In this document: positions 1 through 64,000 of the stretch, piece after piece
How the letters are laid out: the number at the start of each line of letters is the position of its first letter
How positions within the stretch are numbered: position 1 is the first letter of the stretch
NCBI RefSeq assembly: GCF_900100755.1
Contig: NZ_FNCI01000004.1
Span: 64,089 to 128,088 of the forward strand
Origin: Onishia taeanensis
GTDB lineage: Bacteria; Pseudomonadota; Gammaproteobacteria; Pseudomonadales; Halomonadaceae
DNA length: 64,000 nucleotides
Reading direction: 5' to 3'
Notes under the pieces: model-generated
What the model was told of the DNA's origin: nothing
Seen by the model: only the letters and a program-made list of their open reading frames with translations
The model's database searches: none
Position numbers and translations under genes: made by a program

Positions 1-195
1 AAGCAAGAGGCGCCGAAGCAGGAGGCTCCGAAGGCCGAAGCGCCCAAGCAAGAGACGCCTAAGCAAGAGGCACCGAAGCAGGAAGCGCCTAAGCAGGAAG
101 CGCCTAAGCAAGAGGCTCCGAAGCAGGAGACGCCGCAGGCCGACGCGCCGAAGCAAGAAGCGCCGAAGCAGGAGGCTCCGAAGGCCGAGCAGCCG
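1..195 (+). repeat. 15-bp coding tandem repeat (KQEAP units) in rne
   Basis: Thirteen consecutive 15-base units, in frame, encode KQEAP with variants KAEAP, KQETP, QADAP and KAEQP. Neighbouring units differ mainly at third codon positions, so the array is old enough to have diverged silently or is corrected imperfectly. It continues to the left edge, so the true copy number is unknown. Confidence 0.95.
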
Positions 196-357
196 CAGCA
201 AGCGGCCGGGCCGGAATCCTCTACGCCTGAAACGCCCAAGGCTGAGGCACCAACGCAAGAAGAGCCCAAGGCTCGTCGTCGGCGTCGCGCTCACAACGAC
301 CCACGCGAGATCCGTCGTCGCGAGCAGCAAGCCAAAGCCGAAGACGGCCAGTCCTGA
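1..357 (+). CDS. rne: Ribonuclease E, C-terminal end (5' part outside window)
   Basis: Frame 1 is open from the window edge to a TGA at 355-357. The visible 118 residues are 13 Lys-Gln-Glu-Ala-Pro type pentapeptides, a Pro/Glu-rich linker, then an arginine run (RRRRR) followed by HNDPREIRRRE. RNase E proteins of pseudomonads and relatives end in a similar basic NDPRE segment after a disordered scaffold region, and convergent murB matches the rne-murB neighbourhood known in Pseudomonas. RNase E is the endoribonuclease that anchors the RNA degradosome; only its non-catalytic scaffold tail is in view, so catalytic residues cannot be checked. The identity rests on the C-terminal motif and synteny. 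Confidence 0.8.
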   Translation, partial: KQEAPKQEAPKAEAPKQETPKQEAPKQEAPKQEAPKQEAPKQETPQADAPKQEAPKQEAPKAEQPQQAAGPESSTPETPKAEAPTQEEPKARRRRRAHNDPREIRRREQQAKAEDGQS

Positions 358-360
358 TCG

Positions 361-386
361 GATGGCCCGGAAATCCCCGGGCCATC
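361..386. other. Perfect hairpin just after rne
   Basis: GATGGCCCGG at 361-370 and CCGGGCCATC at 377-386 form a 10-bp perfect stem with a 6-base loop, three bases after the rne stop codon. There is no T-run behind it, so it more likely protects the 3' end or assists the following terminator than terminates on its own. Confidence 0.7.
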
Positions 387-403
387 ACTGACAGACAGCC
401 AAC

Positions 404-440
404 AAAAACGCCCGCAGGCCAAGCCTGCGGGCGTTTTTTT
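404..440. terminator. Bidirectional intrinsic terminator between rne and murB
   Basis: An 11-bp perfect stem (409-419 with 423-433, loop CAA) is followed by T7 on the plus strand and preceded by A5, so it can end rne transcripts and, on the other strand, those of the murB operon. Confidence 0.93.
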
Positions 441-492
441 ATGGGCACCGATGGAAACCGCCCCGATTGCTACCCCACTATTCTGACGCTTG

Positions 493-1527
493 TTACTCCC
501 CTTGCGGCTCACTGATACCGACAAGCCTGGGCTCACGCTCGAGCACCACACCAAAGCGCTTCAACACCATTGAGGCGATGCTGTCGGAAAAGTGTAACAG
601 CCCCTCGGCATCGCCGCCGCCATGGTGAACGAGCACCAGGGCCTGGCGATCGTGTACGCCGAAGGCCCCCTCGCGATACCCCTTTAGGCCGCACTGATCG
701 ATCAGCCAGCCGGCCGCCAGCTTGAAGCGACCGCCGGGCCGGGAGAAATGCGGCATATCGGGATGGTGTGTCAGCAGCGCTTCGGCCAGTTCGGCCTCGA
801 CCACCGGGTTCTTGAAGAAACTACCGGCATTGGCGAGCACCGCCGGGTCCGGCAGTTTCTCCCGGCGCAACGCACAGACCGCCTCGGCGACCTCGAGAGG
901 CGCGGGTGACGGCCCGACACGGCTCGCCAGGTCGCCATAGCCCAGTCGTGGTGATGGTCGAGTGGACAGGCAAAGTTCGAGACGTGTGATCACCACTCGC
1001 CCATCGAGGGCACGCTTGAAGAGGCTATCGCGATAGCCAAAGTCGCAGTCGGCGGCCTCGAGCACCTGCTCGCGGCCATCGGCGAGGTGGACGAGATGCA
1101 CGCGCTCCAGCACGTCCGCCAGCTCGACGCCATAGGCACCGATATTCTGGATCGGTGCGGCACCACACTGACCGGGGATCAACGCCAGGTTCTCGAGGCC
1201 CCATAGGCCCTGCTCGGCCAGGCTCATGACCAACTGATGCCAGTTCATGCCGGCATCGACGTGCACCCTTACCGACTCGTCGTCCAAAGTCTCGCAGCGA
1301 TAGGCGGCGAACTCAGGGTGTATCACCAATCCTGACAGCCAGTCACCGAGAATCAGGTTGCTGCCGCCGCCCAGCACCGTGACCGGCCAGCCGGCCGCGC
1401 GGGCCTCCTGTAGCACTGCAGCGAGCTCGGCCGGGGTCGATGGCGCCGAGAAGCGCTCGGCCACGCAGGGTAATCCGAGGGTATTGGCGCCGCTCAGATC
1501 ATGATGGGCCTGCCAGGTGAGTCTCAC
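493..1527 (-). CDS. murB: UDP-N-acetylenolpyruvoylglucosamine reductase MurB
   Basis: MurB is the cytoplasmic FAD enzyme that reduces the enolpyruvyl product of MurA with NADPH to UDP-N-acetylmuramic acid. The 344-residue protein has the FAD-binding VLGGGSNLILGD segment near residue 50, IPGQCGAAPIQNIGAYG in the middle and NAGSFFKNPVV for the catalytic-serine region, and it follows the longer E. coli-type (type I) architecture. The start is GTG and its bases overlap the TGA of the upstream phosphatase gene (GTGA, 1524-1527), so the two are translationally coupled. It is the last gene of the envelope operon and ends at the shared terminator facing rne. Confidence 0.97.
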   Translation of the reverse strand: MRLTWQAHHDLSGANTLGLPCVAERFSAPSTPAELAAVLQEARAAGWPVTVLGGGSNLILGDWLSGLVIHPEFAAYRCETLDDESVRVHVDAGMNWHQLVMSLAEQGLWGLENLALIPGQCGAAPIQNIGAYGVELADVLERVHLVHLADGREQVLEAADCDFGYRDSLFKRALDGRVVITRLELCLSTRPSPRLGYGDLASRVGPSPAPLEVAEAVCALRREKLPDPAVLANAGSFFKNPVVEAELAEALLTHHPDMPHFSRPGGRFKLAAGWLIDQCGLKGYREGAFGVHDRQALVLVHHGGGDAEGLLHFSDSIASMVLKRFGVVLEREPRLVGISEPQGE

Positions 1528-2000
1528 GATGTCGAACCCAGCCGCTGGCGCAGGACCTCGACGAGCCCATCGGCGGCGGCCTCGACCAGATCCAGTACTT
1601 CGTCGAAGCCGTCGCCACCGCCGTAGTAGGGATCCGGCACCGCCGCACCCGACCGGCCGGCGAAGTCGAGGAAGAGCCCGACTTGGGCATCACAGTCGTC
1701 CGGGCGCATCGACAATAGATCTGTCAGGTTGTCGTAATCCATGGCCAGCAGATAATCGAAGCGATCAAAGTCGCTGCGGTCGAGTTGGCGTGCCCGCAGC
1801 CCTTTGATATCGATGCCGCGGCCAGCGGCGGCGGTAATAGCGCGGCGATCCGGCGCCTTGCCCACATGCCAGTCGCCGGTCCCGCAGGAATCGACGGCCA
1901 CGCGCTCGGCAAGGCCTGCCGCCTCGAGCTTGTGGCGCAGCATGCCCTCGGCGGTCGGCGAGCGGCAGATATTGCCGAGGCAGACGAACAGCACGCGCAT
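1524..2000 (-). CDS. Low-molecular-weight protein-tyrosine phosphatase
   Basis: A 158-residue protein with the family P-loop near the N-terminus (VCLGNICRS, the C-x5-R motif holding the nucleophilic cysteine and the phosphate-binding arginine) and the general-acid DPYYGG motif near residue 130. These enzymes remove phosphate from tyrosine; in bacteria they often oppose tyrosine kinases that control exopolysaccharide, but no such partner is seen here. A longer open frame extends upstream through kdsB. The start at 2000 is chosen because the family motif begins three residues in and GAAGGAG lies about 8 bases before it. It sits one base after the kdsB stop and overlaps murB. Confidence 0.94.
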   Translation of the reverse strand: MRVLFVCLGNICRSPTAEGMLRHKLEAAGLAERVAVDSCGTGDWHVGKAPDRRAITAAAGRGIDIKGLRARQLDRSDFDRFDYLLAMDYDNLTDLLSMRPDDCDAQVGLFLDFAGRSGAAVPDPYYGGGDGFDEVLDLVEAAADGLVEVLRQRLGSTS

Positions 2001-2001
2001 C

Positions 2002-2823
2002 TCAACGCTCCTTCTGATTGGGTCGGGTGTTTGCTGATGAGGTGTCTTCTGGCCGGGAAGCGGCGGCGTCCGCGAACAGGGCACGCACGCGCTCGAGGTC
2101 GGCCTGGGTATCGACGCCGGCGGGATGCGGCTCGCCGGCCAGGGCGACCTGGATACGGTGGCCGTGTTGCAGGGCACGCAGCTGTTCGAGCTGTTCGAGC
2201 TGTTCGAGCGGCGCCGGAGACCAATGGCGATAGGCGGCCAGGAAGCTGGCACGATAAGCGTAAAGGCCTATATGACGCAGCCAGGCGTCATGTTCGAGCA
2301 GCTCCGGGCGGCTGGCGAAGGCCTCTCGGTCCCAGGGGATCGGTGCGCGGGAGAAATACAGCGCCCGACCAGCGAAGTCGCGCACCACCTTGACCACATT
2401 GGGGTTGAACAGCATCTCGACGTCGCTGATCGACTCGCCCAGGGTTGCGATCGACGCCTCGGGGTCCTCCTCGAGCCGCGCGGCCACCTGGTTGATCAGC
2501 GCCGGCGGCAACAGCGGTTCATCACCTTGGACATTGACCAGAATGGCATCATCGTCGAGCCCCAGCCGCTCGGCTACTTCGGCGAGCCGGTCGGTGCCGG
2601 AAGGGTGATCGGCAGCGGTCATCACCACCTCGGCACCGGCCGCCTCCGCCGCATCGCTAATGCGCGAATCATCGGTGGCCACCACCACCCTACTGGCCTG
2701 GCTGGCCAGGGCCTGGCGCCACACACGCACCACCATGGGCTCACCGGCGATGTCGAGCAACGGCTTGCCGGGTAGCCGGCTGGAAGCGAAACGGGCCGGA
2801 ATTACGGCGACGAAGTCGCTCAT
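2002..2823 (-). CDS. kdsB: 3-deoxy-manno-octulosonate cytidylyltransferase (CMP-Kdo synthetase)
   Basis: KdsB activates Kdo with CTP to CMP-Kdo for lipid A core assembly. The N-terminal [16 protein letters not shown] nucleotide-binding segment, NVQGDEPL near residue 100 and HIGLYAYR are all present. At 273 residues it is roughly 20-25 longer than typical KdsB: a Leu-Glu-Gln tripeptide is tripled near residue 205 and a polar tail ([16 protein letters not shown]) is appended. The ATG overlaps the preceding Trm112-like gene by ATGA (2820-2823). kdsD and kdsC, earlier steps of the same pathway, lie at the far end of the window. Confidence 0.97.
2182..2208. repeat. Triple 9-bp in-frame repeat inside kdsB
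   Basis: CTGTTCGAG occurs three times in a row (2182-2190, 2191-2199, 2200-2208) without a mismatch; read on the minus strand each unit encodes Leu-Glu-Gln. KdsB homologues carry an EQLEQL stretch here, so this looks like slippage expansion of a native helix. Confidence 0.95.
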
Positions 2824-3044
2824 GCCTGCCCCCCTGCCTCGCCACGTTTCGGCGTCGCCTTGCCAAGCTTCTCGTCGGCGTCCATGACCCGTGCTTCCTC
2901 GGCCAGCATGACCGGAATATCGTCACGAACCGGGAAGGCCAGGCCATCGAAGTGGCACTTGAGCTCGGCGTGTTCACGGTCGTACTTGAGCTTCCCCTGG
3001 CACTGCGGGCAGACCAGCATGGCCAGCAATTCCTTATCCATCAT
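2820..3044 (-). CDS. ycaR: Trm112/YcaR-family small zinc-ribbon-like protein
   Basis: A 74-residue protein of the UPF0434/Trm112 family: [11 protein letters not shown] at residues 12-22, a second cysteine ([20 protein letters not shown]) and a variable tail. In other bacteria such proteins lie between lpxK and kdsB, as here. Its role is unproven; the fold is related to Trm112 methyltransferase activators. The open frame runs further upstream, but the ATG at 3044 is preferred because it is the family start, has AGGGG before it, and overlaps the lpxK stop as ATGA. Confidence 0.93.
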
Positions 3045-4102
3045 TGTCTTTCCCCTTGCGCGACACGCGTCAGCGCATCCAGTTGCGTGGCAAACCATTC
3101 GATAAAGCCAGCCGACGGGCGGGCTTCCACGTCCAGTGCCCAGCAGCGCGCATCGGCGAAGCCACGGCACTTGACGGCATCCTTGGCGGTCATCACCACC
3201 GGCGCTTCATCGCCAAACTGCAGATCCTGGGGCGTGAAACGATGGTGGTCAGGCTTGGGGTGCGGCGTCACGCCGAGTCCCAGCCCCTCGAGCGTCGCGA
3301 AAAAGCGTGGCGGGTTGCCGATGCCGGCCAGACCATGGACCTGGCGGTCGAAAGGCAGCGGTGAGAGCGGCAGACGCTCGTCGTCGCTCAGCCGCCGCCA
3401 GGCAACCGGCGCCAGGGTCATGCTGAAACGATGGGTCGCGGCCTCGGCTCCCGTCACGTCACTACTGTCGGCACCGTTGACCACTAGTGCATCGACGCTT
3501 TCAAGCCGGGACAGCGGCTCGCGCAGCGGCCCCGCCGGCAGGCAGCGGCCATTGCCAAAACCACGCTGTCCGTCGACCACGACCAGTTCCAGGTCACGCC
3601 CCAGCGCCAGATGCTGCAGGCCATCGTCACTGATCAGAATATCGCAGCCCTCGTCGAGCAGCCGCTCGGCGCCGCGGGCACGCTTAGGGTCGACCACTAC
3701 CGGCACCCCGGCCTGAGCCGACAGCATCAAGGGCTCGTCACCACAGACCTCGACCGGCGTCTGGGCACTAACCCGCAGCGGATAGTCGGCGCTCTCGCCA
3801 CCATAACCACGGGAGAGAATCCCGGGACGGTAGCCTCGCTCGGCGAGATAGCGCGCCAGCCAGGCCACCAGCGGCGACTTGCCGGTTCCGCCGAGCGTCA
3901 GGTTGCCGACCACCACCACCGGCACGCCGGGATGATGAACCGGCCGCTTACCGGTCTGAAAATCTGCCAGGCGGCGAGCCACCTGGCGGCGATAGAGCGC
4001 CTCCAGCGGCCGCAGCATGCCAAGCCAGGCGGCATCGTTGTACCAGGCGGCCAGCAGCGCCTCACCGAAGCGCTCGCTGAACCGATCCCAATAGTGCTTC
4101 AT
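3041..4102 (-). CDS. lpxK: Tetraacyldisaccharide 4'-kinase LpxK
   Basis: LpxK phosphorylates the 4' position of the tetraacyl disaccharide to give lipid IVA at the inner face of the inner membrane. The 353-residue protein has the amphipathic N-terminus (FGEALLAAWYND) typical of this membrane-associated kinase and the P-loop region VVVVGNLTLGGTGKSP around residues 60-76, followed by LSRGYGG. It overlaps msbA upstream and the Trm112-like gene downstream by 4 bases each, so the lipid A kinase and the lipid A flippase are co-translated. Confidence 0.97.
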   Translation of the reverse strand: MKHYWDRFSERFGEALLAAWYNDAAWLGMLRPLEALYRRQVARRLADFQTGKRPVHHPGVPVVVVGNLTLGGTGKSPLVAWLARYLAERGYRPGILSRGYGGESADYPLRVSAQTPVEVCGDEPLMLSAQAGVPVVVDPKRARGAERLLDEGCDILISDDGLQHLALGRDLELVVVDGQRGFGNGRCLPAGPLREPLSRLESVDALVVNGADSSDVTGAEAATHRFSMTLAPVAWRRLSDDERLPLSPLPFDRQVHGLAGIGNPPRFFATLEGLGLGVTPHPKPDHHRFTPQDLQFGDEAPVVMTAKDAVKCRGFADARCWALDVEARPSAGFIEWFATQLDALTRVAQGERQ

Positions 4103-5838
4103 GACGTTTCCTGAAACTGCAGCTGATGCAGCGCCGCATAGGCCCCATCGCGGGCGAGCAGCTCAGCATGACTGCCCTCCTCGACGATCTCGCCCTGCTC
4201 CATCACCAGAATGCGATCGGCGCGTTCGATGGTGGAGAGCCGGTGGGCAATCACGAAGGTGGTTCGGCCACGACAGACTTCTTCCAGGGCTTTCTGGATA
4301 TAGCGCTCTGACTCACTATCGAGCGCCGAGGTGGCCTCATCGAGAATCAGCAGCGGTGCGTCCTTGAAGATCGCCCGGGCGATTGCCAGCCGCTGACGCT
4401 GGCCGCCGGACAGCATGACGCCGTTGTCGCCGATCTGAGTATCGTAGCCCTTGGGCAGCTCCATGATGAAGTCATGGGCAAAGGCGGCGCGGGCGGCGGC
4501 CTCAATGGCGTCCTGATCAGGATCGTCGACACCATAGGCGATGTTCTGGCCGATGGTGGTGTTGAACAAGGTGACCTGCTGGGACACCAGCGCGATCTGC
4601 CGGCGCAGGGGGGACAGCTTGAAATCATCCAGCGGTATTCCATCGAGGCTGATTGCCCCCTCGCAGGGCCGATAGAAGCGCGGCAACAGGCTGACCAGGG
4701 TAGACTTGCCACTGCCGGAGCGGCCGACGATGGCAATCATCTGGCCCGGCGCCACCTCCAGATCGATACCTTTCAACACCTCGTTCTGGCCCTCGGCGTA
4801 GGCGAAACGCACGCCCTGGAAGTGCACCTGCCCCGTCAGACGGCCCGGCTCGGTGGTCCCCTCGTCGGGTTCGGCCGGCTCCTCGATCAGGCCGAATAGC
4901 TCGCCAGAAGCGGCAATTCCCTTCTGAATGACGCTATTCACATCGGTGAGCTGACGCACGGGCTTGGCCATCAGCGAGGCAGCAGTAATGAAGGCCACGA
5001 ACTCGCCAGGCGTCATGTCGTCGAGCAGGGCCGGTGACATGGCAAGCCACACGAGTCCCGCCAGAGCCAGCGCCACCAGTAGCTGGATCACCGGGGTGCT
5101 GATGCCCTTGGTCAATGCCTCCTTCATGCTCTGGCGGCGGTTGTCGTCGCTGGCCTTGGCGAAGCGGCGCTTCTCATAGGCCTCGGCGCCGTGGGTACGA
5201 ACCACGCGATACCCCGACAGCGCCTCGGAAGCCACGTGAGTGACATCCCCCATGGAGCGCTGTATGCGCCGGGAAAGACGCCGAAAGCGTTTGCTGGCAT
5301 AGCTGACCACCAGCCCGATCAGCGGCGTAACCGCCATGAACACCAGGGTCAGCAGCGCATTGGTCCAGAGCAGATAGCTGAGCAGCCCCAGCACGAAGAG
5401 TCCCTCGCGCAGAATCACCGTCACGGCACTGCTCGCTGCCCCGGTAACCTGCTCGACGTGGTAGGTCACGCGCGACACCAGCTGGCCGCTCGAATGTTCG
5501 TCGAAGAAACGCCCCGGCAGGTGCAGCATGTGATTGAAGACATCGCAGCGCAGGGAGTGCACCACGTTACGCGCGACCTGGCTCATGAAGTAAGTACCCA
5601 GAAAGGTCCCCAGCCCCCGGGCCGCGAACATGCCCACCACGAACATCGGCAGGAACAGCCGGAAGGCCGCATCCGGGTTCTGGATACCATCGATCAGGCG
5701 CTTCATCATCTCCGCCAGGGCCGTGCTGGACGCGGCGTAAATGGCATAGCCGACCACCGCCAGCACGAAAGAACGCCAATGGGGCCTGACATAGTCGAGC
5801 AGGCGTTTGTAGAGAGCCCATCCTGAATCGTAGATCAC
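4099..5838 (-). CDS. msbA: Lipid A export ABC transporter MsbA
   Basis: MsbA is a homodimeric inner-membrane exporter that flips core-lipid A to the periplasmic leaflet. This 579-residue half-transporter has six predicted membrane helices in the first ~310 residues, then an ATPase domain with Walker A (GRSGSGKST), signature (LSGGQRQR), Walker B (LLILDEATSALD) and the switch histidine (VIAHRLSTI). The start is GTG, overlapping the exbD stop as GTGA at 5835-5838. The neighbour lpxK makes its substrate, which supports MsbA over other ABC exporters. Confidence 0.96.
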   Translation of the reverse strand: MIYDSGWALYKRLLDYVRPHWRSFVLAVVGYAIYAASSTALAEMMKRLIDGIQNPDAAFRLFLPMFVVGMFAARGLGTFLGTYFMSQVARNVVHSLRCDVFNHMLHLPGRFFDEHSSGQLVSRVTYHVEQVTGAASSAVTVILREGLFVLGLLSYLLWTNALLTLVFMAVTPLIGLVVSYASKRFRRLSRRIQRSMGDVTHVASEALSGYRVVRTHGAEAYEKRRFAKASDDNRRQSMKEALTKGISTPVIQLLVALALAGLVWLAMSPALLDDMTPGEFVAFITAASLMAKPVRQLTDVNSVIQKGIAASGELFGLIEEPAEPDEGTTEPGRLTGQVHFQGVRFAYAEGQNEVLKGIDLEVAPGQMIAIVGRSGSGKSTLVSLLPRFYRPCEGAISLDGIPLDDFKLSPLRRQIALVSQQVTLFNTTIGQNIAYGVDDPDQDAIEAAARAAFAHDFIMELPKGYDTQIGDNGVMLSGGQRQRLAIARAIFKDAPLLILDEATSALDSESERYIQKALEEVCRGRTTFVIAHRLSTIERADRILVMEQGEIVEEGSHAELLARDGAYAALHQLQFQETS

Positions 5839-6263
5839 GGTGTCTCCGCTTGATTGGAACTGTCATTTGCTTCGCGAGTAGCGATGCGCACACGCGTAAT
5901 GCCCAGAGCCGCCGCTTGATCAAGAGCGGCCACCACTCGGCGATGGGCGACCCGGCCGTCGGCCTCGATCACCAACCCATGCTCCCGGGCGGCATCGGCC
6001 CGGGTGGTCAGCGCCGCGGCTAGATCATGCTGATCGACGGATATTTGATCGAGCCGATAGTCGCCCTCGGCCGTGATCGAAAGCACCACCGGGGCGGTTT
6101 CCGCCGGCGCTGCACTGGCGCTTTCGGGAAGCTCGAGTTCCAGCGCCTGGCGGGTCTCGAAGGTGGTCGAGACCATGAAGAAGATCAACAGCAGAAACAC
6201 CACATCGATCAGGGGTGTCAGGTTGATCTCCACCGGCTCCCGATGACGACGCGGAAACTTCAT
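5835..6263 (-). CDS. exbD: ExbD/TolR-family biopolymer transport protein
   Basis: A 142-residue protein with a short basic N-terminus, one membrane helix holding the proton-path aspartate (INLTPLIDVVFLLLIFFM) and a periplasmic domain. With ExbB it forms a proton-driven motor that normally energises TonB. No tonB is adjacent; the same exbBD pair beside comEC and lpxK is known in pseudomonads, where it is annotated generically. Its partner receptor system is not visible here. It overlaps exbB and msbA by 4 bases each. Confidence 0.92.
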   Translation of the reverse strand: MKFPRRHREPVEINLTPLIDVVFLLLIFFMVSTTFETRQALELELPESASAAPAETAPVVLSITAEGDYRLDQISVDQHDLAAALTTRADAAREHGLVIEADGRVAHRRVVAALDQAAALGITRVRIATREANDSSNQAETP

Positions 6264-6922
6264 GCGCCGCGCGCCCCCTGAGCCAAGGAATCGTCGCGCT
6301 CGGTGAGATTCAACTCACCCGGATAATGCGCCAAGAATTCCACCAGCTGAGTGGCCTGCTGCTCCATGCGCACGGTGATGTCCTCGACCCGGCGCTGGAA
6401 GAAACGGTGAAACATCAGCGACGGTATTGCCACCGTCAAACCGGCAGCGGTGGTCACCAAGGCCTGGGAAATCCCACCGGCCAGCTCTGCGGTACGCCCG
6501 GCCCCCTGGGCACTGACCAGCACCGAGAACACCTCGATCATCCCGACCACCGTCCCCAGCAGGCCGACCAGCGGCGCGATCGCGGCGATGGTGCCCAGCG
6601 GGCTCAGAAAGCGCTCCATGTCGTGGATCACCGCGACGGCCGCTTCCTGCAGCCGGGCACGCACCTGGTCATGACCGAGCCGGGCATTGCGAAGCCCGGC
6701 GGCCAGCACGCCGCCCAACGGTGAGTGGCTTTCCAACCAATAGAGGTTGACCTGCCCCTGAGCAACCAGGGCACAGACCTCTCCGCCCAGCCCCGCCGGG
6801 GCAATGCGCGCCGCGCGCAAGGCCCAAAGCCGCTCGATGATGATCACGGTAGCGACCAGGGAGCAGCCCAGCAGCGGCAACATTAACCAACCACCGACCT
6901 CTAGTGCACCGAGCATGTCCAT
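6260..6922 (-). CDS. exbB: ExbB/TolQ/MotA-family proton channel
   Basis: A 220-residue inner-membrane protein with a first helix at residues ~12-32 (WLMLPLLGCSLVATVIIIERLWAL) and two more at ~110-180, including the family core LVGLLGTVVGMIEVF and the GISQALVTTAAGLTVAIP segment lining the channel. It forms the pentameric stator around ExbD. The start is supported by GGAG about 9 bases upstream. The gene follows comEC after 50 bases and overlaps exbD by ATGA. Confidence 0.93.
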   Translation of the reverse strand: MDMLGALEVGGWLMLPLLGCSLVATVIIIERLWALRAARIAPAGLGGEVCALVAQGQVNLYWLESHSPLGGVLAAGLRNARLGHDQVRARLQEAAVAVIHDMERFLSPLGTIAAIAPLVGLLGTVVGMIEVFSVLVSAQGAGRTAELAGGISQALVTTAAGLTVAIPSLMFHRFFQRRVEDITVRMEQQATQLVEFLAHYPGELNLTERDDSLAQGARGA

Positions 6923-6972
6923 ATCAGAGTCTCCAAAATGCCATCACCGCCGGGGGCGCTATCGACCATCAT

Positions 6973-9375
6973 CTAGGGGCGAGATTCTACCCCATGGCAG
7001 CCGCCATCGACACCGCGTCGCCAGCTCGGTTGGCGCTCGGCGCTCACCAGGGTCTCCTCACCTGGGGCTAAGGTAACCGTCACCGCCCCATCAAGCGCGG
7101 TATTCCACAGGCAGCTGCCCTGTCGACGAAAGCGCCGCACCACCTGTGGCGCAGGGTGGCCAAACCGGTTGTCGCGCCCGGCACTGATGATGACCTGACG
7201 AGGATTCGTCGCCGCCACGAAGGCCTCACCCGAGCTGGTGCGACTGCCGTGATGCCCGGCAACCAGCACGTCGATACGCGCCGGCAGCACAGGCAGCAAG
7301 CGACGCTCCACCTCTCGCCCGGCATCACCGGTGATCAATACCGCCTTGTCGCCCAGGCTCACCAAGAGCACACAGGAGCGGTCGTTCGCGGACCATTCAT
7401 CAAGGGACCCATCCGGCGGCCAGAGTACCCGGAAATCGATATCGCCACTGCTCCAGCGCTGGCCGGCGACGCAGGGGCGCGCCCGATGCCCGACCGCCTC
7501 CCCGCGGGGCGCCAGCCATTCGCCCACCCGGTGATCGGCAAGCGCCGGCACGCCGCCCGCATGGTCCTGATCGCCGTGACTCACCATGACCCGCGAAAAC
7601 GTCCGCCCAGGAGGCCAGAGCCCGGCCAGCGGCATGAAGCCAGAGCTGAACCGCGGCCCGGTATCGTACAGGAGTCGCGTCGCCTGAATACGACCATCAA
7701 CATCGCCACTATCCTGGCGAAGGGTATTCCGGCCCTCGTCGGTATCAGGGTGGCGGCCGGTGCGAATCTCGGTGCTGGGCGAGTCTGTCGTCAGTTCGAT
7801 CGCCTGGCCCTGGCCCACATCATAGACCCGCAGCTGCAGGCTCCCCTGGGCCGGCAGCGGTGGCTCGAGGTTGAGAGACACGGCCACCATCAGCAGTGAC
7901 ACCGCCACCCGCATTGACCGCGTCACTCCCGGCAGCCCCCAGGCCAGAGCGATACCGGCAAGACAGAGTGCCACCGGCAGACGCTGCCAGTCAGGCAACA
8001 CCAGCAAAGGCATGACCGCCACGGCCTCGGCGAGCCCCGATTGCAGCCAGGCGGCCAGCGCCTCGAAGAGTTGCCAGCCGACATGGGCCAGTGGCGGCAC
8101 CCCGCTTAGCACCCAGATCAACAGCCCCAGCGGCACCATCAAGACGCTGACCCAGGGCACTGCCAGCAGATTGATGATCGCCGAGCCGGGCGCCAGCCGT
8201 CCGAAGGCGATGATCACGGCGGCGGACATTAACGGCGCCAGCAGCAGTTGGGTGCGGACCAGCGCCCAGGCCCAGCCTTTGAGCCCCTGGGGCCGGGAGC
8301 GCCCCTGCCAGATCAGGATCAGCCAGGCCACGGCCAGAAAGGACAACCACAGCCCCGGCCGCCAGAGCGATAGGGGGTCGGCCAGCACGACCAGCGAAAA
8401 CGCTAGCCACCAGGCCTGCCAGGGCCCGGGCGCGTGACGGCCGCAGGCGACCCAGAGGCCGACCAGGGTCATGATCAGGGCACGAAACGCCGGCGGCTCA
8501 AGACCCGCCAACCAGGCATAGCCGCTCGCCGCCACGCCCGCCATGACCCAGGGCCAGACCGCCATGCGCCAGCGTCCGGGCGTCACACAGCGCGCCAGAC
8601 CGCGCATCAGCCATAACACGCAGGTCGCGACCAACCCCACATGCAGCCCCGACACCACCACTAGGTGCGTGGTACCGCTGGCATTCAGAAGCGACCAGTC
8701 ATCATCATTGAGTCGCTCGGCGGCGCCTAGCGTCAACGCTGCCAGCCAGCGACGCCCCAAGCCGTCGGGATAATGGCGATCGAGAAAGGCCAGGGCCGAC
8801 TGGCGAAGTGAAAAAGGGGCAACGGCCTGGCGCTCTGCCGGCGGCGAGTGCCGCACATAGCCGGTTGCGCCCAGCCCTTCGCGCCACAGCCAGGCGCGAT
8901 AGTCGAAGGTGCCGGGATTGGCGAACCCCGATGGCGGCCGCAGCCGCACCGTCAGGCGCCAACGCTCGCCTACCGCCATGGCGGGACCGCCATAAGCCGA
9001 CAGGCGCACCCGCTTGAGGGTGTCACAGTCGGCAAGGCCAGGCTGCAGGCTATGGCAATGATCGACGGCAAGTCGCAGGCGGCTCGCCGGCTGGCCCTGC
9101 TGATAGGAGAGAATGCGCCCCTCGAGCCGGAGATCCTGACCGACAAGGCCTCGGGGCAGTTCGGCGTCCTCGGTCAGCAGCAGCGAGCCGCCGACCACAG
9201 TGGCGACGACGAACAGCACCAAATGGAGCCACCAACGAGGCAGCCGTGCCAGGATCAGCAGCCCCGTCACGCCCCAGGCCGCCAAGAGCCCGTCCGGTGC
9301 TTGCACGACGAGCCCGGCCCCCACCAGGGCGGCGAGCGCCCACGGCATGCCAAGCCCACTGCCCATGATACGCAT
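6973..9375 (-). CDS. comEC: ComEC/Rec2 DNA-uptake channel protein
   Basis: An 800-residue polytopic protein in the order expected for ComEC/Rec2: an N-terminal hydrophobic region with a soluble OB-like segment, a central Competence domain with many helices (GTTHLVVVSGLHVGL near residue 235) and a C-terminal metallo-beta-lactamase-like domain (YDVGQGQAIEL, then VSHGDQDHAGG for metal binding, and LITGDAG). In competent bacteria it passes single-stranded DNA across the inner membrane. A hydrophilic stretch of about 35 residues is inserted between the first beta-lactamase strands. No other competence gene is in the window. The start at 9375 is the first ATG of the frame; a few nearby ATGs (including codon 4) are also possible. 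Confidence 0.94.
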   Translation of the reverse strand: MRIMGSGLGMPWALAALVGAGLVVQAPDGLLAAWGVTGLLILARLPRWWLHLVLFVVATVVGGSLLLTEDAELPRGLVGQDLRLEGRILSYQQGQPASRLRLAVDHCHSLQPGLADCDTLKRVRLSAYGGPAMAVGERWRLTVRLRPPSGFANPGTFDYRAWLWREGLGATGYVRHSPPAERQAVAPFSLRQSALAFLDRHYPDGLGRRWLAALTLGAAERLNDDDWSLLNASGTTHLVVVSGLHVGLVATCVLWLMRGLARCVTPGRWRMAVWPWVMAGVAASGYAWLAGLEPPAFRALIMTLVGLWVACGRHAPGPWQAWWLAFSLVVLADPLSLWRPGLWLSFLAVAWLILIWQGRSRPQGLKGWAWALVRTQLLLAPLMSAAVIIAFGRLAPGSAIINLLAVPWVSVLMVPLGLLIWVLSGVPPLAHVGWQLFEALAAWLQSGLAEAVAVMPLLVLPDWQRLPVALCLAGIALAWGLPGVTRSMRVAVSLLMVAVSLNLEPPLPAQGSLQLRVYDVGQGQAIELTTDSPSTEIRTGRHPDTDEGRNTLRQDSGDVDGRIQATRLLYDTGPRFSSGFMPLAGLWPPGRTFSRVMVSHGDQDHAGGVPALADHRVGEWLAPRGEAVGHRARPCVAGQRWSSGDIDFRVLWPPDGSLDEWSANDRSCVLLVSLGDKAVLITGDAGREVERRLLPVLPARIDVLVAGHHGSRTSSGEAFVAATNPRQVIISAGRDNRFGHPAPQVVRRFRRQGSCLWNTALDGAVTVTLAPGEETLVSAERQPSWRRGVDGGCHGVESRP

Positions 9376-9503
9376 GACAGTTCAGGCCCTCCCTGGCCCT
9401 GTCTCACCCTCGATCCGGCCGCAGCCGTGGCGAGGGGCATGGCTTGTATGGATAATGGCTGCGGATCCTGTGGTCCTTACCATCCATCGCCTGCGAGCCT
9501 GCC

Positions 9504-10061
9504 ATGCCGCGCCGCTTCCTACAGCGCTACATGCCCCATCCCGATACCCTCAAGGGTAATCGCTCGCTGCGCTTTATGCGCCATTTGATCGGCGATGCTT
9601 CCCTGTGGATGCTATCGCGCCGCTCAGTGGCCAATGCCTTCATGGTCGGCGTGTTCTGCGCCCTGCTGCCGATTCCTTTTCAGATGGTGCTGGCCGCTGG
9701 CGGCGCCTGCCTGCTGCGTTGCAATCTGCCGCTTTCGATCGGGCTCGTGTGGATCACCAACCCTTTGACCATGCCGATCATCTTCTATGGCAACTATCGG
9801 CTGGGCGCCTGGCTGCTGGACACGCCGCCCAGAGCGGCACCCGACACCCTCTCGACGCAGTGGATAGCCGAACGGCTGGTCGATATCCTGCCCGCCTTGG
9901 CGCTGGGTTCATTGGTCGCGGCGGTGGTCGCCGGCCTTGCCGCCAACGTCGCCATCCGTTTGATCTGGCGCTGGCATGTATCACGCAGCTGGCGGCGACG
10001 CCGCAAGCAAAGGCGCCTGCGTGCCGCTCTGGCCGCCAAAGGCCGCAACGGCGAAGGCTGA
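9504..10061 (+). CDS. DUF2062 membrane protein
   Basis: A 185-residue protein with the DUF2062 core: FMVGVFCALLPIPFQMVLA near residue 50, a second hydrophobic stretch with ITNPLTMPIIFYGNYRLG, and a third helix near residue 135, ending in a very basic tail (SWRRRRKQRRLRAAL). Function is unknown for the family; homologues commonly sit near comEC or lol genes. It is transcribed divergently from comEC across 128 bases and convergently with lolD. Confidence 0.9.
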   Translation: MPRRFLQRYMPHPDTLKGNRSLRFMRHLIGDASLWMLSRRSVANAFMVGVFCALLPIPFQMVLAAGGACLLRCNLPLSIGLVWITNPLTMPIIFYGNYRLGAWLLDTPPRAAPDTLSTQWIAERLVDILPALALGSLVAAVVAGLAANVAIRLIWRWHVSRSWRRRRKQRRLRAALAAKGRNGEG

Positions 10062-10157
10062 TCACGCCGGCAAACGCGGCCAAGCTACCGGATGGCCAAG
10101 CCTGGATAGCCGAGGGTGGCTCTCCAGGCCCAGCCATTGTCGCATCGCTGCCCCGTC

Positions 10158-10868
10158 TTAGCCGTCCACGGTCAACTGACCGTTATCCAGCTTCATCACC
10201 CGATCCTGGTGGGCGGCGAGGTCGGTATCATGCGTCACCACCACGAAGGCACAGGCGGTCGTCTTGGCGAGCTCATCCATCATCGCCAGGATGCTTGCGG
10301 CCGTGGTCTTGTCGAGATTGCCGGTGGGCTCATCCATGAGCACCAGGCTGGGATCAGTGATCAAAGCCCGGGCGATCGCCACCCGCTGACGCTCGCCACC
10401 GGAGAGCTCACCGGGCTTGTGATCGCTTCGCTTGGCCATGCCGACATGCTCGAGGATCTGTGCGGCACGCTGGCAGGCCTGCTTACGCGACTGACCGCGC
10501 ACGATCAGCGGCAGCGCCGCGTTTTCCAAGGCAGTCAGCTCGGCCAACAAGTGGTGAAACTGATAGACGAAGCCGATATGGCGGTTACGAAAGCGCCCGA
10601 GCTGGCTTTCGCCCAGGTCGGCCAGTGACTGCCCCGCCACCTTGACGGTGCCGGCGCTGGGCCGATCCAGACCGCCCAGCAGGTTGAGCAGGGTCGTTTT
10701 GCCCGACCCCGAGCTGCCCACCACGGCCACCCGCTCTCCGGCACGTACCTCGAGCTGCAGGTTCTCGAGCACCGTCACGTCCTGGGGACCCTCACGGTAG
10801 GTCCGCGTCAATCCCTGGCATTCAAGCAGTACCTGGCCAGCCTTGGTGGAGGCATGCTCCTCGGTCAT
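10158..10868 (-). CDS. lolD: Lipoprotein-releasing ATPase LolD
   Basis: LolD powers extraction of outer-membrane lipoproteins from the inner membrane to LolA. Walker A ([11 protein letters not shown]), signature (LSGGERQR), Walker B (LVLMDEPTGNLD) and the Lol-type Q-loop sequence (IGFVYQFHHLLAELTALEN) are clear. I place the start at 10868 because AAGGAG lies 7-8 bases upstream, giving 236 residues, close to the usual length. In-frame ATGs at 10886 and 10898 are possible, and the latter would overlap the permease stop as ATGA. It pairs with the single permease gene immediately upstream. Confidence 0.95.
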   Translation of the reverse strand: MTEEHASTKAGQVLLECQGLTRTYREGPQDVTVLENLQLEVRAGERVAVVGSSGSGKTTLLNLLGGLDRPSAGTVKVAGQSLADLGESQLGRFRNRHIGFVYQFHHLLAELTALENAALPLIVRGQSRKQACQRAAQILEHVGMAKRSDHKPGELSGGERQRVAIARALITDPSLVLMDEPTGNLDKTTAASILAMMDELAKTTACAFVVVTHDTDLAAHQDRVMKLDNGQLTVDG

Positions 10869-10894
10869 GATTGTCTCCTTACTCATCGAGGGCC

Positions 10895-12136
10895 TCATTC
10901 GTAGCGCAGCACGTCAGCCGGCTGGATGCGCGAGGCGCGCCAGGCCGGATACAGGGTAGACAGGAAGGTCAACACGAAGGCCGCCGAGGTAATCACGCCC
11001 ACATCGGACCATTCCAGACGAGACGGCAGATAGCTGATGAAGTAGACGTTGGCGTCCAGGAAATGGATGCCAGTCGTCGCCTCGAACCAGGCGATCAGGT
11101 CGGCAATCGTCAGCGCTAATGTCACCCCGACACCTAGCCCTATCAGGATACCGATGATGCCAATCGCTAGCCCCTGGACGATGAAGATACCCATGATCGA
11201 GCCAGGTGTGGCGCCGATGGTACGCAGAATGGCGATATCCGCCTTCTTGTCGGTGACCACCATCACCAGGGTCGAGACGATGTTGAAGGCAGCGACGGCG
11301 ACGATCACGGTCAGCAGCAAGCCGATCATGCGTTTCTCCATCTGGATCGCCTGGAAGAGGTTGCCGTGGGTCTGGGTCCAGTCGATGCCACGATAGCCTG
11401 GCCCCAGCTCATCGATGATCTTGCGGGTCTCGCCATGGGCAGCGAAGAGATCATCGAATTCCAGTCGCAGCCCTCCGACGGCATCGCCCATCCTGGCCAG
11501 GGTCTGCATATCGGCGATATGGGCATAGGCCAGGCTGGCGTCCAGGTCGGCCCCGACGCTGAAGATCCCGCTCACGGTGAAGCGCTTCAGGCGTGGGAAG
11601 ACCCCGCCAGGGGTGATCGAGGCCTCGGGTACCAGCAGGGTGACGCGGTCGCCGACCCCGATGCCCAGCCGCCTGGCGAGCAGTTCGCCGAGCACGACCT
11701 TCCATTCCCCGGCCTTCAGATCATCGAGGCTCCCCTGAACCATATTCTCATCGATGATCGACACCTTGGCCTCGGCCTGTGGGTCGATGCCATTGACCAT
11801 GGCGCCCTCATTGCGCCCGCCGATCGAGAACATACCCTGCTGCTGCACGAAGGGCGCGGCGCCGATCACCCGCTCGCGCTCCATGAGCCGGTCGGCCAGG
11901 GGCTTCCAGTCGGTCATCCCCGAGGGCGCCTCGATACGGGTATGGGGCACCATGCCCAGCACTCGGGAGCGCAGTTCGTGATCGAAGCCGTTCATCACCG
12001 ACAGCACCAGGATCAGCACGGCAACGCCGAGCATCAATCCCAGCATCGAGGTCAGGGAAATGAAGGAAATAAAGTGATTGCGTCGCTTGGCGCGCACGTA
12101 GCGCAGCCCAAGCATAAATGGCAGACGGTCGAGCAT
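10895..12136 (-). CDS. Lipoprotein-releasing ABC permease (LolC/E family, possibly LolF-type)
   Basis: A 413-residue permease with one N-terminal helix (residues ~25-47), a large periplasmic domain, and three C-terminal helices (~275, ~325 and ~380), ending in the family sequence LYPAWRASRIQPADVLRYE. RYVRAKRRNHFISFISLTSMLG at the N-terminus is characteristic of LolC/LolE. Enterobacteria and pseudomonads carry lolC and lolE flanking lolD; here lolD is followed by an unrelated convergent gene and no second permease exists in the window. Many gammaproteobacteria use one hybrid permease, LolF, as a homodimer, which fits this layout, but a lolE elsewhere cannot be excluded. Confidence 0.92.
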   Translation of the reverse strand: MLDRLPFMLGLRYVRAKRRNHFISFISLTSMLGLMLGVAVLILVLSVMNGFDHELRSRVLGMVPHTRIEAPSGMTDWKPLADRLMERERVIGAAPFVQQQGMFSIGGRNEGAMVNGIDPQAEAKVSIIDENMVQGSLDDLKAGEWKVVLGELLARRLGIGVGDRVTLLVPEASITPGGVFPRLKRFTVSGIFSVGADLDASLAYAHIADMQTLARMGDAVGGLRLEFDDLFAAHGETRKIIDELGPGYRGIDWTQTHGNLFQAIQMEKRMIGLLLTVIVAVAAFNIVSTLVMVVTDKKADIAILRTIGATPGSIMGIFIVQGLAIGIIGILIGLGVGVTLALTIADLIAWFEATTGIHFLDANVYFISYLPSRLEWSDVGVITSAAFVLTFLSTLYPAWRASRIQPADVLRYE

Positions 12137-12316
12137 CGCGATCGGTTCCTTGTCAGCGGGCGCTCATGGTACGGTTTTTTGCCTGGCGACGCATGCGCGC
12201 CGCGAGAAGCAAGGCGATTATCCTGCGATGGATCCCTTGCATCCCGACAGCGCCCACCCTACATTGCGCCGTCCCCGGGGCAAGGCCCCGATGAGCATAC
12301 CCGTGAGAAGACTGCG

Positions 12317-13429
12317 ATGGCTAACCGCTTGTTCCCCGAATGGCATCAACAAGATGCCGTGCAACTGACTTGGCCGGGTGCCGACAGCGACTGGGCCCCC
12401 ATGCTGTCGCGCATCGAAGCCACGCTTGAGCGCATGGTCACGGCCATCGCCCGCTACCAGCAAGTGCTAATCAGCGTCGCCGATACCGCGACCCGGGAGC
12501 GGCTGGCGGCCACCTTTACCCAGCTCGGCGTCCCCGCACAAAGGCTCAGGCTCTACGTGGTGCCAAGCGATGACAGCTGGGCGCGGGATCATGGGCCGAT
12601 CGGCATCGAGCGCGATGGCCGCCTGACCCTGCTCGACTACCGCTTCACCGGCTGGGGCGGCAAGTTTCCCGCCGCCCGAGACGATGCCCTGAACCGGGCA
12701 CTGGCCGATCAGGGCGTCTTCGCCGCCCCACTCGAATCCCAAGCCCTGGTACTGGAAGGTGGCGCCATCGAGAGCGATGGCGAAGGCACGCTGCTAACCA
12801 CCGAGGCCTGCCTGCTCAACCAGAACCGTAACCCAGCGCTGGACCGAGCGGCGATCGAGGCCCGTCTAGGCGAAGACTTCGGCGTCACCCGGGTGCTGTG
12901 GCTCGCCCACGGACATCTAGAAGGCGATGACACCGACAGCCACGTCGATACCCTGGCACGCTTCTGCGACCCGCAGACGATCGCCTATGTACGCTGTGAT
13001 GACCCCGAGGATGCCCACTACGCGGCGCTTAGCGCCATGGAAGATGAGCTCAAGGCGCTGCGCCAGGCCGACGGTTCGCCCTACCGGCTGATCCCGCTGC
13101 CTTGGCCACGGCCCTGCTTCGATCCCGAGGACGGCCACCGCCTGCCGGCTACCTACGCCAACTTCCTGATCATCAATGGTGCCGTGCTGGTGCCGGTCTA
13201 TGGCGATGCGGCGGACAGCACCGCGCTTGCCGCACTGGCCACCGCCTTCCCCGAACGCGACCTAGTGCCCATCGACTGTCATGAGGTCATCCGCCAGCAC
13301 GGCAGCCTGCATTGTCTGACCATGCAGTTACCCAAGGGCAGCTTGGCCGCCGCTCACCTTGCCGGCGCCGCCAGCCACGACGCCTGTAACGATGCTGACA
13401 ACGACGCAACCGCTGACGTTCAGGAGTGA
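12317..13429 (+). CDS. aguA: Agmatine deiminase AguA
   Basis: AguA hydrolyses agmatine to N-carbamoylputrescine and ammonia, the first step of the agmatine route to putrescine. The 370-residue protein shows the guanidine-modifying-enzyme motifs in order: SWARDHGPI near residue 90, LEGGAIESDGEG near 145, GHLEGDDTDSHVD near 200, and the C-terminal GSLHCLTMQLPKG holding the nucleophilic cysteine. The open frame extends far upstream antisense to the lol permease; the ATG at 12317 is chosen by homology and by GAGAAG upstream. aguB follows after 4 bases, so the two steps are one operon. Confidence 0.97.
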   Translation: MANRLFPEWHQQDAVQLTWPGADSDWAPMLSRIEATLERMVTAIARYQQVLISVADTATRERLAATFTQLGVPAQRLRLYVVPSDDSWARDHGPIGIERDGRLTLLDYRFTGWGGKFPAARDDALNRALADQGVFAAPLESQALVLEGGAIESDGEGTLLTTEACLLNQNRNPALDRAAIEARLGEDFGVTRVLWLAHGHLEGDDTDSHVDTLARFCDPQTIAYVRCDDPEDAHYAALSAMEDELKALRQADGSPYRLIPLPWPRPCFDPEDGHRLPATYANFLIINGAVLVPVYGDAADSTALAALATAFPERDLVPIDCHEVIRQHGSLHCLTMQLPKGSLAAAHLAGAASHDACNDADNDATADVQE

Positions 13430-13433
13430 TCGC

Positions 13434-14348
13434 ATGACCCAGACCCTCACCGTTGGCCTGGTCCAACAGCGCGCCTGGCCCGACAAGGCAAAAAGCCTGG
13501 ATGAGACCGAAGCGGGCGTCCGCGAACTCGCGGCCCAGGGCGCCGAGCTGGTGCTGCTTCAGGAGCTGCATGCCAGCCACTATTTCTGTCAGTACGAGGA
13601 CCCGGCGGTATTCGATCTGGCCGAGCCGCTCGACGGCCCGACCGGCAGGCGACTGGCGGCACTGGCCGCCGAACTCGATATCGTGCTGGTCGGCTCACTG
13701 TTCGAGCGCCGGGCCACCGGGCTCTATCACAACACCGCCGTGGTCTATGACCGGGCCCAGGGGGCCGTTGGCCACTACCGCAAGATGCATATTCCCGACG
13801 ACCCTGGCTTTTACGAGAAATTCTACTTCACCCCGGGTGACGCCGAGGGCGTCAATGCCGGAGACAAGCTGGGGGGATTTGCGCCCATCGATACCTCGGT
13901 GGGACGCCTGGGGCTGCTGGTGTGCTGGGATCAGTGGTACCCGGAGGCGGCGCGCCTGATGGCCCTGGCCGGCGCCGAGCTGCTGCTCTACCCCACCGCC
14001 ATCGGCTGGACGCCCGCCGACGACGATGCCGAGAAAAACCGCCAGAAGGACGCCTGGACGCTCATCCAGCGGGCCCATGGGGTTGCCAACGGTCTACCGG
14101 TGGTGGTCGCCAACCGGGTCGGCCATGAGCCCGATCACAGCGGCGCCAGCGACGGCATCGACTTCTGGGGAGGCAGCTTCGTCTGCGGCCCCCAAGGAGA
14201 GCTGCTGGCCCATGCCGGCGAGGACAGCCAGCGGCTGCTGGTCGAAGTGGATATGCACCGTGCCGAGGATACCCGGCGCATCTGGCCCTTCCTGCGCGAC
14301 CGTCGCATCGACGCCTACGGCGACCTGACGCGACGCTATCGCGACTAG
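13434..14348 (+). CDS. aguB: N-carbamoylputrescine amidase AguB
   Basis: A 304-residue nitrilase-superfamily enzyme that hydrolyses N-carbamoylputrescine to putrescine, CO2 and ammonia. The Glu-Lys-Cys triad is visible in LLQELHASHYF (residue ~41), YRKMHIPDD (~118) and GLLVCWDQWYPE (~160). The start at 13434 has AGGAG 8 bases upstream; the frame is open a little further back inside aguA but those codons lack homology. Putrescine made here feeds polyamine pools. Confidence 0.96.
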   Translation: MTQTLTVGLVQQRAWPDKAKSLDETEAGVRELAAQGAELVLLQELHASHYFCQYEDPAVFDLAEPLDGPTGRRLAALAAELDIVLVGSLFERRATGLYHNTAVVYDRAQGAVGHYRKMHIPDDPGFYEKFYFTPGDAEGVNAGDKLGGFAPIDTSVGRLGLLVCWDQWYPEAARLMALAGAELLLYPTAIGWTPADDDAEKNRQKDAWTLIQRAHGVANGLPVVVANRVGHEPDHSGASDGIDFWGGSFVCGPQGELLAHAGEDSQRLLVEVDMHRAEDTRRIWPFLRDRRIDAYGDLTRRYRD

Positions 14349-14423
14349 GCGAGGGCTACGGGCACGCGGCTACCCCGAGGACAAACGTTCGCGGAAGCGC
14401 TATGAACCCTTCCATGGGCGCTA

Positions 14424-14445
14424 CCGATGCCATCCCTGGCATCGG
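14424..14445. other. Hairpin in the aguB downstream region
   Basis: CCGATGCC at 14424-14431 and GGCATCGG at 14438-14445 give an 8-bp perfect stem with a 6-base loop. It lies in the 226-base stretch 14349-14574, which otherwise holds only the terminator at 14509 and a 29-codon ATG frame (14402-14491) with no ribosome-binding site. Confidence 0.6.
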
Positions 14446-14508
14446 ACCTCCGCTACAGCCTGTCCCCGGCGCCGCTCACTCGAAACCCTGATCGCCCCCT
14501 CTATGAGG

Positions 14509-14541
14509 AAACCCCCACGGGCAAGGTCCATGGGGGTTTTC
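14509..14541. terminator. Bidirectional terminator between aguB and the Nudix gene
   Basis: AAACCCCCA (14509-14517) pairs with TGGGGGTTT (14531-14539) around a 13-base loop, with T4 at the plus-strand end and A3 at the other. The two genes converge here, so one hairpin can serve both. Confidence 0.8.
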
Positions 14542-14574
14542 TTAGAGCTTCCGGCTTCAAGCTTCCGACTGGGG

Positions 14575-15522
14575 TTACTTCCAGAAATCACGAATCGAAG
14601 CGATCCCCTGCGCACCCACGGCTCTAGCATGGTTGGCATCGAAGCGGGTCATGCCACCCAGTGCAAAGACCGGCATCGCCGCCGTTTCCACCAGCTGCTG
14701 GAAGTCGTGCCAGCCAAGCGGCGCCGCATCCGGGTGAGTCGGCGTGGTGCGCAACGGCGAGAGCGTCACGAAATCACAGCCGATTCGAGCCGCCTGCTCC
14801 AACTGCTCACTGTTGTGGGTCGAGGCGGACTGCCACTTGCCCTGGGCCAAGGGACGGCGCTCGAGACTCATCAGCCGCTCGCTGGTCAGATGAATGCCGT
14901 CGGCATCCACCTTGTCGAGAAGCTCGGGCTCGCCATTGAGCAGCAGGCGCGCTCCATGCTGGCGGCACAGCGTCAGAGCCCGCTCGGCGCGCGCCAGATA
15001 GGCATCGCGATCCAACTGTTTGGCGCGCAGTTGAACCAGACGCACCTTGTCCTCGACCAGCGCCCGCTCGAGCTTGGTGAAGAAGACCTCTTCATCCTCC
15101 TCTTCGGCAGTGATCAGGCACTCGGTAGGCAGGATCACCGCGCGCAGGATCGGCAGGTTGGCCGCCGGGAAGGGATAATTGAACAGGTCATTCTTGTCGA
15201 CCCAGCGCACGGCCTGGCCCTCACGACCGAACGGCTCGCCGGCAAAGGCATGCACCTGCCATACGTCGAGCAGGATATGCTTGTCGGGATACTCGTGATT
15301 GACCCGGATCAACGGCTGGGCACGCTGAATCTCGACGCCGAGCTCTTCATGCAGCTCGCGCTTCAGGGCCTCGAAGCCGGTTTCATAGGGCGCCAGCTTA
15401 CCGCCGGGAAATTCCCAAAGACCGCCCTGATCGACGTTAGAGGGGCGCCTGGCGATCAACACCTGGGTCGTATCCTCGCTGACGATGGCGGCGGCAGCCA
15501 CATGTACCCTTCTCTTGACCAT
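14575..15522 (-). CDS. Nudix hydrolase fused to a thiamine-phosphate-synthase-like domain
   Basis: The 315-residue protein has two domains. Residues 1-~130 are a MutT-type Nudix hydrolase with WEFPGGKLAPYE...RELHEELGV matching the Nudix box, a fold that in MutT clears 8-oxo-dGTP. Residues ~145-315 resemble ThiE/TenI (VRLVQLRAKQLD, DGIHLTS, STHNSEQLEQA, LSPLRTTPTHPDA, FALGGM). The same fusion is widespread in gammaproteobacteria next to argJ/secA. Whether the ThiE-like half still makes thiamine phosphate is unclear. It follows argJ after 82 bases and has AAGG before the ATG. Confidence 0.94.
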   Translation of the reverse strand: MVKRRVHVAAAAIVSEDTTQVLIARRPSNVDQGGLWEFPGGKLAPYETGFEALKRELHEELGVEIQRAQPLIRVNHEYPDKHILLDVWQVHAFAGEPFGREGQAVRWVDKNDLFNYPFPAANLPILRAVILPTECLITAEEEDEEVFFTKLERALVEDKVRLVQLRAKQLDRDAYLARAERALTLCRQHGARLLLNGEPELLDKVDADGIHLTSERLMSLERRPLAQGKWQSASTHNSEQLEQAARIGCDFVTLSPLRTTPTHPDAAPLGWHDFQQLVETAAMPVFALGGMTRFDANHARAVGAQGIASIRDFWK

Positions 15523-15604
15523 TGTGTGTATTACCTTTCAAACATGAATAACGCGCGACCCGAGGCGCCCCGACTGAAGGCGCCCCGGCAACAGCAGGCC
15601 AGAC

Positions 15605-16828
15605 CTAGCTGCGGTAGTCGGCGTTGATGGAGACATAGTCGTGGGATAGATCAGACGTCCAGACGGTAGCCTCGGCGTCACCGCGTCCCAAGCGAATGCG
15701 GATGGGAATCTCCTCGCCCGCCATCACGGCGCTGCCGGCAGCTTCCGTGTAGCCGTCGGCGCGTCCGCCCTGTTCGACCAGGCGCACATCGCCCAGGTCG
15801 ATCACCACTCGGTCAACGTCGAAGTCCGCCACCGGGGCACGCCCCACTGCGGCCAGAATGCGTCCCCAGTTAGCATCCGAGGCATAGAGCGCGGTCTTGA
15901 CCAGTGGCGAGTGCGCGACCGTGAAGGCTACGTCCAGCGCTTCTTGCCGCGAGGCGGCCTCTTCGACGTGAAGAGTGACGAACTTGGTCGCCCCCTCGCC
16001 GTCGCGGATGATCGCCTGGGCAAGCTCGACAAGCACCTCATCGAGGGCAGTACGGAAGGCCTCGAGCGCTTCGTCACTCTCGAGCGTCGCGCCCTGCCCG
16101 GTGGCCACCAGCATGCAGGCATCGTTGGTGGAGGTATCGCTGTCCACGGTGATGCAATTGAAGGAGCGGCTGACCCCTTCACGCAACATGGCCTCGAGCC
16201 GCTGCTGGGAAATGGCAGCGTCGGTCGCCACGAACCCAAGCATGGTGGCCATATTGGGCTGAATCATCCCCGACCCCTTGCTGATGCCGGCGATGTTGAC
16301 CGTCTCACCATCGATGGTGAGCGTGCGGGTCGCGCCCTTGGGGCGGGTATCGGTGGTCAAAATACCCTCGGCGGCCGCTTCCCAGCCATCTTCGCGAAGC
16401 GCTTCGAGGGCCTGGGGCAATGCTCCCAATAAGCGCTCCATGGGCATCGGCTCACCGATCACCCCGGTCGAGAACGGCAACACCGCCTCACCCTCAACGC
16501 CGGCCAGTCGCGCGAGCTCGTCGCAGCTGGCCGTGGCATCACGCATGCCGGCGGCCCCCGTGCCGGCATTGGCATTGCCGGTATTGATCACGAAGTAGCG
16601 CGGGGCCAGGCCCTGCTCGCAGCGCATCGCCAGGTGGCGCTTGGCCACCTGAACCGGTGCGGCACAGAAGGCATTGCGGGTGAAAGTGCCCGCGACGCTG
16701 GCACCCTCCGGCACATCGATCACCACCAGATCGCGACGCCCCGGTTTCTTGATACCCGCACTAGCGGTGCCAAGACGCAGACCCTTGATCACCGGCATCT
16801 GCGGAAAGACCGTTTCACCCACTGCCAT
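15605..16828 (-). CDS. argJ: Glutamate N-acetyltransferase / amino-acid acetyltransferase ArgJ
   Basis: ArgJ transfers acetyl from N-acetylornithine to glutamate, recycling acetyl groups in arginine synthesis; some versions also use acetyl-CoA. The 407-residue precursor self-cleaves before a threonine, and the cleavage motif is visible in PNMATMLGFVATDA near residue 195. VINTGNANAGTG (oxyanion region), TVDSDTSTND and the C-terminal DLSHDYVSINADYRS are also typical. AGGGAG precedes the ATG. It lies 48 bases after secA on the same strand. Confidence 0.97.
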   Translation of the reverse strand: MAVGETVFPQMPVIKGLRLGTASAGIKKPGRRDLVVIDVPEGASVAGTFTRNAFCAAPVQVAKRHLAMRCEQGLAPRYFVINTGNANAGTGAAGMRDATASCDELARLAGVEGEAVLPFSTGVIGEPMPMERLLGALPQALEALREDGWEAAAEGILTTDTRPKGATRTLTIDGETVNIAGISKGSGMIQPNMATMLGFVATDAAISQQRLEAMLREGVSRSFNCITVDSDTSTNDACMLVATGQGATLESDEALEAFRTALDEVLVELAQAIIRDGEGATKFVTLHVEEAASRQEALDVAFTVAHSPLVKTALYASDANWGRILAAVGRAPVADFDVDRVVIDLGDVRLVEQGGRADGYTEAAGSAVMAGEEIPIRIRLGRGDAEATVWTSDLSHDYVSINADYRS

Positions 16829-16876
16829 GCATTTACTCCCTCATTCGTTGCCCGCCGGCGGCGACGCCGGCAGCGA

Positions 16877-19615
16877 TCAGTTAAGCGTGCCGTGACACTG
16901 CTTGTACTTCTTGCCGGACCCGCAGGGGCAAGGCTCGTTACGCCCCACCTTGGGCCCTTCGCGGCGCACCGGGCGCCCATCGCCACCCTCAGCGGGCTGC
17001 TCGTCAGGCGCCTCAGCGGTGCCTGCCACCGCCTCGTCATGGCGGCTGGCGGCGCTGGCCTGCTCGCGCGCCAGCGTCTCACGGCGCTGCTGTTCGAGTT
17101 CCTCGACCTCTTCCTGACGACGCACCTGGACATGGCTCAGGATGCGCGTGATATCGGCCTTGATGTTGCTCAAAAGCCCCTGGAACAGCTCGAAGGCTTC
17201 GCGCTTGTATTCCTGCTTGGGGTTCTTCTGGGCGTAACCGCGCAGGTGGATACCGCGGCGCAGGTGATCCATCGACTGAAGATGCTCCTTCCAGCGAGTA
17301 TCCAGCACCTGCAGCATCACCTGCTTCTCGAAGCGACGCATCAGGGGTTCGCCGACGGCGGCCACCTTCTCCTCGTACAGCTTGCGGTGTGCTTCATGCA
17401 GACGCTCGCGCAACTGCTCTTCGCTCAGGCGGGCATCCTCGGCGGACCATTGCGTCACCGGGGTATCGAGGTTGAACTCGGACTTGAGGTGGCCCTCCAG
17501 CCCGCTCAGGTCCCACTGCTCGGGCAGGCTCTGGGGCGGCACGAAGTCGCTGATCGCCTCGTCCAGTACCTCATCGCGAATGCCCAGCACATTCTCGGTG
17601 ACTTCTTCCGCCTCGAGGATGTCGTTGCGCTGCTCGTAAATCACGCGACGCTGGTCGTTGGCCACGTCGTCGTATTCGAGCAGCTGCTTACGGATATCGA
17701 AGTTGCGACCCTCGACTTTCTTCTGGGCGCGCTCGACGGCATTGGAGACCATCTTGTGCTCGATGGCTTCACCCCGCTCGAGCCCCAGCGCCTGCATCAG
17801 CCGCTGAACCCGGTCGGAGCCGAACAGACGCATCAGGTTGTCTTCTAATGACAGGAAGAAGCGCGTCGAGCCCGGGTCACCCTGACGGCCGGAGCGACCG
17901 CGCAGCTGGTTGTCGATGCGCCGCGACTCATGGCGCTCGGAACCGACGACGTGCAGGCCACCGGCGGCCAGCACGGCATCATGACGTTCCTGCCAGGCGG
18001 CCTTGATGGCTTCAACCTTGGCCTCGTCGGGGTTGTCGAGTTCGGCGACCTCGGCCTCCCAGCTGCCGCCCAGCATGATGTCGGTGCCACGGCCGGCCAT
18101 GTTGGTGGCGATGGTCACCGCACCGGGGCGCCCGGCCTGGGCGATGATCTGGGCCTCGCTCTGGTGCTGCTTGGCGTTGAGTACGTTGAAGCTCATACCG
18201 GCCTTGCGCATCAGCCCGGCCAGGTACTCCGAGGTTTCGATCGAGGCGGTACCGACCAGCACCGGGCGACCGGCCTCGGTCTCGGCCTGTACATCCTTGA
18301 TGATCGCCTCGAACTTCTCTTCGGCGGTCATGTAGACCAGATCATTCTGGTCACGACGGATCAGCGGCCGGTTGGTGGGAATCACCATCACATCCAGGCC
18401 ATAGATCTGACGGAATTCAAAGGCCTCGGTATCGGCGGTCCCGGTCATGCCGGAAAGCTTGTCGTAGAGGCGGAAATAATTCTGGAAGGTGGTCGAGGCC
18501 AGCGTCTGGCTCTCGCGCTGCACGGTCACCCCTTCCTTGGCCTCGACCGCCTGGTGCAGGCCCTCGGACCAGCGGCGGCCCGGCATGCTACGCCCAGTAT
18601 GCTCGTCGACGATCACCACCTGGCCGTCATCGATGATGTAGTCGATGTCGCGCTGGTAGAGATGACGCGCCCGCAGCGCCGAATGCATGTGTTGAAGCAG
18701 GTTGAGGTTCTGAGCAGCGTAGAGGGAGTCATCCTCACCCAGCAGCCCTTCGCCGCGCAGCAGTGCCTCGACCTTGTGGTGCCCTTCCTCGGTAATCTCG
18801 ACCTGCTTCTGTTTCTCGTCGAGGATGAAATCACCAGTCGGCGGCATTTCATCGTCTTCGCTGTGCTCGCCTCGCACCAGGTCGGTCGCCAGGCGATCGA
18901 CCACCTTGTAGAGCTCGGTGTTCTCTTCCACCGGGCCGGAGATGATCAGCGGCGTGCGCGCCTCATCGATCAGGATGGAGTCGACCTCATCGACGATGGC
19001 GAAGTGCAACCCACGCTGAACCTTGTCCTCCAGTGAGAAGGCCATGTTGTCGCGCAGATAGTCGAAGCCGTACTCGTTGTTGGTGCCGTAGGTAATATCG
19101 CAGGCATAGGACTGGCGCTTTTCATCGGAATTCTGGCCGGAATAGATCGACCCCACCGATAGATCCAGGCTTTCATACAGCGGACGCATCCATTCGGCGT
19201 CACGGCGCGCTAGATAGTCATTGACCGTCACCACGTGCACGCCCTTGGCAGGCAGCGCATTCAAGTAAACGGCAAGGGTGGCCACCAGCGTCTTGCCCTC
19301 GCCGGTTTTCATCTCGGCAATGCGGCCGGTGTTCAGCGCCAGACCACCGATCATCTGGACATCGAAATGGCGCATGCCCATGACACGCTTACTGGCCTCA
19401 CGCACCACGGCGAAGGCCTCGGGCAGCAGGGCGTCGAGTGATTCACCCGCCGCCAGACGCTCGCGGAACTCGCCCGTCTTGGCGCGGAGGGCGTCGTCAT
19501 CGAGGGCCTCGAACTGCGCCTCCATGTCGTTGATCTTGGCAACGACCTTGCCAAAGCGTTTGACCTCGCGGTCGTTCTTGGAGCCGACCACTTTGCGCAA
19601 CAAATTATTGATCAT
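16877..19615 (-). CDS. secA: Preprotein translocase ATPase SecA
   Basis: SecA drives secretory proteins through SecYEG. The 912-residue protein has Walker A ([11 protein letters not shown] near residue 103), the DEAD-like [21 protein letters not shown] (~208), the preprotein cross-linking domain, NMAGRGTDI and [10 protein letters not shown] in the second ATPase half, and the C-terminal zinc motif [14 protein letters not shown] that binds SecB and phospholipid. The upstream 87 bases are highly structured and preceded by a small signal-peptide ORF ending in RGPP, suggesting SecM-style control. The gene's own ribosome-binding site is weak (GAG 12 bases, GGA 6 bases before ATG). Confidence 0.99.
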
Positions 19616-19702
19616 GAAACGTCCGTTCTCTACCCAGTATCCGAATTCGGCCCTGGTACCTCATCAGGCACGGGCCCACTAACCGCCCAGGGGGCGGGCA
19701 TA
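19616..19702 (-). promoter_or_regulatory. Structured secA leader, candidate arrest-controlled switch
   Basis: In the minus-strand RNA, CCGCCC/GGGCGG (19697-19683) forms a 6-bp hairpin starting 6 bases after the upstream ORF stop. GGCCC-GUGCCU pairs with AGGUAC-(CA)-GGGCC (19676-19649) as an 11-bp stem with a GAUG loop. An alternative pairing of UACCAG (from 19658) with CUGGGUA (to 19631, one bulged G) would use part of the second hairpin and hide bases next to the secA start region. Such mutually exclusive pairings are what a SecM-type switch needs, but the folding was done by eye only. Confidence 0.5.
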
Positions 19703-20047
19703 TCAGACGACTGGGCAAGGAGGGCCACGGCGGGTCAGCACATCATGAGCGGCGGCGGGAACCCGCACCACCTGAGGTGGCAGTGGACGATGCGGCAACT
19801 GAAGGCGCCAGCGGCGCAGCGGCCGCCAGCGGCGCTGGCTCGCCTGGCGGCGGCTTTCAGCGCGAATGACCGCCGGCGCCAGCCAACAGATATGCACCAC
19901 CCGTTCGACCAAGCGCACGCCATCGGCTTGCACCAGGCCCGCTGGCAACAGACAGCCCACCAGCAAGCCTGCCAACCACCAACGGGTGCGACGACGCGAG
20001 GCCGTATCGGCAGGCCGACTTGGGCTAGCGTTAGTAGAGCCGTTCAT
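19703..20047 (-). CDS. Candidate SecM-like secretion-monitor/arrest peptide upstream of secA
   Basis: A 114-codon ORF directly upstream of secA on its strand, 87 bases away. Residues 18-22 are RRRTR, 23-38 a hydrophobic core (WWLAGLLVGCLLPAGL) and 39-41 VQA, a textbook Sec signal peptide with likely cleavage after Ala41. The mature part is short, Arg/Trp/Pro-rich and unlike known enzymes. It ends R106-R107-G108-P109-P110 then four residues and stop. E. coli SecM also has a signal peptide, lies just before secA, and ends in its arrest motif (RAGP) plus four residues; RAPP-like arrest peptides are known upstream of Sec genes in other bacteria. No strong ribosome-binding site precedes the ATG. 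Function is inferred; the alternative is a spurious or unrelated secreted ORF. Confidence 0.6.
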   Translation of the reverse strand: MNGSTNASPSRPADTASRRRTRWWLAGLLVGCLLPAGLVQADGVRLVERVVHICWLAPAVIRAESRRQASQRRWRPLRRWRLQLPHRPLPPQVVRVPAAAHDVLTRRGPPCPVV

Positions 20048-20111
20048 GCTGTTGGAGGTCTCGCGGGCATGATAGATTGCCGGTTATCGATTGGCGTCAA
20101 AAGTGCAGCCC

Positions 20112-20615
20112 ATGAGTATAAAGGTTAAGCGTTTCCGCGCCCAGCCCGTCACGTCGCTGCTCGGCGGCCGTGGTGAACTCGGCGGCCTGATGCGTATGGC
20201 CAGCCTGATTGACCGGGCCCAGCAGGAACTGCGCGAACATCTTCCCGAGGAAGTCCGCGAACATGTGTTCGTGGGCGGCTACCGGGACGGCAAGCTGACC
20301 CTGATTACCGATCGCGCGGTCTGGCTCACCTGGCTGCGCTACGAACAGCCCCGATTACTGGAGCTGCTGAAACGTCGGCCGGAATTCGAGGCTGTGCTGG
20401 GCTTCACGCTCAAGGTCCGCCCGGTACGCCCGCCCAAGGCCCCGCCGCGCCATAGCAGGCGGCTTTCGACCAGTGCCGCCGGAGAAATTGCCAGCTGCGC
20501 CGAAGATACAGAAGATCCACGACTGAAACGCGCCCTCGAGCGCCTGGCCTCCCACGCCGACGACCACGATACGCCCAAGAACAGCGACACCGATAGCGAC
20601 ACGAACAACGACTAG
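20112..20615 (+). CDS. dciA: DciA-like DUF721 replicative helicase loader
   Basis: DciA is the ancestral bacterial protein that loads DnaB helicase in species lacking DnaC/DnaI. This 167-residue protein has the DUF721 domain at residues ~15-105 (LMRMASLIDRAQQELREHLPEEVREHVFVGGYRDGKLTLITDRAVWLTWLRY split across helices and strands) and a long polar, acidic C-terminal tail (DDHDTPKNSDTDSD). In Pseudomonas the homologue also lies between secA and lpxC. Here it is transcribed opposite to both, 64 bases from the start of the small secreted ORF. Confidence 0.9.
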   Translation: MSIKVKRFRAQPVTSLLGGRGELGGLMRMASLIDRAQQELREHLPEEVREHVFVGGYRDGKLTLITDRAVWLTWLRYEQPRLLELLKRRPEFEAVLGFTLKVRPVRPPKAPPRHSRRLSTSAAGEIASCAEDTEDPRLKRALERLASHADDHDTPKNSDTDSDTNND

Positions 20616-20639
20616 TCAGCCGGGCTAGCCCGCCCCGGA

Positions 20640-20735
20640 CGGCCCTCCAACACGTACTATCTATTCATCCTATTTCGCCCTATTCGTCTCGCCTCATCAC
20701 GCGCCCGCCTATCCCCGAGCCCCATCCTGCAAGCT
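20640..20735 (+). terminator. C-rich, G-poor stretch after dciA, possible Rho-dependent terminator
   Basis: The plus strand downstream of dciA is a long pyrimidine-rich stretch with many C and few G (for example CTATCTATTCATCCTATTTC within 20660-20685), as expected of a rut site. No plus-strand T-run hairpin was seen before lpxC. The 298 bases 20616-20913 otherwise hold only the lpxC terminator. Confidence 0.35.
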
Positions 20736-20804
20736 GTCGCTCGCACCCCGCCCTTATCGGCGTGTGCACGCGATGTACTCGGAGTGCCGCCTACCAGGAA
20801 CCCA

Positions 20805-20839
20805 CAAAAAACGCCGCTTCCCGTGAGGGGAGACGGCGT
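20805..20839 (-). terminator. Intrinsic terminator of lpxC
   Basis: ACGCCG (20811-20816) pairs with CGGCGT (20834-20839), extended inward by a partly mismatched TTCCC/GGGGA stem. On the minus strand the hairpin is followed by T7, so it closes the dcw-lpxC transcript. Confidence 0.82.
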
Positions 20840-20913
20840 CAAGCAATATCGTCAGCCATGGCTATCTTGCCTGCCAGAGCGACGACTCGGCGAAGGGGCG
20901 CATGCCCCGGGCG

Positions 20914-21825
20914 TCAGGCCATGGCCGGCGCCGCGTAGGAGATCGGAGAGGTCTGATGAGCATCCTCGAAGGTCACCAGCTCCCAGGCGTCCGTCTGCGC
21001 CAGCATGGCACGACAAAGCTGGTTGTTGAGCGCGTGGCCGGACTTCACACCGCGGAACTCGCCGATCAGGCTGTGACCGAGCTGATAGAGATCGCCGATG
21101 GCGTCCAGCACCTTGTGCTTGACGAACTCGTCGTCGTAGCGCAGCCCACCATCGTTGATGATGCGGTAATCATCCACCACCACGGCGTTATCCAGGCTGC
21201 CGCCCAGCGCCAGATTCTGGGAGCGCAGGAATTCCAGGTCACGCATGAAACCAAAGGTGCGTGCGCGAGACACTTCCTTGACGAAGGAGGTGGTGGAGAA
21301 ATCCACGACCGCGGTCTGGTTGCGCAGCTCCGAGACGGGGTGATCGAAATCGATGGAGAAGGAAACCTTGAAGCCGTGATGCGGAAGGAAAATGGCTTCC
21401 TTGTCACCATCGCGGACCACCACTTCGCGCTTGATGCGAATGAAGGTCTTGGCCGCCGCCTGCTCTTCGATGCCAGCCGACTGGATCAGGAACACGAAGG
21501 GACCCGCGCTGCCGTCCATGATTGGCACTTCACCGGCGCTCAGTTCGACAAAGACGTTGTCGATCCCCAAGCCCGCGAAGGCAGACATCAGGTGCTCGAC
21601 CGTCGCCACCTTGACGTCACCCTGAGACAGGGACGTACAGAGCGCGGTATCGGTCACCAAGTTGGCGTTCGCCGGGATCTGCACCTCGGGGGAGAGATCG
21701 GTACGAACGAAGATGACGCCGGTATTGACCGGTGCCGGACGTAGGGTCAAACAGACCTTTTCGCCCGAGTGTAGACCCACGCCAGTGGCGCGAATGGTGT
21801 TCTTGAGAGTACGTTGCTTAATCAT
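20914..21825 (-). CDS. lpxC: UDP-3-O-acyl-N-acetylglucosamine deacetylase LpxC
   Basis: LpxC is the zinc deacetylase that commits precursor to lipid A. The 303-residue protein has the zinc ligands in VEHLMSA (His near 78), [10 protein letters not shown] (His and Asp near 237-241) and the catalytic GHALNNQL near 263, plus the N-terminal [15 protein letters not shown]. It is the last gene of the dcw cluster, 115 bases after ftsZ, with its own promoter and a terminator behind. There is no clear ribosome-binding site before the ATG. In E. coli LpxC is degraded by FtsH via its C-terminus; here the tail ends in SYAAPAMA, small and hydrophobic residues compatible with such a degron. Confidence 0.98.
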
Positions 21826-21868
21826 GGGCAGTCGCCGAGCCGTGATATGTAGTTATCAAACAGTGTTC

Positions 21869-21897
21869 ACTATACCATCGAACGAATGTTTCAACAA
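21869..21897 (-). promoter_or_regulatory. Candidate sigma-70 promoter of lpxC
   Basis: On the minus strand TTGTTG (21897-21892), a 17-base spacer and TATAGT (21874-21869) with an extended TGG in front of the -10 lie about 45 bases before the lpxC ATG. A consensus TTGACA also occurs at 21928-21923 but has no -10 at the right distance. Confidence 0.6.
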
Positions 21898-21940
21898 AGA
21901 AAACTCACCCCGGCGAACGCTATGTCAACAATAGATTGCC

Positions 21941-23116
21941 TCAATCGGCCTGACGACGCAGAAATGCCGGGATATCCAGGTAGTCATCCATGTCCTTGGC
22001 CTTGCGCTGGTCGGCGCGGGCCTTGGCGGCTTCCTGGTCGGCCGTCTTAGCGGCCTGCTGGCGCATCACTGCCGGCTGTTGCTGCAGCGTGCGGTAATCG
22101 GAGGCCTCCGGACGTGACGCTGACGTTTCACGCGGCGCGGAGGCTGCCTTGGGGGCACGGCCATCGAGGCCCGCTGCCACCACGGTGACCCGCAGCTCGT
22201 CGGACATTTCCATATCGATGGAAGTTCCGACCACGATGGTGGCGTCCTGAGAGGCAAACTCCTGGACGGTCGCACCCACGTCATTGAACTCGCCGATGGA
22301 CAGATCCGGGCCAGCCGTGATGTTGACCAGAATACCGCGAGCACCGTGCAGATCGATATCTTCGAGCAGCGGGCTGCGAATGGCCTTTTCAGCGGCCTCA
22401 CGCGCACGGTTCTCGCCGGTAGCACCGCCCGTCCCCATCATCGCCATGCCCATCTCGGACATCACGGTCCGCACGTCGGCAAAGTCGACGTTAATGATAC
22501 CGGGGCTGGTGATCAGCTCGGCGATGCCCTGGACGGCACCCAGCAGCACGTCATTGGCGGCGCTGAACGCGGTCAGCAGGCTGGCGCTCTTGCCAAGCAC
22601 CGACAACAGCTTCTCGTTGGGAATGGTGATCAGCGAGTCGACGTGCTCGGAGAGCTCCTTCATGCCCTCTTCGGCCGCGCGCATGCGCTTGGGCCCCTCG
22701 AAGGGGAACGGGCGCGTCACTACGGCGACGGTGAGGATGCCGAGCTCCTTGGCCACCTGAGCGACCACCGGCGCACCGCCGGTACCCGTGCCACCGCCCA
22801 TGCCGGCGGTGATGAACACCATGTCGGCACCTTCCAGCAGCTCGGCGATGCGCTCGCGATCTTCCATCGCGGCTTGGCGACCCACCTCAGGATTGGCACC
22901 CGCGCCAAGCCCCTTGGTGATCTCGCTACCGAGCTGGAGAACGGTCTTGGCGGCGACTCGCTTGAGGGCCTGAGCATCGGTATTGGCACAGATGAACTCC
23001 ACGCCCTCGATGTTGCTCTCGACCATGTGATTGACGGCATTGCCACCGCCGCCACCAACACCGACCACCTTGATGACCGCACTGCTTGAAGGTGCGTTAT
23101 CAACCAGTTCGAACAT
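21941..23116 (-). CDS. ftsZ: Cell division GTPase FtsZ
   Basis: FtsZ polymerises into the midcell ring that organises division. The 391-residue protein carries the tubulin signature [13 protein letters not shown] near residue 107, the N-terminal [15 protein letters not shown] nucleotide-binding loop, the T7 loop ([11 protein letters not shown]), a polar linker and the conserved C-terminal peptide [14 protein letters not shown] that binds FtsA and ZipA. AGGAG lies 9 bases before the ATG and a perfect 16-base palindrome sits immediately upstream of it, which may modulate translation. Confidence 0.99.
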
Positions 23117-23130
23117 ATGCCCCGTCTCCT

Positions 23131-23146
23131 GGACCGCATGCGGTCC
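23131..23146. promoter_or_regulatory. Perfect 16-base palindrome beside the ftsZ ribosome-binding site
   Basis: GGACCGCATGCGGTCC occupies most of the 33-base ftsA-ftsZ gap and abuts the AGGAG of ftsZ on the minus strand. As RNA it gives a 6-bp stem with a CAUG loop; as DNA it could bind a dimeric regulator. Which of these applies cannot be told from sequence. Confidence 0.75.
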
Positions 23147-23149
23147 GTG

Positions 23150-24421
23150 TCAGAAATTTCCTTTGAACCAGCCCTTGATTCTCTCTAGAGCCGGCATCGC
23201 TTCCTTGAATCCCCGGGAGACGTCCTCCCTCTTCGGCTGCGCCGAAACGACTCGACCCTGCCCCTGCCTGGCATCACGCATGCCGTAATGTAGCAAACCG
23301 ACTCCTGTTGAATAAATCGGGTTACGCACCACGTCGGCGAGCCCTCGCACGTTTTGAGGGCAAGCGATACGCACAGGCATGTGGAAGATCTCTTCGGCAA
23401 GCTCCACCACGCCTTCCATGCGTGATGTACCACCCGTCAGCACCACTCCAGCCGCTACCAGGTCTTCGAATCCACTGCGGCGCAGCTCTTCTCGGACCAG
23501 CGTGAACAGCTCCTCGTAGCGCGGCTCGACCACCTCGGCCAGTGCCTGTCGCGACAGGTCACGTGCCGGACGATCGCCGACGCTGGGCACCTTGATCATC
23601 TCATCGCTTGCCGCCAACTGGGTCAGCGCGCAGGCATACTTGACCTTGATGTTCTCGGCGTACTGGGTCGGCGTACGCAACGCCATGGCGATGTCATTGG
23701 TCACCTGATCACCGGCAATGGGAATGACCGCCGTATGGCGAATCGCCCCCTCGGTGAAGACCGCGATATCGGTGGTTCCACCACCAATATCGACCATGCA
23801 GACACCAAGCTCGCGCTCATCTTCGGTGAGCACCGCATGGCTTGATGCCAGCTGCTCCAGAATGATCGCATCGACTTCGAGTCCGCAGCGCCGCACGCAT
23901 TTCTCGATATTCTGGACAGCATTGAGCGCTGCCGTTACCAGATGCACCCGCGCCTCTAGGCGCACACCCGACATCCCCAGCGGCTCACGAATCCCCTCCT
24001 GAGTATCAATAGCAAACTCCTGAGGCAGCACGTGCAACACGCGCTGGCCTTCGGATATCGCTCTGGCCCGAGCGGAGTCAATCACCCGCTCGATATCAGA
24101 AGAAGACACTTCACGATCCTTGATGGCGACCACGCCATCGGAGTTCATCGAACTGATATGGCTACCGGCAATACCGACATACACCGAATGAATGTCGCAG
24201 CCGGCCATTAACTCGGCTTCCTCGACGGCCCGCTGAATCGATTGAACGGTCGATTCGATATTGATCACCACGCCCTTCTTCATCCCCCGGGAGGGATGCG
24301 ATCCGATGCCGGCAATTTCGATGCCGCCATCGTCGCTGGGCTGACCGACGATCGCCACCACCTTGGATGTTCCGATATCCAGCCCGACTACCATATTGGA
24401 AGCGTTGGATTGTCCTGCCAT
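23150..24421 (-). CDS. ftsA: Cell division protein FtsA
   Basis: FtsA is an actin-fold ATPase that tethers FtsZ to the membrane and recruits later division proteins. The 423-residue protein has VGLDIGTSKVVAIVG at the N-terminus (phosphate 1), VDIGGGTTDIAVFTEG (phosphate 2, ~205), GVVLTGGTSRMEG (adenosine motif) and ends in a short amphipathic helix (ALERIKGWFKGNF) for membrane binding. A TATAAT-containing promoter lies in the unusually wide gap upstream. AGGAG precedes the ATG by 12 bases. Confidence 0.98.
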   Translation of the reverse strand: MAGQSNASNMVVGLDIGTSKVVAIVGQPSDDGGIEIAGIGSHPSRGMKKGVVINIESTVQSIQRAVEEAELMAGCDIHSVYVGIAGSHISSMNSDGVVAIKDREVSSSDIERVIDSARARAISEGQRVLHVLPQEFAIDTQEGIREPLGMSGVRLEARVHLVTAALNAVQNIEKCVRRCGLEVDAIILEQLASSHAVLTEDERELGVCMVDIGGGTTDIAVFTEGAIRHTAVIPIAGDQVTNDIAMALRTPTQYAENIKVKYACALTQLAASDEMIKVPSVGDRPARDLSRQALAEVVEPRYEELFTLVREELRRSGFEDLVAAGVVLTGGTSRMEGVVELAEEIFHMPVRIACPQNVRGLADVVRNPIYSTGVGLLHYGMRDARQGQGRVVSAQPKREDVSRGFKEAMPALERIKGWFKGNF

Positions 24422-24491
24422 GGGTCGGGAATACTCCTAGAAACTGTCCGGATGATCATCCGTGAATCTACAAAAAAGTTACATTGGGGCA

Positions 24492-24519
24492 ATTATAGGA
24501 ACAAGTACCCCACTTTCAC
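24492..24519 (-). promoter_or_regulatory. Candidate ftsA-ftsZ promoter in the ftsQ-ftsA gap
   Basis: A perfect TATAAT -10 (24497-24492) has GTGAAA 16 bases upstream (24519-24514, 4 of 6 to consensus). It lies about 70 bases before ftsA in a locally AT-rich stretch, so ftsA-ftsZ can be transcribed apart from the upstream mur genes. Confidence 0.6.
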
Positions 24520-24530
24520 CACCCCACCAT

Positions 24531-24561
24531 AAAAAACCTGCCCCACAATAAGCGGTTTTTT
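24531..24561. other. AT-rich hairpin upstream of the ftsA promoter
   Basis: AAAAAACC (24531-24538) and GGTTTTTT (24554-24561) can pair around a 15-base loop; on either strand the stem ends in T6. With only two GC pairs it would be a weak terminator or pause site. Confidence 0.45.
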
Positions 24562-24580
24562 CACGGAAAGAAATACCTAG

Positions 24581-24601
24581 AACTCCCAGCTGGCGGGAGC
24601 T
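24581..24601 (-). terminator. Terminator-like hairpin 35 bases after ftsQ
   Basis: In minus-strand RNA AGCUCCC pairs with GGGAGUU around GCCAGCU (7 bp, one G-U), followed by a U-rich run (UCUAGGUAUUUCUUU). It could end or attenuate the transcript from the upstream mur genes before ftsA. Confidence 0.5.
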
Positions 24602-24635
24602 GCACCGAAAAAAGGTGCTTGGCCTCATTAAATCT

Positions 24636-25346
24636 TCACGGCTCGACGGGTGCGGTCTCACCATGCCAGGCAACCGCTACGCCGTTGGGGTATCGCAGAT
24701 CGATGTAGCGAATTTGCGACGCCTCGCTTCCCAATTGACGTCGCCAAGCGGACTCGAGTCGTGCCAGACGCGCATCCCGATCACTGCGACCGAGCATGAT
24801 CCAGACACCGCTACCAAACTGCATGCGCCAGGCTCCTCGAGGTTCGAGGCGCAACTGGCGAATATCGACGCCCAGCGTCGCGAGCTGCTGCTGCAAACGG
24901 TCATAATAGGCGAGCACTTCCGCCCCACTTCCATCCGGACCGGCCAAGTCAGGCAGTCCCTCGGGGGGAGCCACAGAGCCAAAAGCGAAGGGCTCGCCGC
25001 GGGAATTGAGCAGTTCATCGTCGTGCCAGCGTGCCACCGGCTCCTGCTCGAAGAGCTCGAGGGTCAGGGCATCAGGCCAGCGACGCGACACCCTCACCTC
25101 ATCAAGCCAACCGATATCGCGCACGCGCTGACGCAGCTCGCCGAGATCCAATGATAACCAGGATTGCCCTTCGACCAGCGGTGCCAGTTGGTCCCTCAGG
25201 TAGTCGGCGCTAACGTGGTCGAGTTCGCCGCGGATCGACACGCGCTCGATGGGGCGATCCAGCCACAGCCACATCACGCGACCGCCGGCTACCAGCAGCA
25301 CGATAAACAGAATCAGACCCAGCCATGGCCCTCGGGAGCGTTCCAT
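24636..25346 (-). CDS. ftsQ: Cell division protein FtsQ
   Basis: A 236-residue bitopic inner-membrane protein: short cytoplasmic N-terminus, one helix (residues ~9-28, LGLILFIVLLVAGGRVMWLWL split), a POTRA domain (VSIRGELDHVSADYLRDQL onward) and the FtsQ domain to the end. It links FtsL/FtsB to the FtsK-FtsA side of the divisome. It starts six bases after the ddl stop with no obvious ribosome-binding site, which suggests coupling to ddl. Unlike in E. coli, where ftsQ and ftsA touch, 214 bases separate it from ftsA here. Confidence 0.96.
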   Translation of the reverse strand: MERSRGPWLGLILFIVLLVAGGRVMWLWLDRPIERVSIRGELDHVSADYLRDQLAPLVEGQSWLSLDLGELRQRVRDIGWLDEVRVSRRWPDALTLELFEQEPVARWHDDELLNSRGEPFAFGSVAPPEGLPDLAGPDGSGAEVLAYYDRLQQQLATLGVDIRQLRLEPRGAWRMQFGSGVWIMLGRSDRDARLARLESAWRRQLGSEASQIRYIDLRYPNGVAVAWHGETAPVEP

Positions 25347-25352
25347 TGCCGG

Positions 25353-26315
25353 TCAGATTTCCCGCGCAGCGTTAAGGCTGCTTTCGAGAATGCGCAGCAC
25401 CAGTGCATCGAAGCCAACACCTGCATGCGCCGCCGCCTGCGGCACCAAGCTATGATCGGTCATGCCCGGCACGGTATTGACTTCGAGCAGCCAGAACTGC
25501 CCGTCGGCATCACGCATCATATCAACGCGCCCCCACCCCTTAGCGCCGATAGCCTCGAAGGCGCGACGGCTCAAGTCGCCAAGCGCCGCTTCGTCTTCGC
25601 TAGAGAGCCCGCAGGGCAGGTGGTACAGGGTCTCGTTGGAAAGGTACTTCGCCTCGTAGTCATAGAAGCCGCTAGGGACTTCGACCCTGATCGCCGGCAG
25701 CACGCTGTCGCCAAGCAACGACACCGTATACTCAGGCCCTTGAACGAAGCGTTCCGCCATCACGGCCGCATCGAAACGCGAGGCGTCACGGTACGCTGCC
25801 TCGAGGGCTTCGGGGCTCTCGACGATGGAGATGCCAATCGTCGAGCCCTCATGCACCGGCTTGACGATCAACGGCAGACCCAGCGTCTCGCAGACGGACT
25901 GCCAGTCGGAGGCGGCATTCAGGGTCAGACTCTCTGGCGTGGGCAGCCCGGCATTGTGCCAGACGGCCTTGGTGCGCTGCTTGTCCATGCCCAGCGCCGA
26001 GGCCAGTACACCGCTGCCGGTAAAGGGGATCTCGAGCAGCGATAAGGCCCCCTGCAGGGTGCCGTCTTCGCCGACACCGCCGTGCAGGGCGATGAAGACC
26101 CGGTCCGGCGCCAGCGCCTGCAGGCCAGGAAGGCCACTCTCGGCCAGATCATAACCAATCGCATCGACGCCGCTGCGCTTGAGAGAGGCAAGGATTGCAC
26201 TGCCGCTGATTAGCGACACCTCACGTTCGGCGGATGCACCCCCATAAACGACCACCACCCGACCAAAGCGCTCGGCGCCCACGTCTGGCTTCGTCATCAT
26301 TGCATCATTGGTCAT
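25353..26315 (-). CDS. ddl: D-alanine-D-alanine ligase
   Basis: Ddl makes the D-Ala-D-Ala dipeptide added by MurF. The 320-residue ATP-grasp enzyme shows [17 protein letters not shown] at the N-terminus, [14 protein letters not shown] near residue 80, [15 protein letters not shown] (~150), RVDMMRD and [16 protein letters not shown] near residue 275 for metal and substrate binding. It is the DdlB form of the dcw cluster. Its ATG overlaps the murC stop as ATGA (26312-26315). Confidence 0.98.
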
Positions 26316-27778
26316 AGCACCACCTTATCGAGCTCGAGGCGTTGTTCGGCGAGACCCAGCGCGATTCCACCGACATCGCCGGCACCCTGGGTGATGAGGA
26401 TATCGTCGGGACGCAGAATGCGCTTGAGCAGGTCGGGCAGTTCCGCCTTGTGCTCGACGAACAGCGGGTCGACCCGGCCACGCTGGCGAATCGAGCCGGC
26501 CAGGGTCTTGCCCTCGGCGCCGGGAATCGGCGTCTCGCCAGCGGCATAAACATCCAGCAATACCAGCGTATCGACCCCAGATAGCACTCGCACGAAGTCC
26601 TCGTACAGGTCACGGGTCCGCGAATAGCGATGCGGCTGATAGACCATCACCAGTCGCCGCTCGGGCCAGCCGGCACGGATCGCCCGAATCACCATGTCCA
26701 CTTCTCGGGGATGGTGGCCGTAATCATCGACCAACATGACCTCGCCCTCACCGCTCGGCGCCGGAAATTCACCATGCACCTGGAAGCGGCGCCCGACGCC
26801 AGCAAAGCTGGCCAGGCCGCTGAGGATAGCGGCGTCGGAGACACCGGCATCGCAGGCAACAGCGATCGCCGCCAGGGCATTGAGGGCATTGTGTTCACCC
26901 GGCATCGCCAGGCGTACCGCCAGCGGCGACTGGCCGTCCGGGCGCAGCGCGGTGAAACGCACTTCACCGGCCTCCTGGACGAACTCGGTGATGCGGTAGT
27001 CGGCGTCTTCGCTGAAGCCGTAAGTGACGAACTGGCGATGCACCTGGCCCAACAGCCCACGCACGTGTTCATCGTCGATGCATAGCACGGCCAAACCGTA
27101 GAAGGGTAGATTGTGCAGAAACTCGACGAAGGTGCCCTTGAGGCGTTCGAAGTCTCCGCCATAGGTGCTCATGTGGTCGGCATCGATGTTGGTGACGATG
27201 GACACCATCGGCTGCAAGTGCAGGAAGGAAGCATCCGATTCGTCGGCCTCGGCGACCAGATAATCACCTTCGCCGAGGCGCGCATTGGTACCAGCGCTGG
27301 TCAGCTTGCCACCAATCACGAAGGTCGGATCCAGCCCGCCCTCGGCCAACAGCGTCGAGGTGATACTGGTGGTCGTGGTCTTGCCATGGGTGCCGGCCAC
27401 CGCGATGCCGTGGCGAAAGCGCATCAGCTCGGCGAGCATCTCGGCGCGACGCACCACCGGCACACGGTGTTCCTGAGCCCAGCGAATCTCGGGGTTCGAC
27501 GGGTCGATGGCGGTGGACACTACCACCACATCGGCCTGCTCGACGTTCTCGGCGGCGTGCCCCAGCGCCACGCGGATGCCGCACTGGCGGAGATGCGCCA
27601 CCACCGTGGATTCCTTCACATCGCTACCGCTGACCTGGTAGCCCTGGTTGACCAGCACCTCGGCGATGCCGCACATGCCGGCGCCGCCGATGCCAACGAA
27701 ATGAATGCGTCGGATGCGACGCATGCCGGGCCCACGGACGTCACCGCCAACCAGCGGGGATTGCTTGCTATCGTTCAC
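26312..27778 (-). CDS. murC: UDP-N-acetylmuramate-L-alanine ligase MurC
   Basis: MurC adds L-alanine to UDP-MurNAc. The 488-residue ligase has the N-terminal Rossmann motif [15 protein letters not shown], the ATP-binding GTHGKTTTT near residue 129, the central-domain [12 protein letters not shown] and [11 protein letters not shown], and the C-terminal [13 protein letters not shown]. Its start overlaps the end of murG by 11 bases. Confidence 0.98.
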
Positions 27779-28856
27779 TGTCTATCTCCATGCAACCAGC
27801 CACCAGGCGATCGACGGCATCCAGCCGAGCATTGGCTCGGGCGCGGCTCGCCATAGTGGCCAGGGTATCGGGGACCAAGAGCGTCTCGAGCCGCGCGGCA
27901 AGCGCGGCCGGCGTCAGCTCGGCCTGAGGCATCAATTCACCGGCGCCGACATCCAGCAGCACCCGGGCATTGGCGGTCTGATGATCATCTACCGCATGCG
28001 GAAAAGGGACCAGCAGCGCAGGCTTGGCCGCCGCTGCCAGCTCGGCCACGGTCAGGGCACCGGCACGACATACCACCAGATCGGCCCAGTCATAGGCTTC
28101 AGCCATGTCGTCGATAAAGGCGCTGACCTCGGCGGTCACGCCCTGCTCGGCATAGCTTTCGCGAGTTGCCGTGTCCTTGTCGCGCCCAGCCTGATGACGC
28201 ACCTCGGGTCTTTGTTCCGCCGCGAGCTTGGCCAACGCCGCCGGTAGCTGATCGTTGAGCGCCTTGGCGCCCAGCGACCCCCCCACCACCAGCAGGCGCA
28301 GCGGGCGGCTGCGCAGCGTGGCCACGTCGCGGGGAGTTTCACCCAGAGCGGCAATATCGGCGCGCACCGGGTTGCCGATCACCTCGGCGCGACCGGGGAA
28401 AGCCCCCGGAAAGGCGGCATAGACCCGTCGCGCTAGCCGCGAAAGCGCCTTGTTGGTCATGCCTGCCACGGCATTCTGTTCGTGGATCAGCAGCGGACAG
28501 CGGGTCAGCCAGGCGGCCAGGCCGCCCGGGCCGCTGGCAAAACCGCCCATTCCCACCACAAGGTCCGGCTTGAAACGGGCGATCACGCCCCTGGCCTGCC
28601 AGATGGCCCGGCTCAGCCGCCAGGGGGCCGACAGCCAACCCGCCGGCCCGTTGCCGCGCAGGCCGGCGATGTCGATATGGTGAAGAGCAATGCCGGCCTC
28701 GGGGACCAGGCGATTCTCGATACCCCGCGGGCTGCCAAGCCATTCGACGCGCACGCCACGGGCTTCGAGGCCGCGGGCCAGCGACAGTGCCGGAATCACA
28801 TGCCCGCCGGTGCCGCCGGCCATGATCAGCACCCGCTCAAGTCTTGATTCAGTCAC
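27768..28856 (-). CDS. murG: Lipid II-forming N-acetylglucosaminyltransferase MurG
   Basis: MurG transfers GlcNAc from UDP-GlcNAc to lipid I at the cytoplasmic membrane face. The 362-residue GT-B enzyme has the N-terminal glycine loop [26 protein letters not shown], the second glycine motif [12 protein letters not shown] near residue 192 and the sugar-nucleotide loop [15 protein letters not shown] near 265. The start is GTG at 28856, overlapping the ftsW stop by 8 bases. Confidence 0.98.
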
Positions 28857-30090
28857 GCGCGCTCTCCCTGCGGGTCGGTGTCTGGTTGGGCTTGGCCCTG
28901 CTCGACGAGGACGTCTTGTTCGACGTGGACTTGGGTGCCGTCGGGCTCGCTCGGCGCACGGCCTGGCGAGTCTCGATATCGACCCTGAGCAGCAGCGCCA
29001 CCATGACAGCGCTGATCACCAGGCTCGAGCCGCCGTAGCTCAGTAGCGGCAGGGTCAGACCCTTGGTCGGCAGCATGCCGGTACTCACCGAGATATTGAT
29101 AAAGGCCTGGGCGCCGATAATCAGGGCAATACCGTAGCTGAGATAAGCAGCGAACGGCAATTTGGCAAGCTCTGCGCGCCGGCCCACCGCCAGCGCCCGG
29201 ATGACCAGCAGCGCGAAAAGCCCGACCACCGTGATGGCGCCAATCAAGCCCAGCTCTTCGGCAATGACCGCGAAAACGAAATCGGTATGTGCCTCCGGCA
29301 GATAGAAGAGCTTTTGTACGCTGTTACCCAGCCCCAGGCCAAACCAATGGCCACGGCCATAGGCGATCAGCGCTTGAGTCAGCTGGTAGCCGCTGGCGAA
29401 CTGGTCCGCCCAGGGGTCCGAAAAGCTGGTCAGCCTCGCCATGCGGTAGGGTTCGGCGATGGCCAGCAGAAGCCCAAGCCCCGCCAACAGCACCAAGAGC
29501 AGCAGAAAGCGCCACATCGGTGCTCCCGCCATTAGCAGCATGCCCATCACGCAGCCGGTGATCACCACCACCGAGCCATAGTCGGGCTCGAGAATCAGCA
29601 GAAAGGCGATCACGCCCGTCACCAGCAAGGGCCGCAGGAAGGCACCCCAGGTCTTGCGTACCATCGGCAAGAAGCGCTCGAGATAGCCGGCCATGTAGGC
29701 GATCATGCACAGCTTGGCGATCTCGGAGGGCTGCAAGTTGAGAGGCAAACCGGGGATCGATAGCCAGCGGGTACTGCCGTTGACCTCACGGCCGACGATA
29801 AGCACCACCAGCAATAAAAAGACGGCGACGCCCAACAGCAATTGGCCATTGACCCGCCACCAGCCCAGCGGCACCCACAGCACCGCATAGCCCACCGCGA
29901 TCGCCATGACCACGAAGAGTCCATGGCGAATGCTGAAGTAGAAGGGATTACCGGTAAGCCCCGACGCGACTTCACTGGACGCCGAGGTGACCATCACCCA
30001 GCCCACCAACATCAGCGATAGGGCCGACAGCAACAACCAACCATCGAAGGGCTGGTGTGCGGTGGACAAGCGCTCGCGAAGCCCTTTCAT
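28849..30090 (-). CDS. ftsW: Septal peptidoglycan polymerase FtsW
   Basis: FtsW is a SEDS glycosyltransferase that polymerises lipid II at the septum with FtsI. The 413-residue protein has about ten membrane helices and the family signatures WLSIPGLPLNLQPSEIAK near residue 115 and TGMLPTKGLTLPLLSYGGSS near 325. The cytoplasmic C-terminal tail is polar and rich in Ser/Lys/Arg. It overlaps murD and murG. Confidence 0.97.
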   Translation of the reverse strand: MKGLRERLSTAHQPFDGWLLLSALSLMLVGWVMVTSASSEVASGLTGNPFYFSIRHGLFVVMAIAVGYAVLWVPLGWWRVNGQLLLGVAVFLLLVVLIVGREVNGSTRWLSIPGLPLNLQPSEIAKLCMIAYMAGYLERFLPMVRKTWGAFLRPLLVTGVIAFLLILEPDYGSVVVITGCVMGMLLMAGAPMWRFLLLLVLLAGLGLLLAIAEPYRMARLTSFSDPWADQFASGYQLTQALIAYGRGHWFGLGLGNSVQKLFYLPEAHTDFVFAVIAEELGLIGAITVVGLFALLVIRALAVGRRAELAKLPFAAYLSYGIALIIGAQAFINISVSTGMLPTKGLTLPLLSYGGSSLVISAVMVALLLRVDIETRQAVRRASPTAPKSTSNKTSSSSRAKPNQTPTRRESARD

Positions 30091-31469
30091 TCGCCCTCTC
30101 CCAGCGTCGTCAGCACCCAGTCACGGAAGGCATCTCCGCGGGCCATGTAGTTGGGGAACTGATCGAGGCTCGCACAGGCCGGCGACAGCAGTACCGCATC
30201 CCCGGGCCGGGCAACCGTATGCGCCCGCTTCAGGGCAGAGACCAGATCATCGACTCGGGTCACGGTTACGCTCTCGTCCAGCGCCGCCGCCAAACGCTCG
30301 GCATCGGCGCCAAACACCACCACTTCACGAGCATACCGGGAAAGCGGTGCGGCCAGAGGAGAAAAATCGGCCCCCTTGCCCACGCCACCTGCCAATAGCA
30401 CCAGGCGACCCTCGAGTGTCGGTCCCAGGCCGCCGATGGCCGCCAGGGTGGCGCCCACATTGGTGCCCTTGGAATCATTGATCCAGAGGATGTCATTGGC
30501 CTTGGCTACCAGTTCGCCGCGGTGGGCAAGCCCAGCGAAACGCTCGAGCACGGTGCGCATGGCCACAAGCGGCAGTCCCAGGCGCTTGCCCATGGCCATC
30601 GCGGCCAGGGCGTTGGCCTGATTGTGACGTCCGGGCAAGCGCACGGCGGCAGCCGGCATCAGAGGGATGTCGCCATGCATCAGCCAGGGCGCAGGGCCCT
30701 GGCCGTCATCATGGGGCGCAATCCCCCAGTCATCACCGGCCGGCGCCCCGATCGTGAAGCGATCCAGTGCCGGCAGCACAGACTCAGGCCAGGTCATGGA
30801 ATCATCGGCGTTGACGACGCCATGCGCCGCCCCGCGGAAGATCGCCAGTTTGGCGGCGCGATAGCCCGCCATATCGCCATGGCGATCCAGGTGATCTTCG
30901 CAAAGATTGAGAAAGGCCGCCGTCTCGGCGCCGAGCCAAGGCGTGGTTTCGAGCTGGAAGCTCGACAGCTCCAGCACGTAGAGCTCGGCATCGGGCACCT
31001 CTGCCAACAGATCCAGCGCCGGCGTGCCCAGGTTACCGCCCACCGCGACGCACCTGCCGGCCTCCAGGGCCATATCGCCGAGCAAGGTGGTCACGGTGGA
31101 CTTGGCGTTGGCGCCGGTAATGGCGGCGATCGGCGCACGGGCGGCACGCACGAAGAGCGCAATCTCGCCGACCAGGAGCGGCCGCCCGTCCTGATCGACG
31201 GCCGAAAGCGACGGCAGGCCCGGGGTTTTCGGGTCGACGCCAGGGCTCAGCACCACTTCGGTGGCCGCCGACATGTCGAGCGCGTCGAGCGGCCCGCAGT
31301 GGATAGCCACGCCAGGATGCTCCGCTCGCACGGCATCGAGGCCGGGCGGGACGTCACGGGTATCGGCCATCATGAAGGGAGTGCCCAGACGCGACAGATG
31401 GCGAGCGATGGCGCGGCCCGACACGCCGAGCCCCACCACCAGGGTCACCCCCTTGGGGACCACAACCAT
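30087..31469 (-). CDS. murD: UDP-N-acetylmuramoylalanine-D-glutamate ligase MurD
   Basis: MurD adds D-glutamate to UDP-MurNAc-L-Ala. The 460-residue protein starts with LVVGLGVSGRAIARHL, has the P-loop as AITGANAKSTVTTLLGD near residue 120 (Ala-Lys-Ser in place of Gly-Lys-Ser, as in pseudomonad MurD), NLCEDHLDRHGD, the Lys region NDSKGTNVGATLAA, and LLSPACASLDQFPNY at the end. It overlaps ftsW by ATGA and mraY by one base. Confidence 0.97.
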   Translation of the reverse strand: MVVVPKGVTLVVGLGVSGRAIARHLSRLGTPFMMADTRDVPPGLDAVRAEHPGVAIHCGPLDALDMSAATEVVLSPGVDPKTPGLPSLSAVDQDGRPLLVGEIALFVRAARAPIAAITGANAKSTVTTLLGDMALEAGRCVAVGGNLGTPALDLLAEVPDAELYVLELSSFQLETTPWLGAETAAFLNLCEDHLDRHGDMAGYRAAKLAIFRGAAHGVVNADDSMTWPESVLPALDRFTIGAPAGDDWGIAPHDDGQGPAPWLMHGDIPLMPAAAVRLPGRHNQANALAAMAMGKRLGLPLVAMRTVLERFAGLAHRGELVAKANDILWINDSKGTNVGATLAAIGGLGPTLEGRLVLLAGGVGKGADFSPLAAPLSRYAREVVVFGADAERLAAALDESVTVTRVDDLVSALKRAHTVARPGDAVLLSPACASLDQFPNYMARGDAFRDWVLTTLGEGE

Positions 31470-32551
31470 CAGCGCACCTTCAGCGTCGCGAGTCCCATCA
31501 GCACCAGCACCACGGTGATGATCCAGAAGCGCACGATCACCCGCGGCTCGGGCCAGCCCTTGAGCTCGAAGTGATGGTGCAGAGGCGCCATGCGGAAGAT
31601 GCGCCGCCCGGTGAGCTTGTAGGAACCGACCTGCAGAATCACCGACACCGTCTCCATGACGAAGACACCGCCCATGATGAACAGCACGATCTCCTGGCGC
31701 ACGATCACCGCCACGACGCCCAGCGCCGCGCCAAGTGCCAGGGCGCCCACGTCACCCATGAAGACCTGGGCCGGATAGGTGTTGAACCACAAAAAGCCGA
31801 GACCGGCACCGGCAATCGTGCCGCAGAACACGGCGAGCTCACCGGCACCGGGAATCAGCGGGATATGCAGGTAGTTCGCGAAAACGGTGTTGCCGCTGGC
31901 GTAGGCGAATACGGAAAGGCCCATGGCTACCAGCACGGTGGGCATGATCGCTAGGCCGTCCAGGCCGTCGGTCAGGTTGACGGCATTGGAGCTGCCGACG
32001 ATCACCAGATAGGTCAGCACCACGAAGAACAGCCCCAGCGGCACCACCACATCCTTGAACAGCGGCACGATCAGGCTGGTCTCGACCGGGCTCGCCGCCG
32101 TCAGATAGAGCAGGACCGCGGCGCCCAGGCCAATCACCGACTGCCAGAAGTACTTCCAGCGGGCCGGCAGACCCCGGGGATTCTTCTCGACCACCTTGCG
32201 GAAGTCATCGACCCAGCCGATAGCGCCGAAGCCCAGGGTGACGCCGAGCACAATCCAGACATAGTGATTGGTCAGATCGCCCCACAGCAGGGTGCTGACC
32301 GCCATCGCCATCAGGATCATCGCCCCGCCCATGGTGGGCGTGCCGGCCTTGGACAGGTGGGACTGCGGGCCATCGTCACGCACCGCCTGACCGATCTGGC
32401 GCTCGACCAGACGACGGATCATCATCGGCCCCAACCACAGGCACAGCAGCAGGGCCGTCAAGGTCCCCAGAATCATGCGCAGGGTCAAGTAACTGAAGAC
32501 GTTGAAGACGTTATTGTAATGCGCCAGTAGCTCGGCAAGAAAAAGCAGCAT
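31469..32551 (-). CDS. mraY: Phospho-MurNAc-pentapeptide translocase MraY
   Basis: MraY makes lipid I by moving phospho-MurNAc-pentapeptide to undecaprenyl phosphate in the inner membrane. The 360-residue protein has ten membrane helices and the active-site motifs GWVDDFRKV near residue 117, [13 protein letters not shown] near 190, and [11 protein letters not shown] near 325. Its TGA overlaps the murD ATG by one base, and it follows murF after 9 bases. Confidence 0.98.
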
Positions 32552-32560
32552 GGGTCGCGT

Positions 32561-33931
32561 TCACCTTGATGCATCCAGGCGCAGCTCGGCAATCAGACGT
32601 TCCATGCCGGCGCTGCGCGAGCCCTTGACCAGTACGCTGGCCCCGGGCGGAAGATGGTTGTGGGCATGGCGTGCAAGCGCCTGCCAATCATTGAAATGAC
32701 ACCCGCCTTCACCGAAGGCCTGGCTCGCCGGCTCGGCCGGCGCGCCCAGAGTGCCGAGGAAGTCGATCCCTCGTTCCCGCGCATGGCGTCCAATGTCGGC
32801 ATGCAGCCGCTCGGACGCCGTTCCCAGTTCACCCATGGCCCCCAGCAGACACCAGCGGGGGCCCGGTAGCTCGGCCAGCAGGTCTATCGCCGCCTTCACC
32901 GCACCGGGGTTGGCATTATACGTATCGTCGAGCAAACGTGAATCGCGGATTCCCGGCACCACCATCAGGCGACCGGGCATCGGCATTGCCGCTGACAGGC
33001 CCGCCATCAGCGAAGCCACATCGAGCCCCATGGCCAGGGCGGCCGCTGCGGCCGCCAAGGCGTTGGCCACATTATGACGTCCAAGCAGCCCAAGCTGCAC
33101 GCGACCCAGCGAGCGCCCATCAACGAGCAGCGTGAACGCATAGCGCCCCTGGTCATCGCATAGCAGATCGGATGCCCGAACCCGCGCGCCTTCCCCGAAG
33201 CCGAAATCCAGCACCTCGCGGGGCTCGGCCAGGCGACGCCACAGCGGATAGAAGACATCGTCGCGATTGAGCACGGCCACCCCGTCGGCGCCGAGGCCAG
33301 AGAGGATTTCGGCCTTGGCCTGGGCGATATATCCCATGCCACCGAACTCGCCCACATGGGCGCCGGTGACGTTGGTAATCACCGCCACCTGAGGTGCTGC
33401 CAGGAGCGTCGTCCAGGCGATCTCACCGAGATGATTGGCGCCCAGCTCGAGCACCGCATGGCGATGTTCGGGGGTGAGGCCCAGCAGGGTCAGCGGTGCG
33501 CCAATGTCATTGTTGAGGTTACCGCGGGTCGCGAGCCCCTTGCCGCCTGCCGAAAGCAGCGTGGCCAGCAGCTCCTTGACCGTGGTCTTGCCGCTGTTGC
33601 CGGTCACGGCCACCAGCGGCCCGCCCCAGGCCTGGCGGCGAGCCTTGGCCAGCACGCCCAGCGCCAGCCGGGTATCGGCGACCACGAGCTGGGGCAGCGG
33701 GTCTTCGACCGGCCGTGACACCACCGCGGCCAGCGCCCCGGCTTCCCGGGCCTTGGCAAGATAATCATGAGCATCGAAACGCTCACCGACCAGCGCCACT
33801 AGCACCTGACCCGGCGCCAGCGCCCGGGTATCGGTGGTGATGCCGGCCACCTTTGACTCAGGCTCGACCGGACAGGGCGTGCCCAACAGCTCGGCAAGCG
33901 CACCCAGTGTCTCTAGGCCAGCGCCGCTCAT
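32561..33931 (-). CDS. murF: UDP-MurNAc-tripeptide-D-Ala-D-Ala ligase MurF
   Basis: MurF adds the D-Ala-D-Ala dipeptide to complete the stem peptide. The 456-residue ligase contains VAVTGNSGKTTVKELLA near residue 108, LELGANHLGEIA, GRHNVANALAAAA and LDDTYNANPGAVKAAIDLL (~335). Its stop is nine bases before mraY, and its ATG overlaps the murE stop as ATGA. Confidence 0.98.
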   Translation of the reverse strand: MSGAGLETLGALAELLGTPCPVEPESKVAGITTDTRALAPGQVLVALVGERFDAHDYLAKAREAGALAAVVSRPVEDPLPQLVVADTRLALGVLAKARRQAWGGPLVAVTGNSGKTTVKELLATLLSAGGKGLATRGNLNNDIGAPLTLLGLTPEHRHAVLELGANHLGEIAWTTLLAAPQVAVITNVTGAHVGEFGGMGYIAQAKAEILSGLGADGVAVLNRDDVFYPLWRRLAEPREVLDFGFGEGARVRASDLLCDDQGRYAFTLLVDGRSLGRVQLGLLGRHNVANALAAAAAALAMGLDVASLMAGLSAAMPMPGRLMVVPGIRDSRLLDDTYNANPGAVKAAIDLLAELPGPRWCLLGAMGELGTASERLHADIGRHARERGIDFLGTLGAPAEPASQAFGEGGCHFNDWQALARHAHNHLPPGASVLVKGSRSAGMERLIAELRLDASR

Positions 33932-35466
33932 GAGCGCGACTCCGGCGCCGCATCCCCGGGCAAGCTCGCCAGGGCATCCAAGGCATTGCCGACCTCTTCG
34001 ACATCGGAGAAGTCATGGCGCACGCCAGCAATTTCCTGGTACGTCTCGTGCCCCTTGCCGGCGATGAGTATCACGTCGTCCGGACCAGCGGCCTCGAGAC
34101 AGGCGCGAATCGCCGCGCGACGCCCATCGATACACCAGGCCACGTCGCGCTGAGCCGGTTCGAGCCCCTCGAGGATCTGAGCCCGGATCGTTGCCGCCTC
34201 TTCGCCTCGCGGGTTGTCGTCGGTGATCACCAGGCGGTCAGCGTGGGCAGCGGCCGCGCGAGCCATCAGCGGCCGCTTGCCGCGATCACGATCACCGCCG
34301 CAGCCAAACAGGCACCACAGCTGGCCGGACTTGCCCAGGTGTGCCCGCAGCGCGGCCAGGGCATTGTCCAGCGCATCCGGCGTATGGGCGTAATCGATCA
34401 CCACCGACGGCTGACCGGGACGGGTGAGCAGCTGCATGCGCCCCGGCACCGGGGTCAGCTTGCCTGCGGCCACGCTGATATCTTCAAGGGATTCGCCGAG
34501 GCCATAGAGGGTGGCCATCGCCAGCAGGACGTTATCCAGGTTGAAGCGTCCCATCAGTGACAGCGCCAGCGCGAACTCCCCGTCCGGGCTGGCGATCAGG
34601 GCGCGCTGGCCGTCGGGACGCGGTTCCCAGTCGAGCACCCTGAAGGTGGTGGCCTCATCCTTGCCGGCGGCCAGCACCCGCACGCCCTTGGGCAGTCCGG
34701 CCAGCATCAGCCTCGCCAGCGAATCATCGCCGTTGACCACGGCCAGTTCGAGCTCCGAGCGCTTGAAGAGCCTTGCCTTGGCGGCGGCATAATCGGCCAT
34801 GCCGCTGTGATAATCCAGGTGATCACGGCTCAGGTTGGTGAACACCGCGGCCTGCACCCGACAGCCCTCGAGGCGCTGCTGATCGAGGGCATGAGACGAC
34901 ACTTCCATGGCCACCCGATCAATGCCCTGGGCGGCCATCTCACCCAGGCTCTCCTGCAGCGCCAGCGGGCCTGGCGTCGTCAGGCCGCTATCCGCCAGAG
35001 CCCCGGGACGACCGCTGCCCAGCGTGCCGATCAGCCCGCAGGAACGACCGATCGCCTCGCTCAGGGCGGCGATATAGTGCGTCACCGAGCTCTTGCCATT
35101 GGTGCCGGTGACGCCGATCAGCTGCTGTTCCTCGGGCACCTGGAACAGCGCCCGGCCGAGCTCGCCCACGCAGTGCCTGAGGCCTGTCAGCATCAGCACC
35201 CGAGGCTCATCGGCCTTCTCGAAAGAAGGCGATTCGGCATCGTCATGGCAAAGCACCAGCGCGGCGCCGGCCTCGAGCGCCTGGGCCAGGTAATCACGGC
35301 CATCGACATGCACACCGGGCAGCGCAATGAAGACGTCGCCCGGGGTCACGCGCCGGCTATCCTGGACCAGCCGGCGCGGCCCCTCGGGCTGAGCGGGAAG
35401 CGAGCTGGTAATGCCGGGCCAGAAGTCCTCAAGGCTGGTGAGGAGTCGCGAGTTATCGACCTGCAT
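33928..35466 (-). CDS. murE: UDP-MurNAc-Ala-Glu:meso-diaminopimelate ligase MurE
   Basis: MurE adds the third stem-peptide residue. The 512-residue protein has the P-loop GVTGTNGKSSVTHY near residue 118 and, in the C-terminal domain, ITDDNPRGEEAATIR; the DNPR motif is the recognised determinant for meso-diaminopimelate rather than lysine. AMEVSSHALDQ and GRFNLDNVLLAMA are also present. GGAG lies 8 bases before the ATG, 15 bases after ftsI. Confidence 0.98.
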   Translation of the reverse strand: MQVDNSRLLTSLEDFWPGITSSLPAQPEGPRRLVQDSRRVTPGDVFIALPGVHVDGRDYLAQALEAGAALVLCHDDAESPSFEKADEPRVLMLTGLRHCVGELGRALFQVPEEQQLIGVTGTNGKSSVTHYIAALSEAIGRSCGLIGTLGSGRPGALADSGLTTPGPLALQESLGEMAAQGIDRVAMEVSSHALDQQRLEGCRVQAAVFTNLSRDHLDYHSGMADYAAAKARLFKRSELELAVVNGDDSLARLMLAGLPKGVRVLAAGKDEATTFRVLDWEPRPDGQRALIASPDGEFALALSLMGRFNLDNVLLAMATLYGLGESLEDISVAAGKLTPVPGRMQLLTRPGQPSVVIDYAHTPDALDNALAALRAHLGKSGQLWCLFGCGGDRDRGKRPLMARAAAAHADRLVITDDNPRGEEAATIRAQILEGLEPAQRDVAWCIDGRRAAIRACLEAAGPDDVILIAGKGHETYQEIAGVRHDFSDVEEVGNALDALASLPGDAAPESRS

Positions 35467-35481
35467 GCGTGTCTCCAGGAA

Positions 35482-37212
35482 TCAAGGGGCGTCGGCGGAT
35501 GAGAGCGTCTCTTGGTCGGGGGGCACATCGAGCAGACGCAGTGCGTTGCCGACCACGGTGGAAAACACCGGTGCGGCGACCAAGCCGCCATAGTAATCTC
35601 CCCCGCGGGGATGGTCGATCATCACGACCGTGACGAGCCGTGGATCCGAGGCCGGGGCGATGCCAACGAAGAGGCCACGATAGGCGTCCTCTTCGTAGCC
35701 GCCTCCGGATGCCTTGTGCACGGTGCCGGTCTTACCGGCCACCCGATAACCCGGCACCACGCCACGGTGAGCGCCGGTATCCGGCTGCACCACCTGCTCC
35801 ATCATGCCGAGTAGCTCATCGGCGACCTGCGGCTCAATGACGACGGACCCTTCGGGCGGTTCATCGAGCTTGAGTAGCGAAGCGGGCAAGCGGCGCCCAT
35901 GATTGGCGATCGCCGTATAGGCACTGGCTAGCTGCAGAGCCGACACCGACAGGCCGTAGCCATAGGCCAGGCTGGCACGCTGGCTATCCGCCAGACGCAC
36001 GGGGGCCGGCAGGCTGCCGTCGGCCTCCCCTGGGAAGCCAGTGCCCGGCGACTGGCCGAGCCCCAGACGCCGGTAGGTATCGACGACTGCCGTTTCGGGC
36101 AAATCGAGGGCGATCCGGCTCATGCCAATGTTCGAGGACTTCCTGAGAATCCCAGCCATGGACAGCTTGCCGTAGTTACGAAAGTCGCGGATGGTGAAGC
36201 GGTTATCCAGGCGCATCCAACCGGGCGAGGTATCGACCACGGTATCGGGCGAATAGCGATCGGTCTCGAGAGCGGCCGACATCGCCAGTGGCTTCATCAC
36301 CGAGCCCGGCTCGAAGACATCGACGATGGCCTGATTGCGCAGGCTTCTGGGATCGAGGCCGGCACGGTTGTTGGGGTTGTAGGACGGCTGGTTGGCCATC
36401 GCCAGCACCTCTCCGGTGCGAGCATCCATCATCACCAGCGTGCCGCCATCGGCATCACGCTCCTGGACGGCCGCCTTGAGTTCTCGGTAGGCCATGTACT
36501 GCAGCCGCTGATCCATCGCCAGGACCAGCTCACCGCCGGGGTCGGCCTCCTTGAGGAGGTGCAGATCACGCACCAGGCGGCCGCGACGATCCTTGAGCAC
36601 CCGGCGCTTGCCCGGTGTGCCAGATAAATAGTTATTGTAGGCAAGCTCCAGCCCCTCTTGCCCACGGTCGTCGACGTTGGTCACGCCGAGCAGCTGGGCC
36701 GAGGCCTCACCCGAAGGGTAATAGCGACGATATTCGAGCTGGCGGTAGATGCCCGGCAGGTTGAGATCGAGAATTTCCTGAGCATCCGCTGGCGTCATCT
36801 GGCGGCGCAGATACATGAATTCACGCTCGGAATAGCGAGCAATACGCGCATTCAGGTCATCTAGGTCGACATCCAGCGCTCTCGCCAGCACCAGGCGCTG
36901 AATATCGTCGGGCGGCAATTCCTGAGGATTGGCCCAGAGGCTGACAACCGGCGTGGAAATCGCCAGCGGCTCGCCGTTGCGATCGGTGATCATGCCGCGG
37001 TGAGCGCTGATCGATTCGACGCGCAGGGTGCGGGCATCGCCCTGCCCCTGCAAGAAGGAGCGGTCGATGACGTGCAGATAGGCGATACGCGCGCCGAGCA
37101 TACCCAAGGCCAGCAGAATCAGCCCCAGCATCAGCCGGTATCGAAAAGCGCCCAGGGGGGCACTGGGCGGCGGACGACGCGGCGTGGCGGCGCGGCGCTG
37201 GGTGGTGCTCAT
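35482..37212 (-). CDS. ftsI: Septal transpeptidase FtsI (penicillin-binding protein 3)
   Basis: A class B PBP that crosslinks septal peptidoglycan with FtsW. The 576-residue protein has a polar N-terminus, one membrane helix (residues ~25-48), the PBP dimer/pedestal domain, and the transpeptidase motifs SVMKP (active Ser, ~305), SSN (~360) and KTGT (~493). The start overlaps the ftsL stop by 4 bases, so the FtsL partner and enzyme are co-translated. Confidence 0.98.
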   Translation of the reverse strand: MSTTQRRAATPRRPPPSAPLGAFRYRLMLGLILLALGMLGARIAYLHVIDRSFLQGQGDARTLRVESISAHRGMITDRNGEPLAISTPVVSLWANPQELPPDDIQRLVLARALDVDLDDLNARIARYSEREFMYLRRQMTPADAQEILDLNLPGIYRQLEYRRYYPSGEASAQLLGVTNVDDRGQEGLELAYNNYLSGTPGKRRVLKDRRGRLVRDLHLLKEADPGGELVLAMDQRLQYMAYRELKAAVQERDADGGTLVMMDARTGEVLAMANQPSYNPNNRAGLDPRSLRNQAIVDVFEPGSVMKPLAMSAALETDRYSPDTVVDTSPGWMRLDNRFTIRDFRNYGKLSMAGILRKSSNIGMSRIALDLPETAVVDTYRRLGLGQSPGTGFPGEADGSLPAPVRLADSQRASLAYGYGLSVSALQLASAYTAIANHGRRLPASLLKLDEPPEGSVVIEPQVADELLGMMEQVVQPDTGAHRGVVPGYRVAGKTGTVHKASGGGYEEDAYRGLFVGIAPASDPRLVTVVMIDHPRGGDYYGGLVAAPVFSTVVGNALRLLDVPPDQETLSSADAP

Positions 37213-37526
37213 GGGCCGATCACCTCTACCCGCTCGATATCGGGAAGGCGCATTTCCAGCCGTTCACTGGCGAGCCGCTCGATGCGTGCCGGGCTCGACC
37301 AGGCACTTTCCTCGAGGAGCAGTTGCCCCCACTCGGTCTGTAGCTGGTTCTGCTCGCGCTCGAGCTGCTGGAGGCGGGCGTATTGCACCCGGGTCAAATG
37401 ACTGGTGGTGGTAACCGCCACGGCACTCACCAAGACCGCCACGATCAGCACTACCACCAGCAAGAGACGCAGCCTCGGAAGTTGGCTCGCCTCCAGGCCT
37501 GGCATCCAGACTCGTCCCTGGCTCAT
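37209..37526 (-). CDS. ftsL: Cell division protein FtsL
   Basis: A 105-residue bitopic protein with a short cytoplasmic N-terminus, one helix (residues ~17-38, LLLVVVLIVAVLVSAVAV) and a periplasmic coiled coil (RLQQLEREQNQLQTEWGQL). FtsL pairs with FtsB and FtsQ and activates FtsWI. AAGGAG lies 8 bases before the ATG, a stronger site than at most genes of this cluster. Its position between rsmH and ftsI is diagnostic. Confidence 0.95.
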   Translation of the reverse strand: MSQGRVWMPGLEASQLPRLRLLLVVVLIVAVLVSAVAVTTTSHLTRVQYARLQQLEREQNQLQTEWGQLLLEESAWSSPARIERLASERLEMRLPDIERVEVIGP

Positions 37527-37536
37527 GTCGCTCCTT

Positions 37537-37561
37537 TTAGCTGCTGCGTCTTAGCTGCTGC
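37537..37561. repeat. Two 11-base direct repeats between rsmH and ftsL
   Basis: TTAGCTGCTGC occurs at 37537-37547 and 37551-37561, three bases apart, in the 70-base rsmH-ftsL gap, directly upstream of the ftsL ribosome-binding site on the minus strand. It is probably a local duplication. Confidence 0.8.
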
Positions 37562-37596
37562 CGCTTGGCTGCCAGCAAATCGCGGGGCTCACTATG

Positions 37597-38553
37597 TCAT
37601 TTCAGCTTGCGTGCTACTCGCATCACGGCGCTGCGGGCACGGGGATTCGCCTCGACCTCGGCGGCACTGGCCCGGCGGGCCTTGCCGACGGCTTCGAGGC
37701 GGCGATTGAGCTGATCATCGCGGATCGGCATGCCGCGGGGCAAGTGAGTGTCGCCACGCACGTGCTCGCGAATGAAGCGTTTGACGCGCCGATCCTCGAG
37801 AGAATGAAAGCTGATGACCACCAGATGGCCGCCCGGTGCCAAGGCTTCGAGCGCGGCGTCGAGAGCGGCATCCAGTTGGTCGAGCTCGCCGTTGACATGG
37901 ATACGCAATGCCTGGAAGGCACGCGTCGCCGGATGCTTGCCCTTTTCCCAGGCCGGATGCGCCGTCTTGATGACCTCTGCCAGATCGCCGGTCCGCGTGA
38001 AGGGACGCTCCTGACGGCGTTCGACGATGGCCCGCGCCAAACGCTTGGCGAAGCGCTCTTCGCCGTGGGTCTTGAACACCCAGGCAATGTCCTCGGCCTT
38101 GGCCCGCGCCAGCCAGTCCGCGGCACTCTCGCCGTGGTCGGGGTCCATGCGCATGTCCAGCGGACCATCGCGCATGAAACTGAAGCCACGCTCGGGATCA
38201 TCGAGCTGGGGAGAGGACACGCCCACATCGAGCAGGATGCCGGATAGCCGGCCGTGCAGATCATGTGCGTCGGCGATTTCACCGAGCCTTGCGAACTCAC
38301 CGCGCTCGATGCCGAAGCGGGCATCATCGATGCTGGCCGCCTCGGCCAGCGCCTGAGGGTCACGATCAATGGCCAGCAAGCGCCCTTCCGGCGCCAGGCG
38401 CGAGAGGATCAGCCGGGAATGCCCGCCGCGTCCGAAGGTGCCGTCGAGATAGGCACCGGCGGGGTCGACGAGCAGGGCATCGACCGCCCCATCGAGCAGC
38501 ACGCTTTCATGCACAAAGGAAGACGGGGCCGCGGCGTTCTCAGGTGAGGTCAT
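37597..38553 (-). CDS. rsmH: 16S rRNA (cytosine-1402 N4) methyltransferase RsmH
   Basis: RsmH methylates N4 of C1402 in the ribosomal P site using S-adenosylmethionine. The 318-residue protein has [13 protein letters not shown] at the N-terminus, the SAM-binding [32 protein letters not shown] near residue 110, [15 protein letters not shown] and a basic C-terminus ([12 protein letters not shown]). The frame is open upstream into rnpB; 38553 is chosen for length and homology, with only a weak GAGA site. It opens the dcw cluster here, without mraZ before it. Confidence 0.97.
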
Positions 38554-38577
38554 GCAGGTCTCGATACGAACATAAAC

Positions 38578-38606
38578 ACCGGCCGACCATGGCATGGCCA
38601 GCCGGT
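38578..38606 (-). terminator. Hairpin after rnpB, before rsmH
   Basis: In minus-strand RNA ACCGGC pairs with GCCGGU and the stem continues inward by five more pairs with two G-U wobbles, around an AUGCCAU loop; UGUUUAUG follows. The weak U-run suggests partial termination or 3' processing of RNase P RNA, with some read-through into rsmH. Confidence 0.5.
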
Positions 38607-38620
38607 GATGGGGAATGGAA

Positions 38621-38980
<360 letters not shown>

Positions 38981-38988
38981 AGCGGCGA

Positions 38989-39017
38989 AGAATACCAGCG
39001 CAGCCATCCCCCCTCAA
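38989..39017 (-). promoter_or_regulatory. Sigma-70 promoter of rnpB
   Basis: TTGAGG (39017-39012), a 17-base spacer and TATTCT (38994-38989) lie 8 bases upstream of the predicted RNase P RNA 5' end at 38980 on the minus strand. Spacing to the start is as expected. Confidence 0.7.
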
Positions 39018-39043
39018 GCAATGACTGCCGCCACCGGCGGTCG

Positions 39044-39901
39044 CTAAGCCTCGTCCTTGAGTGCCTGGGCACGGGCGTACCAGGCCTTCTTGGCGCCTCC
39101 GAGTAAACGGGTAGTGATCGCCGCCGCCTGCTTGACGCCCACCCCTTCGGCCAGCAGCGCCTTGAGCAGTGTCTCGGCCTCGACCAGCGCCTCATCGTCC
39201 TCCGCCTTCGGCGAGGCCCCGGCCACCATCACCACGAACTCGCCCCGCGCCTGGTCCGGGTCCTCCTCCATGCGTGCCAGCAAGGAGGCGGCATCCCCAT
39301 CGAGGAAGGTCTCGAAGGTCTTGGTCAGCTCTCGGGCCAGGACCACCCGCCGCGCGCCGAAACTGCCGGCAATATCCGCGAGGGTGTCACGAATACGATG
39401 AGGTGATTCATAGAAGACCAGGGTTTCTTCGCGCTCTACCAGCGCCGCCAACCGTCCTCGGCGCCCGCTGCCCTTGGCGGGCAAAAACCCCTGAAAGAGG
39501 AAACGATCGGTGGGCAGCCCTGCCGCAGAAAGCGCCGCCACGAAGGCACAGGCGCCGGGAATCGGCACCACTCGATAGCCGCTTTCCCGCAGCTCGCGAA
39601 CCAGCAGGAAGCCGGGGTCGCAGATCAGCGGCGTCCCGGCATCGCTAATCAGGGCCACATCCTCGCCGGCAGCAAGCCGCGCCTTGAGCTGAGCGACGCG
39701 CCCGCTTTCATTATGCTCGTGCAGCGAGAGCATCGGCCGCTCGAGCCCCAGGTGGCGCAGCAGGCGAGCGCTATGGCGGGTATCCTCGGCAGCAATCACA
39801 GCGACATCGGCCAGCACCTGACGAGCCCTGGGCGACAGGTCGTCAAGATTCCCAATCGGCGTGGCGACCACGTACAATGCTCCAATATCTGAAACTGTCA
39901 T
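39044..39901 (-). CDS. rsmI: 16S rRNA (cytidine-1402 2'-O) methyltransferase RsmI
   Basis: RsmI methylates the ribose of C1402, the same nucleotide that RsmH modifies on the base, and the two genes flank rnpB here. The 285-residue tetrapyrrole-methylase-fold protein has LYVVATPIGNLDDLSPRA at the N-terminus, EDTRHSARLLRHLG, LISDAGTPLICDPG near residue 90 and VPIPGACAFVAALSAAGLPTD. It diverges from lpoA with only 37 bases between start codons, so the two promoters must overlap or lie in the coding parts. Confidence 0.97.
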   Translation of the reverse strand: MTVSDIGALYVVATPIGNLDDLSPRARQVLADVAVIAAEDTRHSARLLRHLGLERPMLSLHEHNESGRVAQLKARLAAGEDVALISDAGTPLICDPGFLLVRELRESGYRVVPIPGACAFVAALSAAGLPTDRFLFQGFLPAKGSGRRGRLAALVEREETLVFYESPHRIRDTLADIAGSFGARRVVLARELTKTFETFLDGDAASLLARMEEDPDQARGEFVVMVAGASPKAEDDEALVEAETLLKALLAEGVGVKQAAAITTRLLGGAKKAWYARAQALKDEA

Positions 39902-39938
39902 TACGATTCCGAAAGCGGGTTATCAAAGGAAGGGATTC

Positions 39939-41816
39939 ATGAACAAATCGTCACGCGGCTTGCTGGCTGCGGCGTTGCTTGCATTGCTGGTCAGCGGCTG
40001 TGCCGGCCCCAGCATGATGTCGACCGAGCGTTCGCCGCAGGCGCTGCTCAATCAGGCCGAGCAGCAGGCCCCCGGCCAGGCAGCCGACAGCCGCCTCGAA
40101 GCGGCCACCATCCTAGCACGCCGTGGCGAGGCGGCTAAGGCCAAGGAGGTCGCCACCCAGCTCGACGACACCGCCCTCAGCGCCGAACGTCGACAGGAAT
40201 GGGCACTGCTGCTGTCGCGCCTGGGGCTCGAGGCCGAGGATGCCTGGAGCGTGATTCAGGCCACCGACCTGCTCGAAGAAGGCGCGCAACTGGATCAGGA
40301 CGCCGCCAATAACCTGCTCTATCGTCGCGGCCTGGCGCTTGGCATGCTCGGCGAGCCGCTGGCTGCGACCCAGGCCATGCTGAAGGCTCAGGCAGCCACT
40401 GGCAGCGATATTCCCAACGATGCCATCTGGAAGCAGCTAAACCGCCTTTCCGCACAGGACCTGATGACCCTGCGCGGCAACGCCGATCAGCTGACCCAGG
40501 GCTGGCTGTCACTGCTGGAACTACAGCGCCAAAGCGGTGGCGATATCGACAGGCTGCTCGACCGGCTAGCGAACTGGCGCGAGGCCAACGGCAGCCATCC
40601 CGCTGCCCGCAAGCCACCCGCCGAGCTGCTGGCCCTGCGCGAACTGCGCGGAACACAGGTCGAGCGCATCGCCATCCTGCTGCCCGAATCGGGTCCGCTG
40701 GCGTCCGTCGCCGGGCGCATCCGCCACGGCATCGAAACCCGTCATGATCAGGCCGCTCAACAGGGCGCCGCCACCCCCACGCTGGATTTCATCGACTCGA
40801 GCCAAAAAGATCTCGATACCCTGTATGCCGAAGCCACCATGCGTGGCGCCCAGGTCGTGATCGGACCTCTGGCCAAGAGCAAGGTCGAAGCACTGGAAAA
40901 GCGTCAGCGACTGCCGCTGCCAACTCTCGCCCTGAACTATGGCACCGCCGAGCGCAACGCCGCCGAAAACCTCTTCCAATACGGCCTCTCCGTCGAGGAC
41001 GAGGCACGCCAGGTGGCCATCCGAGCCGCGCGCGACGGCCATCGTCGCGCCGCGGCCATGGTGCCCAACAATGACTGGGGACGCCGAGTTGGCTCAGCTT
41101 TCCGTGAAAGCTGGGAAGCCCAGGGCGGTGAAATCGGTCATTTGATGCACTACGACCCGGAAGCCCTGGTCAATAACAGCGTCAAACGTCTGCTCGACCT
41201 GAGCGGGTCGGTCGACATGATGTTCCTGCTAGGACTGCCGAGCTATGCTCGCCAGGTTCCGCCCACCCTCGACTACCAGAAAAAGCCGGACCTGCCGGTC
41301 TATACGACATCTCAGGCCTACGAAGGTCGACCTCAGCCGCGCGCCGATAGTGACCTGAACGGCGTGCGTTTCGTCGAGATCCCCTGGCTGATTCCGGATG
41401 CCGCCGTTGGCGGCGTCGAGGCACTGCCCTTCTATGCAAGCTATCGCACCCTGTCAGAAGAAGCCGATGATCCCGGGCTGCTAAAACTGATGGCGATGGG
41501 TGTCGACGCCTATGAACTCGGCGTGCGCCTTCCCCAGTTCCAAGCCATTAGCGGCAGCGAACTCGTCGGCGCCACCGGCACTCTGCGCGCCGCCGGTGAT
41601 GGCCGCATCCAACGCCAGCTGCCTTGGGCGGAGTTCATCGACGGCCTGCCACAGCCACCGCTGGAGCCCGCAGGCCAAGGCGTGATCGGCAGCGACTCAG
41701 CCAAGGGAGCTCAGGCCGGGCAAACCAACGCTCAGGGCAATGCCGGTACCAGTGATGGAGAACTTGCCAACGGCGGGCTAGGTGATGGTGATCTGAACGA
41801 TGGCGACCTCCGCTGA
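39939..41816 (+). CDS. lpoA: LpoA/LppC-family outer-membrane lipoprotein (PBP1A activator)
   Basis: LpoA reaches from the outer membrane to activate the peptidoglycan synthase PBP1A. The 625-residue protein has a lipoprotein signal with lipobox LVSGC (Cys21), an N-terminal helical TPR-like part to ~270, and a C-terminal domain resembling periplasmic binding proteins (IAILLPESGPLASVAGRIRHG near 250, GPLAKSKVEAL, MVPNNDWGRRVGSAF). The end is a Gly/Asn/Asp-rich tail. AAGGA sits before the ATG at 39939; the frame is open 26 codons further but those overlap rsmI. lpoA-yraN-diaA-dolP matches the E. coli yraM-yraN-diaA-yraP order. Confidence 0.93.
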   Translation: MNKSSRGLLAAALLALLVSGCAGPSMMSTERSPQALLNQAEQQAPGQAADSRLEAATILARRGEAAKAKEVATQLDDTALSAERRQEWALLLSRLGLEAEDAWSVIQATDLLEEGAQLDQDAANNLLYRRGLALGMLGEPLAATQAMLKAQAATGSDIPNDAIWKQLNRLSAQDLMTLRGNADQLTQGWLSLLELQRQSGGDIDRLLDRLANWREANGSHPAARKPPAELLALRELRGTQVERIAILLPESGPLASVAGRIRHGIETRHDQAAQQGAATPTLDFIDSSQKDLDTLYAEATMRGAQVVIGPLAKSKVEALEKRQRLPLPTLALNYGTAERNAAENLFQYGLSVEDEARQVAIRAARDGHRRAAAMVPNNDWGRRVGSAFRESWEAQGGEIGHLMHYDPEALVNNSVKRLLDLSGSVDMMFLLGLPSYARQVPPTLDYQKKPDLPVYTTSQAYEGRPQPRADSDLNGVRFVEIPWLIPDAAVGGVEALPFYASYRTLSEEADDPGLLKLMAMGVDAYELGVRLPQFQAISGSELVGATGTLRAAGDGRIQRQLPWAEFIDGLPQPPLEPAGQGVIGSDSAKGAQAGQTNAQGNAGTSDGELANGGLGDGDLNDGDLR

Positions 41817-42168
41817 CGCAAGAGCGCGCGGCGCCGCCATCGAGGCCCTGGCCAACGACTGGCTCGCCGCGCGCGGTCTTAAGCCGGTAGCACGAAACCA
41901 GCACGCCAAGGGCGGCGAGCTGGACCTGGTGATGCGCGAGGGCGATACACTGGTGTTCGTCGAGGTTCGCCATCGCCGCGACAGCCGTCACGGCCACCCG
42001 CTGGAAACCGTGACGGCCAGCAAGCAGCGTCGCCTAATCAAGGCAGCGCGTTTTTATCTCGCCCGCAACGGGCTATCATGTCCCTGCCGCTTCGATGTGG
42101 TCGCCGTCACTGGCAGCGCTCCCGACCTGGAGTTTCTCTGGGTTAAGGGCGCCTTCGAAGCGTTCTGA
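41800..42168 (+). CDS. yraN: YraN family (UPF0102) endonuclease-like protein
   Basis: A 122-residue protein of the UPF0102 family, which has a restriction-endonuclease-like fold. The family residues are visible: RGAAIEALANDWLAARGL, NQHAKGGELDLVMREGDTLVFVEVRHRR (the E/D/E-x-R pattern) and ASKQRRLIKAARFYLAR. The biochemical role is not firmly established. It overlaps the last 17 bases of lpoA in another frame. Confidence 0.93.
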   Translation: MATSADARARGAAIEALANDWLAARGLKPVARNQHAKGGELDLVMREGDTLVFVEVRHRRDSRHGHPLETVTASKQRRLIKAARFYLARNGLSCPCRFDVVAVTGSAPDLEFLWVKGAFEAF

Positions 42169-42786
<618 letters not shown>

Positions 42787-42791
42787 TCCCC

Positions 42792-43367
42792 ATGCGTAAT
42801 GCGATTATCCCCACTCTTGTTCTTGCCCTAACCCTCGGCCTTGGCGGCTGCACCACCATTGCCAATGTGGCCAACGATGGCCCGATTGGCGAGAACTATG
42901 GAGAGCGCACCCTTGGCAGCAAGGTCGAGGACGAAAGCATCCAGACCAAGGTCAGCGTCAACCTTGGCAAGACCGACGCCCGCCTGTCCGATGCCCGCAT
43001 CAACGTCGACGTCTTCAATAGCGTGGTCCTGCTGACTGGCCAGGTGCCGAGCGAGGAACTCAAGAACGAAGCCTCGACCGTTGCCGAACAGGTGCGCAAC
43101 GTGCGCCAGGTACATAACCAGCTGACGGTCGCCGCTAATCTGCCGATGAGCCAACGCCTAGCGGACGGCTGGCTAGCCACGCGCCTGAAGACCAACCTGG
43201 CGACCAACGAAAGCATCGACTCGAGCCGCGTCAATATCGTGGTGGAAAACGCAAGCGTCTATCTGATGGGACTGGTGACCCGCGCCGAAAGCGAGCGCAT
43301 CGTGTCCGCCGTGTCCGCGGCGGGCGGCGTGCAACGCATCGTCAAGGTCTTCGAATACCTCGACTGA
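42792..43367 (+). CDS. dolP: DolP/YraP-like outer-membrane lipoprotein with two BON domains
   Basis: A 191-residue lipoprotein: signal peptide with lipobox GLGGC (cysteine near residue 20), then two BON domains (about 45-115 and 125-191; ARINVDVFNSVVLLTGQVPS and SRVNIVVENASVYLMGLVTR show the repeated strand-turn pattern). BON proteins bind phospholipid; E. coli DolP supports outer-membrane integrity and BamA function at division sites. A GTG three codons earlier overlaps the diaA stop; the ATG at 42792 is preferred as it begins a normal signal peptide. Confidence 0.93.
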   Translation: MRNAIIPTLVLALTLGLGGCTTIANVANDGPIGENYGERTLGSKVEDESIQTKVSVNLGKTDARLSDARINVDVFNSVVLLTGQVPSEELKNEASTVAEQVRNVRQVHNQLTVAANLPMSQRLADGWLATRLKTNLATNESIDSSRVNIVVENASVYLMGLVTRAESERIVSAVSAAGGVQRIVKVFEYLD

Positions 43368-43390
43368 CGCGCGCCAGAGCAGCACACGCA

Positions 43391-43430
43391 AACGCAAAAC
43401 GGCAGGCCCTGGGGCCTGCCGTTTTGCGTT
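43391..43430. terminator. 19-bp perfect-stem terminator after dolP
   Basis: 43391-43409 is the exact reverse complement of 43412-43430, with a 2-base apex. The stem includes AAAAC/GTTTT, so either strand has T4 in the descending arm. It closes the lpoA operon; the stem is unusually long. Confidence 0.85.
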
Positions 43431-43518
43431 CAACAGCCTTTTATTCAAGAGCGGCGCTTGAAGGACATAGTCGAGGGGCACACAAAGCCCTTAATCGACG
43501 GGCTTACGCCAAGGGCTC

Positions 43519-43596
43519 ATTCGAAGCGCTGATTCGAAGAACTTGTTCGAAGCGCTTGTTCGAAGCGCTTGTTCGAGGCGCTTGGCCGAAGAGCTG
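43519..43596. repeat. Six 13-bp tandem repeats beside sspB
   Basis: Consensus GTTCGAAGCGCTT: units start at 43519, 43532, 43545, 43558, 43571 and 43584; two are identical and the rest differ at 1-4 positions. Each unit contains the palindromes TTCGAA and AGCGCT. The period is not a multiple of three and no gene covers it. The array lies 48 bases beyond the sspB stop, in the 276-base gap to dolP. Confidence 0.9.
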
Positions 43597-43643
43597 ACTC
43601 GAGGGAAAGTGACCGCCCTCTCGAGAAAAAGCATTCGCTGCGA

Positions 43644-44138
43644 CTACTTGATGACTCGCAGCGATGGACGACCCTTGGGCGGCGCCTTAGGAGCGTCCTC
43701 GTCGTCGCTGCCGACTTCATCCCCGGTATCCTCGACGCTCGACAGTGCCGGGCGTTCTTCGGATGCCGCTTCATCGCTCTCGGCGCCATTCTCGGCGTCG
43801 CTCTCTTCCGCTTCATGCTCCGGCATCACCGGCTCATGGCCGAACACCATGCCCACACCGTTTTCGCGAGCATAGAGCGCGATCAGCGCTTCGATCGGCA
43901 CCATCACCCGCATGGGCTTGCCGCCAAAGCGAGCGCTGAAGCTGATCGCATCATTTTCCATGAACAGCTCTTCAACGGCCTGGGGCGCAATATTCAGCAC
44001 GATCTGGCCGTTCTGCACGAACTGCTCTGGCACCTCGACGCCGGGCTGCTTGGCATCGACGACCATATGAGGCGTCTGATCGTTGTCCAGGAGCCATTGA
44101 TACAGGGCCCTGGCGAGATAGGGGCGACTCGATAGCAT
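43644..44138 (-). CDS. sspB: ClpXP adaptor / stringent starvation protein SspB
   Basis: SspB delivers ssrA-tagged proteins to ClpXP. The 164-residue protein has the substrate-binding domain at residues 1-~110 (RPYLARALYQWLLDN, TPHMVVDA, NGQIVLNIAPQAVEEL, FSARFGGKP) followed by a long acidic linker rich in Glu, Asp and Ser and a short C-terminal ClpX-docking tail (RPSLRVIK). The tail matches the classical SspB layout. It lies 50 bases after sspA. Confidence 0.97.
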   Translation of the reverse strand: MLSSRPYLARALYQWLLDNDQTPHMVVDAKQPGVEVPEQFVQNGQIVLNIAPQAVEELFMENDAISFSARFGGKPMRVMVPIEALIALYARENGVGMVFGHEPVMPEHEAEESDAENGAESDEAASEERPALSSVEDTGDEVGSDDEDAPKAPPKGRPSLRVIK

Positions 44139-44188
44139 CTCGGGCCTCCATTGTCTGTGGCCCGGGCCATTTGGCCCGGCCCGTGGTA

Positions 44189-44815
44189 TCAGGTACGCAT
44201 CTCGCGCTCGGCTTCCGACAGCGAGGCCTTGAAGGACTCACGCTCGAAAGTGCGCTCCATGTAATTCATCAGCGGCTTGACCTGCTTCTCGGGCAGCTCG
44301 ATCCCGAGTACCGGCAATCGCCACAGAAGCGGTGCCAGGCAGCAATCCACCAGCGAGAACTCCTCGCTCATGAAGAACGGCATATCCTCGAAGATCGGCG
44401 AGATTCCGACCAGACTCTCACGCAGCTCTTTTCGCGCCTTCTCGGCATCCTTCTTGCTGCCCTGCTGGATCTGCTCGATCAGCGGGCACCACTCCCGCTC
44501 GATGCGATGCATCCACAGGCGACTCTGCGCCCGGGCGACCGGGTAGACGGGCAGCAGCGGAGGATGGGGAAACCGCTCATCCAGATACTCCATCATCACC
44601 TTGGACTCGTAGAGCACCAGATCACGATCCAGTAGCGTCGGCACGCTATTGTACGGATTGAGATCCGCCAGCTCTTCGGGATGGCTGTCTTCCTTGACGT
44701 CCAGGATGTCGACGGCAACCCCTTTTTCTGCCAGCACGATTCTCACGCGATGACTGAAGTGATCATCGCTACCGGAGTAGAAGGTCATCGACGACCGCTT
44801 GGCCACAACACCCAT
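44189..44815 (-). CDS. sspA: Stringent starvation protein A (RNA polymerase-associated)
   Basis: SspA is a glutathione-transferase-fold protein that binds RNA polymerase and alters transcription in starvation. The 208-residue protein has the N-terminal thioredoxin-like domain ([23 protein letters not shown]) with NPYNSVPTL, and the helical C-terminal half; its surface PHP-type patch is seen as [10 protein letters not shown]. It forms an operon with sspB and lies downstream of petC. Confidence 0.96.
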
Positions 44816-44911
44816 TTAACATTCCTCGCAACAGTTCGAGCCTGGATGATAACACGTTGACCGCGCTTCCAGGCGCCGGGACCCGCGAAACGGGTCATGG
44901 AAAATAGACAA

Positions 44912-44938
44912 GGGCGCATGCCCAATGGCCATGCGCCC
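44912..44938 (-). terminator. Terminator of the petABC operon
   Basis: GGGCGCATG (44912-44920) and CATGCGCCC (44930-44938) form a 9-bp stem; on the minus strand TTGTCTATTTT follows. It sits 22 bases after the petC stop. Confidence 0.7.
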
Positions 44939-44960
44939 CCATTCACCCACCAAGTCTTAA

Positions 44961-45731
44961 TCAGTGGATGTCGCGCCAGTACTCACGCTTGAGCAGATAG
45001 GCAATGACGCCGAAGATGAATATAAAAATCAACACCTTGGGCCCCAACGCCTGTGCCTGAAGCTTTGAAGGCTCACCGACGTAGGCCAGAAAATTGGTCA
45101 GATCATAAACCGCCCGATCAAACGCCGCCGGCTCGAGCATACCTGCCTGAGTCACCTTGAGCACTTCGCAGGACTGGTACTTGCCCGTCAGCGGATCGGG
45201 CTCATGCCCGGGCACTGGCCGATCAGTCTCGGCGCAGACCATCTCCTGAACGCCCTGCAATGGCTCCAGCGCATTCGGCATGCCCACCAGCGGAAACACC
45301 GTATTATTCACGCCCAGCGGGCGCTCCGGGTCCTTGTAGAAGCTGCGCAGGTAGGTATAGATCCAATCCGTACCGCGCAGACGCGCCTCGAGTGTTAGAT
45401 CCGGCGGCGCGGCACCGAACCAGGAAACGGCATCGCCCTCTTGCATGGCGTTGCGCATCTGGTCATTGAACGCCAGGTCGTCGGAGAATATCAGCTTCTC
45501 CTCGACCAGATCCGCAGGAATATCCAGATCCTCGGCGGCACGTGAGTAGCGCTGATACTGCAGAGAGTGACAGCCCATGCAGTAGTTGGTAAATAGCTTC
45601 ATGCCATTCTGAAGCGATGCCTTGTTGGACAGGTCCGGCACCATCTCGTCGAGATGGGGTTCATTTCCCCCCGCCGCAAACCCGGTCATCGGCATCAACG
45701 CCAGGAGCAAGGCGAACACGAGCTTTTTCAT
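44961..45731 (-). CDS. petC: Ubiquinol-cytochrome c reductase, cytochrome c1 subunit
   Basis: Cytochrome c1 carries electrons from the Rieske protein to cytochrome c. The 256-residue protein has a Sec signal peptide (residues 1-19), the heme-binding CMGCH near residue 52, the distal methionine region around PLVGM, and one C-terminal membrane anchor (VLIFIFIFGVIAYLL). The frame continues upstream inside petB; the ATG at 45731 shares one base with the petB TAA (TAATG) and begins the signal peptide. Confidence 0.97.
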   Translation of the reverse strand: MKKLVFALLLALMPMTGFAAGGNEPHLDEMVPDLSNKASLQNGMKLFTNYCMGCHSLQYQRYSRAAEDLDIPADLVEEKLIFSDDLAFNDQMRNAMQEGDAVSWFGAAPPDLTLEARLRGTDWIYTYLRSFYKDPERPLGVNNTVFPLVGMPNALEPLQGVQEMVCAETDRPVPGHEPDPLTGKYQSCEVLKVTQAGMLEPAAFDRAVYDLTNFLAYVGEPSKLQAQALGPKVLIFIFIFGVIAYLLKREYWRDIH

Positions 45732-46990
45732 TAGCCAGTCACCCTTTCCGGTACGGGCTTGGTGGTCTCCAGGCGCGTGTAGATCGGCATCAGCAGGAAG
45801 AAGGCGAAATACAGCACCGTGCAAATCTGAGCCACCAGGGTCCGGGTCGGCGTCGACGGCAGTACGCCGATGGCGCCAAGCACCATGAAGCTGATCACGA
45901 ACAGCGCCAGCATGATTCTCGACAGCCAGCCCTTGTAGCGCATGGAGAGCACGGGACTCCGGTCCAGCCAGGGCAGCACGAAGAGAATCGCAATCGCACT
46001 CCCCATGACCATCACCCCCAGGAATTTGGAGTCCAGACCGAACACCGAGAAGGTGACGGCGCGCAGCATCGCGTAGAAAGGCGTGAAGTACCACACTGGC
46101 GCGATATGGTTGGGGGTCTTCAAGGGATCGGAGGGCTCGAAATTGGGCCGCTCCAGGAAGTATCCCCCCCCTTCCGGGAAGTAGAAGACCACCACACAGA
46201 ACACGAACAGGAATACCGCCACGCCCACCAGGTCCTTGACCGTGTAGTAGGGATGGAACGGAATGCCGTCGAGCGGCTTGCCGTTCTCGTCTTTCTTGGC
46301 CTTGATGTCGATGCCATCGGGATTGTTGGACCCCACCTCGTGAAGCGCCAGGATATGCAGCACCACCAGGCCGAGAATCACGATCGGCAAGGCCACCACA
46401 TGCAGGGCAAAGAAGCGATTCAGGGTGATCCCGGAGACCAGGAAATCACCGCGAATCCACTGTGTCAGGTCAGCCCCAACCACCGGAATGGCCGAGAACA
46501 GCGAGATGATGACCTGCGCCCCCCAATAGGACATCTGCCCCCAAGGCAGCAAATACCCCATGAAGGCTTCCGCCATCAGCGCGAGATAGATAGCCATGCC
46601 GAAGATCCACACCAGCTCCCGGGGCGCCTTGTAGGACCCATAGAGCAGCGCGCGGAACATGTGCAGGTAGATCACCACGAAGAATGCCGTGGCCCCGGTG
46701 GAGTGCATATAGCGAATCAGCCAGCCGAACTCGACATCTCGCATGATGTACTCGACCGACGCAAAGGCCCCTTCCGCTGAGGGGTTGTAGCTCATGGTCA
46801 GCCACACCCCGGTCAATATCTGATTGACCAGCACCAGTAGGGCAAGCGAGCCGAAGAAGTACCAGAAATTGAAATTTTTGGGTGCATAGTACTTGGCCAG
46901 ATGCTCTTCCCACATCTGGGTGGCGGGAAAGCGATCATCGATCCAGCGCATGATGCCGCGTTCTGCCTTGGCGCGATTCGGATTCCCCAT
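45731..46990 (-). CDS. petB: Ubiquinol-cytochrome c reductase, cytochrome b subunit
   Basis: The membrane core of complex III, oxidising ubiquinol with two b hemes. The 419-residue protein has eight or more helices, heme-ligand histidines in HSTGATAFFVVIYLHMFRALLYG-like and HVVALPIVILGLVVLHIL-like segments (about residues 90-105 and 190-205), and the Qo-site PEWY-type loop as APVWYFTPFYAMLRA. It overlaps petA by one base and petC by one base. Confidence 0.98.
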   Translation of the reverse strand: MGNPNRAKAERGIMRWIDDRFPATQMWEEHLAKYYAPKNFNFWYFFGSLALLVLVNQILTGVWLTMSYNPSAEGAFASVEYIMRDVEFGWLIRYMHSTGATAFFVVIYLHMFRALLYGSYKAPRELVWIFGMAIYLALMAEAFMGYLLPWGQMSYWGAQVIISLFSAIPVVGADLTQWIRGDFLVSGITLNRFFALHVVALPIVILGLVVLHILALHEVGSNNPDGIDIKAKKDENGKPLDGIPFHPYYTVKDLVGVAVFLFVFCVVVFYFPEGGGYFLERPNFEPSDPLKTPNHIAPVWYFTPFYAMLRAVTFSVFGLDSKFLGVMVMGSAIAILFVLPWLDRSPVLSMRYKGWLSRIMLALFVISFMVLGAIGVLPSTPTRTLVAQICTVLYFAFFLLMPIYTRLETTKPVPERVTG

Positions 46991-47586
46991 CAGGCCGCCC
47001 CCTCGTCTTCGCCAACAACGATGATATTGTCATTGTCATAGCGATGCGGTGGCACTTCCAGGTTCAAAGGCGCCGGCACCCCGGTGAACACCCGGCCCGC
47101 CAGATCGAAGCGCGAGCCATGACAGGGACAAAAATAGCCCCCCGGCCAGTCATCGCCAAGATCGGCGGCAGCGGGCTCGGGCCTGAAGGTAGGCGAGCAG
47201 CCAAGATGCGTGCAGAGACCCACCAGCACCACAACCTTAGGCTTAATGGAGCGTAGCTCGGGGTCTACGTAGCTAGGTTGCTGCGGCGCCGAGGACTCGG
47301 GATCACGCAGGCGGGCAGGATCGATGCTCTTGATCTGTTCAATCATGGCGTCGTCGCGCCGCACCACCCAGACGGGCTTGCCGCGCCATTCGACGGTCAT
47401 CTGCTGGCCGGACTCGAGCTTGGATACATCCGCCTCCACCGGCGCCCCTGCCGCACGCGCCTTGGCACTGGGTTGCCAGGAAGCAATGAAAGGGACAGCG
47501 ACACCCACCGCCCCTACCGCCCCGACGACGGTCGTAGCAGCGACGAGAAAGCGGCGCCGCCCCTTGTTCACGCCCTTATCCGCCAT
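46990..47586 (-). CDS. petA: Ubiquinol-cytochrome c reductase Rieske iron-sulfur subunit
   Basis: A 198-residue Rieske protein carrying a 2Fe-2S cluster: ligand motifs CTHLGC and CPCHGS are about 24 residues apart with the usual linker between. The N-terminus GRRRFLVAATTVVG is a twin-arginine (Tat) signal that also serves as membrane anchor. The start at 47586 has GGAG 9 bases upstream; a longer frame exists but adds seven residues with no support. Confidence 0.97.
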   Translation of the reverse strand: MADKGVNKGRRRFLVAATTVVGAVGAVGVAVPFIASWQPSAKARAAGAPVEADVSKLESGQQMTVEWRGKPVWVVRRDDAMIEQIKSIDPARLRDPESSAPQQPSYVDPELRSIKPKVVVLVGLCTHLGCSPTFRPEPAAADLGDDWPGGYFCPCHGSRFDLAGRVFTGVPAPLNLEVPPHRYDNDNIIVVGEDEGAA

Positions 47587-47748
47587 CTTGTGATGCTCCC
47601 TGTCCAATCACCCGCTGCCTGACTGTGCCAGAGACCGTCAAGACCCACGGATAAGATGATCTTCATGTTAGGTAAGCGCCTGAACTAACACAAGCGAAAG
47701 CCTCACCACATGACGCAGCATAGCTGACTCAAATCATTGAACGGGCAT

Positions 47749-47781
47749 AAAAAAACGCCCGACCCCATAGGGGCCGGGCGT
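47749..47781 (-). terminator. Terminator of rplM-rpsI
   Basis: ACGCCCG (47755-47761) pairs with CGGGCGT (47775-47781), extended by CCCC/GGGG around an ATA loop; T7 follows on the minus strand. It lies 22 bases after the rpsI stop. Confidence 0.9.
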
Positions 47782-47802
47782 TCTGCCACATTCTCGAAGC
47801 GT

Positions 47803-48192
47803 TTAACGCTTGGAGAACTGCGGGCTGCGGCGTGCTTTGCGCAGGCCGACTTTCTTACGCTCGACTTCGCGGGCGTCACGAGTGACGTAGCCAGCTTCAC
47901 GCAGTGGCTTGCGGAAGTCTTCGTTGTACTGCATCAGCGCACGGGTGATGCCGTGGCGAATCGCGCCGGCCTGAGCCGAGCCACCGCCGCCTTTGACGGT
48001 CACGTAGACGTCGAACTGGTCCAGAGTCTCGGTCAGCTCGAGCGGCTGACGGACGACCATGCGGCCAGTAACACGACCGAAGAACTCGTTGAGTTCACGG
48101 CTGTTGACGGTGATTTTGCCGGTGCCCGGCTTGAGGAAGACGCGCGCGGTGGACGTCTTGCGGCGACCGGTACCGTAATACTGTTGAGTCAT
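47803..48192 (-). CDS. rpsI: 30S ribosomal protein S9
   Basis: A 129-residue S9: [18 protein letters not shown] at the N-terminus, [22 protein letters not shown] in the middle, and the C-terminal [17 protein letters not shown] whose terminal Ser-Lys-Arg contacts the P-site tRNA. It follows rplM by 13 bases, the universal rplM-rpsI pair. Confidence 0.99.
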
Positions 48193-48205
48193 GGCAATCT
48201 ACCCC

Positions 48206-48634
48206 TTAGATGTTCAGTTCTTGCGGCTGCTGGGCGGCATGCGGATGCTCGGTACCGGCATAGACCTTGAGTTTCGAGTACATGGCGCGACCCAGCGGGC
48301 CTTTCGGCAGCATGCCCTTGACGGCAGACTCGATGACGCGCTCGGGAGCGTGACCGATCATCTTCTCGAAGTTCATGGAGCGCAGGCCACCCGGATAACC
48401 GGTGTGACGGTAGTAGTTCTTGGCCTGTGCCTTGTTGCCGGTGACCGTCACCTTTTCGGCGTTGACCACGACGATGTAATCGCCGGTGTCGACGTGCGGG
48501 GTGTATTCCGGCTTGTGCTTGCCACGCAGGCGGCGAGCAATCTCGGTGGCCAGGCGACCGAGGGTCTTGTCCGTAGCGTCGACGACGTACCAGTCGCGCT
48601 CGACGGACTGCGGCTTAGCAGAAAACGTCTTCAT
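48206..48634 (-). CDS. rplM: 50S ribosomal protein L13
   Basis: A 142-residue L13, the same length as in E. coli: [20 protein letters not shown] at the N-terminus, [12 protein letters not shown] and [10 protein letters not shown]-type segment near residue 105 ([21 protein letters not shown]). An upstream in-frame ATG would add eight residues and is not used by homologues. L13 represses its own operon in E. coli by binding its mRNA leader, and a structured leader is present here. Confidence 0.98.
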
Positions 48635-48710
48635 GGGTTGAATCACCAATTGTCGCATGGGGCAGGACCAGAACGTCTAATGACGCCGCCTACCATCCCT
48701 ATTTTTCTTG

Positions 48711-48750
48711 GTTGTCGAGCGCTTGCCAAAGCGGCAAAACGAGCGACAAC
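48711..48750 (-). promoter_or_regulatory. Structured rplM mRNA leader (candidate L13 autoregulatory element)
   Basis: In minus-strand RNA GUUGUCG pairs with CGACAAC at the ends of the element, enclosing an inner stem UUGCC/GGCAA with a GCUUU loop. It lies between the promoter and the rplM start, about 75 bases upstream of the ATG. L13 binds its leader in E. coli; binding here is inference. Confidence 0.6.
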
Positions 48751-48766
48751 GTTCGAGCGAGCGCGC

Positions 48767-48795
48767 AGTGTACACGACTCGCTCGATCAGGTTAA
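48767..48795 (-). promoter_or_regulatory. Promoter of rplM-rpsI
   Basis: TTAACC (48795-48790), a 17-base spacer and TACACT (48772-48767) on the minus strand, 4 of 6 matches in each box, placed just before the leader hairpin and just after the zapE stop. Confidence 0.6.
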
Positions 48796-48812
48796 GAGTC
48801 CACGGGGGAAAT

Positions 48813-50003
48813 TCATGGTTTATGAGGCAGCGCAAGATACTCGTGGGACTGCATTTCCTGCAGCCTTGAGAGGGTGCGGTCGAACTCGAAACTCAGGCTG
48901 CCTTCGGTGTACAGAGACTCGACAGGCACCTCGGCCGACATCAGCAGCTTCACGGCCCGGTCATAGAACTCGTCGACCATATTGATAAAGCGTCTTGCTT
49001 GGTCGTCGCTGCCCCGTCCCATCCGCGGCACGCCGGACACCAGCACGGTATGGAACTCGCGGGCCAGCTCGATGTAATCATTCTGGCTGCGGGGGCCGTC
49101 ACACAGCTCGGCGAAGTCGAACCACACCACATCTTCATGCAGACGGCGCGAACGCAGCAGACGATGGTTGATTTCGATGCGCTCGCCCTGCTCGCCATCG
49201 TGGCCGGCCACCTCGCGAAAACTGCGTTCCAGCTCGTCATCGGCGGCCTCATCCAACGGCGAGTGGAAGATGGCAGCACGCTGCAGGGCACGCAGCCGGT
49301 AGTCAACCCCCGAGTCGACGTTGACCACCTCGCAATGGCGCTCGAGCAAATCGATGGCGGGCAGGAAGCGCGCTCGCTGCAGGCCATCCTTGTATAGCTC
49401 GGACGGCACGATATTGGAGGTCGTCACCAGCACCACACCGTGCTCGAACAGCGACTCGAGGAGGGTCGCAAGAATCATGGCGTCGGTGATGTCCTTGACG
49501 AAGAACTCGTCGAAACAGATCACCCTCGCCTCACGGGCGAACTTGGCGGCGATCAGCTTCAGCGGATCCTTCTCGCCCTTGTAGTGCTCGAGTTCATTGT
49601 GCACGCGCTGCATAAAGCGATGAAAATGCGTGCGCATCTTCTCGGAAAAGGGCAGCGCCTCGTAGAAGGTATCGACCAGATAGGTCTTGCCGCGCCCCAC
49701 TCCGCCCCAAAAGTACAGGCCCATTACCGCAGGCGGCGCCTCGAAAGGCGAAGCGGTCGGCTTGGCGCCAAACAGGCCGGCGACACGGGACTTGAGCCCC
49801 TTGCGCTCATCGGCGGGGAGGCGCGGCGCCCGCTGGGGGGTTGCCAGCAGATCGTCATAGAGCCGCTGCAGGTGGCGAACCGCCTCCTCCTGAGCCTCGT
49901 CGTAAGCGAACCCCTCGCGCTCCAGGTCGGCCTGGTAGCGAGCCAGGGGCGTGCCCGCTTTAGCGGATGCAGAAGAATCGGCGGAAGTCGTTGTCGCACA
50001 CAT
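48813..50003 (-). CDS. zapE: Cell division ATPase ZapE
   Basis: ZapE is an AFG1-family ATPase that associates with the FtsZ ring in E. coli. The 396-residue protein has Walker A (GGVGRGKTYLVDTF near residue 98), HFHRFMQRVH, Walker B (VICFDEFFVKDITDA near 160) and the sensor TTSNIVPSELYKDGLQR. The start at 50003 gives a normal length; the frame is open for 33 more codons. It is the first gene upstream of rplM on this strand. Confidence 0.94.
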   Translation of the reverse strand: MCATTTSADSSASAKAGTPLARYQADLEREGFAYDEAQEEAVRHLQRLYDDLLATPQRAPRLPADERKGLKSRVAGLFGAKPTASPFEAPPAVMGLYFWGGVGRGKTYLVDTFYEALPFSEKMRTHFHRFMQRVHNELEHYKGEKDPLKLIAAKFAREARVICFDEFFVKDITDAMILATLLESLFEHGVVLVTTSNIVPSELYKDGLQRARFLPAIDLLERHCEVVNVDSGVDYRLRALQRAAIFHSPLDEAADDELERSFREVAGHDGEQGERIEINHRLLRSRRLHEDVVWFDFAELCDGPRSQNDYIELAREFHTVLVSGVPRMGRGSDDQARRFINMVDEFYDRAVKLLMSAEVPVESLYTEGSLSFEFDRTLSRLQEMQSHEYLALPHKP

Positions 50004-50045
50004 CAGCGTCTTGGCTACCTCGGACGGCGGTGATCGAAAACGAAC

Positions 50046-50051
50046 ATTATA
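50046..50051 (-). promoter_or_regulatory. Perfect -10 box upstream of zapE
   Basis: TATAAT on the minus strand 42 bases before the zapE ATG. No convincing -35 is found 16-18 bases further up (TGTGCG), so the call rests on the -10 alone. Confidence 0.45.
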
Positions 50052-50101
50052 CGTATCGAGACGTCGAGCGCACAGAGCCGCCATGATGGCAGCTCTGTGC
50101 A

Positions 50102-50132
50102 TTGACCTGAGTCGCGCTCTCCCTCATATAAT
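50102..50132 (+). promoter_or_regulatory. Candidate promoter of zapG
   Basis: TTGACC (50102-50107) and a perfect TATAAT (50127-50132) are separated by 19 bases, slightly long, about 95 bases before the zapG start. Confidence 0.55.
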
Positions 50133-50227
50133 GGGGTCAGGGGAGGCGCAGGTTGCGACCTCGGATAACGCGCCACCCCGGCGGTCAAGTACCAGTGCCG
50201 GGAATACAGAACCATAAGGGGAACGAC

Positions 50228-50668
50228 GTGTACGAGAGCAACATCGACTGGATCCTGGCCCTGGCCTGTGGGCTTGCCGGCATCGGCATCGGTGCGCTGG
50301 GCTACCATCTGCTCAACGCCAACGTGGCGCGCAACCAGAAGGTTCGCCAACGCCTGGCCGAGACCGAACTCGAGCTTAACCAGGTCAAGGACTCACTGAA
50401 CGACCATTTCGTCAGAGCCGCCGACCTGGTGGCTAGCATTCAGCGTCAGAGCCGCGAGCTGGAACAACAGCTGGCACTGGGCGCCGACCAGCTTGGCCAA
50501 GACCAACAGGTCAAGCGCCGCCTCCACTCGGAGAACGAAGAGCCGGAGCCTGATGAAGCCCTGGACACGCCGCGCGACTACGCCGACGGCGGCCGCGGCA
50601 CTCTCTCCGAGGACTTCGGCCTGCAGCGTGGCGACGAGCAAAACCCCGCTCAGCCCCCCCGCTACTGA
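50228..50668 (+). CDS. zapG: ZapG/YhcB-like DUF1043 membrane protein
   Basis: A 146-residue inner-membrane protein: one helix at residues ~7-27 (ILALACGLAGIGIGALGYHLL), a coiled coil (RQRLAETELELNQVKDSLNDHFVRAADLVASIQRQSRELEQQL region) and a polar acidic tail, the DUF1043 pattern. E. coli YhcB/ZapG links cell division with envelope synthesis. The start is a GTG at 50228 with AAGGGG 6 bases upstream; an upstream ATG in the same frame would precede the helix by 25 extra residues without homology. It lies next to divergent zapE and convergent with the Nif3 gene. Confidence 0.9.
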   Translation: MYESNIDWILALACGLAGIGIGALGYHLLNANVARNQKVRQRLAETELELNQVKDSLNDHFVRAADLVASIQRQSRELEQQLALGADQLGQDQQVKRRLHSENEEPEPDEALDTPRDYADGGRGTLSEDFGLQRGDEQNPAQPPRY

Positions 50669-50715
50669 ATAGCGCTGACGCCTAGCGACGCAAGCGAGAC
50701 TCGTAGAGTAAACAC

Positions 50716-50746
50716 ACAAGCGCCGGCCTAGAAGGCCGGCGCTTGT
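50716..50746. terminator. Bidirectional terminator between zapG and the Nif3 gene
   Basis: ACAAGCGCCGGCC (50716-50728) and its exact complement 50734-50746 form a 13-bp stem with a TAGAA loop, then ATTTGTG. Two convergent genes share it. Confidence 0.8.
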
Positions 50747-50772
50747 ATTTGTGGGGCATTTTGACGGCAGCG

Positions 50773-51561
50773 TCAGGCCGGATTGTCGATATCCACGAAA
50801 CGGTGGGTGACGCCGTACTCGGCGGCCAGCCACTCCCCCATGGCCTGAACGCCGTAGCGCTCGGTGGCATGATGGCCTGCCGCCAGGTAGCCGATGCCCA
50901 GCTCACGAGCCAAGTGAGTGGTCCGCTCGGAAATCTCGCCCGAGATGAAGACATCAGCGCCCGCCGCATGGGCCGCGGTGATCATGTCCTGAGCCCCACC
51001 GGTGCACCAGGCGATTCGCCTGACCGGGCCATGGTGCCCTTCTATTAAAAGCGGCTCACGCCCTAGTTGCTTGGCGACATGCTTCGCCAAACCGCGCTCG
51101 TCGAGGACCTGGCCATCGCCACCCGAGCCAGCCAGCGCTTCGCCAGGACGCCCCAGCCACACAAGCCCCTCACCCAGTTCACCGTCGGCGCAGCCATCAG
51201 CGACGAGGCCCAGCCGCTCGGCCAAGCAGGCATTGTTGCCAAGCTCGGGGTGAGCATCCAAGGGCAGATGATAGGCCAGCAGGTTAATGTCGTTGGCCAG
51301 CAAGGCCGCCAGCCGTCGCCGCTTCATCCCGACGACCTCGACCGGCTCGTTTTTCCAGAAGTAGCCGTGGTGAACCAACAGCAGATCCGCCTGCCAGGCA
51401 ATCGCTTCATCGACCAGCGCCTGACAGGCGGTGACGCCCGTCATCACGCGGGCCACTTGGCTGCGCCCCTCGACCTGCAGGCCATTGACGGTGTAATCCT
51501 TGAAGCGTGCGGCTCGCAAGCGCTCGTCGCAGGCCGTGACCAAGGCATCGCGAGATATCAT
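50773..51561 (-). CDS. Nif3-like dinuclear metal centre protein (YbgI family)
   Basis: A 262-residue Nif3/DUF34 protein: NGLQVEG near residue 27, the metal-ligand motifs LLLVHHGYFWKNEP (~65), AYHLPLDAHPELGNN (~98) and, near the C-terminus, GHHATERYG, with ISGEISE in between. E. coli YbgI is implicated in GTP cyclohydrolase-type or ring-opening chemistry only by homology, so the function is uncertain. The start at 51561 has GAGG six bases upstream. Confidence 0.93.
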   Translation of the reverse strand: MISRDALVTACDERLRAARFKDYTVNGLQVEGRSQVARVMTGVTACQALVDEAIAWQADLLLVHHGYFWKNEPVEVVGMKRRRLAALLANDINLLAYHLPLDAHPELGNNACLAERLGLVADGCADGELGEGLVWLGRPGEALAGSGGDGQVLDERGLAKHVAKQLGREPLLIEGHHGPVRRIAWCTGGAQDMITAAHAAGADVFISGEISERTTHLARELGIGYLAAGHHATERYGVQAMGEWLAAEYGVTHRFVDIDNPA

Positions 51562-51660
51562 TCGGGCCTCCGGGCATCGATACATGAGCAATGATACAAT
51601 TCCGCCATTGTACCGGCTGAGTCGGCCCCCAGCGACCGCCAGCGATGACAAGGAATCTTC

Positions 51661-52893
<1,233 letters not shown>

Positions 52894-53023
52894 CCGCAGT
52901 GATAGCCTCTTGGCGACCAGAGGCGCGGTCTTACGGGGAAATTGCCTGACGCGGCCGGCCGACCATATCGGCACGGCCGCATGGGCGCTTTCTCAACAGG
53001 ACGACAGACACTAGCCGGATACG

Positions 53024-53053
53024 AAAAAGGCCCCGCCTGAGCGGGGCCTTTTT
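53024..53053. terminator. Bidirectional terminator between degS and hisD
   Basis: AAAAAGGCCCCGC (53024-53036) and GCGGGGCCTTTTT (53041-53053) form a perfect 13-bp stem with a CTGA loop. It ends both convergent genes. In pseudomonads hisC lies in this interval; nothing codes for it here. Confidence 0.93.
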
Positions 53054-53079
53054 GAAGCGCAACGAAGCGTCGAGTGGCG

Positions 53080-54402
53080 TCAATCCTTGATGCGATACTC
53101 GGCAGAGCGCGCGTGTGCGGTGAGCGATTCGCCCCGTGCCAGCACCGACGCCGTGCGCCCAAGCACCGAGGCGCCGTCCGCCGAACATTGAATGATCGAC
53201 GAGCGTTTCTGGAAGTCATAGACCCCCAGCGGCGAAGAGAAGCGCGCGGTACCGGAGGTCGGCAGCACGTGATTCGGGCCGGCGCAGTAGTCGCCCAGGG
53301 CCTCGGCGGTATAGCGGCCCATGAAGATCGCGCCGGCATGACGAATCTCCGGCAGCAGCGCTTCGGGGTCCGCTAGCGAGAGTTCGAGGTGCTCGGGAGC
53401 GATACGATTGATCAGCGCCACGGCCTCGTCGCGGTCACGACAGGTGATCAGCGCCCCGCGCCCGGCCAGAGAGTCACGAATGATCGGCTCACGCTCCATG
53501 GTCGGCAGCAGGCGGCTCATGGCCTCCTCGACCGCTGCCACATGCTCGGCGTCCCAGCTAACGAAGATCGCCTGAGCGTCCTCGTCGTGCTCGGCCTGGG
53601 AGAAGAGGTCCATGGCCAGCCAATCCGGGTCGGTGGCGCCATCGGAGATCACCAGAATCTCCGAGGGACCGGCGATCATATCGATACCCACTTGGCCGAA
53701 TACCGCCCGCTTGGCGGTGGCCACGTAGATGTTGCCGGGCCCGACGATCTTGTCGACCCGCGGCACCGTCTCGGTACCGTAGGCCAGTGCCGCCACCGCC
53801 TGGGCGCCGCCCAGGGTGAATACCCAGTCGACGCCCGCCAGGTGAGCCGCCGCCAGCACCAGCTCGTTGAGGATGCCGTCCGGCGTGGGCACCACCATCA
53901 CGATCTCGCGCACGCCGGCAACATGGGCCGGGATGGCGTTCATCAACACCGACGACGGATAGGCCGCCTTGCCACCGGGCACGTAGATGCCGGCGCGATC
54001 CAAGGCCGTGACCTGCTGACCCAGCACGGTGCCGTCGCTCTCGGTGTATTGCCAGGAACCCGGCTTCTGGTGCTCGTGATAGACCCGCACGCGCTCGGCA
54101 GCCGCCGCCAGGGCCTCACGCTGCTCGACAGGCAGCCCTTCGAAGGCCTGGCGCAGCCGCTCGGCGCCCAGAGTCAGCTCATCCATGCCTTTGGCCGACA
54201 GGCGGTCGAAGCGATTGGTGTATTCGACGAGGGCCGCATCGCCGCGCTCACGCACGCCGCGCAGGATTTCTTCGACCCGCGACTGCACCTCGGCGTCGGA
54301 CACGCCTTCCCAGGCCAACAGCGCCTCGAGGCGGGCATCGAAATCGGCGTCCTGGGTGGACAGCCGGGAGATGTCGAGGGAAGTGGCAACGGAATCGGTC
54401 AT
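53080..54402 (-). CDS. hisD: Histidinol dehydrogenase
   Basis: HisD catalyses the last two oxidations of histidine synthesis, histidinol to histidine, with zinc and NAD. The 440-residue protein shows [25 protein letters not shown] (in two blocks near 130), [25 protein letters not shown] and [10 protein letters not shown] (zinc ligand His), then [16 protein letters not shown]. The ATG at 54402 is chosen for length; the frame is open 14 codons upstream. It follows hisG after 171 bases. Confidence 0.97.
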
Positions 54403-54543
54403 GATGCTCTCTACACAGACGATGGAATAAGGGTGAGACGCCAAGCATGAGTCGCCGCCCTCTGAGTGACAAGGGAGGCGATGCTATGAGGCCGAGACAC
54501 GCAGGCTATCGTGTCCGCCAGCGAGGCGCAGGCCTGGCAGGCT

Positions 54544-54563
54544 CCGCACTCGATCTAGTGCGG
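54544..54563. other. Hairpin in the hisG-hisD gap
   Basis: CCGCACT (54544-54550) and AGTGCGG (54557-54563) make a 7-bp stem ten bases after the hisG stop, without a T-run. It may stabilise the hisG 3' end in a hisG-hisD transcript. Confidence 0.4.
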
Positions 54564-54573
54564 CAAAGGCGAC

Positions 54574-55215
54574 CTATCCGCGACGGCTGGTCACCGCTTC
54601 ACGCAGCCGGTTGAGCAAGGGCTTCAGGCGATCGTGCTTCATGGTCATCGCGGCCTGATTGACCACCAAGCGGGTGCTGATATCGGCGATTTTCTCCCGG
54701 GGCTCCATGCCGTTGGCACGCAGCGTATTGCCGGTATCGACGATGTCGACGATCTCATCGGCCAGGTTCATCAGCGGTGCCAACTCCATGGCGCCGTAGA
54801 GCTTGATAACCTCGGCCTGGATACCCTGTTCGGCATAATAGCGCCGCGCCACCGAGACGAACTTGGTGGCCACTCGACGACGGGCGTGGGCCGGCTCGGC
54901 GCCGGTGATGCCCGCGGTCATCAGCTTGCAGCGCGCGATCTCGAGATCCAGCGGCTCGTAGAGCCCCTCGGCGCCATGCTCGAGTAACACGTCCTTGCCG
55001 GCGATCCCCAGGTCGGCAGCGCCGAGCTGCACATAGGTCGGCACATCGGTCGCGCGAATCACGACCAGCTTGACGTCCGGCAGGTTGGTATCGAACAGCA
55101 GTTTGCGACTCTTGCTCAGGTCTTCGGCGGGCCAGATGCCGGCATCCGCCAGCAGCGGCAGGGTCTCGTCGAGAATACGGCCCTTCGAGAGGGCCAGGAT
55201 CAGTTGCTTGGACAT
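54574..55215 (-). CDS. hisG: ATP phosphoribosyltransferase, short form HisG
   Basis: HisG starts histidine synthesis by joining ATP and PRPP. At 213 residues this is the short form, which lacks the C-terminal regulatory domain of the E. coli-type (~300 residues) and needs HisZ as partner for activity and histidine feedback. [38 protein letters not shown], the [17 protein letters not shown] segment near residue 155 and ISTRLVVN are typical. hisZ is not in the window. It follows murA after 26 bases. Confidence 0.97.
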
Positions 55216-55241
55216 GATGGGATTCGCAATTCCTTGGATGA

Positions 55242-56516
<1,275 letters not shown>

Positions 56517-56520
56517 TCAC

Positions 56521-56775
56521 TCAAGCCCCAGCATTTTCGGCGGCAGTCTGCCACTGGGTGGGGGTATAGGTCTTGATGCTGACGGCATGCAGAGCGCCGC
56601 TGGCAATTTCTTCGGAAAGCGCGCCGTAAATCAGCTGCTGTCGCTTGACCGGCGTCAGGCCATTGAAGACCTCACCCACGGCGACGACCTGAAAGTTGCA
56701 GCCTTCACCCTGGATATGAAAGTCGCAGTCGGCAATGCGCGTCTCAAGCAGCGCCTTGACGTCTTGGGGTTGCAT
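56521..56775 (-). CDS. ibaG: BolA-family protein IbaG
   Basis: An 84-residue BolA-like protein: GEGCNFQVVAVGEVFNGLTPVKRQQLIYGAL is split around the helix-turn of the fold, and TYTPTQW near the end is the IbaG (YrbA) type of tail. BolA proteins work with monothiol glutaredoxins in iron-sulfur handling, and ibaG lies between mla genes and murA also in E. coli. AAGGAGG lies 7 bases before the ATG. 151 bases separate it from mlaB. Confidence 0.94.
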   Translation of the reverse strand: MQPQDVKALLETRIADCDFHIQGEGCNFQVVAVGEVFNGLTPVKRQQLIYGALSEEIASGALHAVSIKTYTPTQWQTAAENAGA

Positions 56776-56926
56776 GGGGATGCCTCCTTGGAAACACGGG
56801 AAGGGTGCGGTGCAGACACGTCACCGCATCACGAGACGAAGAAAGGCTACATGGTAATCAAAAGCGCCGTCGATGGCGATGCCAGAAAGACACTGACGCT
56901 GTTGACCGGGGCCGAGGCCAAGCGGC

Positions 56927-57277
56927 TCAGTCGGCCATGGCGGTCTTGTGCGCGCCGGCCTGGGGCAGGAGCGCATCCAGACCGGCCAGCTCCGTAAGCT
57001 TGGCCAACGCCGGCGAAAGCCGCACCTCCGACACCTCGATCCCGGCACGCTGGGCGCTGCGCAGCCACTCGAGCATGACGCTCAGCGCAGCGCTGCTGAC
57101 GCGATCGACGCCGCGCAGATCGAGCTCCAGCGCGCCACTAACCGGCTGATCGGCGATCCACTTGGCGCCTGCGGCGGCCAGCGGAGCGGCGGCCTCGAAG
57201 TCCACGTCTCCGCTGACGGCAAGCTTTCCCTCCACGGCGTCGAGGCATACATCATGTTCGTCGAAAAGACGGGTCAT
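56927..57277 (-). CDS. mlaB: STAS-domain phospholipid transport protein MlaB
   Basis: MlaB is the small cytoplasmic STAS subunit that stabilises and activates the MlaF ATPase in the MlaFEDB complex. The 116-residue protein has the STAS pattern: GKLAVSGDVDFEAAAPLAA, LELDLRGVDRVSSAALSVMLEWLRSA (in two blocks) and VRLSPALAKLTELAGLDALL. It overlaps mlaC by ATGA (57274-57277), placing it last in the mla operon. Confidence 0.92.
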   Translation of the reverse strand: MTRLFDEHDVCLDAVEGKLAVSGDVDFEAAAPLAAAGAKWIADQPVSGALELDLRGVDRVSSAALSVMLEWLRSAQRAGIEVSEVRLSPALAKLTELAGLDALLPQAGAHKTAMAD

Positions 57278-57942
57278 GCGCCCTTCCCTTCGTCAGTGAC
57301 ATCGACATCGGGCGACCAATTGTCGATGGTGGCATCGTAGTCGCGGCCGTTGTCGCGCATCGCCTGATCGAACTGGTTGCGGAAGGTCAGCCCCAGGTTG
57401 ATGCCATTGACGATCACATTGACGACTTTCCACTGACCGTCGTCCAGACGCAACGAATAGCTGACCGGGTAAACGGTGCCATCGTTGGCGACCACTTCCA
57501 TGTCGACACTGGCCTGATCGGCCTGACGGGATTCCTGCTGCTTATCGAGCACCCGCACCTCGCGGTAGTCGAAGGTCACCAGACCCTTGGCATAGGTATC
57601 GATCAGAGTCTGGCGGAAGGTATCGACGAAGCGCGAACGCTGGGCGGGCGTTGCGTTACGGAAATAGCGCCCCATGACGCTGGCGCCGATATAGCGAAAA
57701 TCGGCCACATCCTTGAGGCTGTCGTTGACCAGTGACTCCAGCTCGCTGATGTGCTCGGAAAAGTAGCTGCGACGGCCCTCGATCTTGCCCATCAGATCGT
57801 CGATGCTGGTGCGAATCAGCTGCTCCGGCGTTTGGTCGGGCGCCTTCGACTGGGCCTGAGCAGGCAGCATCATCAGGCACAGCAACAGGGCCAGTACCGA
57901 TCCGGAAAACCAGCGGGAAAAGAAGGTCGGTTGCGCTCGCAT
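57274..57942 (-). CDS. mlaC: Periplasmic phospholipid shuttle MlaC
   Basis: MlaC carries phospholipids between the MlaA outer-membrane complex and MlaFEDB. The 222-residue protein has a Sec signal peptide (residues 1-31, ending AQAQS) and the MlaC domain (FRYIGASVMGRYFRNATPAQRSRFVDTFRQ split over two helices, VNVIVNGINLGLTFRNQFD near 190). An ATG eight codons earlier (57966), right after mlaD, is the alternative start; the chosen one gives a more regular signal peptide. Confidence 0.94.
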   Translation of the reverse strand: MRAQPTFFSRWFSGSVLALLLCLMMLPAQAQSKAPDQTPEQLIRTSIDDLMGKIEGRRSYFSEHISELESLVNDSLKDVADFRYIGASVMGRYFRNATPAQRSRFVDTFRQTLIDTYAKGLVTFDYREVRVLDKQQESRQADQASVDMEVVANDGTVYPVSYSLRLDDGQWKVVNVIVNGINLGLTFRNQFDQAMRDNGRDYDATIDNWSPDVDVTDEGKGA

Positions 57943-57968
57943 AAGTCGTCTCTCAAGGCAGAACATGA

Positions 57969-58433
57969 TTAATCCTTGGCCATGTTGGCCACGAATTGCT
58001 GAATGAGTTGCTCCAGCACCAGCGCCGATTGAGTATCGGTGATGGTGTCGCCATCGGCCAGCATCTCTGGATCACCACCCACCGATAGGCCGATGTATTG
58101 CTCGCCGAGCAGCCCAGAAGTGAGGATCGACGCCGTCGTATCCTTGGAAAGCTGTCCCTCCAGACTGCTGTCGAGCGCCAGGGTCACACGAGCGTCATAC
58201 CACTCGGTATCCAGCTCGATATTCTCCACGCGCCCCACGGTGACACCGGCCATGGTGACCCGTGCTCGCGACTTGAGGCCGCCGATATTGGCGAAGTTGG
58301 CCTGCAACGTATAAGTGTTTTTACCCCCGCCGACGGATAGGCCACTGACACTTATTCCCAGGAAAATAACCCCGAGAATCCCGGCCAGCATGAACAGCCC
58401 GACCCCAAACTCCATCATCTTGCTGCGCTTCAT
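57969..58433 (-). CDS. mlaD: MCE-domain phospholipid transport protein MlaD
   Basis: A 154-residue bitopic protein: membrane helix at residues ~8-30 ([19 protein letters not shown]) and one periplasmic MCE domain ([47 protein letters not shown] in two blocks). MlaD forms a hexameric ring on MlaE through which lipids pass. It overlaps mlaE by ATGA. Confidence 0.96.
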
Positions 58434-59212
58434 CCCAGTTCTCCAAACATCAGCGCGGTCAGCACGAAATCCAGTCCTAATACCGCCAGCGAGGAATACA
58501 CCACCGTTCTTGTGGTAGCGCGTGAAATACCTTCCGAGGTTGGCACCAGGTCATAACCCTGGAATACCGCGATCCAAGTTACGACCAGGGCGAACACCAG
58601 ACTCTTGAGCATGCCGTTGCCGATGTCGTCGACGAAGTCGACGCTTGACTGCATGTTGCCCCAGTAAGAGCCGTTATAGACGCCGAGCCACTCGACACCC
58701 ACTAGGTGGCCACCCCAGATACCAATGACGCTGAAGCCAACGGTCAGCAGCGGCAGCGACACGAAGCCCGCCCAGAGCCGCGGCGCCACCACTCGCTTGA
58801 GCGGGTCGACGCCAATCATCTCCATGCTGCTCAACTGCTCGGTCGCCTTCATCAGGCCGATCTCGGCCGTCAGTGCCGAGCCGGCACGCCCAGCGAACAG
58901 CAGCGCCGCCACCACCGGCGCCAGCTCGCGCAGCAGCGATAGTGCTACCATCTGCCCCAGGGCATCTTCAGCGCCAAAATCCACCAGAATGGTAAAGCCC
59001 TGAAGGGCCAGCACCATACCGATGAAGAGCCCTGACACCAGTACGATGGCCAGCGACAACACGCCAATAAAGTGCATCTGACGCAGCCACAGCTTGAAGC
59101 CTTCGGCGGAGGGACGTCCCACCAGCGACTGTCCAAGGAACATGCCGGCGCGGCCCAACGCCTCGACTAGGTCGCAGCCATGGCGCCCAAGGCGAGTTAT
59201 TCGCGTCATCAT
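58430..59212 (-). CDS. mlaE: Phospholipid transport permease MlaE
   Basis: The 260-residue permease of the MlaFEDB complex in the inner membrane. Five or six hydrophobic segments are visible, with the family motifs [23 protein letters not shown]-like (~60), [42 protein letters not shown] in the central conserved region (~95-135), and a C-terminal [24 protein letters not shown]. It overlaps mlaF and mlaD by 4 bases. Confidence 0.97.
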
Positions 59213-60030
59213 CGCCTCTCTCCCGCTTTACCCGCATTGAGCATATCGACATAAAAGTCGTCAGCCGAATAATGAAACGGCACCGGGCCGTCAGGCTCGC
59301 CGTGCATGAACTGGCTGACGCGAGGGTCCCGATCGACGTTGAGGCTCTCCGGCGTGCCATGCGCCATCACCTTGCCATCGGCGATCACGTAAACGTAATC
59401 GGCAATCGACAGCGTTTCCTTGATATCGTGGGAGACCACCACGGCGGTAAGTCCCAGCGCATCGTTGACACGACGAATCAGCTGCACCAGCACTCCCATG
59501 GAAATGGGATCCTGGCCGACGAACGGCTCATCGTAGAGGATAAGCTCCGGGTCCAGCGCCAGCGCCCGCGCCAGGGCGACCCGGCGGGCCATGCCCCCGG
59601 ACAGTTCGGCGGGCATCAGCTCGCGGGCACCGCGAAGTCCTACGGCTTCGAGCTTCATCAGCACCACGTCGCGGATCATCGCGTCGGGCAGATCCGTATG
59701 CACGCGCAGCGGAAAGGCCACGTTCTCGAAAACGCTCAGGTCCGAGAAAAGCGCACCGCTTTGAAACAGCATCCCCATCCGGCGACGCAGCGCGAAGAGT
59801 TTCTTGCGGGACAGGGCATGGACATCATGACCGTCGATCGTCACTCGGCCGGCATCCGGCGTCAGTTGACCACCAATCAGCTTGAGTAGCGTCGTTTTGC
59901 CGGAGCCGCTCGGCCCCATGATTGCGGTAATTTTGCCGCGGGGGATGGTGAGATCCACGCCCCGAAAGATATCCCTATCGCCACGTGAAAAGCGCAGCCC
60001 TTCGACCACCACCAAGGGCGAATCATTCAT
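59209..60030 (-). CDS. mlaF: Phospholipid transport ATPase MlaF
   Basis: The 273-residue ATPase of the Mla system: Walker A ([11 protein letters not shown]), Q-loop ([25 protein letters not shown] in two blocks), signature ([17 protein letters not shown]) and Walker B ([13 protein letters not shown]) with H-loop [16 protein letters not shown] is typical of MlaF/Ttg2A. First gene of mlaFEDCB. A TA-rich stretch about 30 bases upstream may hold the promoter, but no -35 is clear. Confidence 0.97.
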
Positions 60031-60187
60031 GGCGTCCTAACCTCCACCCGAAAATTATCGAACATTGTATATTAACTGCCATGATCACCGCTAGCGCCAA
60101 GGGTGCGAGCGCCGATGTCACCTTGATTCGCGGCGCCCCAACGCGTTTAATTGGCCGCTCTTCACTGACCGACACGGACCCTTTTCG

Positions 60188-61147
60188 ATGATGCTGCTAC
60201 CCCTGTCTGCCGTCGCACTCGGCTTCGTTGGCCTGCTATGGAGTGCCGACCGCTTCGTGGGAGCCGCGGCCGCCACCGCTTACCGAGCGGGCATGAGCAC
60301 GCTGCTGATCGGCATGACCATCGTTGCACTTGGCACTTCGGCTCCTGAAGTCATCGTCGCCATCATGGCCTCGTTGGACGGCACGCCCGATCTCGCCACC
60401 GGTAACGCCCTAGGATCCAACATCGCCAATATCGGTCTAGTGCTCGGGGTAACGGCCCTGATCGTGCCCATCCCGGTGCGCTTTTCGATCGTACGGCGTG
60501 AACTTCCCCTACTGCTCGGCGCCACCGGCCTTGCCGGCTATGCGCTGGCGGACGGCGACCTAAGCCGCTATGACGCCCTACTGCTCTTCGCCCTACTGGT
60601 ATTCAGCCTGTGGTGGCTATTCCGCGCCGATGGCAACAGCGGCAGTGAGGAAACCCAGGACGGCGAAATTCCCGACATGGCGCTGCCCAAGGCACTGGCA
60701 TGGCTAATAGGCACCCTGGTGCTTCTGGTCGCAAGCTCGCGGCTGCTGGTGTGGGGCGCCAGCGAAATTGCCAGCGCCTTCGGCGTCAGCGAACTGGTGA
60801 TCGGCCTGACGGTCGTGGCCATCGGCACCAGCCTGCCAGAACTCGCCGCCTGCGTGGCCAGCGCCCTCAAGCGCCATCACGACATCGCCATCGGCAACGT
60901 CATCGGCTCCAACCTCTTCAACATGCTGGCCGTGCTGCCCATGCCCGGCCTGCTGGCGCCAGGCCCGGTCGATGCTCATGCGATCAGCCGCGATTACCCC
61001 ACCATGCTGCTGCTGACCCTACTGCTCGGCTGCTGGCTGCTCTGGCAGCGTCACGGCAGCCTAGGCCGCATTCCCGGCGCCCTGCTGACCTTGATCTACG
61101 TTGGCTATCTGGGCCTATTGATCCAATCCAGCATCACGGGCGCTTGA
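60188..61147 (+). CDS. yrbG: Calcium/sodium antiporter, CaCA family (YrbG-like)
   Basis: A 319-residue membrane protein with two inverted halves of five helices. The alpha repeats that bind the ions are visible: GMTIVALGTSAPEVIVAI near residue 40 and GLTVVAIGTSLPELAACV near 210, with GNALGSNIANIG and GNVIGSNLFNM after each. It diverges from the mla operon over 157 bases and leads the kdsD-kdsC-lpt genes, as yrbG does in E. coli. Confidence 0.95.
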   Translation: MMLLPLSAVALGFVGLLWSADRFVGAAAATAYRAGMSTLLIGMTIVALGTSAPEVIVAIMASLDGTPDLATGNALGSNIANIGLVLGVTALIVPIPVRFSIVRRELPLLLGATGLAGYALADGDLSRYDALLLFALLVFSLWWLFRADGNSGSEETQDGEIPDMALPKALAWLIGTLVLLVASSRLLVWGASEIASAFGVSELVIGLTVVAIGTSLPELAACVASALKRHHDIAIGNVIGSNLFNMLAVLPMPGLLAPGPVDAHAISRDYPTMLLLTLLLGCWLLWQRHGSLGRIPGALLTLIYVGYLGLLIQSSITGA

Positions 61148-61178
61148 GTGAAACCTGACAACGGGCAACAATTTCGCC

Positions 61179-62159
61179 ATGACTGACACCAATGACTCGC
61201 CCCACCGGGCCAGTGCTCGCCGCACGCTGAACATCGAACGCGACGCCATCGAGGCTCTTAGCGCCCGCATCGACGACAACTTCGATCGCGCTTGCGAGCT
61301 GTTGCTCGGCTGCCAGGGCCGCGTGGTGGTGACCGGCATGGGCAAATCCGGCCATATCGGCGGCAAGATCGCAGCGACGCTAGCCAGCACCGGCACCCCG
61401 GCCTTCTTCGTCCACCCGGGCGAAGCCAGCCACGGCGATCTGGGCATGATCACACCGGGCGACGTGGTCATTGCCCTTTCCAATTCTGGCGAAACCGCCG
61501 AAGTGATGGCCCTGCTGCCGCTGCTCAAGCGTATGGGCGTTCCCTTGGTCAGCATGACCGGTCGCCCCGGCTCGAGCCTGGCCCGCCACGCTGAGGCTCA
61601 CCTCGACGCAGGCGTGGAGCGCGAAGCCTGTCCGCTGGATCTGGCACCGACCGCCTCGACCACCGCGGCCCTGGTATTGGGCGACGCCCTGGCAGTGGCG
61701 CTGCTCGAGGCTCGCGGCTTTACTGCCGAAGACTTTGCCCTCTCGCACCCCGGTGGCAGCCTGGGCAGACGACTGCTGCTCACCGTTGGCGACCTGATGC
61801 ACCAGGGCGAGCGTTTGCCCCAGGTACCGCTGGGCAGCCCACTGCGTGATGCATTGATCGAAATCACTCGCCAGGGACTCGGCTTTACCTGTGTGATCGA
61901 CCGCGAAGGCCTGCTTGCGGGCGTCTACACCGATGGCGACCTGCGTCGCACCCTCGATCAGCACAGCAACCTGCACGCCCTGAGCGTCGATGAGGTCATG
62001 ACCTCACCCGGCAAGCGTATCTCCGCCGACGTGCTTGCCGCCGAAGCCGTGCGTATCATGGAAGGCAGCCGCATCAGCGCGCTGGCCGTCGTCGATGCGC
62101 AAGGGCGCCCGATTGGCGCCCTGCACATGCACGACCTGCTGAGAAGCGGCGTCATCTAA
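61179..62159 (+). CDS. kdsD: D-arabinose 5-phosphate isomerase KdsD
   Basis: KdsD converts ribulose 5-phosphate to arabinose 5-phosphate, the precursor of Kdo. The 326-residue protein has an N-terminal SIS domain (VVTGMGKSGHIGGKIAATLASTGTP in two blocks near 50, ALSNSGETAEV near 100, LPLLKRMGVPLVSMTG) and two C-terminal CBS domains (DLMHQGERLPQVPLG and DEVMTSPGKRISAD). The neighbour kdsC confirms Kdo over the sorbitol-type paralogue GutQ. Confidence 0.97.
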   Translation: MTDTNDSPHRASARRTLNIERDAIEALSARIDDNFDRACELLLGCQGRVVVTGMGKSGHIGGKIAATLASTGTPAFFVHPGEASHGDLGMITPGDVVIALSNSGETAEVMALLPLLKRMGVPLVSMTGRPGSSLARHAEAHLDAGVEREACPLDLAPTASTTAALVLGDALAVALLEARGFTAEDFALSHPGGSLGRRLLLTVGDLMHQGERLPQVPLGSPLRDALIEITRQGLGFTCVIDREGLLAGVYTDGDLRRTLDQHSNLHALSVDEVMTSPGKRISADVLAAEAVRIMEGSRISALAVVDAQGRPIGALHMHDLLRSGVI

Positions 62160-62168
62160 GGAGATGTC

Positions 62169-62753
62169 ATGACACCCGAGTCCACGCTCCCCCCGGAGCT
62201 CGTCGATCGCGCCCGCCAGATCCGCCTGCTGGCACTGGACGTGGATGGCGTTCTCACCGACGGCCGGCTCTATTTCCAGGCCGATGGCATCGAGATCAAG
62301 GCCTTCCACACCCAGGACGGCCATGGTATCAAACTGCTGCGCCAGGCCGGCATCGAGGTTGCCCTGATTACCGGGCGTGAATCGCCGATGGTCACCCAGC
62401 GCGCCGCCGCTCTTGGGCTAAAGCACGTCTTCCAGCACCGCGATGACAAACTCATCGCCCTGCGCGAACTGACACATAGCCTGGGGCTTGGCCTGTCTCA
62501 AGCCGCCTACTGCGGCGATGACCTTCAGGATCTGGCCGCTATCCAGGCCGCAGGCCTCGGCATCAGCGTGCCCAACGCCCCTTCCTACATGCGGCAGGCC
62601 GCCGATTGGGTCAGCGCACGCAGCGGCGGCCACGGTGCCGTACGCGATATCTGCGACACCCTGCTCGACACCCAGGGCCATTGGCCGGCGGTGCTCGAGT
62701 CCTATGCCGCCGGCGCATCGGGATACGCCACCGTGGCACCCGGTCGCTGCTGA
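62169..62753 (+). CDS. kdsC: Kdo-8-phosphate phosphatase KdsC
   Basis: KdsC removes phosphate from Kdo 8-phosphate before KdsB activation. The 194-residue HAD phosphatase has the nucleophile motif LALDVDGVLTDG near residue 22, LITGRES (motif II, ~75), KLIALREL (motif III Lys) and YCGDDLQDLAAIQAAG (motif IV, ~118), with no cap domain. It follows kdsD by nine bases, and its TGA shares a base with the lptC ATG (TGATG). Confidence 0.97.
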   Translation: MTPESTLPPELVDRARQIRLLALDVDGVLTDGRLYFQADGIEIKAFHTQDGHGIKLLRQAGIEVALITGRESPMVTQRAAALGLKHVFQHRDDKLIALRELTHSLGLGLSQAAYCGDDLQDLAAIQAAGLGISVPNAPSYMRQAADWVSARSGGHGAVRDICDTLLDTQGHWPAVLESYAAGASGYATVAPGRC

Positions 62754-63334
62754 TGGCCATGCGTCTGCCTCGTCCCTCCCCCCGCGTCTGGCTAGCTCTG
62801 CTGCTGATCGTGCTGGGCGGCGTCCTGACCTTTATCGAGCAGAGCAACGTGCGCACGCCGGGGCCGGTGCCAACGGATAGTGCCGGCGAGCCGGACTTCT
62901 ATCTCGAAGGCGTGAACCTGACCCGCTTCGATGCCCAAGGCCGGCCTCATCAGCGCCTGGCCACACCACGACTGGTACACACACCGCACAACGACATGAC
63001 CCGTGCCGAGACCCCCAAGGCTCGCCTGCTCGACAATGATGGCGCCCTGTGGCTGGCCAGCGGCCAGGAAGGTACGCTGGGCGCAGATGGCAACCCGCTG
63101 GTGCTGCGCGGCGATGCTCATCTGGAGTCTCCAGGAGAAGGTTGGCAACTGGACACCAATGTTCTGCACATCGATACCGTCACCAACCACGCCTGGAGCG
63201 AAGGCGAAGCCCATATCACCCAGCCGCCCCAACGCATGCGGGGTGACAAGCTGGATGTATGGTTCGATGATGACCTGATGCGCCTGACCGGCAACGTTCA
63301 CGGATTTCACCCTCCCAAGGAGCAAGCCCCATGA
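62753..63334 (+). CDS. lptC: LPS export protein LptC
   Basis: LptC is the bitopic inner-membrane protein that passes LPS from LptB2FG to LptA. The 193-residue protein has one helix near residues 11-25 (VWLALLLIVLGGVLTF) and a beta-jellyroll periplasmic domain (EPDFYLEGVNLTRFDAQGRPHQRL in two blocks, GDKLDVWFDDDLMRLTGNVHG at the end). The open frame extends upstream inside kdsC; 62753 is chosen because it starts the helix region and touches the kdsC stop. It overlaps lptA by ATGA. Confidence 0.95.
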   Translation: MAMRLPRPSPRVWLALLLIVLGGVLTFIEQSNVRTPGPVPTDSAGEPDFYLEGVNLTRFDAQGRPHQRLATPRLVHTPHNDMTRAETPKARLLDNDGALWLASGQEGTLGADGNPLVLRGDAHLESPGEGWQLDTNVLHIDTVTNHAWSEGEAHITQPPQRMRGDKLDVWFDDDLMRLTGNVHGFHPPKEQAP

Positions 63335-63858
63335 TGAGACGCGACCTTAACCGCCGGGCTCTTGGCCTGCTGCTACCCGCCATGCTGAGCCTGGGCGCCG
63401 TACCGGCCCTGGCCCTCGAGGGTGATGCTAGCGCTCCCATCGAAATCGCCGCCGACCGCCTGGAACTCGACGACCAAGCAGGAACCGCCGTCTACACCGG
63501 CGATGTGGACATGCGCCAGGGCAGCATGAAGCTGACCGGCCAGCAGGTCACGATCAGCCGCACTGACCAGGGCGACGTGTCCCGCATCGAGGCCACCGGC
63601 AACCGAGCCTACATCGAACAGAAGCCAAGCCCGGATGCACCGCTGGCCAAGGGCTGGGGTCGCACCATCATCTATCACACCCTCGAGCGTCGAGTAGAGC
63701 TGATCAATCAGGCAGAGCTTCACCGCGGCCAGGACACCTTCACCGGTGCCAAGGTCGACTACTTCCTCGATCGTCGCGTGGTCGAAGCCACCAGCAATGG
63801 CGAGAGCGATGGTGGACAAGACCAGCGCGTCCGCATGACCCTGACACCTCAGCAATAA
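63331..63858 (+). CDS. lptA: LPS transport periplasmic bridge protein LptA
   Basis: LptA polymerises into the periplasmic bridge that carries LPS to LptDE. The 175-residue precursor has a signal peptide (residues 1-~28, ending ALA-L) and an OstA-type beta domain ([38 protein letters not shown] in successive strands). AAGGAG lies 9 bases before the ATG inside lptC. A short acidic/Gln-rich tail ends the protein. Confidence 0.96.
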
Positions 63859-63866
63859 GGCCCGCC

Positions 63867-64000
63867 ATGAAGACCCTGAGCGTTAACCACCTGGCCAAAA
63901 GCTACAAACGTCGCCGCGTGGTCAAGGACATCAGCCTGTCCATCGACCAGGGCCAGATCGTCGGCCTGCTGGGCCCCAATGGCGCAGGCAAGACCACCTC
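63867..64000 (+). CDS. lptB: LPS export ATPase LptB, 5' end (3' part outside window)
   Basis: The first 44 codons of an ABC ATPase: [19 protein letters not shown], then [15 protein letters not shown] with the Walker A loop at the window edge. Position directly after lptA and the [11 protein letters not shown] start identify LptB, which powers LPS extraction with LptFG. AAGG precedes the ATG by about six bases. Confidence 0.95.

Follow-up and report, generated by a model that had tools for sequence, protein, structure and literature searches.

The window analysed here is a 64,000-nucleotide stretch of the Onishia taeanensis genome (contig NZ_FNCI01000004.1), in which a small open reading frame (ORF) precedes secA on the minus strand. 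In agreement with the first-pass annotation, translation of this ORF gives a 114-residue product that carries a Sec signal peptide and the tetrapeptide R107-G-P-P110, and its end is separated from the downstream secA by 87 nt. On the other side lies dciA (DciA, Pfam E 1.7e-10), which is transcribed divergently, making the ORF the first gene on its strand ahead of secA. We found no terminator-like site between the ORF and secA, the sole such site being located far upstream, at 20609-20622. The features of the locus are as follows:

16877-19615, minus strand: secA, the presumed regulated gene, 912 amino acids by translation
19703-20047, minus strand: upstream ORF of secA, predicted arrest peptide and candidate monitoring substrate, 114 amino acids by translation
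19925-20047, minus strand: Sec-type signal peptide region, residues 1-41, from the sequence and the conserved RWWLAGLLVGCLLPAGL in relatives
19847-19897, minus strand: conserved middle segment VHICWLAPAVIRAESRR, residues 51-67, from the alignment of relatives, within a region of low dN (0.01-0.12)
19718-19744, minus strand: putative arrest core D102-VLTR-R107GPP110, with dN 0 in 10 of 12 pairs and R[G/A]PP in 110 of 110 loci
19703-19737, minus strand: 5' arms of a long-range stem (19726-19737, 19712-19720, 19703-19708), within the last codons of the ORF from the arrest core onward, by computed folding
19615-19644, minus strand: 3' arms of the same stem (19639-19644, 19628-19636, 19615-19625), by computed folding

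As read from the sequence, the signal peptide consists of the n-region RRRTR (residues 18-22), a hydrophobic h-region (residues 23-38) and VQA (residues 39-41). At the other end of the protein RGPP (residues 107-110) is followed by CPVV and the stop codon; none of the other small ORFs of the window has RGPP near its C-terminal end. The mature part is strongly basic, with 14 R/K vs 3 D/E in residues 43-106. In the genome we located only a single secD/secF pair and a single yidC.

The ORF at 19703-20047 is a real gene. Among the 58 relatives covered by the search, syntenic orthologues before secA were found in 31 of the 37 genomes of the same family, Halomonadaceae (E 1e-4 to 1e-73). The named relatives comprise Onishia, Halomonas, Chromohalobacter, Modicisalibacter, Vreelandella and further Halomonadaceae; Onishia taeanensis is the nearest. 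In six genomes of the family, representing four genera (L171, L173, L174, L175, L176 and L177), secA lacks such an upstream ORF, indicating that the ORF was lost or gained inside the family. The loci compared, 110 in number, include some genomes present in two collections and form 55 clusters below about 72% identity. The first-pass annotation had made its interpretation dependent on the conservation of the frame and of RGPP in close relatives. Both turned out to be conserved, the frame in the 31 genomes and the motif in every one of the 110 loci (RGPP in 106, RAPP in 4). Omega of the ORF, computed for 12 pairs, lies at 0.09-0.42, compared with 0.9-3.1 in the shifted forward frames. Taken together, the low omega and the universal retention of R[G/A]PP mean that the frame is under purifying selection and is more than a chance occurrence. 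It might still be argued that this is merely an open frame in GC-rich DNA, or that the real gene is the antisense frame at 19745-20128 on the plus strand, which is indeed open for 127 amino acids. However, the antisense frame has no family match in Pfam or NCBIfam, and the only antisense register with low omega is less constrained than the sense frame in every pair tested. With the orthologues, the motif and the sense-frame omega all contradicting it, we consider this reading refuted and its probability negligible.

Selection acts very unevenly along the protein. In the core, dN is zero in the large majority of the pairs, while dS ranges from 0.12 to saturation; dN of the signal and the middle part is 0.01-0.12, and the linker drifts, its dN reaching 1.1. 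The signal peptide represents the most conserved long stretch. The expectation of the first-pass annotation that the signal peptide and RGPP are kept while the middle varies is thus borne out for both ends but only partly for the middle, as drift is restricted to residues 68-100, and approximately residues 45-67, with VHICWLAPAVIRAESRR among them, are conserved. If 30-35 residues are assumed to reside in the tunnel, the VHICWLAPAVIRAESRR segment would be positioned just beyond the exit tunnel at the stall. By analogy, this segment is possibly a release-coupling element resembling the one reported in SecM.

In the diverse alignment, invariant columns include L25, L29, C32, L33, P35, R107, P109 and P110, with D102, V103, R106 and G108 being nearly invariant. 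The hydrophobic core and the P site are 49-152 residues apart (median 73, 109 loci). Judging from toeprints of the RQH family, the ribosome stalled by the window protein is predicted to hold Pro109 (19721-19723) at its P site and Pro110 (19718-19720) at its A site. In four loci (L026, L027, L105 and L108), the change of RGPP into RAPP is accompanied by the change of the preceding residue to Pro ([S/T]RRGPP to APRAPP or SPRAPP), and these shifts apparently took place in separate lineages. One of the four, L105, is closely related to L086, a locus that retains RRGPP; both have a stem between the core and the secA leader, its sequence being different in the two. We also considered a preference for GGT at the motif Gly as an anti-Shine-Dalgarno signature, but since it is only modest (19/52 vs about a fifth elsewhere) we dropped it as an argument. 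The tail past the motif comprises 2-16 residues in relatives. Consequently, the four-residue tail of the window protein is not a conserved feature, and the parallel with the exactly four residues left in E. coli SecM, drawn by the first-pass annotation, carries no weight. The sole exception to the short tail is L076 (Halomonas socia CKY01 chromosome), in which RGPP is not followed by a stop. A small indel relative to L010 and L110 brings the frame in phase with secA in this locus, so either an arrest peptide-SecA fusion is predicted or there is a sequencing error.

Halomonadaceae belong to what we take to be, following GTDB, the order Pseudomonadales. Within this order, secA was located by the SecA N-terminus in 154 of 156 genomes. 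We surveyed about 1 kb before secA in at least one genome from each of 45 further families (in one case the region was shortened by the contig end), and in none of these 45 sampled families did we find a signal-peptide ORF with a RAPP-like end just before secA. One frame was flagged in L141, but it ends at a distance of 351 nt and seems spurious. Several of the other families have long ORFs before secA, the ends of which, as read from the sequences, look like M23 peptidases. At this sampling, the arrest peptide is therefore confined to Halomonadaceae.

The first-pass annotation had likened the ORF to SecM, and one consequence of such a likeness, the sequestration of the secA Shine-Dalgarno by the codons of the arrest site, is supported by computed pairing, shuffles, recodings and covariation. 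The window mRNA folds with -74.8 kcal/mol (z -1.99), and in this fold the last codons of the ORF, arrest core included, are paired with the segment directly before secA. The secA Shine-Dalgarno region (GAGAACGGA, about 19622-19632) sits in the 3' arms. Relative to the predicted P-site codon, the paired bases on the 5' side span -9 to +20, and those on the 3' side span -29 to -5 relative to the secA start; a stalled ribosome would accordingly cover the 5' arms. Relative to spacer shuffles, the number of expected core-to-leader pairs is raised both in the window (17.1 vs 1.9, 0/50 shuffles) and across 52 diverged loci (6.2 vs 1.7, Wilcoxon p = 1.6e-5). Synonymous recoding of the last codons with the peptide kept fixed gives the same picture, with 22.4 expected pairs for the native codons vs 11.8 for the recoded ones in the window (0/60) and 7.0 vs 2.0 in the 52 loci (p = 5e-6), although these loci are related despite thinning, and both p values treat partly dependent loci as independent. 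About a third of the 52 loci have no excess of stem pairing, meaning that the RNA half of the system is not uniform in the family.

In the genus alignment, 92% of the cells are paired and five pairs have changed on both sides; the covariation score is matched by only 4 of 500 shuffles and is far above the slid controls. The changes on both sides are mostly found in inner hairpins, and one of them (A-U to C-G in the window) belongs to the core-to-leader stem proper. In a second Halomonas group, almost all sequences pair the segment following RGPP, CUGCGUGGGCA, with UGCCACACGCAG ahead of secA, whereas the peptides read from this segment differ in frame (AWAR, CVGTLNP, PCVGKLTS and FCVDMLNS). The retention of pairing in spite of different reading frames indicates that the tail in this group is kept as RNA and not as protein. 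When ribosome masking was modelled, the mean computed exposure of the secA start region increased modestly, from 0.41 to 0.47 in 109 loci and from 0.44 to 0.52 in the window. Accessibility in this calculation was averaged over -16..+3 of secA and the effect was weak, so we used the explicit core-to-leader pairing tests instead. Overall, there is strong evidence from computed pairing that the codons of the stalling signal also form an RNA lock, which would act on secA translation.

The signal peptide, the strongly basic mature part and the conserved middle segment are also what one would see if the ORF encoded an ordinary small basic secreted protein, the mature form of which is periplasmic and simply happens to end with RGPP. 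We regard this explanation as highly improbable. It leaves unexplained why there is almost no constraint on the linker when the last ten residues of the core are unchanged, and why the tail after RGPP varies in length and frame yet keeps its RNA. In addition, the gene keeps company with secA and is missing from the other sampled families of the order, and RGPP is a known stalling motif: in a 2025 study (PMC12992588) it was the strongest of the RAPP-like motifs and, in many phyla, the tetrapeptide avoided most. A different possibility is that the peptide does stall, yet serves only as a translational coupler, which sets a constant level of SecA through the RNA stem and senses nothing of export. 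Both the arrest core and the RNA stem are supported, and sensing is the inferred part of our interpretation; nevertheless, no other long stretch is as conserved as the signal peptide, and its distance from the arrest site fits Sec-monitoring substrates. Both points speak against mere coupling, which we consider very unlikely.

We thus propose with high confidence that the secA transcript begins with the ORF as a regulatory gene encoding a SecM-type monitoring substrate of the RGPP class, combining the stall, the stem and release by export. The earlier interpretation of a SecM-like arrest peptide before secA is then largely correct, with stalling and export release of the window protein proposed by analogy. 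In the mRNA free of a stalled ribosome, the stretch of codons that runs from the arrest core up to the stop would pair with the secA leader, including its Shine-Dalgarno, and this would lower secA translation. As the last codons are read, the nascent chain would stall the ribosome at Pro109 and Pro110 in the manner of published relatives. By occupying the arrest codons, the stalled ribosome would open the stem and allow secA to be translated, so that more SecA would be made while export is slow. When export is efficient, Sec would engage the signal peptide and, as in SecM, the pull on the chain would end the stall, returning secA to its basal level. We further lean, with some reservation, toward the broader view that Halomonadaceae built their own complete SecM-like circuit, in which the arrest codons double as the strand masking the secA Shine-Dalgarno, with an unchanging peptide core, a tail preserved as RNA and not as protein, and synonymous codons selected for their pairing.

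In a major family of halophiles, secA is very likely under the control of a nascent-chain sensor, and this control bears on protein secretion in industrial Halomonas hosts. The 55 diverged cores and leaders provide a natural series of loci where one set of nucleotides evolves under both peptide arrest and RNA masking, and this makes the two constraints separable. The finding that none of the 45 other sampled families has such an ORF before secA lends support to the repeated emergence of RAPP-like sensors proposed in the literature.

Our search of the literature found nothing linking Halomonas to arrest peptides or to biological SecM. Regulators of this kind were already described in 2024, of which the first-pass annotation was unaware. 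In the study of Fujiwara et al. 2024 (PMC10987492), about 30,000 genomes were searched for ORFs with secretion signals before secA, secDF and yidC. One of the resulting groups, uA_RQH_Pseudomonadales, was defined by the order and the motif, with RGPP in the motif query list. Its R109GPP representative arrests in both E. coli and B. subtilis PURE systems (fAP > 0.9), and in the toeprinted RQH members the third residue of the motif is in the P site at the stall (PMC10987492). The group shares with the window ORF the position before secA, the signal peptide, RGPP near the C-terminus and, probably, the GTDB order Pseudomonadales. The window ORF encodes a small function-unassigned protein directly upstream of secA in the same orientation, with an N-terminal secretion signal evident from sequence and conservation, a RAPP-like motif near the C-terminus conserved in all loci and, across 109 loci, more than 30 residues between the signal and the motif. 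By the features compared, and leaving aside a match to any particular listed protein, it qualifies as a member of this published kind. Arg at position 109 in several relatives (L019, L020, L021, L075, L085, L087 and L102) is in line with a halomonad origin of the R109GPP representative. The sections of Fujiwara et al. 2024 (PMC10987492) considered here contain no RNA stem analysis for this group that we could find; the RNA stem and the family-wide anatomy are what the present analysis adds.

Other known systems share some of these features. ApdA, ApdP and ApcA are exported or membrane peptides that likewise have an arrest core of the RAPP/RAPG type close to the C-terminus, but they precede secDF or yidC2 instead of secA, and their authors claimed no overall similarity for these groups. 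VemP of Vibrio is also a Sec-monitoring arrest peptide, although it regulates secD2F2 and uses another arrest sequence. SecM of E. coli and Pasteurellaceae is also the first gene before secA and has a signal peptide, a C-terminal arrest motif and a stem hiding the secA Shine-Dalgarno, the last feature being present in the window as computed pairing. The median distance of 73 residues from the hydrophobic core to the P site in Halomonadaceae also resembles the short SecM class, for which Fujiwara et al. (PMC10987492) give 71. In contrast, the window protein has RGPP in place of RAGP, and its core DVLTRRGPP is devoid of FxxxxWIxxxxGI, having neither WI nor GI. The first-pass annotation had recognised no E. 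coli SecM homologue here, and rightly so: no match to a SecM family model was obtained in Pfam or NCBIfam up to E 1, and we reject SecM homology of the protein. By sequence the window ORF is not a SecM, and in its working it would be SecM-like.
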